This document shows positions 1 to 64,000 of a DNA stretch of 64,000 bases, in pieces (the stretch's first letter is position 1; every line of letters begins with the position of its first letter). The translations under genes and the position numbers were made by a program. The stretch is from Aphelenchoides besseyi (lineage: Eukaryota; Nematoda; Chromadorea; Rhabditida; Aphelenchoididae). Below the pieces are notes generated by a model. It ran no database searches, was not told the origin of the DNA, and saw only the letters and a program-made list of their open reading frames with translations. The stretch spans positions 3,782,001 to 3,846,000 of the forward strand of contig JAMPIQ010000002.1 of assembly GCA_024699855.1 (NCBI GenBank), given 5' to 3'.

Positions 1-46
1 AGTTGTTTGTTGCTTTCGAGTCTTCGATCATCATTCGAGTTCAATC

Positions 47-2061
47 ATGATTCTTAGATTGAGCTCAGTGTTGCTATTCTCTTGTCTATTGGTCGTTAGT
101 AATGCTCGAGTTCTAAACAACGCACAACTGAAGCCGGTACCTGTTTCCAATGCCTTTGATCCGGAATGTAATATGGATGTGCCCGAAATCATTAATCGAT
201 GGGGTTATCCGGCTGAAGAAATTTCTGTTGTAACCGAAGACAACTACATCTTGACTATGCATAGAATTCCATACGGACGAGACGGTAACCGAATGACTTT
301 TCTCAACAAGTATATCGATCATTTTGTTTAGGTCCAAGTCCAAATCGTCCTGTTATCTTTTTGCAACACGGATTGGAAGACAGCAGTTTCTCGTGGGTAG
401 CTAACTTGCCACATCAATCAGCAGGCAATTTATCGTTTTGTTAGCATAACTTTGCTTTAGGATTTATTTTTGCTGATGCCGGCTTCGATGTTTATCTCGG
501 CAATATGCGTGGAAACTTGTATTCTCGAGATCACACTCGACTCGATCCCAAATCCCACGAGTTTTGGGACTTTTCGTTTGATGAGGTTCATCGTTAAAGT
601 TGACTATACAATCAATTCGTCGCTTTAGATGGTCAAGTACGATTTGGACGCGCAAGTCAATGAAGCGTTGAAGCGAAGCAATCAATCTTCACTGTACTAT
701 GTCGGTCATTCGCAAGGAACATTAACGATGTTTTCGAAGTTGAGTCGCGATCCCATCTTCCACAGAAAAGTAGAGTTCAGACGTATGAAGTGGTCATTTA
801 AAGTTTTCAGATCAAAAAGTTCTTTGCGTTGGCGCCAGTTGGTATTAAACTCGTTCCAATATTTAACTCGAACTATCGATTTTAGGTACTGTAAAACACA
901 TTAAAGGAATGTTGCAAGTGTTGGCAGAGTTCTTGTTCGACGAGGTTAAATTCTTCTACTGGCTCTTCGGCGACGGTGAATTCATTCCAACAAATAAGCT
1001 TTTCAATTTGATTGCTGAGGTAAGAAAGGTTGAGTTATCTTAGTAATCATTCTTGTTTCAGTACGTTTGTGAGAGCAAACAAGGAACAGCATTTTGCGAC
1101 AATCTTTTGACTCTTATTATGGGAGTTGACTCAAATCAAATTAACGCAACTCGCAATGACGTTTATTTTACACACATTCCAGCAGGTACAAAGATTTTAC
1201 ACAACTAGAAGTCAATCAAAAACTGCTTTTAAGGTACTTCAACTAAGAATGTGATTCATTGGGCAAGTGTTCTAAATGTAAGCAATAAATTGATGTGATT
1301 TTTAGGTTCAAATGGTTCGTAGTGGTATTCTTCGTGAGTACGATTATGGATGGTCAAACGAGAAATACTATGGACGTAATGAACCGCCAGTTTACGATGT
1401 TAGTCAGGATCAGTGCGAAATCTACTTGTTTTGGTGTCCTGATGTGAGTATCGTTGATTATCTTGAATTAACATTTTCATGTTATAGGATTGGCTTGCTG
1501 ATGAAGCTGACATCGAAGGTTATCTGATTCCAGCACTCAAAAAGCAATATGTTGTGGTAAGTCGCTAAGCGAAATGTTTGTTCACCGTAGCCTCGTTGTT
1601 AGCAAGTTTCAAAGAACGATTGTTAGTTGTCGATTGAATTGCAAAAAATTAATTAGTTGCGGTGCCTTTGCGCTTATCAGAAACATTTTCACGAACTCCG
1701 CAGTTTCTATACATCAATTTTCATGTTAAAAGCACGTGATGCAAAGCGAAAGCGCAAAATTTTGTCGTACGATTTGTGGCTTTACGCAACGAATGGTCTT
1801 CTGGAAACGTCTGATTAGCGTCCTGTTTCGTTTATCGAAAACAATTGACTTCCTTGTAAGAGTCATTCATTGCATTCTTTTCAGAAAAACACCAAACTCG
1901 AGGATTTCAATCACATCGACTTCCTGGTTAGTTATACAAAGTAACCGGCATTCTTAATCAATGAATTTCAGTGGGGAATGCGAGCAGCGGACGAAGTCTA
2001 CAAACCGATTCTTGACGCCATCACAGACGATTTGAAGAAGCAGACAAATCCACTTGATTGA
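47..2061 (+). CDS. Acid lipase (alpha/beta-hydrolase, lysosomal/secreted type), multi-exon
   Basis: Hydrolyses ester bonds of triglycerides or cholesteryl esters, by family. The protein opens with a hydrophobic signal peptide ([17 protein letters not shown]), followed by the family N-terminal motif ([25 protein letters not shown]), [10 protein letters not shown], and the nucleophile elbow GHSQG near position 705. The late HIDFLWG block (about 1910-1980) carries the catalytic His. The last codons are at 2059-2061 and AATAAA is at 2115. About nine introns are short, except one of roughly 325 nt (about 1558-1884). The intron at about 426-462 seems to start with GC instead of GT (GCAATT..TTTAG), since only that junction keeps the frame through PHQSA/GFIF. 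Family length (about 400 aa) fits. C. elegans lipl genes are the closest group known to me; which member is unresolved. Confidence 0.9.
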
Positions 2062-2379
2062 TATTGCTGTCGTCTTAGATTATTTATTCTTTTGTAACTG
2101 TCTGTTGATGTAAAAATAAAGTATTCATGTGATACCTTCAATGAATGTGTGAGACAAATAATGGCTGCCACAATCTTTCCTATGATTCATTTGACGGTCG
2201 TCGTTGGAGTGACAGATGTTCCCGAACGAAACGTCCATTTTCTCTGCGATAAATAATTTCCCATTTTTAAGGTCGATTTCTCTGAAGACCTGCGAGATTC
2301 GTGGGTTCATTTGAAGAATTGTTCCGAATTCATTACGCTACGATTTCAGAATTTCATCGCAGTGGGTTAATTGGCCGAA

Positions 2380-4602
2380 ATGTCCGGAAACGGTGAAGGA
2401 GACCGAGGAAAGTTAGTTCGTCTCAGCGGACTTCCAGAAGACACAACCGAAAACGATGTTCGTGAGTTTCTGGGTATGAAATCGTAGTTCAGAACAACTA
2501 ATTCGGGTGTTCGTTTAGACAACATCAACATTTTGAACGTCTACTTCCCCAGAAACAACACCAACGATTGTTATATGGAGGTCGAAAGTAGTCAGAATCT
2601 GAACAAAATGCGTTGGAAGTACAACAGCCTCTTGAATAACAGCCGAATTCGATGTTGGTTTTCTTCTCTGTGTTGTTTCATTGTGTTATTTTAGATGATC
2701 TGGTGACAGAGGCTCACGAAATCAACAACGTTCTATTCTTCATGCATAGAAACAAACCGAAGAGAAGCTTCTATGGCGTGAGTCTCCGACGAATTCCGTT
2801 GCATTGGACCGAGATAGAAGTCGAAGAATTCTTGAGTATTAGCCTCTATTCGATGAGATTTGACCTTATCGCTTGTTGTTTCAGGATATCAAACTCAGGA
2901 GGTTGTCATCAATTGTGATCCAAGTCGAACGGCTGGCGAAGCTTATGTTCGTTTTGCAACCGGAGAGGATGTCAGCAGAACAATGCAACGGAGTGGACAA
3001 CATGTTGGAGTCAGGTTGATGATTGAATTTGTTTCTGTTGTTTGAGAGTCGATTTAGACGTCTGGAAGTGATTCGCGTGGATGAGCAGGAATTCATAGAA
3101 TACAAACGTCGAATGAGAGAGATTCAGGACGCTCAACGACAACCTTCGCCCATACGACAATTGCCACCGACTGTTCAACGAGCATCTCAATCCGGTCAAC
3201 AACCTCAGCAGATTTTTCAAAACTCAAAACCGACTATTCGAAAAACAACAGTTCGGTCAGCATCCTCTACCGACAGTTCGACGTTCACAGCAATCCGTTC
3301 AACAACCGATTCGATCGACTCAACAATCACAAGCGACTGTTCAAAAACACCAGCAGTCTTTTCAACGTTCTCAACCATTTGTTCAACGAAAACAACCACC
3401 TCAACCCTTGGAACAACCAAGTCGTCAAGGTTACGAGCCGTTTAATCACGAACCATCGACCAGCTCAGTCGACATAAACAACAGTCAACAGAATCACGTA
3501 CCACAACAAAGAAAACTTTCACGTGAAGAACAAGAAGCAGAAGACGCGAAAAACGAAACATCAGAAGAAGAACTGGACGAAGAAAACGATCAACAATCTT
3601 CCGCGACTCGAATACGAACTGCTGTACGATGGTAGACACTACTCGGCGAAAATGGCGTCCATCGCTTATGAGATTCGTCGAACTGCGATAACACGTGCTC
3701 ATTTGGGTGGTTACAACAGATTCGAAGAGTTGGACATAGAGCTTTTTCAAGACGTCTTGGTTTATGGATCACGAATGGCCGAGCTTATGGGTTATCCGTC
3801 TTTTGAAGCGATGTGTTTGAACGCGCCGGAAATCGTTGAGCTCTTCACGTGGAAACGTTCTCGTCAAGAGTTCAATGGCCGTGTTTTCTACAAGATCGAA
3901 AACTTCACGGCCATAATTCCGAAAACGTACCAACATCTCTGCGAACTTCAGAAGCAGCGATTGGAAAACAACAACAATGATCCCACGTGGAAGTTCGTGT
4001 TGCGTTATCGAGACAAAGGCGAGTTTCCGACGAATCAGGAATTGGCGGTAAGATCTCAAAGCACATCGAAACAAACGATCGATTTTAGTTTCGTCTTCGT
4101 CTTTGTGAATCCCTCTTCCAATGCAATGGAATGCGCACTTACATTCCTCTCGCAGCTCTTCAAAAGAAACACGAAGATATTCACGGAGAGAAGCTGAATA
4201 CCGATGTAAGTTCAGTCACTTTGTTTTGAACTGTTCGGCTTCCAGACATATCGCCGATTCACTCCATTCAAAACGGATGTCAATGTGCAGCGCATCATGA
4301 AAGTGTGATGACATTCTGCTTTCGTATACTTTTTTTCATGTTGTAGGAACGATTTCACTGGGAGATTTCTGCTAGACACAACGACTCGAAGAACAATCTC
4401 GAGTTTAAGCTACTCCATGCACCGGACTGTAAGCTTATTCTATCAACTAAAATGGTTTGTTTTAGTTCTTCGACAATGCTATGACTCGCTGAAACGTTTT
4501 CGTGACGATTATAAGAAAGGAGGTTCACGTGTAAATGAGGAAAGCGATGAGGAGCAAGGAGAATATGGGACGATACGAGTGCGTCACAGACACAAAAATT
4601 AA
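2380..4602 (+). CDS. RNA-binding protein with two RRM-like domains and a Q-rich linker; reading frame slips twice
   Basis: The start at 2380 opens MSGNGEGDRGKLVRLSGLPE, an RRM beta1/helix1-like block. A second RRM-like domain begins with YGVSLRRIPLHWTEIEVEEF (2780-3060). A Gln/Ser-rich acidic linker follows, then a conserved-looking globular block (about 3605-4190: GRHYSAKMASIAYEIRR, YGSRMAELMGYPSFEA) and a charged C-terminus ending at 4602. The second half could be a LOTUS/OST-HTH-like fold, but I am not sure. The coding frame changes near 3200-3230 and again near 3600, each by +1, without a credible intron at either place. The rest is clean, so these could be assembly indels or real damage. 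It starts 318 bp after the lipase and ends 146 bp before hexokinase on the same strand, a spacing that would fit a nematode operon. Confidence 0.7.
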
Positions 4603-4748
4603 TATGTATTATATTGTTTATGTTTGTATTTGGTGCTAAAACTTAATCTTAATTGTTGTTTATAAATGATTGTTACAAGTGGAGTGTCATTCGATCGTCA
4701 TTTCTCGACTCTGTTCGGTCGTTTGTTTTTGGCTCTTCGATTGTTGAG

Positions 4749-6552
4749 ATGCATGACAACGAGAATCACCATTCGGCTCGTTTGAATGCCATGCTCAAAC
4801 TGCAGAGCCTGCACAAACGTTCGACCGATGACGTCAAACACACCGAGAATGTGAGTTTGCGTTTCAACTGTTGAATACAAGTGAGTTGAGGTCCAAAACG
4901 AGTGCAAATGTTTCGAGTTGTCGGACGATCAACTGCGTTCGATTATGCAGAAACTGGATGCGGGAATCGAAGAGGGTTTGGATCCACAAACCGGTTTGTT
5001 TCGATCTCATGTCTTTCCATCTTGATCGTTTTGACTTCAGCTCCAAAAGCCGCAGTGAAAATGTTACCGTCGTATGTTCGAGCGATTCCGAACGGCAGCG
5101 AACGTGGAGACTTTTTGGCTCTTGATTTAGGTGGCACAAATTTCCGTGTGCTTTTGATTCGTTTGGAAGCTTCGAAGTCGGACATCAGCAGTCGAATCTT
5201 TCGTGTTCCTGATCATGTAATGAAAGGAACCGGTGAAGCTGTAAGTGGACAAGAGCGACTGGTTGATTGCTTCTTTGTAGTTGTTCGATCACATAGCGAG
5301 TTGTTTGGCACGTTTTATGGAAGATCATCAGTTGAAAGGAGCAACTCGACTTCCGTTGGGTTTCACGTTTTCGTTTCCGTGCAAACAAGAGGGTTTAACT
5401 CAAGCTCGTCTACTCAATTGGACCAAAGGATTCAACGCTTCGGGAGTTGTGGGCAAGGACGTTGTGACGATGTTACGTGAGGCTTGTAAACGTCGAGGAG
5501 TATGTTGCCGGCTATTGTTTCGTCAATTGTGTTCAGGACATTGACTTGGACGTGGCTGCTGTTTTGAACGATACGACCGGCACAATGATGGCTTGCGGAT
5601 TTCAAGAGCCGACGTGTGGTTGTGGTGTAATTTGTGGAACGGGTACGAATGCCTGTTATATGGAGAAAACTGAGCGAATTCTTAAAATGAAGAGCGAATT
5701 GGCGGCTTCCAAAAATGAGGGTCTTCCGAATGAAGTGAGTTGAAAGTGACGAATTGAAATTCATGTTCGTCAGATGATCGTCAATACTGAATGGGGAGCA
5801 TTTGGAGACGATGGAGCGTTGGATTTTGTTCGTACGAAATACGATAAGTTGTTGGACAAAGCGACCATCAATCCGGGACGTCAATTGTTCGAGAAGATGA
5901 TCTCCGGAATGTTTTTGGGCGAATTGGTTCGCGTCGTGTTGGAACGATTGGCGCGTAGTGGTAATTTGTTCAATGGAGTTGCCAGTGCCGTTTCAACTCC
6001 GGGTTCATTTCCGACCAAGTATGTTTCGGAGATTGCAGTCGAATTGCAACAAGACGAAGAGAATCAGTTTTTGAAGACACAACAAGTAAGCTCACAGTTC
6101 GACATGAATTGATTGTTTGGTTTTGGATTCTAGAAGAAATTGGATGCGATCTGGTGACTCCAACCGACTGCTACAACGTTGCGTATGTTTGTACGATCAT
6201 CAGCGATCGGGCCGCCTATTTGTGTGCTGCCGGAATATCGACTTTGATACGTCGAATGCACAAACCGTACGTGACGGTTGGAGTCGATGGATCGGTTTTT
6301 CGTTTTTCATCCGACGTTTATGTACCTCTTGGAATCCAAAATCGACGATCTGCTCAACGACGATGCACTCGATGTAATTTTGATGTTGAGTCACGAATTG
6401 ATTCTTGTTTTCAGTTCCAATTGATGCTCTCGGAAGATGGAAGTGGAGTGGGAGCCGCGTTGGTTGCCGCAGTTTCTACTCGATTGTCCCAAGAGAGTTC
6501 GGCCAACTGTTTGCTCAAGTACCAAGAGTCGTTGAAATCTCGTTCGAATTGA
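4749..6552 (+). CDS. Hexokinase
   Basis: Phosphorylates glucose and other hexoses with ATP, the first step of glycolysis in the cytosol. Start at 4749 ([15 protein letters not shown]). Clear family motifs in order: phosphate-1 loop [15 protein letters not shown] (about 5115), sugar-binding [11 protein letters not shown] (about 5360), LNWTKGF, catalytic-Asp region [13 protein letters not shown] (about 5565), [25 protein letters not shown] (about 5785), and the C-terminal [16 protein letters not shown] (about 6425). Total length of about 460-490 aa fits a single-lobe 50-kDa hexokinase. Introns are about 40-50 nt. AATAAA lies at 6559. It follows the RRM gene by only 146 bp. The last bases and 3' flank are duplicated near 10.55 kb. 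Confidence 0.95.
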
Positions 6553-6690
6553 TCTTTGAAATAAATCTCTATAATTGATTGTATGTCGTCTAAGATTTTA
6601 TTTTCAATAATGATCTTAATGATCACATGTAATGTTCATGGAATCTGCCAACAAGTCTTTTCCGCTTCGATAAAACTGATCACACAACTA
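6530..6690 (+). repeat. Hexokinase 3' end and downstream flank, source copy of a duplicated block
   Basis: About 150 bp around the hexokinase stop codon and polyadenylation signal recur at about 10545-10695 in the same orientation. Shared words include GAAATAAATCTCTATAATTG and AATCACATGTGATG/ATCACATGTAATG-type stretches, with scattered substitutions of roughly 12-15 percent by eye. The remaining 6690-7186 holds no gene I can support. Confidence 0.75.
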
Positions 6691-7186
6691 AGAATCAATA
6701 GAATTTGTGCGCAAGCAATCTGTTCCTTCAATCTGTAAACGTTCTTGACAGGAATTACAAGTGAGAGCGAAGGATTAAACAATTATAATACCATAGCTTT
6801 AACAATAACACGTGTAGTCCGCTTTAAAGGATTTCAATTTCCTTTTTATCAACTGGTTCTCAGTGACCGTAAGCAATTGCGAAAGGTCACTGCATTATAA
6901 AGATGTGTTACGAATCTTACCTCGCGGACATATCACATATCGAACCTACGAACAACATAATAAACGCCCTATGGTCGAAAATGCCGAGCAAACCTAAATC
7001 GTCCTCAAAAAGCCGCTTCTTTCAACGCTAACATTGCTGATTTATGTAGCGATTATTAAGATAGACCCTTAATTTTCTAATTGCCGTGAAAATTTGTCTT
7101 TTACTTCGTTTTTTTGTTTGTTACTGTACTGATGAACTTAACTTTAGAAGTTTCCACATCAAAAGCCATAAGATATTGATAGCAAT

Positions 7187-7516
7187 ATGGCCATTAGAAC
7201 TTATCGCAGGTAATTAAGTTTTGTTACATTTTTTCTTATTTGTTTTAGAAATTATAACGCGTTATCAACCGAAGTTCAAAAATTGGCCGCCCACGAAAGA
7301 AGTCGCCAACATTCTGATGAAAAGAAGGGACGACGAGAAGCTGAGACGATGGAACAACAACAAGCAGCAAAGGCCAAGAGATTGGAAAAAGTCAACCGAC
7401 TACTTCAGCGGCAAAAAGCAGTTCGACTTGCTGCACGAGAACGATTGGCAAAGGAACGAGCGGAAAAGCTGCAACGCAGAGAACAAGCGATGAAAAGGAA
7501 ACGCGACAAATTTTAA
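7187..7516 (+). CDS. Small basic coiled-coil protein, two exons
   Basis: ATG at 7187. A 23-nt first exon (MAIRTYR) joins across an intron of about 41 nt ending TTTTAG at 7250 to an exon ending in TAA at 7516, giving about 97 residues. Almost the whole chain is one charged amphipathic helix rich in Arg, Lys, Gln, Ala and Glu (KRLEKVNRLLQRQKAVRLAA, RAEKLQRREQAMKRKRDKF), so a coiled coil or an RNA/ribosome-associated helix is likely. AATAAA follows at 7558. I do not recognise the family. No membrane or signal segment is visible. The gene stands alone, about 630 bp after hexokinase. Confidence 0.6.
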
Positions 7517-7917
7517 AAGAATTTTATTGGTGCATATTGTAATTTTTTTATTTTTTAAATAAAGGCTGAATATTGTTCAAATCGAAAGTATAAGCAATCT
7601 TGTAACTGCTGTTAAATTAGTCGGCTCGAGTCCAACAAAACCACCGACAAATGGCCTTTCACTATCGGTTTGTAATTGATTCGTCCAAGTTCGAAAGGCA
7701 CAAAAATTCGGTTTAGAGAATATCTCTTATCAGTAAGAGAATCGACTGTGATTCTTTCAAAATACACTTATTGCTATTCTCCAATGTTTATCAACTTAAC
7801 CTTTATTGTACATGTAGATTTCGTGTAAATGGATCATAAATAATGTTCTACTTTCTGCAAAGAAAGGCCTTAAAAGTAGGGATTTGTTTTAAAGTATCCG
7901 AAGAACAAACTTGGAAG

Positions 7918-8214
7918 CTATCTGCTGAAGAACGTTGATAGAACGGTCATTTCAATTGTGTTGGCTTTTTTCAAGATTACGAATCGATAGCCAATCGAGC
8001 AAATCAACATGTCAGTGGTACTGAATGAAAGAATGAAAGAATCAAGAATTGAAGTGTTTTGAACTTTTAAAATAGTAAAACCCGCCCATAACACGAAGTT
8101 AATACCAAGTTCCGTAGCAATAGCCAAAGCCGTCAATTTGTTTGCTCTGCGGTTGTTGTAATGTTGAACACTTTTGTGAATGTGACGGTAAGAAACAAGC
8201 TTGTACCTCGACAA
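7918..8214 (-). pseudogene. Fragment of a nematode seven-TM chemoreceptor
   Basis: One open stretch of about 98 codons contains HKSVQHYNNRRANKLTALAI followed by two hydrophobic segments (ATELGINFVLWAGF and SFSTTDMLICSIGYRFVI). This layout resembles TM6-TM7 of worm serpentine receptors, with the cytoplasmic basic loop before TM6. No upstream exons for TM1-TM5 appear on the minus strand before the next feature at 8301, so it looks like a truncated relic. A very short unannotated real gene is less likely. Confidence 0.4.
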
Positions 8215-8300
8215 TAAAAATTCACGTTGTTATTGACTAGAACGTCGACTCACCAAAGGACAAATGCCCACTTGCCGAACACGAACACTGAATTGATCCC

Positions 8301-8890
8301 ATGGAAAAAACGGTGATTGTCATTAACGACACTGTAAGTTTGTAAACTATTTGGTTATATTAGCCTCTTCGTTTGTAGACGACGATGTCCGCACAATAAA
8401 ATACGATTGTGGGCAGAAATGCGACCTTATCTCAAAAATGAACGGCGCAACAAATGGAAGGATTAGTTTTATTCAACAGAGTTTTCATCATTGAAGACCG
8501 AGTTCGAGGAGATGATTGATGATGTTTATGGAGAAACAGCACGTAAACATCTTCTCAAAACGCAACTGAACATTCTGCTGTCACCCAAGCTACCCGGTAA
8601 GCATTGCATTTATCGAATTACACCAATTAACCGTTTTAGATCCGTGTGACGCTTGTAAGAGACTAAATGCCCAAGCAAAAGGACCAAGCGTTCTGGACAA
8701 GTGATTTCTTTCAGCAAACGATTGGCTTACCTCACTAACACCGTCTATCAGAGAAGAAACAGCGTCTTGAGGAAGAGAACTGCGCCGAAAGTGGTAAGTC
8801 ATTTAGTATCAAATTAACGCTATCCATTGTAGATAAGAACCGCAACTACAAACTAATAGAAAATGGAGCAGTGCCTTTAGCTGATTAGCA
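8301..8890 (+). pseudogene. Degenerate multi-exon gene, possibly saposin-like
   Basis: An ATG at 8301 is followed by plausible short introns (GTAAGTTTG..TTTGTAG and GTAAGCATT..GTTTTAG). The pieces around them show paired-cysteine words (YDCGQKCDLISKM near 8400; DPCDACKRLNAQ near 8640) like those of saposin-fold peptides. Frames do not join: the first intron junction runs into TAA, and another stop follows within each piece. The neighbouring gene at 9923 is saposin-like, which supports a decayed paralogue. The stretch 8890-9500 shows further intron-like scraps but nothing I can assemble. Confidence 0.25.
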
Positions 8891-9529
8891 AGCTTTTAAT
8901 CGTACCATACTGCGAGTTGTATCATTCGATTCTTCATTCATACTTTTGACTCTAGTGGCTAGCAACTAAAAAACAAACATCCGTGAAGATTGACTCACGA
9001 CCACAGACGAACTTAAGGCCAACATTGCCGATGTAAGTTGTTTTTACAATAACATTACACTATTTTCACTTAGTTGTCAGAAGAAAAAAGCTTGGTTTTT
9101 GTATCAGCAAATAGGATGGAATGCGATGTTATAACCTTGAGAATTGCCAAACAACGTTTACGTCCGGTATTGGCATCTGTGGGTTTACCATATACAGGAA
9201 TGGCAATGTTGTGGTAAATGCGTAGAATGAAACACGACACAATGTGCAGTAATTGCTTCGTTCGCTATAAGTCACTTTAATTATATTTCCTTATTTTAGT
9301 TGGAGTCATTTAACAAACAAGGAACTGCCCACCTCGTCTCAACTCTATGGAACAAGACAACAAGTTACTCTTAAACCCGCTGAAAACTGTGGGTCTCTAA
9401 TTCAAACCAACTCTGCTTTTTAATTCCAACGTTCGTAGAGTAATCGGTCTATACCTAACTCTTAAATGGTTCTAGTTTCTGAAACTAAACTTCTGCATCT
9501 TTTTATTCTTCAAGTTACTTGATTATGAG

Positions 9530-9610
9530 ACGGAAATAACATGTTGTGAGACGCTTGTCGGACTGAATTTGAATGCAATTCAAAAGCGAATTGACGAAAT
9601 GATCCACGAT
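9530..9610 (+). pseudogene. Relic of a saposin-like gene
   Basis: The stretch at 9555-9596 reads GLNLNAIQKRI in one frame. It is nearly base-for-base the same as 10300-10345 in the intact saposin-like gene (shared word TTGAATTTGAATGCAATTC), preceded in both by a Cys codon and a CTCGGA/GTCGGA step. Flanks on both sides do not continue the gene, so only a short piece of a second copy survives. Confidence 0.55.
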
Positions 9611-9922
9611 CTAGTGATTGGGAGTTTTTGTGTGAACAGATAAAGTTCTCACGCGTATACCGACTAATTCTCTTTTTGAATAGAAAATCTGAAGCAAAGT
9701 TAGTAGTCCAAAGTTCGTTTGTGATTAAGCAAAATTCTGTCGGGCACACGGACAACGCATTGAAATGTAATCGAAATCTTTTCCCTTCTACTTTCTCCTA
9801 CTACACAAATATTACTGTGTTCTTGTTTGTCTTAAATATGTCCTTCAGGCATGTTGTTATTGATCTTTTCAAAGTATAAATTGAACTCACGATGTAGAAC
9901 GTTGACTACTTTAGTATCAAAA

Positions 9923-10409
9923 ATGAAGTTTCTTACGTTTACTGTGTGTCTTATCGGAGTGTTTAGCGGAATTCAATCTTCTAATCAAATGTCTTCGGAT
10001 CTCTTGCAATTGTTGGCTCGCGATCCTGTGTTTGTTGGAAAGTTCGAAATTAGCAAATTTATGTGCGCCAGCTGTCGACAACTCGTGAGTGTGGCTACCC
10101 ACTTCATTCAATTGAACAACCAGAGCAATTCGGGACTTCAAGAGTTTTTCGCTCAACAGCACTATTTCGAAGACTTTAAGGTTGGTTAGCAATTGCAAGC
10201 CAACACAAAATCTTTCGTTTCCATTTCAGAGCGCTTGTAAACACGAGTTCTTGGCCAGTGGAGCAAACGCTGGTCAATTTTTTGCCTGCGAGATAGTTCT
10301 CGGATTGAATTTGAATGCAATTCAAAAGCGAATTGTTGAAGTGGGTGTCGAGTTAGCGAGCATCGAAAACAAGTTATGTTTCGAGCAAGGACTTCGATTT
10401 TGTTCGTGA
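9923..10409 (+). CDS. Secreted saposin-like (SapB-type) protein, two exons
   Basis: ATG at 9923 opens a clear signal peptide (MKFLTFTVCLIGVFSGIQSS). One intron (about 10181-10230, GTTGGT..TTTCAG) is removed between FEDFK and SACKHEF. The mature part of about 120 residues shows the SapB-like spacing of Cys residues: CASC near the start, CKHEFL, ACEIVLGLNLNA in the middle, then LCFEQGLRFCS at the end. Such proteins bind lipids or membranes, and in worms many act as secreted amoebapore-like or intestinal proteins. Length suits a single saposin domain. A fragmentary second copy lies about 700 bp upstream. Confidence 0.75.
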
Positions 10410-10544
10410 TTATTTGTGTCGAACGTCATAAACGAGTATTCGTCTACAATCTCTGACATTCATACCAAGAAATTAAACAAAATCAGAATGCAAGGATATA
10501 AATTCAATTAACCACTGGAATTAAGTCAACGGTTTATAGGGTCC

Positions 10545-10695
10545 TTGAAATCTTGTTCGAGTTGATCTTTGAAATAAATCTCTATAATTGATTGAATGTC
10601 GTTTAAGCTTCTTTTTCAATAATGACCTTAATAATCACATGTGATGTCCATGGAATCGGCTAGCAAGTCTTTTCTGCTTTGATATGAATAATCAG
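10545..10695 (+). repeat. Displaced copy of the hexokinase 3' end
   Basis: This block matches 6530-6690 in the same orientation, including the last hexokinase codons, the AATAAA signal and the downstream flank. It sits between the saposin-like gene and the convergent ABC transporter stop at 10723. It may therefore serve as 3' flank for either neighbour. No upstream hexokinase exon accompanies it. Confidence 0.75.
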
Positions 10696-10722
10696 TTCAG
10701 CAATAAACAATTTCAACAACAA

Positions 10723-16404
<5,682 letters not shown>

Positions 16405-16733
16405 TTCGTTTTAAATCAGAAACCACAACAAAGAAATCAACAGTAACCGACTCAATAGGAGCTCACTTGTTAAGCACAACCGCCTCCTCTAGAGGCGACT
16501 TCACACACTGAACTCTCGGGTCGCTATCACGAGAAAGTGCTTTCGCTTTCGTTGCGAAATCGCGTACACGTGCAAACGAACGGGTGTGTGTCTCAATGTG
16601 CTCGGTCATTTTGTCGTCAGAGCAAACACTATTTTCGTGCTTTAATTTGCACACCAAACTACAGACTATGAGCTGCTATGATTCTTTATCGACTAATTAG
16701 CTAACGACCGCAGAAATCTTTTGATCCAATCAG

Positions 16734-17320
16734 TTGAAAACTTCACAATCGGCACGTATAAGTGTCTGCGTCAAGACGACAGTACCGAAGAAAAACGTAA
16801 TTAAAGTAAGGAAAATTGGTTTACAGGACTGTTACGAAAAGAAACTGGGTTTTGAAAGACGATCATCGACAACTTCGTACGTTCTCACGCCAATCGGTCA
16901 AACTGCGACGCAATTGGTAATTGTTCAACCGGAAAGTGCACGTCTAAACAACGAAACAAAGGCGATCTGCATTTTGCTTCTGCAATCCATGGAATCAGCC
17001 ACATATGTAAACGAATGTTTTCAACTACCCGGGTATCTACCGATCGCTATGGATTGCCAACACTTCGACTTCGCATTACAAGTTCATTCAGAAGTCACTC
17101 GTTTAGTTCAAAACGCGAGAAAAGAGGTCCAAACACTTGCAAGTTAACCGTTTCATTAAACAGCTTCCATCTCCGCATTTTCAGCCACCAGTTATTAACG
17201 AACTTCTGCGACTTGTCCAATCAATCGAACAATACCAGCTCCCCTTCTTTCAACTCATTTGACCAAGATCTTTTTTCCGGATATCAATTTCCAGGGATTG
17301 CAATTTCTACCGAGAACTAA
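16734..17320 (+). other. Open stretch of unknown coding status
   Basis: A frame of 137 codons at 16734-17147 (SSTTSYVLTPIGQTATQLV, NETKAICILLLQSMESATY) is interruptible by an intron-like GTAATT..TTTACAG near 16797-16831. No ATG opens it, although an acceptor-like AATCAG precedes. An overlapping frame continues to 17320. It may be internal exons of an unrecognised gene or a relic. The following 17321-17830 shows nothing supportable. Confidence 0.2.
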
Positions 17321-17832
17321 CTTTAACTCGAGATTCCCGTTTATCTCTTTTTCACAAGTTCATGATCGTAATGAGGGTCTTTGTGGAAGCTCACACAACA
17401 ATAAGTTTGTGTTCTCATTTCGAGATTATTTGTCGATTTCTGGACTTTTACTGACGATTGAAACGCAAAGTTTCTATAATTAGAACGAGCCAGCAACAAA
17501 ATGTCGGCTTCTATAGAACACTCAAAACGTACGGTAGATGATTCAATTTAATGAATTTGTTTATGACTTCTATTGCTCGAAGGAAAATTGGACGATGTTT
17601 CTAACACAATTCTGCCGCATGTTCTTGTTCCACATTGGTTTGCATAAACCAAATTGAAGTTGGTACGAATTTCCAATTTACATGCTCCGAACATCAACCA
17701 ACAACTCGACACAGTTCGAGCTCTTTCTTTGTTCGTTTATTTCACCTGCTTCCGAACATTCGAGTTTCCATTTTGGTGTCGCACAGTAACCGATTCCAAA
17801 GTTTTTGGTTATCAATTTCGCTGAATCATTCA

Positions 17833-19002
17833 ATGGATATTGATTGGCATCAAATCGTTTTTATTCAGCGACTCGTTGAGATCTCGATTTCAAGTTTTTG
17901 TCTGCTTGTTACTTTCTATTTCACTTATCGATTCCACAAACTGGTGATCTTCAACGTCAACTTCCGAATTGTCCTGGTAGCCTCGTTTAATTGACCTTAT
18001 TTAGTTGAGTGTTTTAGATTGCTACTCATCTTGTCATTGCCATTACTGCGGTTTTGCATCCGATCATTCATTTCGTACCTTCTCACTGGTATTCAGTTTC
18101 CGATGGTCATTTTTTGGGCGCCTTGGTGTTCTACACAATCACGTTTATTCAGAACGTGAATGTATACTTTGTTGATTTGAAACTTTTGATTATTGGAATA
18201 GAAAGACGTTTGGCATTCAAGAATCGTCAAAATGGAGATGCAGGAAAACTCACTGGTGTACGAATTTTGATTTGGACGGTAAAAATCATCTGAGAACAAT
18301 CATGACCGTATGTTTAGTTTGCTGTAACAGCATTTGTGGTGGCATTCAAAAACATAATTGCATTTCTGATCTATAGAAATTTGCCATTGAATGAACGACT
18401 TCTACTCACATTTAATTTCGATATTTGGGCGCCTGGTGCATTTTTGGCTATTTTGTTGGCCTACGCTTCCTATTTCTATGGTTGCTATGAATTCAAACGG
18501 CTCAACAAATATGTTCGAGAATCGTATTATCGATTCGAGACATTGACAGAGTCGTACGAAATCAAACAAATCGACCTCGTTCTTCGTGTTATTCGCCCAC
18601 TTCTTTTCGCCTACGGTGTGATTGTTGTGATTTTAACATCTCTGGTTTGTGTAATGATGTATTTTCATTTCGCAAAATTTATACAATTGGGAGTGGGTAT
18701 AACGACAATTTGTGGATCGGTAAGGTCAAGCAAAAAGTGTATAATCTAAATTTCAGATTTAGTTGATCTATTCTTCTTTTTGTTTGTACAATCTGGTCAC
18801 AATTCTGTATATGTGCTGGCACTTCTATCCGCTCCGAATTGCGATTCTCAACGATATTCAATGTCTGTGTGGCTTGAGACTAAACTCCGCCTGCGTCAAT
18901 CCGCTGCAAATTAATGAGAAGCGGAACGAACAAGATAAACACTTCGAACAATTACATTTATATTGGGATTGTGCGAATCCATCGTTTTGGTCCGGATATT
19001 AG
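17833..19002 (+). CDS. Serpentine chemoreceptor GPCR, Sre/Sra-like
   Basis: ATG at 17833 (MDIDWHQIVFIQRLVEIS). Seven hydrophobic segments follow in order: SISSFCLLVTFYFTYRF, IATHLVIAITAV, GALVFYTITFIQNVNVYFVD, FAVTAFVVAFKNIIAFLIY, GAFLAILLAYASYFYGC, RPLLFAYGVIVVILTSLVC, and LIYSSFCLYNLVTILYMCW. The loop LTESYEIKQIDLVLRVIRPL before TM6 resembles the conserved Sre/Sra-superfamily cytoplasmic loop, and the C-tail keeps NEQDKHFEQLHLYWD, also Sre-like. Introns are at about 17991-18018, 18280-18316 and 18721-18768; the last acceptor is ATTTAG, which is needed for TM7 to stay in frame. Such receptors act in chemosensory neurons. About 340 aa fits the family. Confidence 0.7.
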
Positions 19003-20363
19003 TCCACGTTTATTTGCTTGTACATAAATGACTATCATTATTGAGAAAACCTGCTTTAAAAGCGTGAACTTCAAATTCGTGAAAGCCGTCCAGTTGCATA
19101 TGAACAACAGCACGGCTAACCAATTTATCGTTGGTACCTTACAATAAAATTGAGCAAAGTCTCGTGTCTGAAGAAACGGACCGAACTGCATATACGCTCA
19201 TATATCGAGTTGATTAAACGGAATGAGGTTTCGGGTCTTTCCTAGTGTCGAGGAAACTCGACTAAAATGTCCTGCAGACCCGCGCCCTTTTTCGTGATGG
19301 CTTGGGCCCAAAACAGCGCCTGAGCCGTCACTATAAAAATGCGCGTTTGAAGGACCAACACTCTTTTTTTCCGACGGTTTTTTGCCCCAAATAAACGTCT
19401 AGTTCTTACAACACTACTAGACCCCCTTCGGCCGCTCGCTAAGGAATGCAAATTTTCTCAGACAATCAGGTTCGATTCCACTTGAGCTCATTTCTTGATC
19501 GCGTCCCCTCTTTTTGTTCGTCAGAGAATTGTCGTGTTTGTGCCGTTCAAACGAGCCGCTACGCCACTTCACATTTACACTTAATTAACGCCAAATCCCT
19601 ACCCCACATCACACAGACCGGTTAGTCTCCACCAGGAAGTTTGCACTTCGTGTAAGATATCACTGTTGTGTTTATCTTATTGAGATAGACAGTTTGATCC
19701 TAATTTTTAGTGATTGGGTAATTGTGATATCAACCGTCGTATCTCGTATCCGAATGCTTTTTGCACCATAAAATTAATACCGTTGAAATTCGCGTAAAGC
19801 GCTGAATCGGTTGATTTATGAGGCGATAGATTATCGGTGAGTAGTTAAAGTACACTCACTCCGAGTTCAGTCTTTGGAAATGCAAATTCGATAAAAGGAC
19901 AACAACCGATTGACGATTGTGAATTGTTTTTGGCGCAGTCGGTAGCTGATTGGAATTAAGCGATGCAAATTGAGAGTCAAAAAGAGAAATTTATGCGAGC
20001 GATTGAATGGGAAGGAGGATTTAACTGTGGAAGATCCCATTGTTGAAATGCAATTACTAGTGGGAAATAAACTAAAAGCCCTTGTGTTATTGAATAATCA
20101 CTCATTACACTAATGAGATTTTAATCGAACTTATCAATTGCTAATCGAACATTTCGATGACGTTTTTGCTCATTTGGTGACTCTCGATGGAAACCGCCCA
20201 ATTCAGTGCGTGCGATGACTTACTGATGGTGTTTTTTAGTGCTTGCGGTCCTCTCGACGACCCGAATTACTTTTCGATTTTGAAATCGCCCTCCCAGTCG
20301 ACGGCTTTCTTTCACTCGTTTCTTTTCGCACGGGCAAACGTTTTTAACCTCTGAGCTTCAGTC
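19003..20363. other. Intergenic stretch without supported genes
   Basis: No coding exon with convincing protein content is seen. A short hairpin occurs near 19398-19423 (GTCTAGT..ACTAGAC). A TPsiC-like GGTTCGATTCC at 19470 lacks a matching acceptor stem. Pyrimidine-rich and AT-rich tracts fill the rest. The promoter of the downstream gene presumably lies near 20300. Confidence 0.5.
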
Positions 20364-21806
20364 ATGAGACAACTTCAATTACGAGCTACAGCCTACGAGT
20401 ATTTCCAAAACGGCGATTCGGAATTTACAGCATTCGAACGACTGAAATCAAAATTTGGACCGCAATGTGTGGATCTACTAACATTTCAAAAATGGCACGA
20501 GAAGTTCAAATTGAGCGGTCCACCTTCCAAAGTCCAAACTGATGCACTTACTTACACCCAACGTTTGTATTTAGGTAAAATTGTTGATGTTGACAGGTAG
20601 GTAAATGAATTTAGAGCAATGAAATGCAAGAACTAAACTCTTTTGTTCACGATTTGAATCTCAAAACCAGAATTTAGACACTGGGGTGGTTCTTCAAAGT
20701 TCTCAATTGATGGACAACATCTGATTATGTTCGAAGAATTCAGAATATTTTTAGTCGATCTGTTCCATTGGAAATCGATGTGAGAGTTGGAGACCTTCGA
20801 TTGACACAACTCACATTTCAGCAAACTTGAGCTAAATCCGTCAACCCCGATCATCACGAGTGGTTATTACGCGGGCCGTATAGTCGCAGTTTTTCCACTG
20901 AGCACAAACTCAATCATCGTGATTTATCTATCCAACTCCAGCTTTCACATCGGTGTTGCAAAACTCGATCTCTCCAATTACCAATACGAAATCAAAAGTT
21001 CCGTCTCAAATAGGTTTTTTTGTAACAGCTCCGATATTTTTGGTGAACTGGAAAACTCAAACACAGAATCTCGAGTTTTTCTCGTATCTCTAAGGAGCCG
21101 CTATAATGTTGGTCAATATCAAACGGTCACAATTGGAACTGACGATGAAATCCAAGTGTCCGAACCGATTGTTTTACCCTATATAAGCCATATTTTCTAC
21201 TTTAATGGTCACTTGTATGGCTATGAAACAAGACCCCAATCTAATACTATTAACATGAACAAACTCATTAGATTCTCTATTGCTACGTACGAAGTTGTTC
21301 ATTTGTCAATTAGCGATGAGAAGAACGTCGACATCTCCAGCTATGTAAGTCCCTGAGATTACTTTTCATTTATTTACTTTTCAGCGCGATTTCATTGGAC
21401 CCACCACGGTAGTTGGTCGAATGATTTACACAATGCATCTTAAGAAGACTAAAGGCAAACTATTTACTCTGGATCTGGATACCATGGAGCGAAAGGCGAC
21501 GGGCCTTGTGTTTATTGACCGCTTTCAAAATGGTAATGGATTGAAAATACACAGTGATGGAGAGAAAACGTTGATTGTGAGTACTAGTAACGCAAACGAC
21601 AAGTGGAGAAAAGTTTATCGATTGGTCGTAAAGTAAGCTAATGTATTCCATCAAAAACACTTGTTTATAGTCAACCGGATTCATTGTTCGACTGTGCGTG
21701 GTTGGCGATTCTAAGACGAGCTGAATTCGATCATCAACTACTTGACTATGTAGAAAGCAAGTTGCCCAATAACTCAAGATTCAAAAGTCTGTTTCCAAGA
21801 CAGTAA
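20364..21806 (+). CDS. Nematode protein with an N-terminal mariner-type HTH domain and a beta-rich remainder
   Basis: ATG at 20364 (MRQLQLRATAYEYFQNGDSE). Residues 1-60 resemble the first helix-turn-helix of mariner transposases (HTH_48): FERLKSKFGPQCVDLLTFQK then WHEKF. An intron of about 226 nt (about 20597-20822) brings VDVDS in phase with KLELNPSTPIITSGYYAGRI. Two more introns are at about 21347-21384 and 21632-21670. The stop is at 21806. The rest reads like repeated beta-strand blades (GRIVAVFPLSTNS, VGQYQTVTIGTDDEIQVSE, MIYTMHLKKTKGKLFTLDLD). Its C-terminus RRAEFDHQLLDYVESKLP is helical. Worms have HTH_48 modules fused to F-box or other domains. Whether this binds DNA is inference. No transposase catalytic domain is present. 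Confidence 0.55.
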
Positions 21807-22074
21807 TCTATTGAGCTGAATAAACGTTCGCAAAACCGCAGAATGGAAAAAAACCATTAAACTCACATTCGATGGCTATTAACATTAACAGCGTAAACAT
21901 ATTGTCCGATGGAATTAAGTTAATTTTCAAAACAACAAAGAAAAGAGTAATTGAATGCACACAATTGCATCGATGAGTCGTTTTCAAGTTCAAGGACCAT
22001 ACAAAGATTTTCGTGCTCTGTGTCCAGTGATGTTCTTCAAAGTCGATATTCCAAATTAACGAGTCTTCTGAGTT

Positions 22075-22572
22075 CTAGCGACTGTCTTCTTTATTTTCAT
22101 TCCATGGTGGTGATTTTCTCTCACCCTCATAACTCAACCACACCACAATAAAGTAATTCTCGCCACTATGAGTTCGAGGAAAAATACACAGGCTCAATAA
22201 TTTACTCCAGATTCCAAATCCCAAATAAAATTCTGAACATAAAATCTCTTTTTCGAAAAAATGCACCTTTTGCGGTCGTTGTCTCTTGAAAGTGAACATT
22301 TTATCCGTTAAAAAATTACAAACTGACGACATTATTTTTGCATGGAATGTGATATCGTTTAACCATCTTTCCGAAATCCTGGACGGTTTTTTTGTACCGT
22401 TTAAACGCTTTAATCTTCTTGTAGAGTACAGAAGAACGTCAGTGTCCCTAAAACAAACAGCACAAATGAAAAAAGGAAGTAAACTCACGTTCTTAAACTT
22501 GACCGATCTCTCGTAAAAGGCGTTTATTTGACGATAATGGAACAAAGTTTTGGTTGGGCTTAAGAGTGACAA
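22075..22572 (-). other. Candidate short gene with an upstream TATA box; unrecognised
   Basis: On the minus strand an ORF runs to 22075 below a TATA-like GTATAAAAG (22592-22600). It is split by a plausible intron (about 22451-22490, GTGAGT..GTTTTAG). Its words (STRRLKRLNGTKKPSRISE, NFLTDKMFTFKRQRPQKVHF) are basic and unlike any family I know. No ATG is clear: the track frame opens at a TTG. It could be noncoding. Bases 22600-23277 show nothing I can support. Confidence 0.2.
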
Positions 22573-22591
22573 GAAGACGTGAAACCTTTCC

Positions 22592-22600
22592 CTTTTATAC
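22592..22600 (-). promoter_or_regulatory. TATA-like box on the minus strand
   Basis: GTATAAAAG read on the minus strand, about 25 bp upstream of the candidate gene at 22075-22572. Only the motif and the spacing support it. Confidence 0.3.
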
Positions 22601-23277
22601 TCGAAGGATTTGCATATTAGTGACGCGCTCTACGATTAGAAAATGGCGGAAAGTTTCGAGTTGATTTAACGAGATTTCTCGAGAGGTCAAAACTTTCATT
22701 TACGTTCACTCATCGCTGCTCACCGTCAACAGGAGAGAAAACGAGGATACTGACGAAGAAACGAAAGACCGCTCATTTTAAACGAAATATGCAAATTTCC
22801 AAAGCATCTCAGGTTTTGGCTTGACGCTACGAGACTAGCTGTGCATTCCATCTCCATGACCGTTTTCTGTTCTCAAAGTTTGAAGAATCGAAACATTTGA
22901 AAATCGTTATTTCGATGCCGTCGATAGTCATTAGTTTAACGCTATCAGTTACAAGTGTTAACTGTGAAATGAAGGTTACAGTTTAATAAAGATTTGATTG
23001 AGAGGATATGAAAAGGAATTGGTTCTGTTTTTGGTTGGAAAATAAATTCTTAGGATAAAGAGATGTGATGGTTAGTTGTGTGGTAAAAAAATTGTTTGAT
23101 TTCGAAATCGAAACAACAAATCGTCAGTTTTTGCATATCAAAATATAATGTTTTGCGATGAGAATAGTCTAATTGTTTGGTAAATAAATGACATCGATGA
23201 TCCTAGTAAACTGAAAAGGAAGGCCAACCGTTGGCTTACTTTGTTAGACTGATTAGAAGCGAGGTGTTTTGAATAAG

Positions 23278-23472
23278 ATGTCAGCGAAGATGTTACTTTC
23301 GAATCGAATATTCGGTTTCTTTACGATGCTTCTAGTGCTTGTCACCGGATTTCACCTACGACAATTTACCTTCAAAAATCTATATAAGAGGCTATTTACG
23401 AGTATAAAAAATTGTAGATATCGATTTAAAAGTCAAAAGTTCAAGGACAAAACGAAATATCAAGGTGATTAA
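23278..23472 (+). CDS. Short secreted-like or single-TM basic peptide (hypothetical)
   Basis: ATG at 23278 opens 64 codons. The first 25 form a hydrophobic leader (LSNRIFGFFTMLLVLVTGF). The remainder is strongly basic (FKNLYKRLFTSIKNCRYRFK). No introns, relatives or clear promoter were seen. It could be a neuropeptide-like or antimicrobial-like product, or a chance ORF in an AT-rich gap. Confidence 0.25.
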   Translation: MSAKMLLSNRIFGFFTMLLVLVTGFHLRQFTFKNLYKRLFTSIKNCRYRFKSQKFKDKTKYQGD

Positions 23473-23727
23473 ATGGAATGAAATACCTTTGCAAATTGCC
23501 TGTAGACAAACGTATTGTGTTGTATGGATTTGAATTGTTTATTGGCGATGCTCCAAAGAAATTAACTTGAAGAGAATCTTGAAATTGACATTAAGATTTG
23601 TTATTGACTTGAAGTTAAGAATAGTTTCGCATTGTCAACGGAATAATCGATCGACGTGTACGTGTTTCGAAAGACACTGCCCTTGTCGATACTCTAAAAC
23701 TTAATTAAGCAAATTGCTTATTGAAAC

Positions 23728-24925
23728 TCACATTGTTTCCCACTGAGTTTCTTTATTGACTCCAAATAACCAGTGGATTCGTAGAAATTGTACCGCAGCA
23801 ATGCGATAAGGTTCGACGTAACTAAACTCGATTGTGTTTGAATGCAATGGAGAAACATACCAAATTACAAGGCACTGATTAAATAACGGGTAGAGGTCTG
23901 CTATTATCAACGAAAAAAAGATAATGTATGCTGATGTTTCTACTTGAATGAAGAAAGATATGACAGTTACTGTAATTGTCGTCCATCCTGTTACAGCAGC
24001 GAATACCAAGTCCAAAACCAGCATGTTGATTAGACTGCGAAAGAGCGATAATGTTTTTGGAGAAAAGGAGTGTGTCGAATGATGAAGAAAACTATAAACC
24101 AAGATGGTTGTAGTAAGAATAACTAGTGAACAAGCGAAAAAGAAAATCATGAAGTTGATTCCAGCTGCTATGTACTGTTTTCCTGTGTGTGCCTAAAGGA
24201 GAACTTAAAACCAATCGTAGAAGTGAACGAACATCAAACCCAATGCAAACATGTTCATGCATTAATTCGGCGGCTTGTGGATCTAAGTTTTCGTAGGTCT
24301 TGTGCAAATTATCGTTGCTTAGGAGTTGAAAGTTTAATGGAATAAGCACTATGACTGTGATAACTAGAGCATTGATGCCATGACTGAACAGATATAATCG
24401 AATGTTCGAAACTTTCGTCAAGAATCGCGATTGAGTAGTTTGAAGATAGCGAAAAACAAACAACGAGCAAGTGCTGTAGATTAAACCACAGATGATGAGA
24501 ATAACTGCGTTGACGAAGAAATCGATCAAAAACTGAGGAACCTGAAATCGACTGATCAGCTCGGTGAGAATCTTTTGCTTACAAATCCAAATAGCATTAG
24601 GTAAAGGTCTGCAGCTCCATGAATGACTAAAACTGGGTGGGGAAGCAATGGAAAAGGATGGAAGACTGAAAATATTTCTTCAAGAACTGAACTATAACAT
24701 TTGAATCTTACTGATAGTGAACAAAGCGAAGGCATAACCTAAAGTGGCGTTGATCAGAATATAATGCTTGTACGCTCCAATACGTTTGGGCGAGTGATAA
24801 GAAACCACAAACACAAGCAAGACATAAGTGGTTGTCGTGAAAAAGAAAACCGAATACTGTAGGAGTCCAAAGTAAAAGAAAATGTTCTCCGAAACAAAAC
24901 GAAAGCTTGTAGTATTCGTCAACAT
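23728..24925 (-). CDS. Serpentine chemoreceptor GPCR, Srh/Str-superfamily-like
   Basis: Minus strand, ATG at 24925 (MLTNTTSFRFVSENIFFYFG). TM1 is SVFFFTTTTYVLLVFVVS. RIGAYKHYILINATLGYAFA follows, the place where Srh/Str receptors carry a Y(K/H)xxLxN motif before TM2. Next come FHPFPLLPHPVLVIHGAADL, FFVNAVILIICGLIYSTCSL, YLFSHGINALVITVIVLIPL, FFFACSLVILTTTILVYSFL and a late TM (YIIFFSLIIADLYPLFNQCL). The tail ends GVNKETQWETM at 23728. About six introns of 40-60 nt are inferred; phases around 24130-24190 are uncertain. Likely a sensory-neuron receptor. About 330 aa fits the family. Confidence 0.65.
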
Positions 24926-25981
24926 TGAATTTTAACAAATTAGTGACTGTACGTTGTCTGGTAAGGTACGACAGGTGCGCTCATTTAGTGGATTAGCGGA
25001 CAAAACATGTCGGTTGTGCATATCTAATTCCGGTTTCTTAACATCGTATGTAGCTAATATCAAAGTTCTTTTTGACATTTCATTAACTAGTTAAACGAAC
25101 TTATACGTCATCTTTGTTAATTATTAAATTGTCGACCCAAAGGATGAAAAACTGAAGTTTGAATTGAAAACCTGTTAAATGGTTTTTTATCAGAACTACA
25201 AGCACTTAATGTATGCTCGAAATCAAAGTTCATTGAAATTTTGGTAGTTATTCACATCCCAAAATTTCATCGCTTTCAGGTTTATGAACAAAAATCATTT
25301 GTACAATAAAGTCACAAAGATAAACAACTGCATCGTATTCGTAGTTTTGAAGAAAATCCTTGAGTACATGCGTGAAAGTCGAGGTTGCTCGGAATCACTG
25401 GCGAACGTGTTAAAACTCAACATCGTAAGTGTTTGAACAAACGGAAAAGTTTGATTTTTCGTGTAATTTGTTGTTTTAATTGAATGAATGTTAGTGTCAA
25501 TTTTGCAATAACTTACGATCGTAAATCGCATTTTGGAGCGCACCTTCGTTTCAATCCAGTTCAAATAGCCACCGGCGAATTGCGCCATTTCTCGTCGTGA
25601 AAGCGAGAAACCTGTCGGCTACTGAAATAATCGAAACCAGAACAGTGGTTGAAGCTTTAGAATATCAAATGAGTTCAAGTGTTTTTTAAGAAAACATTAT
25701 GGTGCAACATCGGAATTCGACAATCAAACATGTTTTAACGTGTGTTATTGACACGTTCATATTTGAACACACAAATTCAACGGCGATGGCGTGATTATGA
25801 GCGATGAGTTTGTGAAGTTGCGGACTTAATTCAGACATTCCGTCGGGAATTGGGTGATGATCCAAATCAATCGAATCCCTTGAGGGTATTTGTGTCGCAA
25901 ACTTGAAATCATCCGTTGCTCTTCTCCAGAGAGTCAAATTGCAATCGAGCTTTCTGGTCAAATCGATTCGATTTACGTTCG
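24926..25981. other. Intergenic region; two weak minus-strand ORFs
   Basis: Minus-strand ATGs at 25588 (MAQFAGGYLNWIETKVRSKM, with a GTAAGT donor after FTI) and at 26018 (MKSTGSSSSYFYTNVNRI) open short frames. I recognise neither, and the second overlaps the collagen promoter. No repeat or RNA gene is visible. Confidence 0.35.
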
Positions 25982-25989
25982 TATAAAAG
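25982..25989 (+). promoter_or_regulatory. TATA box of the collagen gene
   Basis: TATAAAAG lies 54 bp upstream of the collagen ATG at 26043. That is a normal distance for a short 5' leader in a strongly, periodically expressed cuticle gene. Confidence 0.55.
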
Positions 25990-26042
25990 TAAGAAGATGA
26001 GCTGCCGGTGCTCTTCATTTGGCGTTCAATCGATCGTGCAAA

Positions 26043-27939
26043 ATGGACGCCTATTTCGTGACGAAGAAGAACGCTAATGAGGAGTTGGAACGAGAAGCAC
26101 AGTCGTTGCGCAAAGTGGCCATTGCGGGTGTTTTTTGCAGCACAATCTTGACGATTGTTGCCGCTCTACTAATTCCGATGTTGTACTCATACCTTCAATA
26201 CGTTCAAATTCAACTCGAAGACGAACTGGACTTTTGCACCGTACAAACCAGAAATCTCGCAAAGGAATGGTCAACGACAGCATCTTTGAATGGAATTCGG
26301 TATGAGATTCTTGTCACCAAAATACAAACTTTTTTAGATCAAAACGAGCAACGGGAAGTCGTGGTGAACTCGTTCTCGATGCTCAACCATATCCGCTTCG
26401 TCACTCGACTTTTGTTGGTCAAGCAAGTGGTATTCCACAACGTCAAACTCGTCAATCGAAAGGCTACGATTCGGCAACAAGTGGAAGCTCTTCAGCTAAA
26501 GCTCCTGCATCGCCTCCACCCAGCGGCTACGATTCGGCAACAAGTGGAACCGCCGGATCGACCATTTCGTCGGGAAGTGTTGTTGAGGAATCGCACGATG
26601 AATCCGAAGTTTGCAGTTGTGGAGTCGGTCAAGCGGGACCACCGTTAGTTTTTCAACTTTACAACATTTTAATTGCTGTTATTTCAGAGGTCCACCTGGT
26701 GAAGATGGACAAGACGGTTAGTTTTGTTTGTTCGTTCATTTGATCGCGAACGGATTTGTTGACCGGATTTAAGTTCGAAAACAAAAAGTTGTTTGTTCGC
26801 AAACCCGAAAACCGGATCCCGATTGATAGGAAGATGATAAGCATGTCTAGTGGATTGATTGGAAAATAAATTTGAGTTTAATGATTTGTCAATTTGTAGG
26901 AAAGGACGGTGAGAGTGGAGTTGATGGCCAACCCGGCGCAGATGCATTACAAGACACTTCTCAAATGTCAGAGCCTTGCTTTGATTGCCCTGAAGGTCCT
27001 CCAGGCCCAGCCGTTCGTTATTAAATGTCATACAGTAGTTGAACTATGAATATTTAGGGTGCTCCAGGACCGAAAGGATCAAATGGACAACCTGTGAGCT
27101 TCAACCCATGTTAGTGAACTAAAAACACGTATAATTGTAGGGACCGAACGGAAAAGACGGCGAATCCGGAACACCAGGGTTTGTATTTTAAGCAACAATT
27201 GTAATTAGATTAATTTGTTTAAGACCTCAAGGGCCACCTGGACCAGCTGGCTCAGCGGTAAAATACAATCATCTACAGCATAATAATAATAGTTTATTCT
27301 GTAGGGAGAAAATGGACAACCCGGAGAAAAAGGAGGCATGTAAAAAGAATCCGATTGATTCTCATGATTCATATTTAGCAAAAGGACCAGATGGTGTACT
27401 CGGCGATGTTCCGGGTATTGTCGGACCACCAGGGTAAGTTATTTGAAGCACTAACGTCAATAATCATAATCTCTGCAGACCTCAAGGACCTGCTGGACCT
27501 GCAGGTTTGTTATTATCGTCGAAATTGAACACTGCATGTTGATTCTGTTTAATCACAATAAATTTAGGTCAACCAGGACCAGCTGGTCGTGTTGGCAGCT
27601 CTTCACCAGGACCATCTGGCCCAACGTAAGCTATATCGTTGAAAATCCATGAGTTAATGTATCAATTAAAATAGCGGGGATGCAGGAGCGCCAGGACCGG
27701 CAGGAAAGTAAGAATATTTGTTGCTTATTCAACATTTTAATTGATGTACTTTAGACCTGGAGCTCCTGGAGGCGAAGGAGTCGCAGGAGATTCGGGCGTT
27801 GGAGGCGGATGGTAGGTTTATGATTGTATTCAAGCATTAACCCGTTTAATTGCAGCGATCATTGTGTAAGTTTGAAGCTTAAGAATCCATTTAATTGGCT
27901 GTGTTTTCGCCGCCACCACGCACAGCTCCGGGCTATTAA
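26043..27939 (+). CDS. Cuticle collagen (SQT/ROL-like N-terminus), about 14 small introns, one broken acceptor
   Basis: Secreted extracellular-matrix protein of the worm cuticle. ATG at 26043 (MDAYFVTKKNANEELERE). The N-terminal domain has a membrane/signal segment (VAIAGVFCSTILTIVAALLI) and PMLYSYLQYVQ, then the furin-type site RSKR created across the first intron. A low-complexity part contains GYDSATSG twice (26465 and 26528). Gly-X-Y blocks run from 26640 to 27810, flanked by Cys clusters (VCSCGVGQ, CFDCPEG). The C-terminal CDHC (27858-27869) is followed 40 nt later, in phase 0, by the nematode-typical PPPRTAPGY and TAA (27910-27939). The intron between these two ends in TTTTCG instead of TTTTCAG. 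If unspliced, the protein gains about 60 foreign residues. The triple-helix region is chopped into exons of 25-60 nt. Confidence 0.9.
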
Positions 27940-28208
27940 TCCGTTTGTGAACGACACCTCATTTACTGCAATATTTTTATTCTATTGCCTCGTGTTCTCT
28001 AAGGTTAATAACACGTTTATTAAAATCAATAAACTCTACTGTTTTCTGGAAAACATAGAAATGACACTTTGCATTCACTTACAATTCTACTAGCTAAACG
28101 TGTCATTATTGTTTACATCGGGCATGCTTGCCATAAATTACATCTCGGAGAACTAAGACAATTAAAGAATTATGGCATCTTTTGGAGAAATTTGTACGCT
28201 TCTTTTAG

Positions 28209-28562
28209 TTTCCACAAGCAGCTCCCCGCCGCTCCGCGTCGTGATACTTCAATCATTGGCAAAACAGTTCGAATTAAACAAGGGCTCATGAAAGGTTAGA
28301 AATAAACATTTGATCTTTACTGATCTCATCTGTTTAAGGATATTTGGGAATGGCGAAAGATGCAGATCATACGGCAGTTCAAGTGGAGCTCTTCACGCTC
28401 CCGAAGGTAAGATATATCGATGAATTGAATAAAATTTGTTTGCAGAACATCAACGTTCAGCCGGATCGCGTCAAAGTCATTGGGTCGGATGCATCGTCCA
28501 CCACCAATGTCAAAAAGGCGCGGCAACGTGGACGCCGCGGACCAAAGCGTTCAAAGAATTAG
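28209..28562 (+). pseudogene. spt-5: 3'-terminal exons of a Spt5 gene (KOW5 and basic tail)
   Basis: Three exons after a TTTTAG acceptor encode DTSIIGKTVRIKQGLMKGYL, then GMAKDADHTAVQVELFTLPK and NINVQPDRVKVIGSDAS. This is the last KOW domain of the elongation factor Spt5, which clamps RNA polymerase II with Spt4. The end is a basic tail with GRRGPKRSKN and TAG at 28560-28562. Upstream there is collagen, not the other Spt5 domains, so the gene body is missing. The last two exons are repeated, inverted, at 35209-35030. The Spt5 5' exons sit 7.6 kb away on the other strand. An LTR-like sequence begins about 40 bp past the stop (about 28604). Confidence 0.75.
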
Positions 28563-29075
28563 TTATTGTTGTTTTGTTTTTATTAAACTTGTTTGTTCGA
28601 TTGTACGAATTCCTTAGAAAGTAGAGGCTTTATTCACACAATAAAACTAATAACGCTGTGCAGTGTCCCGTTGCCCGGAGTCGATATTCTCGTGTGAGAT
28701 GATCGACCAGGCAATATCGGGAGACTCCTTTTTTCCGTTCCGCGAATCGGCTTTTATGTTCGCTACGTAATAAACTACGGTTACTGTATTTTCTGTACGG
28801 TTGCTGTATTCCTGTACCTTATTAGGATGTTGTATGGTTACTATATTTTTAAAAAAATCCTTGTATAGGGCTATACTTGATGATTTTTGATGGATATAAG
28901 CAAAAGTTGACAGGTATTAGCCAAAAGTGACCGGTTTAAGCGCAAAATGATTAATTGCTTTTCTTATGAATACAATGCTAGAGAGTACTGTTTACACGCT
29001 AGTAAGAGTGAGAGAGAGAGAGAGGACGAGACAGCACGAGAGTTTTTCTTAGGAACATCACGTAAGAGACTACTA
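28383..29075 (+). repeat. Left arm of a 693-bp inverted repeat
   Basis: Matches the reverse complement of 34517-35209 over the same length with only scattered mismatches (about 97-98 percent by eye). It contains the last Spt5 exons, the Spt5 3' flank and an LTR-like segment, and ends at AAGAGACTACTA (about 29075). The 5.4 kb between the arms contains the Harbinger remains. Confidence 0.9.
28604..29075 (-). repeat. LTR-like sequence in the 3' flank of Spt5
   Basis: Read on the minus strand, it has a TATA-like ACATAAAAG (about 28754), an AATAAAG signal (about 28635) and the end AAGGAATTCGTACA at 28604, the TG..CA style of LTR ends. The segment from 28608 to about 28755 recurs at 37190-37335, and the whole piece recurs in the right arm. 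No gag or pol is attached. The outer (U3) part differs from the 37-kb copy. Confidence 0.55.
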
Positions 29076-30498
29076 TCGTTTTTTTGTGCAACAGCCACGG
29101 ATTTTGAAACAACTGGTGCCTATTTCATTGGTCACTGAACCGAACAGTTGGTTGACTTCTTTTTACCTCTGATATTTGAAATGGTAAGTCGTCCCGATAA
29201 AAAAAATGAGCTTGTGTTTAGTTGGGACAAGACGCGCAACGTCCTTTGGACTACGATGCTTCCGAGAGCAGTCATGATTCGCGCTCACAAACATCTTCCA
29301 ACGGCAACAACGCTCAATTCTTCTTCTCTTCTCCACCTGCAGCCACGGAGATTGGTCCACGTACTAGTGGGATTATGATCAAAATTCCGTCTCATTTTTT
29401 CGATCAAAAGCGCAACTTTTGTTGCTACTTTTCGTTTACACGCAAGTAAAAGAGAGAGAGAGTTGTGTCCATTTTCAGGTCATTACCTGTTTACAGTAAT
29501 AAAGGTGTTACTTCTGTATTCGGTGCTTTATTTGGAGTTGAATGATAGTAATTTTGTCCAAATCAGTTTCCATTTATGGTCGACTGCTTGTGATCTCAGT
29601 GGGATTTTCGAATTCTCGACACTGTTTGGCGTCGAACGAGCCTAAGAACACGGTGATTGCGCGGGTTTCCATTTATGGTCATTACCTGTGAACAGGTAAT
29701 CAGTGTTAAAAGTGCGATTTCTAAGATCCTAGCGTTATTCGGAGTTGAACAATACCAATTTTGTACAGATTCGGAGACTTTTGTATTTTCATGCATTACC
29801 TGTGCATGTGATTGCGCGACGTCGCGCGCCTTTTGGCGGCATTCTTTTCCTTTTGTCGGCATTTTTTTCCTTTTGTCGGCATTTTTCCATTTATGGTCAA
29901 TACCTGTGGTTTTGTGCATGTTTCTGCCTGATTTGGTGTTAATTAGTAACAGGTTATGATTACAGTGATAATTATGACAGGTGCCGTACAATAATGATTA
30001 ATTGTTTTTTTATTGATTTTTTATCGATTTTCTTACGAACACTATGTAAAAGACTACTGACATTTAAAGTCGGCCTTTTTGTGCAAACTGTGAATGGTGT
30101 CGAGAATTGTTAATTATCGAGTTATAATTTTTAAATCGTCGATCAACGCTTTGATCGTTCTTTGAGTTTTTTAAGTGCTGTGACCTTTCGTATTTTTCTG
30201 CCAGACTATATGGCGTTCTTATTTTTGAATGAATCTTTGTTGTAACCGCCGGCGTATGGCGTCCATCTAACAAGACGCCGCTTACACCTGCTAACCATCG
30301 ACTTTTAGTCGTGTCTCCGCCTCGTTTGGCCGATTTTGTAATTCCAGCACTTTGTATTTAAACGAGGCCGCCTCGCTTTAATCGGAGGTATTCACCTTTT
30401 CGTTACCACAATTCTTCATCTCATCTTTTTTTTCTCTCTCCCTTCTTTATTATCTTTGTATCCGTGTCTCTAATGTATCGCGTCTTAGTTAAATAAAA
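29076..30498. other. Inter-arm sequence with decayed duplications
   Basis: No gene is supported. A possible exon after a GTAAGT..GTTTAG intron (about 29182-29220) reads LGQDAQRPLDYDASESSHDS but soon ends. The word CCATTTATGGTC occurs three times (about 29570, 29668, 29887) with related flanks (GGAGTTGAA(C/T)AATA..AATTTTGT), pointing to an old tandem duplication. TTTTGTCGGCATTTTTTCC is repeated near 29850-29886. A TATTTAAA box (30355) and AATAAA (30492) outline another possible LTR. Confidence 0.4.
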
Positions 30499-30520
30499 GG
30501 TTTATTAACCCAAGTTTGAG
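30499..30520 (+). other. SL1-like 22-mer
   Basis: The 22 bases starting GGTTTATTAACCC and ending AAGTTTGAG match the nematode SL1 spliced leader at 20 of 22 positions, over its exact length and register (differences at positions 7 and 9). No GT donor follows, so it is not an SL RNA gene. It follows an AATAAA and could be an LTR end, or the 5' end of a reverse-transcribed trans-spliced mRNA. Confidence 0.4.
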
Positions 30521-30821
30521 TTTGAGAACTCGAGAACAAGCACAACGCAACCAATTCGAGAAGATCAATACCAACTAGAATAACCTCTTCGAACTGTCGT
30601 GCAGCGACAATGGTTTCTATTCGGCAACTGTGTTTGTGAAAATGATAGCAATTTAAACGGACGATTGGTGTTCAGTTTTGTTTACTTTGCCGATCGGCAA
30701 AAACCGGAAATAGCAGAGACCTTTGTGCAAAACGCACGGATATCTTTGCGTTTTACACAAAGTTTAGCGAATGTTGTTTATATTCATGAGTATTTTCAGT
30801 TATAGTGGCTCTACAATGAGA

Positions 30822-30995
30822 CGGAACAACAGAACTGAACGGAAATTGACGGAAACGGAAAACATTGCTTGCAATAGAACGGCAACGGAACGGAACTGAC
30901 CGGAACTGCCATTATAAGCAAGGTGCTTAGAATGGAAGTGAACAGAAAAGGTAACGGAAATCGACGGAAGACCCAACGGAACGAACTGCCATTGT
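30822..30995 (+). repeat. ACGGAA-rich irregular tandem repeat
   Basis: The words ACGGAA, AACGGAA and GAACTGCCATT(A/G)TAAGC recur many times in about 175 bp just upstream of the MADF-BESS ORF. Such clustered short motifs are common as subterminal transposase-binding repeats, which fits the Harbinger ORFs that follow. That role is inferred. Confidence 0.5.
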
Positions 30996-31137
30996 AAGCG
31001 CGAATTAAATTTGTTCACCGCAATAAAATCAATGCGAGAATGATCGGTTTCTTCGGTTAGTCGCCGACGCGGTTGTTGTGTTGCCGCAGTCTACCGGGTG
31101 TTTTTCTTCGGTGTTATCCCTCGGTTATTGGCCGTTA

Positions 31138-32075
31138 TGTCGGAAAGCGGTGATGTAGACGAACCTGGTCCTTTTCCACATATCATTGCCGAATTCGTAC
31201 ATCAGACCCCTAGTCTCTGGAATTTGGCCGATCCACGCTACAAAGACCGCGAATACAAAAGGCGTAAGTGGGAGGAATGCGCAAAGGCGGCCAAATACGA
31301 AAGTAGGTTTCTTGTTGGGATTATTTGCTCTACTTTTTGTTTCAGCTTGGGACCACGCATATAAAGCCTGGGTAAAGATTAAGGATTCCTGCGCTAAATA
31401 CGCGAACAAGATGCGAACAGCAAAAAGTGGATCCGGTGCGTCGACTAGTATTCCGCCTGCGTTTTTTGAAGAGTTGGAATTCTATAGAAAGGCAACGAAA
31501 GAACGGGCCGAGTAAGTACCAATATTCACAAGGTCTATTCTCTTTGCGTTTTGTATTTTCAGGTCGACTTCTTCGCTTATGCAAAACGCTTCGTTGGGTT
31601 CCGGTGATGCATCGCCCACGCTTTCAGATATCGCTGAGGGTAAGATTTTGATTTCTTTAGTAGTTGATTGCCTTTATTTTCAGCTCACGACATGTTCTAA
31701 AGTCAAGAATCTTTCGAAGTGACCGACGAGACGCAACCGATCGAATCTCCTCGTTCTCTCAACGGCACTCAACCGATCGAATCTTCTGGGTCTCTCACTA
31801 GTGTTTCGGTCACACCACCAAAAATCGGCAATCGAAAAAGAACTCGAAATTCCGGATACACAAGAGCCTTTGATTTTGAGGAGCGTTTGTTGGACGTATT
31901 GGAGTTAAAAACGGAGAATGCTCAATCGACCTACGAGTTGCGAGGTATGTTACTGGGAAAACAGATTTCTGAACTCAAGCCGTCCCATCAATCATACGTT
32001 TTTGCGAAGTTGAACGAAGTCATGATGCTTGCTGAAAAGAAAGAGGGCGGTGCTGTCTATCTTTCATTCAACTAA
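31138..32075 (+). pseudogene. MADF-BESS protein of a Harbinger-type transposon, one in-frame stop
   Basis: ATG at 31138 (MSESGDVDEPGPFPHIIAEF). Exon 1 plus exon 2 form a MADF domain (LWNLADPRYKDREYKRRKWE, AWDHAYKAWVKIKDS), the Myb-like DNA-binding partner that PIF/Harbinger elements encode beside their transposase. Further introns are at about 31303-31345, 31512-31560 and 31640-31683. In the last exon AHDMF is followed directly by TAA (31698-31700). The same frame then continues without break for 125 codons into a BESS-like helix pair (FEERLLDVLELKTENAQSTY, LKPSHQSYVFAKLNEVMMLA) to 32075. One substitution thus separates it from intactness. Confidence 0.65.
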
Positions 32076-32185
32076 TTAATTCGAAATAAATATTGTCTAT
32101 TCAAATCGTTTGCTTCTATCAACTTATTACATTCGAATGTACTGAAATTGATCGACATTCTTCTTTTCAACTGTTTAGGGCGAAG

Positions 32186-32748
32186 ATGCCGCTCACTCGT
32201 GCTCAAGTCATTGCGTTGGCAGTTCTACTCATGAGACGCAGGCAGAAAAGACATCGAGTTTGGGTACAACCGGAGCTTCGACGAGATCGACGCGAAGCTG
32301 TTGGATCATACACACAACGTTTCCTAGTTTACAAGAAAGAGGCCGAGGAGGGCAACGAAACAAATTTCTGTAACTACGTGCGTATGGGATTAAACGAGTT
32401 CACGGTTTTGTTGAAATCGATTCGAATAAAGTGAGTCCATGCCAACAGTTTTCTTTCATTATTTTACGTTGAGTTTAGGCTGCTGAAACGCTCAATTCGT
32501 ACGCCCATAAGCCCTCAAGAGCGGCTCGTCATCACGCTCAGATATTTGGCCACAGGACGTTCGTTTCGTGATCTGCAAACAAACTTCCATGTCCATAACT
32601 CAACTATCAGCTCGATCGTTCGAGAAGTGTGTTCGCTGATCTACAACGAATTACGCACAAAGTATCTGATCTTTCCAACTTCTCAAGATGAGTGGACTGA
32701 GATCGCAAAGGGTTTCTGGAATCGATGGAATCTGCCCAACACGTTAGG
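32186..32748 (+). mobile_element. Harbinger (PIF/HARBI1-like) transposase, N-terminal part only
   Basis: ATG at 32186 (MPLTRAQVIALAVLLMRRRQ), one intron at about 32431-32478. The frame carries the helix-turn-helix section typical before the DDE_4 domain of Harbinger transposases: FCNYVRMGLNEFTVLLKSIR, PISPQERLVITLRYLATGRS, FRDLQTNFHVHNSTISSIVR and FPTSQDEWTEIAKGFWNRWN. The catalytic part that should follow (PNCIGAIDGKH-type motif onward) is absent. At 32748, after NTLG and a GTGAGT, the sequence switches to an unrelated coding-like stretch. It is therefore a truncated, inactive copy lying beside its MADF partner ORF. Confidence 0.75.
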
Positions 32749-32759
32749 TGAGTACTCAT

Positions 32760-33960
32760 CGCTCTTCGTCTCACCAAACACATCAACGGCTTCATTCAAC
32801 AAATTTCAACTGCCAAGTCGGACAAGCTCACGAAGTTCCGTCAACATTTGGAAACTGGAAGATTGTTGGATGAGGAACGTGCTAAAATGGCTCAGAAGAA
32901 GATCGTCATGTTCATGAATCGACACGTTGGTTTGGACAAGTTGCTCTACTTCTGTTGGCGTTAGGGAGTGGAAAGAGAAGTCGTGAAGGATTATCGTCAT
33001 CGCAAAACAGAACGATCGTTTCAATTCGTTCACGAAGACAAACCACCGGTTTCCTACGACATCATTCAATTACTTTTGACGTTCATTCAATTTGGTTTGA
33101 ATGATTTTATTGGAGCAGAAACGTTGGGTTGCGCCTTCTTAGATGAAGGCGATGGTGTAGTGAATTTGGAAGAACAAGACGGTGGTTTGGGCAAAAAGTT
33201 CTTTCAATTCATGGAGTTCATGTCCACTTTGCGTTTTGCCAATCTTCAACGTCAAACGTTCATCAAATTCGGTTATGCTTCAGTTTTCAACAACAGCGAA
33301 TGGGTGGTTTTGCATAAGGTAATTGCATTCGATCATTCAGTTTCGTGATTTTGGCATTTTAGGCCGCTGAGATAACCTACTACCAACTGTGCTATAACAA
33401 CAGTTTCGTCGTTCTTCCGCATTTCAAGAATCAGCTTCCGGAGAACCAAATTCAAAACACGAAGGTCGCGAATCCGACGCAAATCAACGGCGAGTCGTTT
33501 GTTTTTGAATTGCCGTTAGCAAGCCACAACATCATCAGCGATCAAACCCGTTTGAATATGTTGGCATACGTGACTGGTTGCTACGATTTGTCTTTTCGAT
33601 CGCTGAATTCTCGTCACAACAGTTGGTTTTTAATATCAAATTCACGAACTGAGTTGTTTGTTTCTAGAAGTGACTGCACGAATTGTTGCTACGCTTGCCG
33701 GAACCTTTGACGCCGTCAACTCCTTGCGACGCATGTTGACACCGTGAGGTTACATCAACGTCAATTTGAGTGCAGAATTGCTCGACAAAGCTCTTTCGTC
33801 GCAGGTCTTGCACAACGTGATGCATCTCGAGCGAAATTACAAGAAACAACGAAGCATCGAACAGGAAACCAAATACCAACAATCGACTGCCGGCACATCG
33901 GGATTCAATCAAACGAATTGTTGACTCATCTATTGATCTTACACCTTTTGACCGTAGGTT
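32760..33960 (+). pseudogene. Broken coding stretch of unknown family inside the transposon zone
   Basis: Long open pieces in nearly one register read LRLTKHINGFIQQISTAKSD, FMNRHVGLDKLLYF, a stop at 32962-32964, then KTERSFQFVHEDKPPVSYDI, IIQLLLTFIQFGLNDFIGAE, EQDGGLGKKFFQFMEFMSTL and AAEITYYQLCYNNSFVVLPH. An intron at about 33319-33362 and another at about 33621-33666 have good borders. A second stop is near 33745, before GYINVNLSAELLDKALSS. The composition is that of a real globular protein, not random. I do not recognise it. It may be a host gene piece captured or dropped behind the truncated transposase. Confidence 0.5.
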
Positions 33961-34094
33961 AGTCAAGAACAATAAACAGATTTACGTTTGTTCGGATTGA
34001 CGTCTTCCGCTCAACCGATCTCGCAGTTGATGCGAGCCGGCCGTGGGAGTGGATTTGACGAAAAGTGGAGAGGATGAACAGCGTTGGCGGCCGC

Positions 34095-34135
34095 TTTTAT
34101 ACGCGACGTCGATCGTTTGATCGATGTCGCGGACA
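34095..34135 (-). repeat. Palindromic LTR-start-like hairpin
   Basis: Minus strand reads TGTCCGCGACATCGATC, a short loop, then GATCGACGTCGCG followed by TATAAAAG. The same design (TGTCCGCGAC stem, loop, stem, then ATAAAAG) is present at 37336-37379. It looks like the first bases and TATA box of an LTR on the minus strand. The 34136-34516 stretch holds no supported gene. Confidence 0.45.
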
Positions 34136-34516
34136 CCTTTAATAATATTTACTATATGCTTATTGTTATCTTAACCTAAAATCTTGCTATTTCATTGTTT
34201 ATGTTGAATTGTTTTGTTTCAACTTAATTTTAACTATTGTTACTCTTTTAATAAACTTAAAAAAACAACCATTGACGGGTGCAGAAGTGAGTTCTTGAAG
34301 CTCTTGGTTTGGACTTTGTGTTTACAGAAACCGTTGGAATTCAGCGGATTTCGATCACCCGCAGCGGTTGGGACGACCTCAATTCCAAAGCTTTTGGATC
34401 TTCCGCTCAAGTTCGAGCATCGAGGATTAACACCGTCGAACGACTGAGCGTTTCGAAGATCGATTTTTGTGCGATTTGCATCGGAACAGATTGCTTGTGG
34501 ACGAAGCAAATGACAT

Positions 34517-35209
34517 TAGTAGTCTCTTACGTGATGTTCGTAAGAAAAACTCTCGTGCTGTCTCGCCCTCGCTCTCTCTCTCACACTTACTAGCGTGTAA
34601 ACTGTACTCTCTAGCATTGTATTCATAAGAAAAGCAATTAATCATTTTGCGCTTAAACCAGTCACTTTTGGCTAATACCTGTCAACTTTTGCTTATATCC
34701 ATCAAAAATCATCAAGTATAGCCCTATACAAGGATTTTTTTAAAAATATAGTAACCATACAACATCCTAATAAGGTACAGGAATACAGCAACCGTACAGA
34801 AAATACAGTAACCGTAGTTTATTACGTAGCGAACATAAAAGCCGATTCGCGGAACGGAAAAAAGGAGTCTCCCGATATTGCCTGGTCGATCATCTCACAC
34901 GAGAATATCGACTCCGGGCAACGGGACACTGCACAGCGTTATTAGTTATATTGTGTGAATAAAGCCTCTACTTTCTAAGGAATTCGTACAATCGAACAAA
35001 CAAGTTTAATAAAAACAAAACAACAATAACTAATTCTTTGAACGCTTTGGTCCGCGGCGTCCACGTTGCCGCGCCTTTTTGACATTGGTGGTGGACGATG
35101 CATCCGACCCAATGACTTTGACGCGATCCGGCTGAACGTTGATGTTCTGCAAACAAATTTTATTCAATTCATCGATATATCTTACCTTCGGGAGCGTGAA
35201 GAGCTCCAC
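34517..35209 (-). repeat. Right arm of the 693-bp inverted repeat
   Basis: Inverted partner of 28383-29075, equal in length. It carries, on the minus strand, the same two terminal Spt5 exons and the same LTR-like junction 3' of the Spt5 stop. Therefore the LTR insertion predates the duplication that made the two arms. Past 35209 the sequences diverge: collagen-side Spt5 exon on the left, LTR-like DNA on the right. Confidence 0.9.
35030..35209 (-). pseudogene. spt-5: Second, inverted copy of the Spt5 3' end
   Basis: Minus-strand exons VELFTLPK (35209-35186) and NINVQPDRVKVIGSDAS to the basic tail (about 35148-35030) repeat the KOW5 end at 28383-28562. Immediately upstream on this strand comes LTR-like DNA (35450-35210) and then the Spt5 N-terminal exons, so KOW1 to most of KOW5 are missing between them. 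Confidence 0.75.
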
Positions 35210-35450
35210 ACGTGTGTCCAATAAAGAGGAAGGTTTACTGTATTGTAAAAGTGGGAGAGGTTTGAATTCGTTAGAGAGGGTGTTGATCGAGAGCGGAAGA
35301 GGTCTTTTTATAGTTTTGTTCAATGGATAAAGGAGGGTTAAGAATTCGGTCCATAAATTAACGGGGAGGTTTTATGGGTTTACTTTCAAAGATTTGAACG
35401 TTTTGAAACGTTCTCCTAGATTCTTTGACAGGAACCGCTTCGATTCTGAA
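35210..35450 (-). repeat. LTR-like promoter segment wedged in Spt5
   Basis: Minus strand: TTCAGAATCGAAGCGGTTCC, CCGTTAATTTATGGACC, TATAAAAAGACC at about 35315, and a CTTTATTGGACA end. The segment at 37393-37548 is the same sequence on the plus strand, and 38024-38215 is a diverged relative. It has a TATA box and a short transcribed part, like the U3-R of an LTR. Spt5 coding sequence stops exactly where it starts. Confidence 0.6.
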
Positions 35451-36219
35451 GTGCTTAATCGTCCCGATGCCTCGATCAGGTGTTCTACGTAGGCTTTCTT
35501 TTGCCTCTCGACATACAAGATTCCTTTGAGGTTTTCCTTACAAATGATCGAAGTGACGAACATTGGCTGAAATGTATTCTTCGATTGAGATTCCCGAGAT
35601 GTTTCAACTCACATCGTTCATGTTAGAGAAGGTGATACATTTACGCAATAATTAGAGTGTTGTTGCCTTTTCTTCGCCCTTTCGCACTTTGACAATCCAC
35701 AACTGCGGATCTTTGTAGGTTGGCAGATGCGAATTCTGCGAAATGGAGTCTAACATTTCGTCGTTGATCGAACGATTGGCGTGACTCTCTTGGGCGTGTC
35801 GGGCTTCAAAATAGCGACCTATCTCTTCTTCGGACATCTTTCTAAACACTCGATTAAGAACATAAACCAAAAATGAAAACATACGCTAATTTGTCGCGAT
35901 ATGACGGTCGTTCGTTCTTTTGTTCCTGCTCGCGTATTGCTCGTTCGGCTTCACGACGCTCCGCCGGATCCATCATAATATCATCGTCGGTGTAGTCGAC
36001 GTCTTCGTCTTCTTCATTGTCATCCACTTCCACATCTTGAATGAAATCGTGGGCTGTACGACGCTAAAGCAAAAATAAAAAACTACAAGATGAACTTACT
36101 CGCTTGCTTGGAACTCGACGTTTACGAGCTGGTTCCTCTTCGGCTCCCGAAGATTCTTCCTGTTCGCTTGAAACAATCTCGCCGTCCTCGACATCCACAG
36201 ATGTCGTCGGCGAACTCAT
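35430..36219 (-). pseudogene. spt-5: Spt5 5' exons (acidic N-terminus and NGN domain), nonsense-mutated and truncated
   Basis: ATG at 36219 (MSSPTTSVDVEDGEIVSSEQ). The acidic head (FIQDVEVDDNEEDEDVDYTD, DDIMMDPAERREAERAI) leads into the region before the NGN domain (EEEIGRYFEARHAQES, LPTYKDPQLWIVKVRKGEEK). It continues LLRKCITFSNMND and PMFVTSIICKENLKGILYVE, which are NGN strands. A TAA at 35652-35654 sits in frame between ATTL and LLRKC, inside the NGN domain. The last recognisable residues (EHLIEASGRLS) abut LTR-like DNA near 35450. Introns are about 40 nt with good borders. Spt5 is essential, so an intact copy should exist elsewhere in the genome. Confidence 0.8.
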
Positions 36220-36439
36220 CTTCTGCAAGAAAAAGAATTACCAATGAAAAAATCGGTGAAATTTCCTCACTTGTCCGTTGAACAGAATTCCAAAGGTGAG
36301 AGAACGAGACGCCAAAAGAGAGATAACGTGACTTTCTCTCTCTCGCTTCAGTCGCAACTTATCCGTTTGTTTGCTAACAAAGGGTGCATATATTTCAACG
36401 GTCAATCCCATCAATCAAATTCGACATGTGCAACCTCAG

Positions 36440-36590
36440 CGCTCACCGGTTAACACCGGTTGAACCTAGGTTGCACCCCCTTGGACCGCTGGTTTGCAAG
36501 AAGCCAGCGGTCATAAACGGCCACGGATCCCAAAAGAACGCGTGGCCGTAGGTGACCTCAACGAAAAGTTCGTAGGTTACCTCTCTCTGT
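36440..36590. repeat. Cluster of three consecutive stem-loops
   Basis: ACCGCTGG..CCAGCGGT (36487-36513), GGCCACG..CGTGGCC (about 36520-36548) and AGGTGACCT..AGGTTACCT (about 36550-36582) follow one another, after CACCGGTTAACACCGGTT. They lie between the Spt5 pseudogene start and a TATA-like AAATAAAAAGG at about 36782 that precedes the retroelement ORF. They may be part of an LTR or leader; a structured RNA is possible. Confidence 0.4.
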
Positions 36591-37076
36591 CGCTGAGCCC
36601 AAAAGGTTCTTCGATCAATCGTTTCCTTCCGGTCGGTGGACTTATGCCCACTGATCTGATTCAGTGAGATGCAAAGCACGTGCACATCACGAACGGCCGT
36701 TCCGACGGCCGAAAGTGCAAGTCACATAGCGCGAGAAGGGAGCGAAGTCTTAAAAGATCAAAGCTAAGTGCTTTTGCGACCAAATAAAAAGGCTCGATCG
36801 GGATTGCAATTCGTCCACTGATGAGGAACTTATTAGTTTTCCGCGCGCGTGTGCCGATCAGTCGGCACGACTTCAAGAGAAGACCATGGCCTCGGAAGGA
36901 ACGATGCTCGAGCGAAGAACGACACGACGAACTTTTAATCAACACGACATCGAGAATCAGTCGCTCAGCAACATCAGCAGCAATTCCTCGAGCTCATTCA
37001 TGGAAGACTGAAGTCACCATCAACACCGATTCTTCCAACGAACCGCCGGCTAAACGACTTCGACTTTTCGGCCGAG

Positions 37077-37179
37077 ATCTCGCCAACACGCCGTCCGTTT
37101 GCTCTGTTCCTCCGAATAACGCCAGCAACGTTTCGAATTCCACGACAACCGATCATTTGACGCAGACGTCCAACGATAT
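37077..37179 (+). repeat. 103-bp direct repeat, copy 1 (copy 2 at 37546-37648)
   Basis: Bases 37077-37179 and 37546-37648 differ at about two positions. Both start TCTCGCCAACACG and end CAACGATAT. They flank 366 bp of LTR-like DNA inside the gag-like ORF. This is far too long for a target-site duplication and suggests recombination between two related elements. Confidence 0.85.
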
Positions 37180-37185
37180 TTTACG

Positions 37186-37379
37186 AATTCCTTAGAAAGT
37201 AGAGACTTTATTCGCACAATAGAAACTAATAACGCTGTGTAGTGTCCCGTTGCCCCGAGTCGATATTCTCGTGTGAGATGATCGACCAGGCAATATCGGG
37301 AGACTCCTTTTTTCCGTTCCGCGAATCGGCTTTTATGTCCGCGACTTTGATCGCTTAGTAGCGATCGAAGTCGCGGACA
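37186..37379 (-). repeat. Third LTR-like copy with a palindromic start
   Basis: Minus strand begins TGTCCGCGACTTCGATCGC, forms a 20-bp stem with 37336-37355 around a TAGT loop, then ATAAAAG. It then matches the LTR-like part of both 693-bp arms through AATAAAG to AAGGAATTCGTA. It lacks the longer U3 of those arms. It directly adjoins the plus-strand promoter-like piece at 37393-37548. Confidence 0.6.
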
Positions 37380-37392
37380 ATATTAATCCATT

Positions 37393-37548
37393 CAAAATCG
37401 AAGCGGTTCCTGTCAAAGAATCTAGGAGAACGTTTCAGAACGTTTAAATCTTTGAAAGTAAACCCATAAAACCTCCCCGTTAATTTATGGACCGAATTCT
37501 TAACCCTCCTCTCCCCATTGAACAAAACTAAAAAGACCTCTTCCGCTC
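37393..37548 (+). repeat. Plus-strand LTR promoter-like piece
   Basis: Same sequence as the reverse complement of about 35450-35297, including CCGTTAATTTATGGACC. Its TATA region is CTAAAAAGACC, weaker than TATAAAAAGACC at 35 kb. It ends at the second 103-bp repeat. Confidence 0.65.
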
Positions 37549-38023
37549 TCGCCAACACGCCGTCCGTTTGCTCTGTTCCTCCGAATAACGCCAGCAACGT
37601 TTCGAATTCCACGATAACCGATCATTTGACGCAAACGTCCAACGATATCGATCCAGCTGAAGATTCCGAATTAAACGTCATCTCAGAAATGTCCAACGAC
37701 GAGCTGACCTTGCTCCTCGACGCGCATGACTTCTACAGCATGGACGACAAGTCACTATTCAAATTCATCGACGCCAATGACTTCAGCGAAGCAGTTTCTT
37801 CGTTCTTGGTCGATCTATTCGAAATGGCTAACGAAACAACGACTTCCAACAACAACGACGAACACTATTCATCTGAACATTCCGACCATGAAGTCGGTCA
37901 AGACAAAGAGATCGATCAGGCTCAAATCGAAGCTCACTTCCGACTTCCAGATGGCCTTCAAAACGTATGTGTCAAAGATCGAGAACATTCGAGAGTCTTC
38001 GATCATTTGCAAATCCTGAAAAA

Positions 38024-38215
38024 GGGCCATAAAACCCTCCGCCACACCGTTAATTTATGGACACCATTCCTCTCTCCCCCATTATCACAATCGATATAAA
38101 AAGCCTTCTCTCGACACCAGCACCGTTCTCCACAAGCACAAACCCCACTGACCGAATTCGTCTTACTGTTACGAAATAAACGCTCTTCTCTAACAAGGGT
38201 TTTTATCAACAGTAT
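38024..38215 (+). repeat. Diverged LTR-like end (TATA, AATAAA)
   Basis: GGCCATAAAACCCTCCGCC, CCGTTAATTTATGGAC, TATAAAAAGCC (about 38094) and AATAAACGCTC (about 38176), then AACAAGGGTTTTTATCAACA. Order and words parallel the 37393-37548 segment, so it could be the 3' LTR of a short element whose ORF lies between. A similar AATAAACTCTTGCTAACAAG at about 38587 hints at one more. A hairpin GTGGGCGGA..TCCGCCCAC is at 38505-38533. 38216-38957 has no supported gene. Confidence 0.5.
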
Positions 38216-38957
38216 GTTCTGCATTATCTTCCAATCGCAGCTCCAATGTTCAGTCGGCTCTCGTTCAAAGTTGCCTTCCGAAGGTGGACGACAAGGAACA
38301 TTTCTCAACTTGATTTTTCGGCGCCTCCGTGTACATCATAGTTCGTAACGACAAATTCAAGAAGGCACGTGCAATGAACGACTTCGATCCGCTCAAATTG
38401 ACCCGCTTGAAACGGGCAACGGCTTACGTCGGAACATGCACAGGACGAAAGATTGTCGCGTCGCGAAGCCAAAAGGCGTCGACGTGGATCTATTGCTGTT
38501 CGGAGTGGGCGGACCCTCTCCAACTCCGCCCACCCTAGTCCGCATGTCATAAGGAGTCTGTTGTTGTTATAATTCAGTTCGGTTCAATAAACTCTTGCTA
38601 ACAAGCGGGTTCCTTTTCGATTGCGGGCTGACGGCAACCCTGCAAGATCACTCACCGTGCGTTCGAACATCAGCGGCCGAAGGGTCGATAGTTTAGTTTT
38701 TGGTTTTTCTCATGTGGTTGTTGGATTTTTGATAGCACTCAATAAAGCAGAAGTCGTGTTTATTCGTTTGGCCTCTGAAGGAAAGGACTCAAAATTTAAG
38801 TCTATGACTAACTAATTAGTCGCCGTTCATGTTATGTTAATTCAATTGCCTTTTTGAGGGCAGCCAATGGCTCATTTGTTCAATTCTTTGTTGAAGTTAC
38901 TGCAAATACGAGGAATAGAGAACCAAAGTTGCTAGTGTTTATTTCCGTTTGAACAGT

Positions 38958-40876
38958 TTAGGAACGTTTTAACTTGAGTTCCTCTCTTCGAGCCAAACGA
39001 TAAATTACATGTATAAACTTGGAGAGAACATAGATAACAAGTATAAAGGAAGTTGCGGCAAGAAACATGAGATCCAAATTGTAATACTCAATAGTTGACA
39101 AATGGCGACCTTCGTTTTGCAGTTCAGGAAGTTTTCCGTCGTTCTCTTCCAAAAATCGCATCCAACTCGTCAGTCGTTGTTCTGCGGACGTTGGTTTCGA
39201 CATGACCAGACGTTGAGTACGTTTCGCTGCTTTTTTAAAACGTTCGTTCTCTAGCACCGTTCGTATTTTAGTCTCCAGAATGTTTGACGGCTTCATAAGT
39301 TCAATTTTGGAAAGGTCACAGCCCCAACCGTTTCTCTCAACAACCATCGAATTTGAGGTCTGGTCGCCTGTAAATAGTGGCCGATTGAATGCGTCGGTTT
39401 GCTTATGTGGTTATTTACGGCTATTAAGAATCCCACGATCAATTGGATAACTTCTTTGCTTCTTTACTTACCGAAGAAACCAACAAGAACCAATGGAACA
39501 CCAAATCGTGCGGATTCGATCACAGAATTGTAACCACCATGTGTGATAAACAACGATAGCCGAGGGTTTTCTGGAATAACTTTTTTGGTTCAATGAAAAG
39601 ATCTGAAACTTACGCAAAATTGCTGGTTGTGGAAGCCATGAGCTCAGATAGACATTCGAAATTCCTTTAGATGCTTCGTGAATCTTCTACAAGAACGTAT
39701 AATTTCGAAACTCAGTATTTTACTTACTTTGTCTGTTTTGTCGACCTTAAGTAAGAAATGATAGTCAGTAAGGTTGCGAATGGTGTTCATCAAATTTTCC
39801 ACTAACTGATTCGGAAAGTAGGTTGTTGGAACGACAGAACCGAAAGAAATTAGAATCACGCCGTTTTTGCCTTTTTGCATTTCCAAATCAAATGGTGCTG
39901 TCAAACTCGTGTTCTTCGTGTCGTGCAGTCCAAGACCGCCGATATACACCATATTGTGAGTAACTGGTCGAGGAAAATCAACAAACTCATCGACATTCAC
40001 TAAAACGAGCGGAGAAGATCCAACAATTTCACTGATACTCGGGAAATCGGATCTAAATCGATTGTCTGCTTTTTGACGTTCAAACAAACCCAAAATGGCG
40101 CTGATAGAGTCGGGTTGTCTTGTACGAACCCCACATATGGAAAGCCCATTCAAACGATGCGTAAACAAGATTTGCATAGCGATCGATTATGTTCATTTTG
40201 TCTGTGATACCGCCGTAGCCGGCCATTGTTGGCACTCGACTCGAAGGCATTTGTAGCCCGATAAACGATGTGATATGCTGCATCAATGGACAGCTGTGTA
40301 GTAGGATATGAATGGGAATATCCAATGCTTTGCTTAATCCCGAGCCACACAAATCCAATTGTTCTCCAATATAAACATCAAACTTTTCTTTCTTGATTTT
40401 GTCCAACAAATCTTTTGCCAAAATGACGTCTAAATTTTGAGACTTATTCAAATTGTTGAAAGAGAACTTACGTTCACACGCGTCGTTCAATCGATTTTGC
40501 CAATTCAACATCCGATAATAATCATATAGGACATTGCCTTTTGACAAAATAGAATTTGCAAAATCCCTTGTGTTCAAAACAGACTCCCGATTTGGCCACG
40601 GAAACGTTTCCGTCCACAGTCGAGCGTGTTGCACCAACTTCAACTCATAGTCACCGCCGTAGTCCAATTGAAGAAGCGTCTAAATCAAATTGCTCAGAAC
40701 AAAATCCCTCACATCGAACATACCACATCGTGTCCATCTCGCGCTAAAACTTCTGCTACACGTGCATTCGAAATCAAATGCGATCGTGAGATTGATGGGC
40801 TATAAACCAAAATCTTGTATCCGTTGACCGTAGCAGGTAGCAAAAGCAATAAAACGAAGAATAGCTCACTGTTCAT
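38958..40876 (-). CDS. UDP-glycosyltransferase (UGT)
   Basis: Transfers a sugar from a UDP-sugar to lipophilic molecules in the ER lumen (detoxification). ATG at 40876 opens a signal peptide (MNSELFFVLLLLLPATVNG). Family landmarks in order: YKILVYSPSISRSHLISNAR, DVYIGEQLDLCGSGLSKALD, NMVYIGGLGLHD, VILISFGSV, ISNVYLSSWLPQPAIL and the C-terminal signature around FITHGGYNSVIESARFGVPL, with His-Gly-Gly for the UDP site. VGFFGDQTSNSMVVERNGWG and a final TM anchor (FLAATSFILVIYVLSKFIHV) follow, with a KLKRS tail as an ER-retention-like end. About 510 aa, as expected. About six short introns. Confidence 0.92.
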
Positions 40877-42068
40877 GACGTTTTCCACTCAATCGGCAAA
40901 ACAAGCGAACTGCTTGTTATCAACGGAAAAAAAGCGAACTCTGCACAAACAAAAAGATGAACGAAACAAACTTTCCGCCCCTCAAACTACGTTGTAATTT
41001 ACTTATCAAGACCACCAATTCGAAGATTTTACAACACTCATGGTTCAAATGTACACACGTCAACGTGCACCAACTTAGCGCTCGTTTCAAACTACCTTAT
41101 CATATGATATAATACAACAAACTACTACATAAACTACAGTTTTATAAGAAACAAGTTTGAAAGTTCCCGGTGGTTTTAGAGCTCGACTGGCAGTTTAGAG
41201 CGTAGATCGAAGTTAATGGAAGCTTCTAAAAAACAATTTTGTTGCATTAAACTCAAGTTTTTGTATTAAACTCAGAAATGCAATTTCCAATGACTTCCGA
41301 TGTTCTTTAAAGTCCGGCTAATTTGCTCGCTAAAACAAGAAACTTATTCACGACGGAATCCGCAAATCGCCATGAGTTAAACGAGGAAAAAGCGAGAGTT
41401 GAAGAAGAACACGAAATTGACGGCGCCACATTCGATCGCAACTTACGATTCCGTCGGAATATCAACTTCACTCATTTCATCTTAAAAAACGACTGCTCGA
41501 TTCGGAGGTTGTTAATGTCGAACGAAACGTTGTGGTGAATTCATTTGCATTCTTTACGCTTCTTCGGCGTTGAAGTTCGTTTTGAGAGCGCAATGAACGA
41601 CGCGATCGAGTGCTGCCAGACGGGATGTGGCGAAATGATTAGAAAAAGATTCACGTTTCATACGTGATGCTCTTCTGTTGGTCGTTCATTAGATCAACGC
41701 GATCGCCCGTTTGTCGTCTGCCGCTCAAGATTCAAACTCTCGGCTTTGCATTCAACGACTTTTTTTGCTAAATGTTTTTATTGTTCTAGCTCGTAAGTCG
41801 TTTGCTTGCATCCGATAATGTAATGCGATTACATCAATTGCGATTTGTTGATTATGTCTTCTTGCGCAATTGAGTTTTCTGCCTTGAGGTCGACGTGAAC
41901 GTGTTCGTCGTTTCCTGAGTTTGCGTGAAGGAACTTTACCAACAAATCTCCAGACGTTGATTTCATTGACCATAGTAATCAACGGCTTGAGCTCCATATC
42001 CTTTTTTCCGTGATTTCAAGTTTAATCGTACACATCGTATTGATATTTTCACTTGAAGTTCTAGATCC
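40877..42068. other. Intergenic region without supported gene
   Basis: Short ORFs exist on both strands (41323-41538 plus, ending NETLW; 41752-41997 minus, Arg/Lys-rich KLRKRRTRSRRPQGRK) but lack introns, motifs or clear start context. The 5' flanks of the divergent UGT and esterase-like genes share this space. Confidence 0.5.
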
Positions 42069-44394
42069 ATGGAGGCACAATCGTTGCCGTCGAAATCAAA
42101 ATGGAATATTTGGCGACTGTTACTGTTCGGTAAGAAATGTTGTACTTTAATGGTCAAAATCTACTGACCGTGTGGATTAGTATCCCGATCAAAAATCCAC
42201 AGAGTTTTTTCTTATCGCTTCCGAGCAGCTCGTCTTTTTGCCGTTTCTGTTGAATCGCAACGTTTTCACTTTGGCGACGATCGGCGTGCGGACGAGTTCC
42301 GATTCCCTCCGGCGACGATCCGATTCGACGCAAAAGAAGACGAGCAGCAAAAAGATGCAAATCAATGAAAGTGGTGTGCGTGAATAAGCGTGAACTTGGA
42401 GATTGATAGGGGATGAATCTGAAATTTGAAAGCAAATTACCAAGAACATTTTGAAGATTGTTGTTTTCAGTGATCATTTTTTCCGTTGGTTTGGGATGCA
42501 TTTTGATTTTTGTTATCAAGCGAACGGTTCCAACGGAAACGAGCAGTTTCGTCACAGTCCAGAGTCCGGACGGTCATTACACTTTCACGGGTCGAAAGCT
42601 GATTCTTTCTGATTTCATTTACTTCACTGGATTCCCGTATGCCGAAGCAGATGAGCGGTTTTCGGTAAACAAACTTCGGAGTGGACTAATCGATGGTTGT
42701 AGAAATCTCAATTGCTGGACGTGTACGTGAATGAGACTGCAACACAGTGGCCAGAAGACTGTCCGAGTTTCTATTATCGTGGTGGAAACGAAGATTGTTT
42801 GTTTTTGAACGTTTATCGTTGTTCTTCAACAGTACATTCAGTTTGCTAATACTTGCTATTGAATTCGTTTAGCACAATTTGCATCTGCCGGTACTGGTTC
42901 ACATAAACGAGGGAGAACCGGATACAGAAAGCACAGCCAATCTAGATCCCGTTCTTGTAATGAAGAATTTGGCATGTCGCGGAATGATTGTTGTTAGCGT
43001 TCATTATCGGCATTCTGCTTTCAGTAAGTTATGACCAGTTGTACTTATTACATTGGTTTTTAAGGTCAATTGTATTTTGGAAATCGTGCATTTACGCCAA
43101 ATCTCGGTGTTTCCGACGTTCAAGCTGCTTTGGAGTGGGTCAACTTGAACATTCCGAAATTCCATGGCAATCGATCACGTGTGACGGTTATGGGGTCGAA
43201 AAACGGTGCGGCTATTTTGTCCTATTTAAGTCGTGTACCAAAAGCGAAAGGCTGGTTTTCAATCTGGGTTTTGTTTTACATGATCTTTAGAGCTTTTTTC
43301 GAATATGATTCTTGTTGATCGGGCTTATGAATCCCCGGAATTGTTCTCACAAACTTCACAGTTTTTGGTTCAACAAAGTCGACGGTTTTCCACTTTGGTT
43401 GGCTGTTCAAAGCCAACTGACAAATTTGATGAAACGAACAAGAATAAAATTTCCAAGACAATGAAGTGTGTTCGAAGATTAAAACGATCTGCAAGTTCCT
43501 TCCACTTACAAATCATCTTGTCTTTATGTTCAGGCGTTTATTCGTGCCGAAGCGAAGATGCTTCACAGTTGGAATCGATGGCCCATTGATTCAACCGAAC
43601 TGAAAAATGCGGCTCCTCCACCAATGAATGTGATGTTGGGCACTTGTCATTTCAGTACGCCAACCCAAACGGAAGCATCAACATCGTTCGAAAACAGATT
43701 GAAAAAAGCGTTGCAAACGGTGCGTGACTTTGATCGAGTGTCAAATCCCAATGATTTCATCGAATACTACGCTGCTCGATTTGCCGGTTACAGTAACCTT
43801 CGAACTGCGTTAAAAGAGGCAAATCAGATGGAGATGACTAATAACGAATCAAATTTTAGATTCGAAAAGATTTCACCGAGCTTGGTCCTCTTCTTTTGGA
43901 GGCAAACAAATTTGCGGAGATTAATTCAAATGGAACCAAAAAGACGTTTGTGTTCGATTTAACGTCAAGTCAAAATCGAAGTGATTATGGAAATGTTTGT
44001 TGAAGAAGCTTGGCTTCTAAACAGTAAGACTTCAGGTGAGACAGATGGCTCGTCAGTATCCACCGTGTCTTGAACATCTTCTCTTCAAGAAAGCCCCCGA
44101 AACAGACATCAAATTACACAACTTCATGGTCGACGCCGTGGTTAATTTCGTTGTTAAGAGGTAATCACTGGCTAAATGAAAGCATGTGAATGTTCATTTA
44201 GCGATCCAAACTCGGCATCCAATGAGACAACTTCTCTGCGGTGGCCTGAGTTCGATGTGATTAAAAGTCCGCGATCGATTTTGAGCGTAAACTCCGAAGG
44301 AATCGATGTGGTAACAAATCCATGGCCTTCGTCCTTGCGCTTTTGGCTCTGCGAGCAATTGAAAGCGACGAATTCAACGGAAAACTGCAGTTAA
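42069..44394 (+). CDS. Cholinesterase-like type II membrane protein, catalytically dead
   Basis: ATG at 42069 (MEAQSLPSKSKWNIWRLLLF). Splicing out about 340 nt joins it to the TM VIIFSVGLGCILIFVIKR, so the protein is anchored by its N-terminus. The ectodomain is carboxylesterase-type B: FTGFPYAEADERFS, the CPSFYYRGGNEDCLFLNVYR disulphide region, VVSVHYRHSAF, GQLYFGNRAFTPNLGVSDVQ, AALEWVNLNIPKFHGN, and the late DPNSASNE..RWPEFD block. At the nucleophile elbow the family GESAG is VMGSKNGAA, so Ser is Lys. The oxyanion HGG loop is HINEGEP, and the Gly-x-x-His region is not recognisable. It probably works in adhesion or binding, as neurotactin, gliotactin and neuroligin do. About 590 aa. Confidence 0.8.
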
Positions 44395-44648
44395 ACTCGT
44401 CAAATTCACCAATTTCTTTCTAAACTGATCTCACAGTTATTAAAATATTGTTAATACAATAAATGGTTTATGATTCAAACGTGTTTAGATTCTTAAAGAA
44501 AAAACAATTGGTCATTCGTCAGAAATAAACCGGATGAGATCTCGGAAAAGACGTTCGCGGAGAGGGAAGAAGACACCCGGTTCTTTCGAATTGTTCACTA
44601 ATGTTGTGATTAAAAGCTCAACGCTCGTAAATAACTTCATCAATTGCT

Positions 44649-46308
44649 ATGAAAACTGTGGTGCTTTTGGCCTTTTTGGCTCTACACTCGAGTGCTTGTA
44701 GTGATTTCGTTGTGTTTCTGAATGGTGGAAATACGCAACGGAGTGCTGAATCCGTAAGTTCATTCGAGCTACTTCTTATTGTTCTGTTCAGACCAAAGAG
44801 TTGGCCAATAGTCTCGCCACGCAATTGGAATTGGACCAACGAGTTCATCGTGTTGCACTAGTGACCGGGATTGATAATCAAAATGAACCACTTGATTTTG
44901 AAAGAATTCAGGTTTTGGAATTTCTATGCGCTAGTGTTAGCAGATTTTTAGACACGTTCCGATTATGTTCAAGCCCTTCGAGATTGGCAGCCGTCACCTT
45001 TGAGCTCAACGTCCAAAGGTCTCGAATCGCGACTTGAACAGGTCTTACGTCAAGCCACTACCCATCGACGAATGAACGTCGCTTTGACGGTGATTCTTCT
45101 CGACGATGACGGGTCTTCAGCCTTCAATACCAATCCATCCGCTTTCGGTGTTTTTGGAGAATTTGTTCGCAAAAAACATTACATCTACGTTTTGATTGTA
45201 TCTAAAAAGGCAGAAAGGTCACAAAATAATTGTTTTAACAAACGGAAATAGTGTTTAGAATTCGAACATCGTTAGACTTATCGAGTGAAGAAGTGGAGAC
45301 AGGATCCAATCGAGATGAACTTCGGCTCATCGCTTCTCCATTCACTCGCTGTCAAATTCGTTTGGCCAATGAACTTCGTCGCAAACCTCTTCCCCGTCTA
45401 AGCAAAGTGAACAGCGATTCTCGTATCGTTTCCAAATCGTATGAAGTTTTTAAGACAACTGTTCATTCACAACTTTAGTGATGATCAGCAAACAACAATC
45501 GTTGATTTGCGTCCTGTCACTGTTCCCGTGAGCGTTCATTTCCCCACGACAACCATCCGTTCCACCATAAAAACCACCAGCCAGAGCACGATAACACAAG
45601 TTTCAAGTACTACAATAAAACCACGAAAACTCGGTAGGATCCTAGTAAACGGTATGTTTATTTCTTTAGGATGTCAATTTGACGTCGTGATTTTGTTCGA
45701 TCTTTCCGGCAATTCATTTGACAAACTTCAACGTTACCAACAGATGACCATCGACTTGATTCGTCAATCGGAATTAGGAGAACACGCCGCTCGTTTCTCG
45801 TTGATTCGATATTCGGGTCCAAAACGTACGGACGTTCTATTTCATTTGAACAAACATTCAAATCGAAGCAATTTGATTAAAGGTTTAAATAGAATTATGA
45901 AAAGGTTCACCTTTGTATCAGATATTGAGAGCGTGCAGGTGATGGGTGGAACGACGAGAACAAAAGAAGCAATGGAGTTCGCGTTACGTGAGTTCGAACC
46001 CAAGTTTGGTGGTCGTGATCGAAACGAAGCTCAACGGCACATGATCGTCTTTACCGACGGTCATTCACAAGATGATCCCGCTGATGTTGCCGACCAGTTG
46101 AACAAACAGCGAGTTCACGTCTTCGCTGTTGCCGTCGATGATTTCAACATAAAACCCGATTTGGAACAACTACGATTAATTTCCAGCGATTCAAAGGTTC
46201 GCAACAATCGTTCCTTTAACTGTCAACTTCAATTTTAGTCGGCATTGTTGGATGCGCAGTTCGGAAAAGTGATTGAGCAGTTGGCTCCAAGAAGATGTCG
46301 ATCTTAAT
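44649..46308 (+). CDS. Secreted VWA-domain protein with Thr-rich linker
   Basis: ATG at 44649 opens a signal peptide (MKTVVLLAFLALHSSACSD). A first, divergent VWA-like half (FVVFLNGGNTQRSAES, HRVALVTG, MNVALTVILLDDDGSS) is followed by a Thr/Ser-rich mucin-like linker (TTTIRSTIKTTSQSTITQ). A canonical VWA domain follows: CQFDVVILFDLSGNSFDKL, ARFSLIRYSGP, VMGGTTRTKEAMEFAL, MIVFTDGHSQDD, VHVFAVAVDD. MIDAS residues are DLSGN (the last Ser of DxSxS is Asn), the Thr in GGTTRT and Asp in TDG. Stop at 46308, AATAAA at about 46330. Secreted worm VWA proteins act in matrix or immunity; exact role unknown. Confidence 0.8.
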
Positions 46309-46673
46309 TTATTTCTAGCATTTCCACAATAAATATTCAGCCACCACAAAGCCACAACTGTCCTTCTGTCGAGGAGTTTGAGTAAGTGAGTTGATAGACA
46401 CATTGGTTTCAACTGCCTTGAACTTAATTTTAAACTAATAAACACAATCCAACCCCTGAAATTGCGTCCTATGAGGTTGTAGTTTAGTAGTGTTTGTGAT
46501 ACAAAAGTGCAGTTTCTGGTATTCAACGAGAGCAATTAAAGATTCTTCGAATCGTAATTTCGATCTCAAATTTAATTGATTGCTTATGAAATGAAGATAA
46601 TAAAATTAAGCAGCCGGTTATTGAGCCGTAAATTTTATTGTTTATAAACCGTATGCAATAAAATCGCTTGCTT

Positions 46674-46679
46674 TATATA
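46674..46679 (+). promoter_or_regulatory. TATA box
   Basis: TATATA lies 57 bp upstream of the ATG at 46731, in an otherwise short intergenic leader. Confidence 0.4.
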
Positions 46680-46730
46680 CGAGTAGATGTCCAACCAAAG
46701 ATCATCACTTGAAAACAACAAGAAATTAAA

Positions 46731-47691
46731 ATGAACTTCGTTCTTTTAACTTCTTTGCTTGTTTTTCCTTCGCTGGTCAGCGGATACGATTTGTATGTGC
46801 AACGTTCTCACTACTCGAATCGGGACAAAGTCGAGAAACATCTGGTTCTAGAGCCAAACGACGAGGTTGTTTCTGACGGTAGGAACACAGACTATTCCGA
46901 GAATCATGCGATTAAGATGATTTCAAACACTACGGTCATTTGGATCCCGAATTTGATAGCGAGTTGAAGTATCATTTATCTGCTAGACACTGTCCACGGG
47001 GTTAGTATCAATGGACTAAAAGTTAAGAACGTTATTAAGGCAAAAAATTGATCGTTATTTCTTATGTCGGTCATGTTTGTGTTGAATCGAAAAAACACTT
47101 TCCGGGAGTATTGTCCGCAACATTATACGGTTTAGATAAATCATTGAGTGAAAGAAACTGAAGATATTTAGATGACGAGCCTTTAGGCGATTTCTATTCT
47201 CGAGTTTTCAATTCTCGTCACCGACCTTTCAGTGACTTCGAAGAGCCGATATTCGAAATGAACAACTTCGATAAGCCATTCAATACGTCCTGTCCTTACA
47301 GTAAGTTCAGAATTTTTTTCTAGCAAATCAATAGTCTTGTAGAAACAAAGCGTATAACACTCTCGGACGGTCGTTTTGCTTGTGTGCCAAATGGTTACTC
47401 GCTTGTTCCAAAAGTTCATCGCACTTCTCATCGACATCCGCTGGTGTTCGGTTCACGACGAATTCGGTAGAAACAAGTGAAATTTCAAATCATCATCAAA
47501 TTTCAGACCCATTAAAGACATGCCATTCAACAGTCCGATGACTTCCTATTCACGACTCCATAACGAGACACCAAAACGTCAATCGCGTTATTTTGACGGA
47601 CGTAACAGGCATACACGACTGACTTCTATTACCTTTAGTTTCAGTTAGCAATGTACAAATAGTCCATTCCACTGATCCCGGAAACGAATAG
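46731..47691 (+). CDS. Small secreted Cys-containing protein, unknown family
   Basis: ATG at 46731, signal peptide MNFVLLTSLLVFPSLVSG. Six exons with 35-50-nt introns join as VVSD/DDFKHYGHLDPEFD, SARHCPRG, KKLIVISYVGHVCVESKKHF, DDEPLGDFYSRVF, FNTSCPY/KTKRITLSDGRFAC, PIKDMPFNSPMTSYSRLH and, through a TTTCAG acceptor at 47644, a tail ending STDPGNE (stop 47689-47691). Four cysteines and many aromatic/basic residues suggest a secreted peptide-like protein. The junction near 47001-47045 does not close cleanly in frame, so the model there is tentative. I do not recognise the family. Confidence 0.5.
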
Positions 47692-47784
47692 AAAACCCAG
47701 CATTAATATAAAGTTTCGTTAAGAAGTTTCAATAAATGTTAAGACAATAAGGAATTAAAATCAGTTTATTAAAAACAAAATAAG

Positions 47785-49364
47785 TTAAATACGATGCAAG
47801 ATGTCGTCAGTGAACAACACTTCTGTCAAGACTCCGAGTCGACTTGCGATCGGCGGGTAAGCGGGCAGAAGAACCTCAACGGTTTTCGACTCCGTGTTCA
47901 CGTTTTTGATCAGAACAAATCCAACGACATGATGTTTTATAATCGATGAAGATAACGAAGAAACATCGCGAATAAGAGCGACAATCCGATTGTTCAATTC
48001 GGAAGTATAGTTCACGTATTCAGTCTAAATATGTAGAATCAGATGAATGAAGACGAATACCCACTCGTGTCTGATGTTCTTCGGACATCCCATAAGGTAG
48101 AAGAGAAGATGGAAGCGCTTCAACGCCGATCCTCGCTACTCGAAGCTCCAGTTTTTCGCGTGGACAATCGTAGGAGAACTCATAAGCTTGAGGTCGATAG
48201 TTCATGTTCATCGTTCCGTAGAAATACTTTGGCGCAGTGTGTATAATTGAAAAGAATCACTTACTCGATGTACCGTGTATTTCCGTGCTGTTCCTTCTTG
48301 TAGTGGACTTAAAGCCTCGACACCTCCGGATTTCTGCATGTGAATGATTTTGATCGTGTTCGGTAGATCATTGCCGAGATCCGAATACATTCGCTCATGG
48401 TCGAGAACAACAACGTGAGTGACGTTAAACAATTCGGCCGCTTTAACTACCGAATCGTAGCTAAACAAAGATAAGAACATTGCTTAAGATAGAAAGTCTT
48501 ACTATTTTCCTTTATTCCACGCGGTCGTATCGATCACAGCACCACCTTTTCGGAAACGTGTGGTTTTTAGCTTTTTCTTGAACACTTCTGACATGTTCTC
48601 CAACATCAAATCATAGAGCTTCTGATTGACTAACGGATCAAAATGTCCATACTAAATTCGAAGATAAACACAACAAACGCATTAAACTCACTGGATAAGC
48701 AAACGGAGTTGTTGTGTCGAATCCGTTGACGAGATCGGTCAACTGCTCCACGGGAATCATCGAAATGCAAGTCGGCATAACACAGTTCTTAAACGATAAA
48801 TGAGAACAGTTAACAGCGGAAGTGTACTTACTTGTCCAACATCCAAATCAACAAAAATTACGGGAGTTACATCGCGAACTGCGTAGTTGCATAGAATTTT
48901 GCATAACGTCGATTTTCCCACGTGTTTCGGACCGGTGACCATCACAATCGGACCTGTTTCATTGGAGTCGGGTGTAATTGTGTCTCGGATCTCCTTCAAT
49001 GCTGCATGAACGTTGACATAACTGAGCTGAATATACGGGTAAGCAATGGAGAAGAATATTACACTAACCATTGGCTTATTCTCCGGAGCAATGTACTCCA
49101 CTTCCAAATTGCCAGTGATTTCGATTTCCGCTTTCGTGTGTGTGTAAATGGCACCTCGAAATCCTAAAAAAGCGGACTTAAACCAAAGCATCTAAACTTA
49201 CCCGGTGGAAACGCGTATTTTGTGAAGTTCTTCAACGGCACTCCGAACATTTCCGCTCGATCTTTAGTCAATTCGATGTCGACCTCTTCACTTCCAACTT
49301 CAAATCGCAGTTCATTTCCACGTTCCAATTTGTGTTGATGTTGACTTCTCTCCACCATCGGCAT
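47785..49364 (-). CDS. CLP1: CLP1 polyribonucleotide 5'-hydroxyl kinase
   Basis: Nuclear RNA kinase in mRNA 3'-end cleavage factor II and the tRNA splicing endonuclease complex. ATG at 49364 (MPMVERSQHQHKLERGNELR). The N-terminal beta domain contains GVPLKNFTKYAFPPG and GAIYTHTKAEIEITG. The kinase domain has P-loop GPKHVGKSTLCKILCNYA (a CLP1-type variant of GxxxxGKS), Walker B VIFVDLDVGQ, then CISMIPVEQL, YGHFDPLVNQKLYDLML and GGAVIDTTAW. The C-terminal RNA-binding domain ends VLFTDDILHRI at 47785. About 430 aa, as in other animals. Seven short introns. Likely single-copy and functional. Confidence 0.92.
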
Positions 49365-49673
49365 TTCGTTTAAAAACTAAAATTCAACGGCCACTCACAA
49401 GAACAGAAACACGTTAATTTGCGATTTGAACAGCAGAAGTTTTGGGAAAAATTCGAAAAGAATTTCGATAATGTAGACTGTTAGTAACGTCCACAAAAGT
49501 TAAAGTATTCCATCGCTGCGTTGCAAATAATTCGACGCTAAAGCCCGCAATGAACTAAATTCCTGGCTATTGATTTTCGTTTTTGTCGCAATTTCCGAAC
49601 AACCAAATAATGTTTGATCTTGCGTTAACAAAAGTTTATTGTTCGAGATAACAAACGTTAGAACTATTAATTT

Positions 49674-50336
49674 TCAAATCAAAACGGGTGACTGAGTAGA
49701 AAGAGAAGACATTCTCGGATGAGTGGGTTCGAACAGCAGCGTGTAGCTTAACAGGACGAGTAGAATACCGTAGAAGAAGTGAGAGAATGCGAGAAGTGCA
49801 CACGACAATGACCACGATGCTAAAGTGATTCGATGTGAAGTGATCCAATCGGGTTGAATGGGTGAAATGGTGAGAATGGCCAAAGTATAAAGATGGCAAA
49901 CAGTCAACAAAATGAACATGATAATCTGCAGTAACTAAAAAAACAGTTTATTGTTAGTGATAAGACAAAACTACCTGAATAAACATAAATGGCAAATAGA
50001 ATGCTGAAAAAGAAATCTTATCAGACTTAAAAAAAAATTTACCCGGAATTTTTGCACGATTTCCATGCAGTAATGCAACGGCTGAAATGATAGCAAGCAC
50101 GTCGACGATTAAGGTCGCGACTTTGGCCCAAGCAAATTTCTCGCTGCTCAGCGGCCAACTGTAAACGGAAGTCATCAAGTCGAGCAGATCGCAGAGCATG
50201 AAAACCAAGCCAATGAAAAAAGCAGCCGTCTAAACCGTTGGATTGGCGGAGCTGTCAAATCGATACCTACGTGACTGTTAATACCACAGAGACAACGTTG
50301 ACCGTAGATTATCTCATCGTTTATTGACAAGCTCAT
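49674..50336 (-). CDS. Four-TM protein, LAPTM-like, copy A
   Basis: ATG at 50336 (MSLSINDEIIYGQRCLCGIN) gives a short N-tail with a CLCG motif before TM1, as in lysosome-associated LAPTM-like and nematode relatives. Helices: TAAFFIGLVFMLCDLLDLMT, VATLIVDVLAIISAVALLHG, IMFILLTVCHLYTLAILTI and LSCALLAFSHFFYGILLVLL. Stop at 49674. About 185 aa, with four introns of about 45 nt. First of three tandem minus-strand relatives; probably endomembrane. Function unknown. Confidence 0.65.
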
Positions 50337-50785
50337 CACCGATCGATTGCTTTGACGATCTGAAAGACGGACAAATGTAAGAAAATGATCGCCGGTTTTT
50401 ACAAAGAAAACGAATATGTTTTGACTGAACAGGATCTTGCAGTGAAATTCGACGTCTAATCGCCGTCCTCCTTACATCGAAAATCCACGATCATTCAATT
50501 GCTGGCCGTCTTAATGGAGAGAAATTAAACTCAGCGGCCGCAGCGTAGACGCCAAAATGTGTAAAAGACACGTTCTTTTGAATCATAATGCGCGGCTTGA
50601 TTGTCCGATGGCTCTTCCCTTTGTTTTGCCTTCAGCTCACTCGCCATTCAACGACCGTTCGTTCGACCTTTTTATGGCAGGCGAGTTGCAACGAAAAGTG
50701 ATTTTACTGCGAGAAAGAATAACGTAACGCACTGCGTAAAATTTGTAAGCAACAATGAGCAGGATGGGAATCTGTTGTGTTCATT

Positions 50786-51422
50786 TTAAACAAGTTTTGC
50801 CAAATCGTCGGTTTCCGTTTGTTCTTCCAATTGTTCGCCTTGTACCGATGAGTTCAGTTCCTCGATCAAAAGGTTTTGGGATCGTTTGACAACAACATAG
50901 GAATAGTAAGAAAACATTCCGAGTAACATCAAGATTATAAACAACAATAATGCTTCTTTGAGTGTGTGTGGAATGTCAACTACTTGAAGGTATGGATCGT
51001 CCTTGATCACTATTAAGAAACACAAGATCAGCATTATAGCTCCCAGAAATGTGCAGACAATACAAAGAACAATCTAAAATCATATTCAGCAAATTATTTC
51101 AGTTGCTCACTTCATAGACGAGAAACGGTTCGAAGAGGACCGCTTGTCGTAAATGTAGTCCACGAAGCACAAGTCCAGCGGACGCCACATTAATGCAACA
51201 CATCAAAAATTCGAAGACTAAGAACGCGCTTGTCGGGACCAGAACAAACTCATATGCGAGGACAAATAGGTCGTTAATTCCAAGCAGCGCAACGGAAACT
51301 CCAATCGCAAATGCACCGGTCTAAATACAAAAATTTAATCGACTGTAAACTGCTGCAATGCTAACATGCACAGGAATCCCCCAAAGACATTCTTTGCCGG
51401 TAGTTTTCGGAAGTTGCAGCAT
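50786..51422 (-). CDS. Four-TM protein, LAPTM-like, copy B
   Basis: Probable ATG at 51422 (MLQLPKTTGKECLWGIPVH), with an in-frame upstream ATG at 51503. The Cys-x-x-Gly before TM1 matches copy A. TM1-TM4: GAFAIGVSVALLGINDLFVL, FLVFEFLMCCINVASAGLVL, IVCTFLGAIMLILCFLIVI and ALLLFIILMLLGMFSYYSYV. The cytoplasmic tail is acidic (QGEQLEEQTETDDL). The layout, with conserved intron positions after helix 2, supports tandem duplication. Confidence 0.65.
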
Positions 51423-51715
51423 CTTTACGCTGCTTCGAGGCAAATAGAGTTGGACAGAAATGATGAACGTAAGTTCGAACGCTTCAAAAACCTCTATGAT
51501 CATTCATTTACTAAGCTCCTTACTTGTAAAATAAAGATGAACAATAGAAGTTGGCGATATTTTCAAATGAGTTTGTTCGATGAATTCGCCTCTAACAAAC
51601 CTCAATTGTTATAAGCGAACTAACAGATTTTTGTTTATTTTCAGTTCGAGGAAACGCTTGATGATTGAAACATAAGACCCTTTCAATTCTAGTTTATTAC
51701 CGAAACCTCACAAAT

Positions 51716-52405
51716 TCAAAAATTGTTTTCCAACATGCGATTCGTTTCATGTAGATTGTCGAGTTGAACACACTCTTCATCAAGGAGTTGGTTGTAGAAG
51801 CGTGAAACGACGACGTATCCAAAATAGTAGTTAAGGCCAGCATAGAACAAAAAGGAAACAAGCCAAAAATAGGATTCCAAAACATTGTGTGGATAATCGT
51901 GAAGTTCCCTGATTTCTTCTCTCGTACTTGCACTAACAGATACAATCGTGAAGATCATGCAAAAAGCGAAGAAAATGCATAATCCAACTGTTATCACCTG
52001 CAATTTTAGTTTTCAGTTCAACCTCCCGACTCAACTCACTTCCCAGTAGATAAACGGTCGAAGCAATTTGGGTTTCCGATAATATGCTCCGTGAATCATA
52101 TTGATCGTGGCGAAAACCGAAATGACACCCATAAGCAGTTCAAAGAACAATTCCCACTCGAACAGATCGGTTATGATCAAGTAACTTCCCGAATGACAAA
52201 GATCTATTATGTCCAAAGCAAGAAACGAAAATCCCACATAGTAAACAGCAACCTGAAAAGAATAAATTAGACATTTACAATGTTTATCCCTTACGTTAAC
52301 ATTAATATCGCACAAACAAGTTGAGCCACGAGTAGATAGCACTCTAGTGATCCTTGGTTTTTTGATTTCAACGTCGTTTTCTGGATCTATTTGAACGGAC
52401 TCCAT
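51716..52405 (-). CDS. Four-TM protein, LAPTM-like, copy C
   Basis: ATG at 52405 (MESVQIDPENDVEIKKPRIT), then STCLCDINVN, the Cys motif shared with A and B. Helices: VAVYYVGFSFLALDIIDLCH, LLMGVISVFATINMIHGAYY, ITVGLCIFFAFCMIFTIVS and YFWLVSFLFYAGLNYYFGYV. Tail NLHETNRMLENNF ends at 51716. 294 bp separate it from copy B. The N-tail is longer than in the other two. Confidence 0.65.
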
Positions 52406-52616
52406 GGGTCTTGATTGATTTCAGATATAGAAGTTTAAAACAACTTTCTGTGCGAAAAAACTGAACGCTGGACAGCAAATCGAACAGCCAACTGAATGAT
52501 TTGTTTACGAACTTTGCGACTCACAATGAAGGCAAACTTTCAACCAACAAAAATTGATATAATTACTTTATTGAAAACGATTATACGAAAGCCAAATTGA
52601 ACATTAGCATATTGTT

Positions 52617-55600
52617 TCAAAACTGATGAGAAGCCATGTTCGTCGAATTGCGATGAGTGATCTGGTTCTCGTCATCGCGAATACCGTTGACACTCGCTGT
52701 TATTGCAGAAATGTCAGAAGACGGAAGAGATCGTGAACCCAAGGAATCGGCAGGATGAATGCGATGTTCGTTGGAATTCGTGAAAGCGTGCATTCGAATG
52801 TCGTCTTTTCGTCTATTGATACGTAATCCCTCATTTCTCTTCTCTTGATGTTTGTAGTAGAAGAACTCAATAACAAGCATTGTTAGGGAAATGATGATGC
52901 CACCAAGAATCAAAATAAAAACACCGCCAATGTTGTTTATGGAGATACCCGTGCTCTCTTCCTCGCTGTTCAAACACTCTTGACGTTTCGGGTTTTGATG
53001 CCACCATTTTTCTTTCAGAGTCTCCAAACTTCGTGCATTCAACAAGCCGGCGATTGATGTCGAGATTTCGTTTTTTAGTCGACTGCCCTTTTGAACAGCC
53101 AAAGCGTAGGGTTTACGTGAGAATTCTTGACCGATTTGTTGAAGTTTGCAATTTGTGATAGTCGCATATTTGATTACCATCGAATCACCAATAAACGCAT
53201 ATCCGTTGCTTTTCTCCAGGACTCGTGCAATAGCAGATTCGGTATTTACCGGTAGTTCTGATTCTTGCATGAATCTCCACATGTTCGTGTATTTGTCGCT
53301 AACCGGATAATCCCAAACGGCCAGTTTAGCTCTTTCGGCTGAACTCATCGATTCGTTCAAGGACATCTGCTTCCAAATACTAAAAAACAAGTCATCTAAT
53401 TGACTTCTGATGTCTGACTAACTTGTAGAATTGCTCTTCGATTTCGGCCATCCGCTTGAAGTATGTCTCGGTCGCGCCATCCTTAAAGTAGGCGTGAGAA
53501 GCAGTGCAGAAATTTTGCAAAATTTGTTTCAAGACTTTGATACAGTATGCGATTTTACCTGATTTGACCTATTTGGCTTTTTGTCCGCAGCTTCTTAGCT
53601 GCTCATTTTCATTTCATTTATTTTCGTTCTTGTTTGCGTGATTGGCGGCTGCTCCGTCTTTTCGTCGGCGTCGGGGAAATACGAAAACCAGGTAACTCGT
53701 GCATTACTGTGCGGTTTTTGCCAATAAAAAAATTTATCCACTCTAGATATTAAAAACAATTCATTCTTCATCATCTGCAGAATCCCAGTCTTCAAATTCT
53801 TCTTCAAAAATCGCGTCCGCTAAATTTTCTAGCGATAACTCGTCGTAATCTACTGGTTCAAGTGATCGTTGGACTTTTACAACTCGATCATTGAGCAATC
53901 TTTTCCATTTTCACGCGACTTGTGTTTTGTGTTTTCGTTCGATCATCTGTCCGCTAGAACGCGAAAAAGATTCCTCGATTCTTTCGATAATCCTCGTGCC
54001 ATCACTTTCACACGAATTATTGTAATTATGGTGTAATATAGAAAGAATTGTGCGTAGACGAAAGGTGGGCAGTGGGCTACAAGGAACAATCGAATAGATG
54101 AATAATTTTGAGACACTTACTAAAACTTTCGTTTTGGTCGATACGAAATACAAGTGCAATGAAAATTTTCGATGAGCGATGTGGTCATTCTATGGCTTGT
54201 TTTTTCTAGATAATCTAGAAACTTTTTTTGTAACAAGTTCGAAATGACGGTTCATTTTTCCCTTTCAGATTTACTCCGCAAGCCGGACACAAGCCTTTGT
54301 ACTTGATAGGATAAGACATCAAATTAGCTGAATTGAAGATAATAACACTCATAATTTAAAATTAATATCTTACCAAATAACCAAATCGCTCGTACTTCCC
54401 CGACGAAAAGACGGAGCAGCCGCCAATCACGCAAACAAGAACGAAAATAAATGAAATGAAAATGAGCAGCTAAGAAGCTGCGGACAAAAAGCCAAATAGG
54501 TCAAATCAGGTAAAATCGCATACTGTATCAAAGTCTTGAAACAAATTTTGCAAAATTTCTGCACTGCTTCTCACGCCTACTTTAACAACGGAATATCTGA
54601 TCTTGAACTGGCTTGCCAAATCGTCGAGACCACTAAATTCACAGATCTTGTGGCTTCCAACTGATCACCTACTTTATTTGTTGTTCCATGCGCGAAACGG
54701 TTAAGAAAGCAGCCAAATTTGCTGTATAGGATGCAATAATGATAAACCCGAACAACCACCTACAAACTCATTACTGACACCACAAAATTCACTTACCATG
54801 TAGCAGCCACCAATCGACCAGACAGATTTTTTGGCGCTTCACCACCACCTAAATGCAAGTGGACAACCGAACAAGAACACAAGAAAACCTTGAGGTGTCA
54901 ACGACGTCATACAAAACCAAAAACATTCGCGTAACGTAAACTCTCGCTTCTCGTTATCGTCTTTGTATTTTTCACGATTGTTTCTGTAGGAGTACGGAGA
55001 GAAACGGTCGAATGTCCACAGCAGCAGACTCGTGAACAAATAGGCCCCGACAATGCAAACCCACACCGGCCAGTCAAGAACCTACAAAATCACTTGCAAT
55101 GATAACCTGCGAAATGGAATACGAGCCATCAAAAACTTGAACAACGAATACTCGACTTCAGTTCTTCGCATCAAAATCGCCGTTCCAACGAGATCGTAAA
55201 ATGGAGTTGTGAAGTCGACATCGACTTCTCTTTCGCTGATCTGTGAAATCGGACCTAATGCGATGTCCGCTTAAAGAAAAACGTGTTGCAATGACGAGTA
55301 TCCTCACCTTCGCCAGAAACTAACTGGCCTATCATTCCATTCCAATTCCCCGTTTGCTCCATCGATCCGAACTTCCCATCCGGAACCAAATACAACTCGT
55401 ATGTGAATTTCAATTCTTTGCGTATCATTTCAATTAAGTCGATGCAATAACCTTGAAATCCAAAGGTCTCCGACGGTCCACCTAACGCAACAAATGGTTC
55501 TTGCTATAACTCAATTTTCATTCAATATTGCGAAACAGCGAACCAAAATGGTGACCACACGGTAATGTGTTAGCTGTCGAACATTCACGTTGATTCCATC

Positions 55601-57044
55601 GAACAGCGGCTGTAAACCCTTACTATATGTCCAGTTGGCAATCTAAAAGGAGCTTGAATTCAATCAGGAGTCTTACCAGTTTGGCGAATTGTGAATGGGG
55701 AAATCGAGACATGCGATCGATTCGGATGTCAACCGCTGTAATGTCCTGAAACAAATTGACGTTTGAAAACTTCAGATGTCAAAGTGACTTGATAAAAAAC
55801 GTTATTTGAATGAAAGCGATAAATTCCGAAATCGAATTCATTGAAGCATCTCAACAATCCGTGCAACGTTGTGTTCTGATCGTGCCAATTAACAGGCGAT
55901 TCTTGTCCCATTATGTCTTCGCTGGTTTCGTTGTAGCCTTGAAGCATAGTTAGCGCCGTCCAAATGATATCCAAAGAATAGGACATTTGCAGGTGATGTT
56001 TCGTTTCTCTGGAGTATACGAACTGTTCCTCGAGTTCCTCTGACCAAACAAAATCAGCAAAATCTGCGAGCTCTTCGCTTGCCGTCGATTTGGCAACTCG
56101 GACCCAATGGATTTGAACGTTCTCGCAACCAACACACTTAAATGCGAGAGTATCTTTGGTGAAAACAATCCATGTCCACAGATTCTCTTCGATTTGTTTT
56201 TGTCCCGTTCGAACATAATCCTCAACGGTCATCGTATTTGTAATGAACATCAAGACTTTGGTTGTCCTTCCCAAACGATTCAAGTGCTCGGTTATGAGTT
56301 CGGGAGTCTTTTCGGCTGTTTGGAAATCGACGGAAACATTGAGCGCCAAGAATGGACGTTGCCAATCGTCTTCCATTAGGTTTTCTTAAATAAAAAACAT
56401 TCAATTAGAAGCTCTGACAACTCACGATATTTCTCGTCGTAAATTACGATGATGTTCGTTTTGATTTCCAGTGCTTGTATCATGTCGTCCAACATGTTGT
56501 CAAAGACGACGAAAGACGGAACCATGACCGCGTAGTTCTGTGCAGAAGTCGTATCATTTTGACCAGCTGAACACCTTTGATTTCGAGTAAAATAGCGACC
56601 AACTCACTTCTGCTCACACCTTCCCATTGAAAAAGTCGTGTTTGAATGGTCGGTAAATTTGCCTGTTGGGTTTTTTCAGCCAAACTTGTGATCAGATCCT
56701 CGTTGTCTACAAGACTGATAACAAAATCGGCATCAGAGTATAGACTCTCATCTAAAAACTGACTATTTCCCGGTTGTTTGTTTTACTCACCAATGAAATT
56801 TCCGGAAACAAACCGGACGCTTGTTTCCAGATCGCTTTTGATTTGATAAGAATCTTTATAAAACATCAATGAAATGTTCAAAGCTTCAACTACTGGCTGA
56901 ACTACTTGATCACTGGCATCGTAGATTATGGCTAAAAAGCGACTTGTATACTTCCACTCAACGCAAAAGCATACCGATCTTCTTTGCATCAAACGGAACA
57001 AAAACACCAACCAACATAAAAAGCAGCAAAACTCGTGAACTCAT
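52617..57044 (-). CDS. Ionotropic receptor, IR25a-type glutamate-receptor family
   Basis: Ligand-gated cation channel subunit of sensory neurons; IR25a is a co-receptor in protostomes. ATG at 57044, signal peptide [21 protein letters not shown] full amino-terminal domain (57000-55700) is present, unlike most IRs but as in IR25a. S1 of the ligand domain is [20 protein letters not shown] and [22 protein letters not shown]1 is [19 protein letters not shown]. Pore: [19 protein letters not shown]3 is [16 protein letters not shown]2: [47 protein letters not shown]-like [16 protein letters not shown] and [11 protein letters not shown]4 is [21 protein letters not shown] 1,095-bp element interrupts S2 but may be spliced out. 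About 900 aa. Confidence 0.88.
53487..54581. mobile_element. TTAA-flanked terminal-inverted-repeat element acting as a possible new intron
   Basis: Arms 53487-about 53680 and about 54388-54581 are reverse complements with almost no mismatch (ends AGTAGGCGTGAGAAGCAGTG). TTAA flanks both sides (53483-53486 and 54582-54585), the target of piggyBac-like transposases. The centre (53690-54380) holds only an acidic minus-strand scrap ([14 protein letters not shown]) and no full transposase, so it is non-autonomous. On the host coding strand a GT at 54580-54579 within the element end and an AG at 53483-53482 (second TTAA plus host G) define a 1,099-nt intron. Removing it joins SVVK to DGAT in phase. 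Confidence 0.85.
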
Positions 57045-57549
57045 ACTGCAGTTAATGAGCCTACTGTACATCGTGTTCTTGAAAGAAACGACTGAGAGTT
57101 GTTAGAGAAGAAATTCCCGTTGACCTTAAATGTAAAGGAAGGAAAACAATTGGGTATTCGATATCACTTGACTACGTTCATTGCTTAGTTTACGCTTTCG
57201 GAGTAGCTTGATATTTCCGTTTCAATTCCAACATTCTTGTGTCACAAATGAATCTAGTGCACTAAAAAAGCTTTCAACACAAATAACCAGACGAAGATCG
57301 CAATTGACTCCGTTGAAAGTTTCTGTTTGTGCGAGAAATCATCTCAACGATTTGTATCTTCACGATCAAAACTTCACAAACAATTCATTTTAGAAGAGAG
57401 CTTGGAATACGCTTATTCTCAGTTCATGTTCATTTTCAGGTCCTCTTTTCAGATAGGAAGATTTTTATCGTCATCATTCTTTGACGTTGATGCTCGACAA
57501 AAATAAGAAGACGGTTGGAAGAAGATGAAGTGGTTTAAATTGCTTGAAA

Positions 57550-59126
57550 AATGAATTTTCACGAACTGAGATCTGAAGAAGAAACGTTCGGATGGACGCT
57601 AGTTCGTCGATGTTTGATTTGCGATTACAATTCAGTTTAAGATCGACAGCTTTTGCTGAGAACATCTTACAAGGCTCTACACAAAACTATGGAGTTCTAT
57701 CTTGCGACGGTTTGTTTATTGTAGTTTTTACGAAGTAATGTTTTTTGTAGGGTGCTTAGGGTTCTTCAGACGCTCGATCAAATCTGCTCGTTCGTATGTT
57801 TGTTTACGTGGCAAGAACTGTTCGATAACCTATGGTGAGCAATTTGAAGTTATACATCGCAAATTTTTTGTTCAGGAAATCACAAACGAATTTGTCAATA
57901 TTGTCGTTTCAAGGTAATCTGCACTTTGGCTTGCATCCTAGAGACCGTATACATGAATGGACTTCGTTCGCCGCGTTGATTCCATTGATGTGGATCTCAA
58001 TCTATCTCTGGAGTGGAAGCCAAAATGCAGTTACTTCTTATAAAAGTGTTATAATGTTGGTATTTAATTAAGTAGTCGCTTTGTCTTAATTCGTAGAATT
58101 TAGGGATGTCGATTGACTTTGTGATTTCTCGGCGCAATGATCTGAAAACCACTTTACCATTGACTAATTCCGAAAACAGTTTTTTCACGCGACTTGTTGA
58201 TTTCTTCAACAGTTCATTTGTTCATCGTTTCCGTTCACTTTCTCGTCATTCTGAAAGACCACAGAATGGAAGTCTCTCGTGGCATAGAAGACAGTTCAGG
58301 GCTGGAGAAGAAGATTCACTTAACGAAGAAAACTTTCAGTTTTTGCTGACCACCAATTTTCTGAGTAAATGGATATTTTTGAATTGCTGTTGGAATATGT
58401 TGAGACATCAAGGTTTCTGTTACGATCAATACTTTTTTGTCGTTGAAATACAAATAAAAGTTACATTTGAAGATGAACAAACATATCTCGAACGAGAACC
58501 GACTCCCGGCCTTCAAAATGCCCCGGTTCTTGCACATACGCTTCTCGATCTTCACATCAGTAAATAGACAATTAGAAAGTTTCACGATTGCAACTTCGAT
58601 CTCAGTGATTTGGCTTTCATTTGTCAGATAATCACGTTGAAAACAGGTAAAATGACACTAATCAGAAGGTTGTTATTGTTGTCACTTTCAGCCATCTCGT
58701 TGTTTGCATGGAAAAAGGAGTTGCGAGTTCAACTGAGAAATGTGTTTTCGAGTATTCGGTCTTAGTACGACGACACACCGAAACACGTCCATTCGAATGA
58801 GGAACATCATTTTGTTGATCAGCGAAGTCGGAAAATGGGAATCCGAGCTGAAAGAGTGGTTGATAACTCTGCAGATCAAGGGCCAACAAGACTCCTTCGA
58901 AGGCATTCTGTCCAATAAACAGTTGTTGTTATTGACCATAAAGTTGCGAGTCGACATCTGCGCTAAAAAACGCGACGAGCAAATTGCCGAACGAGCTCAT
59001 GAGTCGAGCTCTTTGTTGGCTTCTCAATTGGAGATACAGCGGCCCCCGAAAATGGCAAAGCAGATGTCTTTCCGTATTCTTTTTATTGTTATGACAAATA
59101 CGCGAATAAGTTACTATCGCATTTAA
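57550..59126 (+). CDS. Nuclear-hormone-receptor-like gene, frame uncertain
   Basis: ATG at 57550 (MNFHELRSEEETFGWTLVRR). Zinc-finger pieces follow: CLICDYNS, then STQNYGVLSCDGCLGFFRRS (Cys pair plus P-box), SARSYVCLRGKNC and NHKRICQYCRFK, each in separate exons with short introns. The first junction (about 57627-57665) leaves a one- or two-base mismatch, so finger 1 does not join finger 1b cleanly. Downstream, MSIDFVISRRNDLKTTLPL (58106) and IRMRNIILLISEVGKWESEL (about 58800) could be ligand-domain helices. The normal knuckle after the second finger (KCL..GM) is not seen. It is either a fast-evolving worm NHR with an error or a decaying one. Confidence 0.45.
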
Positions 59127-59337
59127 GAGCCGAAATTAATTTCTGCAAACTAACTCTACATTCGTTGAAAGGTTGTATTGTTCTGATGGAACACGTGCGC
59201 TCAAATGAACAAACGAAGAACAATGAAAACACTTGAGATCATAACCGAAATATCGAATTTCGACCTTCTGTTCGATCGACTTCCGAGTCCGCAGACTAGT
59301 TGATTTCTTTTTATTTTCAACAATTAACAACTCATTC

Positions 59338-60550
59338 CTAATGTTTTTTCGTTTCTCGCGTTCTAATCAGATTTGCAATCACGATTCCAACGAAGAGAAT
59401 CGGGCCGATCATCGCGTTGCTTCGAAACTTCTCCCAACAGTCCTTCGAGTTGTTGATGTTCACGGTCCCGATCTGCCAAATCAAATGTGCTGCCACCCCA
59501 CTCAAGGCCACGTAGTAAACAGATGGTTGGGAGGTCAATGTGCCCAAAATGCCGAGGTTTCCAACCATTCCTGCTCCGAAAGCCGCGAGCCACAGTTTCG
59601 TTTGATCTCCGAATCGCAACGCCGTTGATCCAACGCCAATAAGCGAATCGTCCGCTTTGTCCTAAAAACCAGTTTGTTTTATTTTTTGATTCCACTACCT
59701 GATGAGCGTAAATCGTATCGTAGATCATAGTCCAACAAATACTCGCGGCGTAGAGCGGAACGATCGTTGAGAAACTGAATGAGCCGGCAGCCGCTGTGTA
59801 TCCCATAATGGCTCCATAGTTGAACGTTAATCCTGTAATTCAAACTTAAAAATCCCAAAAAGCCGGGACCTCACCCAAAATCGCTTGTGGCCAATGGGTG
59901 AAGCGTTTTGCTAACGGGTAACTGCAAACCAAAAGCATCGACGTGCAGCCGATTCCAACTCTAAACCCTTAAATTATCTTTAGTCATGTGAAATAACTGA
60001 CGTTAACCAGTTGAGTTGCAACAAAATAGCCAACGATGTGGACAGCAAACCGGCCAACAGACCGATGGCTTGAAAGCTCGTTAACTCGCCACTTGCCAAT
60101 GGTCGACTTTTCGTTCTCTCTACCTAAACTGCAATTCATAAACCAATGATTTTACTGTTAGCTTTACTTTTCGGTCGTAGTCTTTGTCCCAAAGATCGTT
60201 AATCACACAACCGGCTCCACGCATGCAAACCGCTCCAACTCCGAAAAGCGTCAAATTCGTGATTGAAGGCAGTGATCCCGGCGCTGCAGCTAAAGCTATC
60301 GACCACGTGCATGGCCAATACAATAACCAAGTTCCTAAACAACAAAAAAATGGATAACCAAATTCGCTTCTTACCAATCGGTTTGTCGAATCTCATCAGT
60401 TGCAAATAAGGCTGAAAAAATTTCGGCGACGATTCCACCAAATTTGCTGCTGAATATCGTGAAAAGCTCCATTTTGAGACTTTCCAATCTTTTTGATGAA
60501 TAGATGAAGTTGAAATGGAAGTGACGATACTGAAACAGAAACCTCTTCCA
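59338..60550 (-). CDS. COQ2: COQ2, 4-hydroxybenzoate polyprenyltransferase (UbiA family)
   Basis: Attaches the polyprenyl tail to 4-hydroxybenzoate in ubiquinone synthesis, in the inner mitochondrial membrane. Minus strand: [20 protein letters not shown] (about 60440), [17 protein letters not shown], then the first Asp-rich motif in [53 protein letters not shown] and the second Asp-rich motif DTIYAHQDKADD follow, then [17 protein letters not shown] and a tail ending RTRETKKH at 59338. Eight or so hydrophobic segments are present. The mitochondrial presequence exons are unresolved: an open Ser/Arg-rich frame ([20 protein letters not shown]) extends to about 60550 without a clear ATG. About 370 aa expected. 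Confidence 0.9.
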
Positions 60551-60601
60551 CGCGAATTCCTTTGACCAAATCAACTGACCGAAAATATTCTGAACGTCTC
60601 A

Positions 60602-60847
60602 ATGAAAACAGCAAAGGAATTGAATTGGATGTCAATTTTACCGGCAACATCTTCATCATCATCCAAGACTAAGAGCTCGCTTAGTTCGGAAGCACAGCTA
60701 CTTTCCACCCAAAACATTCCATTCGATAACAAGCAGGTTTCGACAACTTTGCGACAAATCGGAAGTTTCATAGCGCGTGGACGTGAAGTCTGTTTCATTG
60801 TCGGCATTTCAATCCTCATGACCGCATTAACCTTTGTGTTATTTTGA
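60602..60847 (+). CDS. Short tail-anchored membrane protein (hypothetical)
   Basis: 82 codons from an ATG at 60602: a Ser-rich polar head (ILPATSSSSSKTKSSLSSEA), an amphipathic middle (VSTTLRQIGSFIARGREV) and a final TM (CFIVGISILMTALTFVLF) reaching the stop at 60847. The layout is protein-like and better than the opposite-strand frame. It lies head-to-head with COQ2. It could be the last exon of a longer plus-strand gene. Family unknown. Confidence 0.35.
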   Translation: MKTAKELNWMSILPATSSSSSKTKSSLSSEAQLLSTQNIPFDNKQVSTTLRQIGSFIARGREVCFIVGISILMTALTFVLF

Positions 60848-63710
60848 GCATGAATTTGGTGCTTTGAACGCGTGAAATTACTTTTCCTCCACGCCGCCGC
60901 TCCATTAGCCTTCTCATTATCTCGCGTTCAGCACCTTTCCTTCAATTCGTCGGTTCATCAAAAAGAACTGAAAGACACGATTTGGAAGATTTGGTTGTTA
61001 ATCGAACGGTTTGTGTTCCTTGGCTTCAACTTCTTGGTGGGCAGCTGATCTCCGATTGAGTTCCGTTTGCACTCAATTTCCGCGCGTTTGTCACGAATCT
61101 GAAACAGTAGCTGAAGGGGCGAACAAACGAGCAAATTGAAGCGGATTAGCCGATGACCAAACACGGCGGCCGATTTTCTTTTCAACTTCTGATCTGACCG
61201 CAACCGTGAGTTTAACAAATTGGCAGTTCGATTTTACATCGAAAATGATTTCAAATGTCATTCCGAACAAAATGGTTTTTGCGCGCAGATGTCCGGTTGT
61301 TTGATCCAATTCGTGAGGTCGAGGGATAAGTGGATTTGGACCAACCGTTGAATGCGCTAAACTGCCGCAATTTGAGTCCCGTATTGAGGTCGTCGAATTG
61401 ATTCGAGGGCAAACGGTCAAGGTGGCCTTCAATTTACGACCTTTGCTTTATGTCATAATGCTAAACCGTAGAATGTTCGCTGCTTATTACCTGCTCCATT
61501 TCGACGGCAGCGATTATCGTCGTACGTTCGCATTTTACGACCAACACTCGCATTCGTGAATTGCGTGCTTTAACGGTCGTTTTTGTTGGACCTCCGAGTT
61601 TCTATTGTCCGCTTGAATTCCAATTAAAAAACCCGAAGTTTGCATTCGGCCGATAGTGCGCGAGATTTCAAGTGATTCGGCCGTCGGAATTAAACTTCGT
61701 ATTTCAACACCGAGGGTCGATTGGCTTCCGTTGACACTTGAGCATTAAATGAGCGGAAATCTGCGTTGACCCTTGAAATCAAGATGGTCGTCTGTTCAAG
61801 AGGGAACGGGGAGATGATGCCGAAGTGTCCGAAAGCACATGTGAGTTAAATCGACTGTTGGAATTTCGGTCCATTGAGTTTGAAGTTCGTATGAGACGTC
61901 TCGTGTTCATTGAAGCGGAAATTTGGACAAACTGAAAGCGTCCTCGATTTTAGAGCCCTTAAACGCTCTTTTAAAGGCCTCGTGTATTCGGGTTAGCTAC
62001 GAAAGTTGTGCTTGTTGTTAATTACCATAATTAGATATTCAGCTTTCGAACTAGTTCTCGTATATTAATAGTCTTAAAAACAATGACTGTAAATAGGACC
62101 TTGAAAAAAAACAATCCGTTTGACCGTGGAATCCGCAAAGAACACGCAAACATCTGCATTTTCCAGTCGTTTGACTATTCGGCCAAAAGGAAGAAAAGTT
62201 CTGCAATTCACATTCCGGCATCATTTTTAGTTGCCAGAGCACACCGAATATGCCGTTCAGTTTTTGTTCTTCTTTTTTCGCTCATTCCAACGTCCACGCT
62301 GCTTCAACTGCTCCCTTTGGCCTCATTTTGCGTTTCGTTGCTTTCCGTCATTTCGCTTCTTGTTCTCACATTAAACGTTGCGCATTCCGATGGTTGGAGC
62401 GTGGATCGGCTTTTGTTCAACCGCCCACTTGCCATTGTCCATTCATGGGATTGGGAAAGAACGTCGTGGATTGAAATCGATGATCATTTCAACTACCGTA
62501 TTTGTTAATCTGCATTTTGCCATCGGATTCTCAGAGTCGTTTGTGCACTGGAATTGATCTCAACGTTGTTCATGACGGTCGTTTGTTCTCGACTTTTGCT
62601 CTTAAACCGCGCGATTCCTGAAATTGCCATTGAAATGAATTCGACGGTTGGCGGCATCGTGCAAACAAACCGACGGCCAACGGGCGCAACGGCAACATTT
62701 CCGGTTTCCGCTTTTGCCGTTCAATTCACGCCCCAGCTAAGGCGCTTGATTAGCTTCGTTCGCTTCGCCAAATCCTTCGATCTTGTTTTCGACCGCAAAT
62801 CGAAATGAAGGTCCTCGAAGAACGTTGTGGGTGATCTTTGTCTCGAAGTTGTTCGCTTGTTTTCCGTTCAATCGAAATATGAAAAGCAGCCTTTGTGCCG
62901 ATTCGATTAATTATCCCAACCGAGCCTGTGGATTTTGAGCCTCCGACTGTTTGGATTTCCTGACGCGCGGATTGAACAATGAGACGAGATGTCTTCGGGT
63001 CATGAGTGAAATGAAATTAACCGCTCCACAACTCCACTGGGAATCGACGACCATCTTTTGGGCAATTTGATTAGCCGACTTGCATATTGTTTTCGCATTT
63101 TGTCGTCAACATTTGATTTTGCATCAAATTCATTTCGTGCGCTTCTTCGATTCCAAGTTTCGAACAAGTTCTTCGTCTGGTTGCCCTTTCTCCCGCCGCA
63201 TTCTAATCGTAAATCTGGGCCGCAAACTCTCGAGTTGAGACTGTAAAAAACGAGTGTTAGGCGCGAATTTTGCCAAGTACTCGGTGGTTGTCCATATGGT
63301 TGCGCAGTTGAACAAACCGTCCGCCTTCTTTCCGCTTTGACCGGACAACGGCGTCTAATGAACGAGAAGGAGTGTGTTTTGCGTGGTCCTATTGTTTGGA
63401 CTTTCTAATTAACGATTGCGCACACTACCGAAGACGTCGTGGAGAATTCGGTTTGTGGAAACAAATCCGTTGACTCTCAGGTCCGTTTCCCTTCTAATCT
63501 CCCAAACATTTTTTGCCATACGTTTCGAGCTTCTTTCGCGCTTATCGTTACCGAGAATCTCACTGTCTTCCCACATCGCCATTTTTTACAATGGAAACTC
63601 ACGATTGTCGCCGCTGAAACTGTGCGGTGTTTCTTTCGCAAGTCAGCGGCGAACAAAAGCTGCGAGTGATTACTTCAAGCTGTGAATTCAACGGTCGCGA
63701 ACGAGTGGAC
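60848..63710. other. 2.9-kb stretch with no confident gene
   Basis: CG-containing words are more frequent here than elsewhere in the window. Several minus-strand frames look protein-like and have 40-nt intron candidates: VCGPDLRLECGGRKGN to KRWSSIPSGVVERLISF (63240-63000) after a GTACTT..TTTTACAG intron; STGSVGIINRIGTKAAFHIS (about 62910); SLIPTAESLEISRTIGRMQT (about 61670). They do not join into one frame. Plus-strand frames are comparable. It may hold exons of a large extracellular protein or a decayed gene. Confidence 0.3.
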
Positions 63711-64000
63711 ATGTTTTCGCGGTTTCGAAACTTCAAATCGATTCTAAATGTCATCAATATCTACAAAAGCTGCCAGCAAAACGAACGGACTCTCGATGCA
63801 GCTGCGCTTCGATTTCAGCGAATCCGATCCACAAACTCGACGACTTCGACCACTCAGCCCTCGGCACACGGATCAACGACGGAGCGGAAACCCAAAGCGG
63901 ATAATCTTTGTCCGAACGGCCTTCCTGGTAAAATGAGGTTTGATCCCGCCTCCAATCGTCCATTTGCCTTCGCATGCAACTGCCCCAATGGATTGGGTTG
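63711..64000 (+). CDS. Cys-rich, probably extracellular protein, cut by the window edge
   Basis: The frame is open from ATG 63711 (MFSRFRNFKSILNVINIYKS) to the last base, about 96 codons. A Thr/Ser-rich stretch (RSTNSTTSTTQPSAHGSTTE) precedes a Cys motif of the type C-P-N-G-x-P..C-N-C-P-N-G (DNLCPNGLPGKMRFDP, FACNCPNGLG), like the Cys-rich repeats common in secreted nematode proteins. There is no signal peptide at this ATG, so the true start may be in an upstream exon. Product and full length cannot be seen. Confidence 0.5.
   Translation, partial: MFSRFRNFKSILNVINIYKSCQQNERTLDAAALRFQRIRSTNSTTSTTQPSAHGSTTERKPKADNLCPNGLPGKMRFDPASNRPFAFACNCPNGLG

Follow-up and report, generated by a model that had tools for sequence, protein, structure and literature searches.

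Cases in which a transposon is spliced from an exon are already known, and nematodes are included among the organisms in which they occur (Tc1). Rushforth and Anderson reportedly described in 1996 that Tc1 insertions in C. elegans exons are removed by splicing, and introners were reportedly treated by Huff et al. in 2016. For the Tc1 insertion rsd-3(pk2013) of C. elegans five cDNA clones are described, of which three carried 48 additional bases with the frame kept and the remaining two were frameshifted; removal as an intron is most likely, and imprecise excision from the array is left open (PMC4910058). Transposons spliced out of exons are also reported from maize and Drosophila, in works cited by PMC2586383. 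In introners the splice sites are supplied by the ends of DNA transposons and by target duplications; the Chrysochromulina type brings a 5′ site with it and borrows the 3′ one, and 4-bp duplications and an unchanged mRNA length also occur (PMC9860276). An introner family may number anywhere from 5 to more than 2,000 members, with enrichment in genes in 161 of 175 genomes, and among animals and land plants that search of 3,325 genomes found introners in only two groups, both of them animal (PMC9860276).

Intron gain by transposon insertion has been compiled for Oryza, Drosophila, Oikopleura and Zea, with no nematode listed for this mechanism in the 2012 table (PMC3443670). In ten Caenorhabditis species 168 new introns were confirmed, and no source sequence was found for any of them (PMC9169325). 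The matches listed from the open-licence literature included no report of the element described below or of a transposon-derived intron in Aphelenchoides. The origin of new introns is poorly documented in animals. Here we analyse a transposon at a TTAA within an exon of a glr-7/IR25a-type receptor gene of Aphelenchoides besseyi, the rice white-tip nematode. The explanation we favour, and hold to be moderately likely, is that the spliceosome takes the element out of the pre-mRNA as a newly gained intron.

The element and its host exon

The window, the whole stretch of 64,000 nucleotides that was analysed, corresponds to C2:3782001-3846000 in a genome of 47.4 Mb and 31 contigs (contig C2 has 17,779,264 bp). 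The receptor gene (52617..57071, minus strand) was modelled with 15 exons, a 2,832-nt CDS and a product of 943 aa; the gene model is complete and all 15 exons are open. An initial annotation of the window had called the gene an IR25a-type receptor and placed the insertion within conserved S2 coding sequence, and both calls stand. The protein carries Lig_chan and Lig_chan-Glu_bd domains and its best matches are IR25a/GLR-7, the relatives with telling names being mostly GLR-7 or IR25a (among 120 listed; 2,710 passed the E-value cut-off and 7,979 candidates were scored). The insertion splits K from D in SVVK/DGAT, between a host exon at 54581..54632 on the 5′ side of the element and one at 53423..53481 on its 3′ side (both minus strand). 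The spacing of the joined segment, which the same annotation had likened to insect IR25a, is conserved: the 19 residues spanning the join are gap-free in 30 of 31 aligned relatives, with P0007 as the sole exception, and kainate receptors are likewise gap-free across it.

Immediately 5′ of the insertion the protein reads SVV, where 27 of the 31 aligned relatives have YAP; P0001 and P0002, both from A. besseyi, read SVVK. The gene also contains a GC-AG intron (55126-55082, minus strand; ATG|GCTCGT) that seemingly occupies the same position as one in the paralog treated below (ATG|GCAAGT, L041 near 2,913), and here the public models P0001, P0002 and P0007 splice differently.

The element itself lies at 53487..54581 (minus strand), is 1,095 bp long, is given here in the sense orientation of the receptor gene and holds short ORFs only. 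Its left inverted arm (53483..53668, plus strand) and right inverted arm (54400..54585, minus strand) each measure 186 nt including the TTAA, are 100% complementary to one another and are separated by a spacer of 731 nt. The initial annotation was right about the presence of such arms, and its description of them as near-identical and of ~190 bp is corrected to 186 bp and full identity. TTAA is present on both sides of the element, as had been noted there, with the 5′ copy of the target duplication (coding strand) at 54582..54585 and the 3′ copy at 53483..53486, both on the minus strand. On the coding (minus) strand the element begins AGTAGGC and finishes GCCTACT. The element, its 186-bp arms, the flanking TTAA and a reading frame that is intact once 54580-53482 is left out can all be read directly from the DNA.

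The element is a non-autonomous hairpin (fold-back) transposon at TTAA in an exon. Both TTAA and terminal inverted repeats, by which TTAA-duplicating cut-and-paste transposons are recognised, are present in all three copies discussed in this work. The DNA transposons that duplicate TTAA include piggyBac, Kolobok and Sola3, and the window element is like them in its inverted ends and flanking TTAA; its AGTAGGC termini are unlike the piggyBac ends, and the long perfect arms are those of a fold-back element. As a group that duplicates TTAA, Kolobok is a candidate source of the transposase. Kolobok-H is reported in A. besseyi (PMC11118728). No transposase was recognised in the ORFs tested. Pfam had no match at E <= 1 for two ORFs, one of 34 aa in the window copy and one of 163 aa in the copy at C2:161548-162964, and the 163-aa ORF had no homologue at E <= 10; the piggyBac transposase family PF13843 had no match in the nematode's own genome and none in 14 controls either. 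Rfam returned 0 matches at the gathering score within the window. Within 54400-54260 (minus strand) a transcript of the element itself may contain a 46-nt intron (54328..54373, minus strand; GTAAGA...TTCAATTCAG), followed by a short peptide that by eye is possibly a remnant of a zinc-finger protein, with no Pfam match.

Predicted removal as an intron

The predicted intron (53482..54580, minus strand) has 1,099 nt, reads GTAGGC...CTTTAAG, is of phase 0 and is derived from the gene model, the public protein model P0002 and splice-site scores. Its removal would join 54581 to 53481, and with them SVVK to DGAT, in phase 0 and with the frame kept; unspliced, the frame ends after 24 codons of element sequence, which speaks for removal. 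This junction had been proposed in the initial annotation together with the origin of both splice sites, and each part of that proposal was borne out at the level of the letters: the donor would come from the element, host AAA and GTAGGC giving AAA|GTAGGC, and the acceptor would consist of the duplicated TTAA and the next host G (53482), giving TTTAAG (CTACTTTAAG|GAT). Simple excision to a single TTAA, with loss of the element and one TTAA, also restores the frame and yields SVVKDGAT, as had been stated.

As AGTAGGC is found at each end of the element, a donor A|GTAGGC would be available in either orientation. Insertion at a coding-strand TTAAG would thus supply donor, acceptor and an unchanged protein in one step; the lysine at the insertion would be kept, with AAA replacing AAG, and an element-free allele would read ...GTTAAGGAT... 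at the insertion site. Two of the six TTAA sites in the CDS are followed by G (the insertion site counted in its empty form), so chance landing on such a site is not rare. The TTTAAG form of the acceptor is used elsewhere in this nematode. Two of the 13 other introns of the receptor gene have it, ending TATTTAAG and TCTTTAAG, and the two examples that the initial annotation had cited from genes it called lipase and collagen both hold on translation, although the lipase intron ends at 1233 and not at about 1212; the acceptor in the collagen-called gene ends at 27223. The neighbouring host donor is AAA|GTAGGT, compared to AAA|GTAGGC in the element.

Splice sites were scored with a matrix built from the receptor gene's own introns (12-13 only) and compared by leave-one-out. 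The donor AAAGTAGGC scored 6.26, higher than 8 of the 12 leave-one-out values for GT donors of this gene, and the proposed acceptor scored 6.09 and exceeded 7 of 13 leave-one-out acceptor values. Exonic sites with equally high scores were few (8 of 142 GT and 2 of 127 AG). Across 54640-53430 the proposed donor ranked third of 59 GT and the proposed acceptor fourth of 74 AG. The three AGs above the proposed acceptor include the real upstream acceptor (54633), and the other two are internal, at 54535 (6.98) and 54077 (7.09); the internal donors at 54120 and 54373 both scored above the proposed donor.

These two internal donors and two internal acceptors count against the exact intron and are consistent instead with the main rival, damage to the gene, either by splicing into the element (54580 to 54535 or 54077) or by transcripts ending inside it, so that little receptor of full length would be made, with the exact intron a minor product at most. 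The most dangerous competitor is the acceptor at 54535 (TTTGTTTCAAG, within the arm), which with the same donor would produce a 46-nt intron (54535..54580, minus strand) and run the frame into a stop. A length of 46 nt is close to the 34-45 nt of the gene's 13 ordinary introns, whereas the predicted 1,099 nt are far beyond it, a disparity to which the initial annotation had already drawn attention. The C. elegans case of an exonic Tc1 likewise gave mixed products (PMC4910058). Damage of this kind is nevertheless rather unlikely in our judgement. Every other exon has an open frame, and the protein of the model is in agreement with its relatives; P0001, encoded on an 18.1-Mb contig of a different A. 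besseyi assembly, is identical around the insertion site in a comparison of proteins alone; and the scores that favour the internal sites are derived from just 12-13 introns.

Secondary structure was a further point against removal as an exact intron. The RNA of the predicted intron is predicted to form a single long stem (-517.4 kcal/mol) that buries the donor at its base, with UUUAAG, the terminal six bases, unpaired. With the donor placed there in a perfect stem, binding of U1 and U2AF would need to precede folding of the arms.

The public gene model of the window locus is P0002 ('Protein CBR-GLR-7 [Aphelenchoides besseyi]'), which showed a 98% match to our gene model within the searched region and reads SVVKDGAT across the join. 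This model therefore skips the element, using the predicted bases or others that yield an identical protein. The agreement is one of model with model, P0002 having the look of an automatic model, and its weight is reduced by flaws elsewhere in P0002, which compared to the full gene model lacks VFYQ, IANW...VVTIL and ten residues in a block at EYSLFKFLM. Public models also bridge transposons without proof: P0007, from another A. besseyi assembly, matches the exons of the paralog and drops the conserved YAPIR block where transposon sequence occupies 3.2 kb of the paralog.

Further copies and the paralogous gene

The whole genome was searched with three queries (the complete element, one arm and the 14-mer at the terminus), and the copy counts obtained are lower bounds. 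At least three copies of the element are present in the genome, the window copy and two more (C2:161548-162964, equal to L020 3549-4966, and C3:232618-239478), both of which carry later insertions. Within these lower bounds the arm matched only at these three places, which identifies a mobile element and not a chance arrangement. One flank is common to the two further copies (1,215 bp at 97.5% identity) while their opposite flanks differ, and two independent insertions are therefore improbable. Diverged partial matches of the common flank elsewhere in the genome indicate that this flank is itself a repeat, and within it 511 bp separate the copies from related ORFs of 405 aa (with an Ulp1 protease domain) and 198 aa (no Pfam match). 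On the side that is not shared (L020, L022) the break falls exactly at the element end, a pattern not accounted for by simple duplication of both together. The C3 copy (L021 4992-8859) is full of later insertions, one of them with a reverse transcriptase ORF (RVT_1) and another with a 403-aa ORF that had no Pfam match and by eye resembled a mariner-type transposase.

The initial annotation had drawn a parallel with introners and had raised the question of whether other copies are biased to genes. The part of this parallel that stands is the predicted use of an element donor and a target-duplication acceptor with an unchanged mRNA length, and the part that does not is a family with gene bias, as one of the three copies is in an ordinary gene and the other two share the flank of mobile repeat. 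No preference for genes is evident from the two further copies, a result that speaks against the family idea and not against the single window intron. Classification as an introner family was rejected for the same low numbers, with at least three copies compared to 5 to more than 2,000 per family and one of three in a gene.

Within a copy the arms were identical in the window and at C2:161548-162964 and differed at one compared position in the C3 copy, whereas between copies they were 93.7-97.0% alike, and the copy at C2:161548-162964 has a 4-bp loss common to both its arms. One arm was probably copied onto the other, during transposition or later, and with homogenisation of this kind within copies the identity of the arms gives no insertion date. 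This bears on a second alternative, in which the insertion is young and possibly strain-specific, is not usefully spliced and represents a null or segregating allele, with excision at the DNA level in some cells restoring the gene. Identical arms are expected of a young copy, and clean excision is possible for TTAA-duplicating elements such as piggyBac and would leave SVVKDGAT. The near-identical arms of the other copies, however, remove the force of the first point, and the assembly contains one locus of the gene besides the close paralog and three weaker matches; we consider a young, unspliced allele improbable.

The paralog is a second glr-7-like gene (L041, C2:13654500-13663500) in which transposon sequence unrelated to the window element takes up about 3.2 kb (L041:3403-6596, about 13.658-13.661 Mb). 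Its layout comprises a 2.4-kb intron, a 22-nt microexon and then a 762-nt transposon-bearing insert flanked by AGGTG. With the codons lined up by eye, the 762-nt insert, which follows AGA G, is at most 1 nt from the window site, and two random positions in such CDSs would be this close in about 1 in 1,000 cases under a uniform model. Without both inserts the paralog reads SLDDLSKQYQIQYAPIRGGSTETYFQRM, which matches the family; the 762-nt insert has an acceptor score of -4.27 and a donor score of 2.14. The AGGTG insert is a lead for a second transposon-made intron.

Two transposons of the paralog were considered in their own right. Transposon B (740 bp) was rejected as an introner because the flanks of its copies are alike, making it part of a longer repeat: it had at least about 26 further matches in the genome (40 of 152 candidates scored), and among 20 fetched stretches (one limited to 10 kb) the left flank was alike in 18 and the right in 17, with one right flank consisting of N. 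Transposon C, the one flanked by AGGTG, was rejected as a clean second case, as it gives the join IRGGSTETYF but with the acceptor at -4.27 and the donor at 2.14, and two other copies examined had no clear target duplication by eye; it stays a lead.

That an older ordinary intron at this codon was replaced or filled by the element, with the transposon-laden intron of the paralog as a relic of a shared intron, would account for the proximity of the 762-nt insert to the window site and for the 2.4-kb intron 22 nt upstream, but it is very improbable, given that no intron remnant is present on either side of the window element, where the TTAA copies abut codons, and that the paralog insert has AGGTG flanks of its own, like a separate exon insertion, and a poor acceptor. 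Under the favoured explanation of a new intron made by the element, the latter may be a ready-made two-way intron, with a donor at each end and an acceptor provided by any TTAAG target, and the codon, having been hit in the paralog as well, may be a hot spot of intron gain; we offer this extension tentatively, as something possible and not as the likely course.

Comparison with known systems

If the reading of the element as a new intron is true, what is new is a natural nematode intron with a visible source, made by a hairpin that has a donor at each end. Should the junction hold in RNA, the locus would be a clear single-step intron gain by a hairpin element in a nematode. A recognisable source transposon, a readable target duplication and an exact predicted junction make the birth of an intron directly testable, and splicing efficiency, the effect of the 186-bp stem on the donor and the persistence of the allele could be tested on alleles such as this one.

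Common to the window and to Tc1 in rsd-3 is a DNA transposon in a nematode exon that is taken out of the message, as predicted for the window; the rsd-3 case is imperfect in the five clones sequenced and concerns a laboratory mutant allele, whereas the window has an exact predicted join in a reference genome, TTAA ends and 186-bp arms (PMC4910058). Introners and the window element are alike in how the splice sites would be supplied, with an own 5′ site and a co-opted 3′ site, and differ in copy number, the window element having at least three copies with one of the three in an ordinary gene (PMC9860276). The compiled cases of intron gain likewise start from a single exon insertion that becomes an intron, with the target duplication helping to make the splice sites (PMC3443670). 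In the classical model set out there the duplicated sequence is AGGT, which the AGGTG arrangement of the paralog matches, its poor acceptor score (-4.27) notwithstanding; in the window, by contrast, the duplicated TTAA would give the acceptor only and the donor would be given by the element (PMC3443670).
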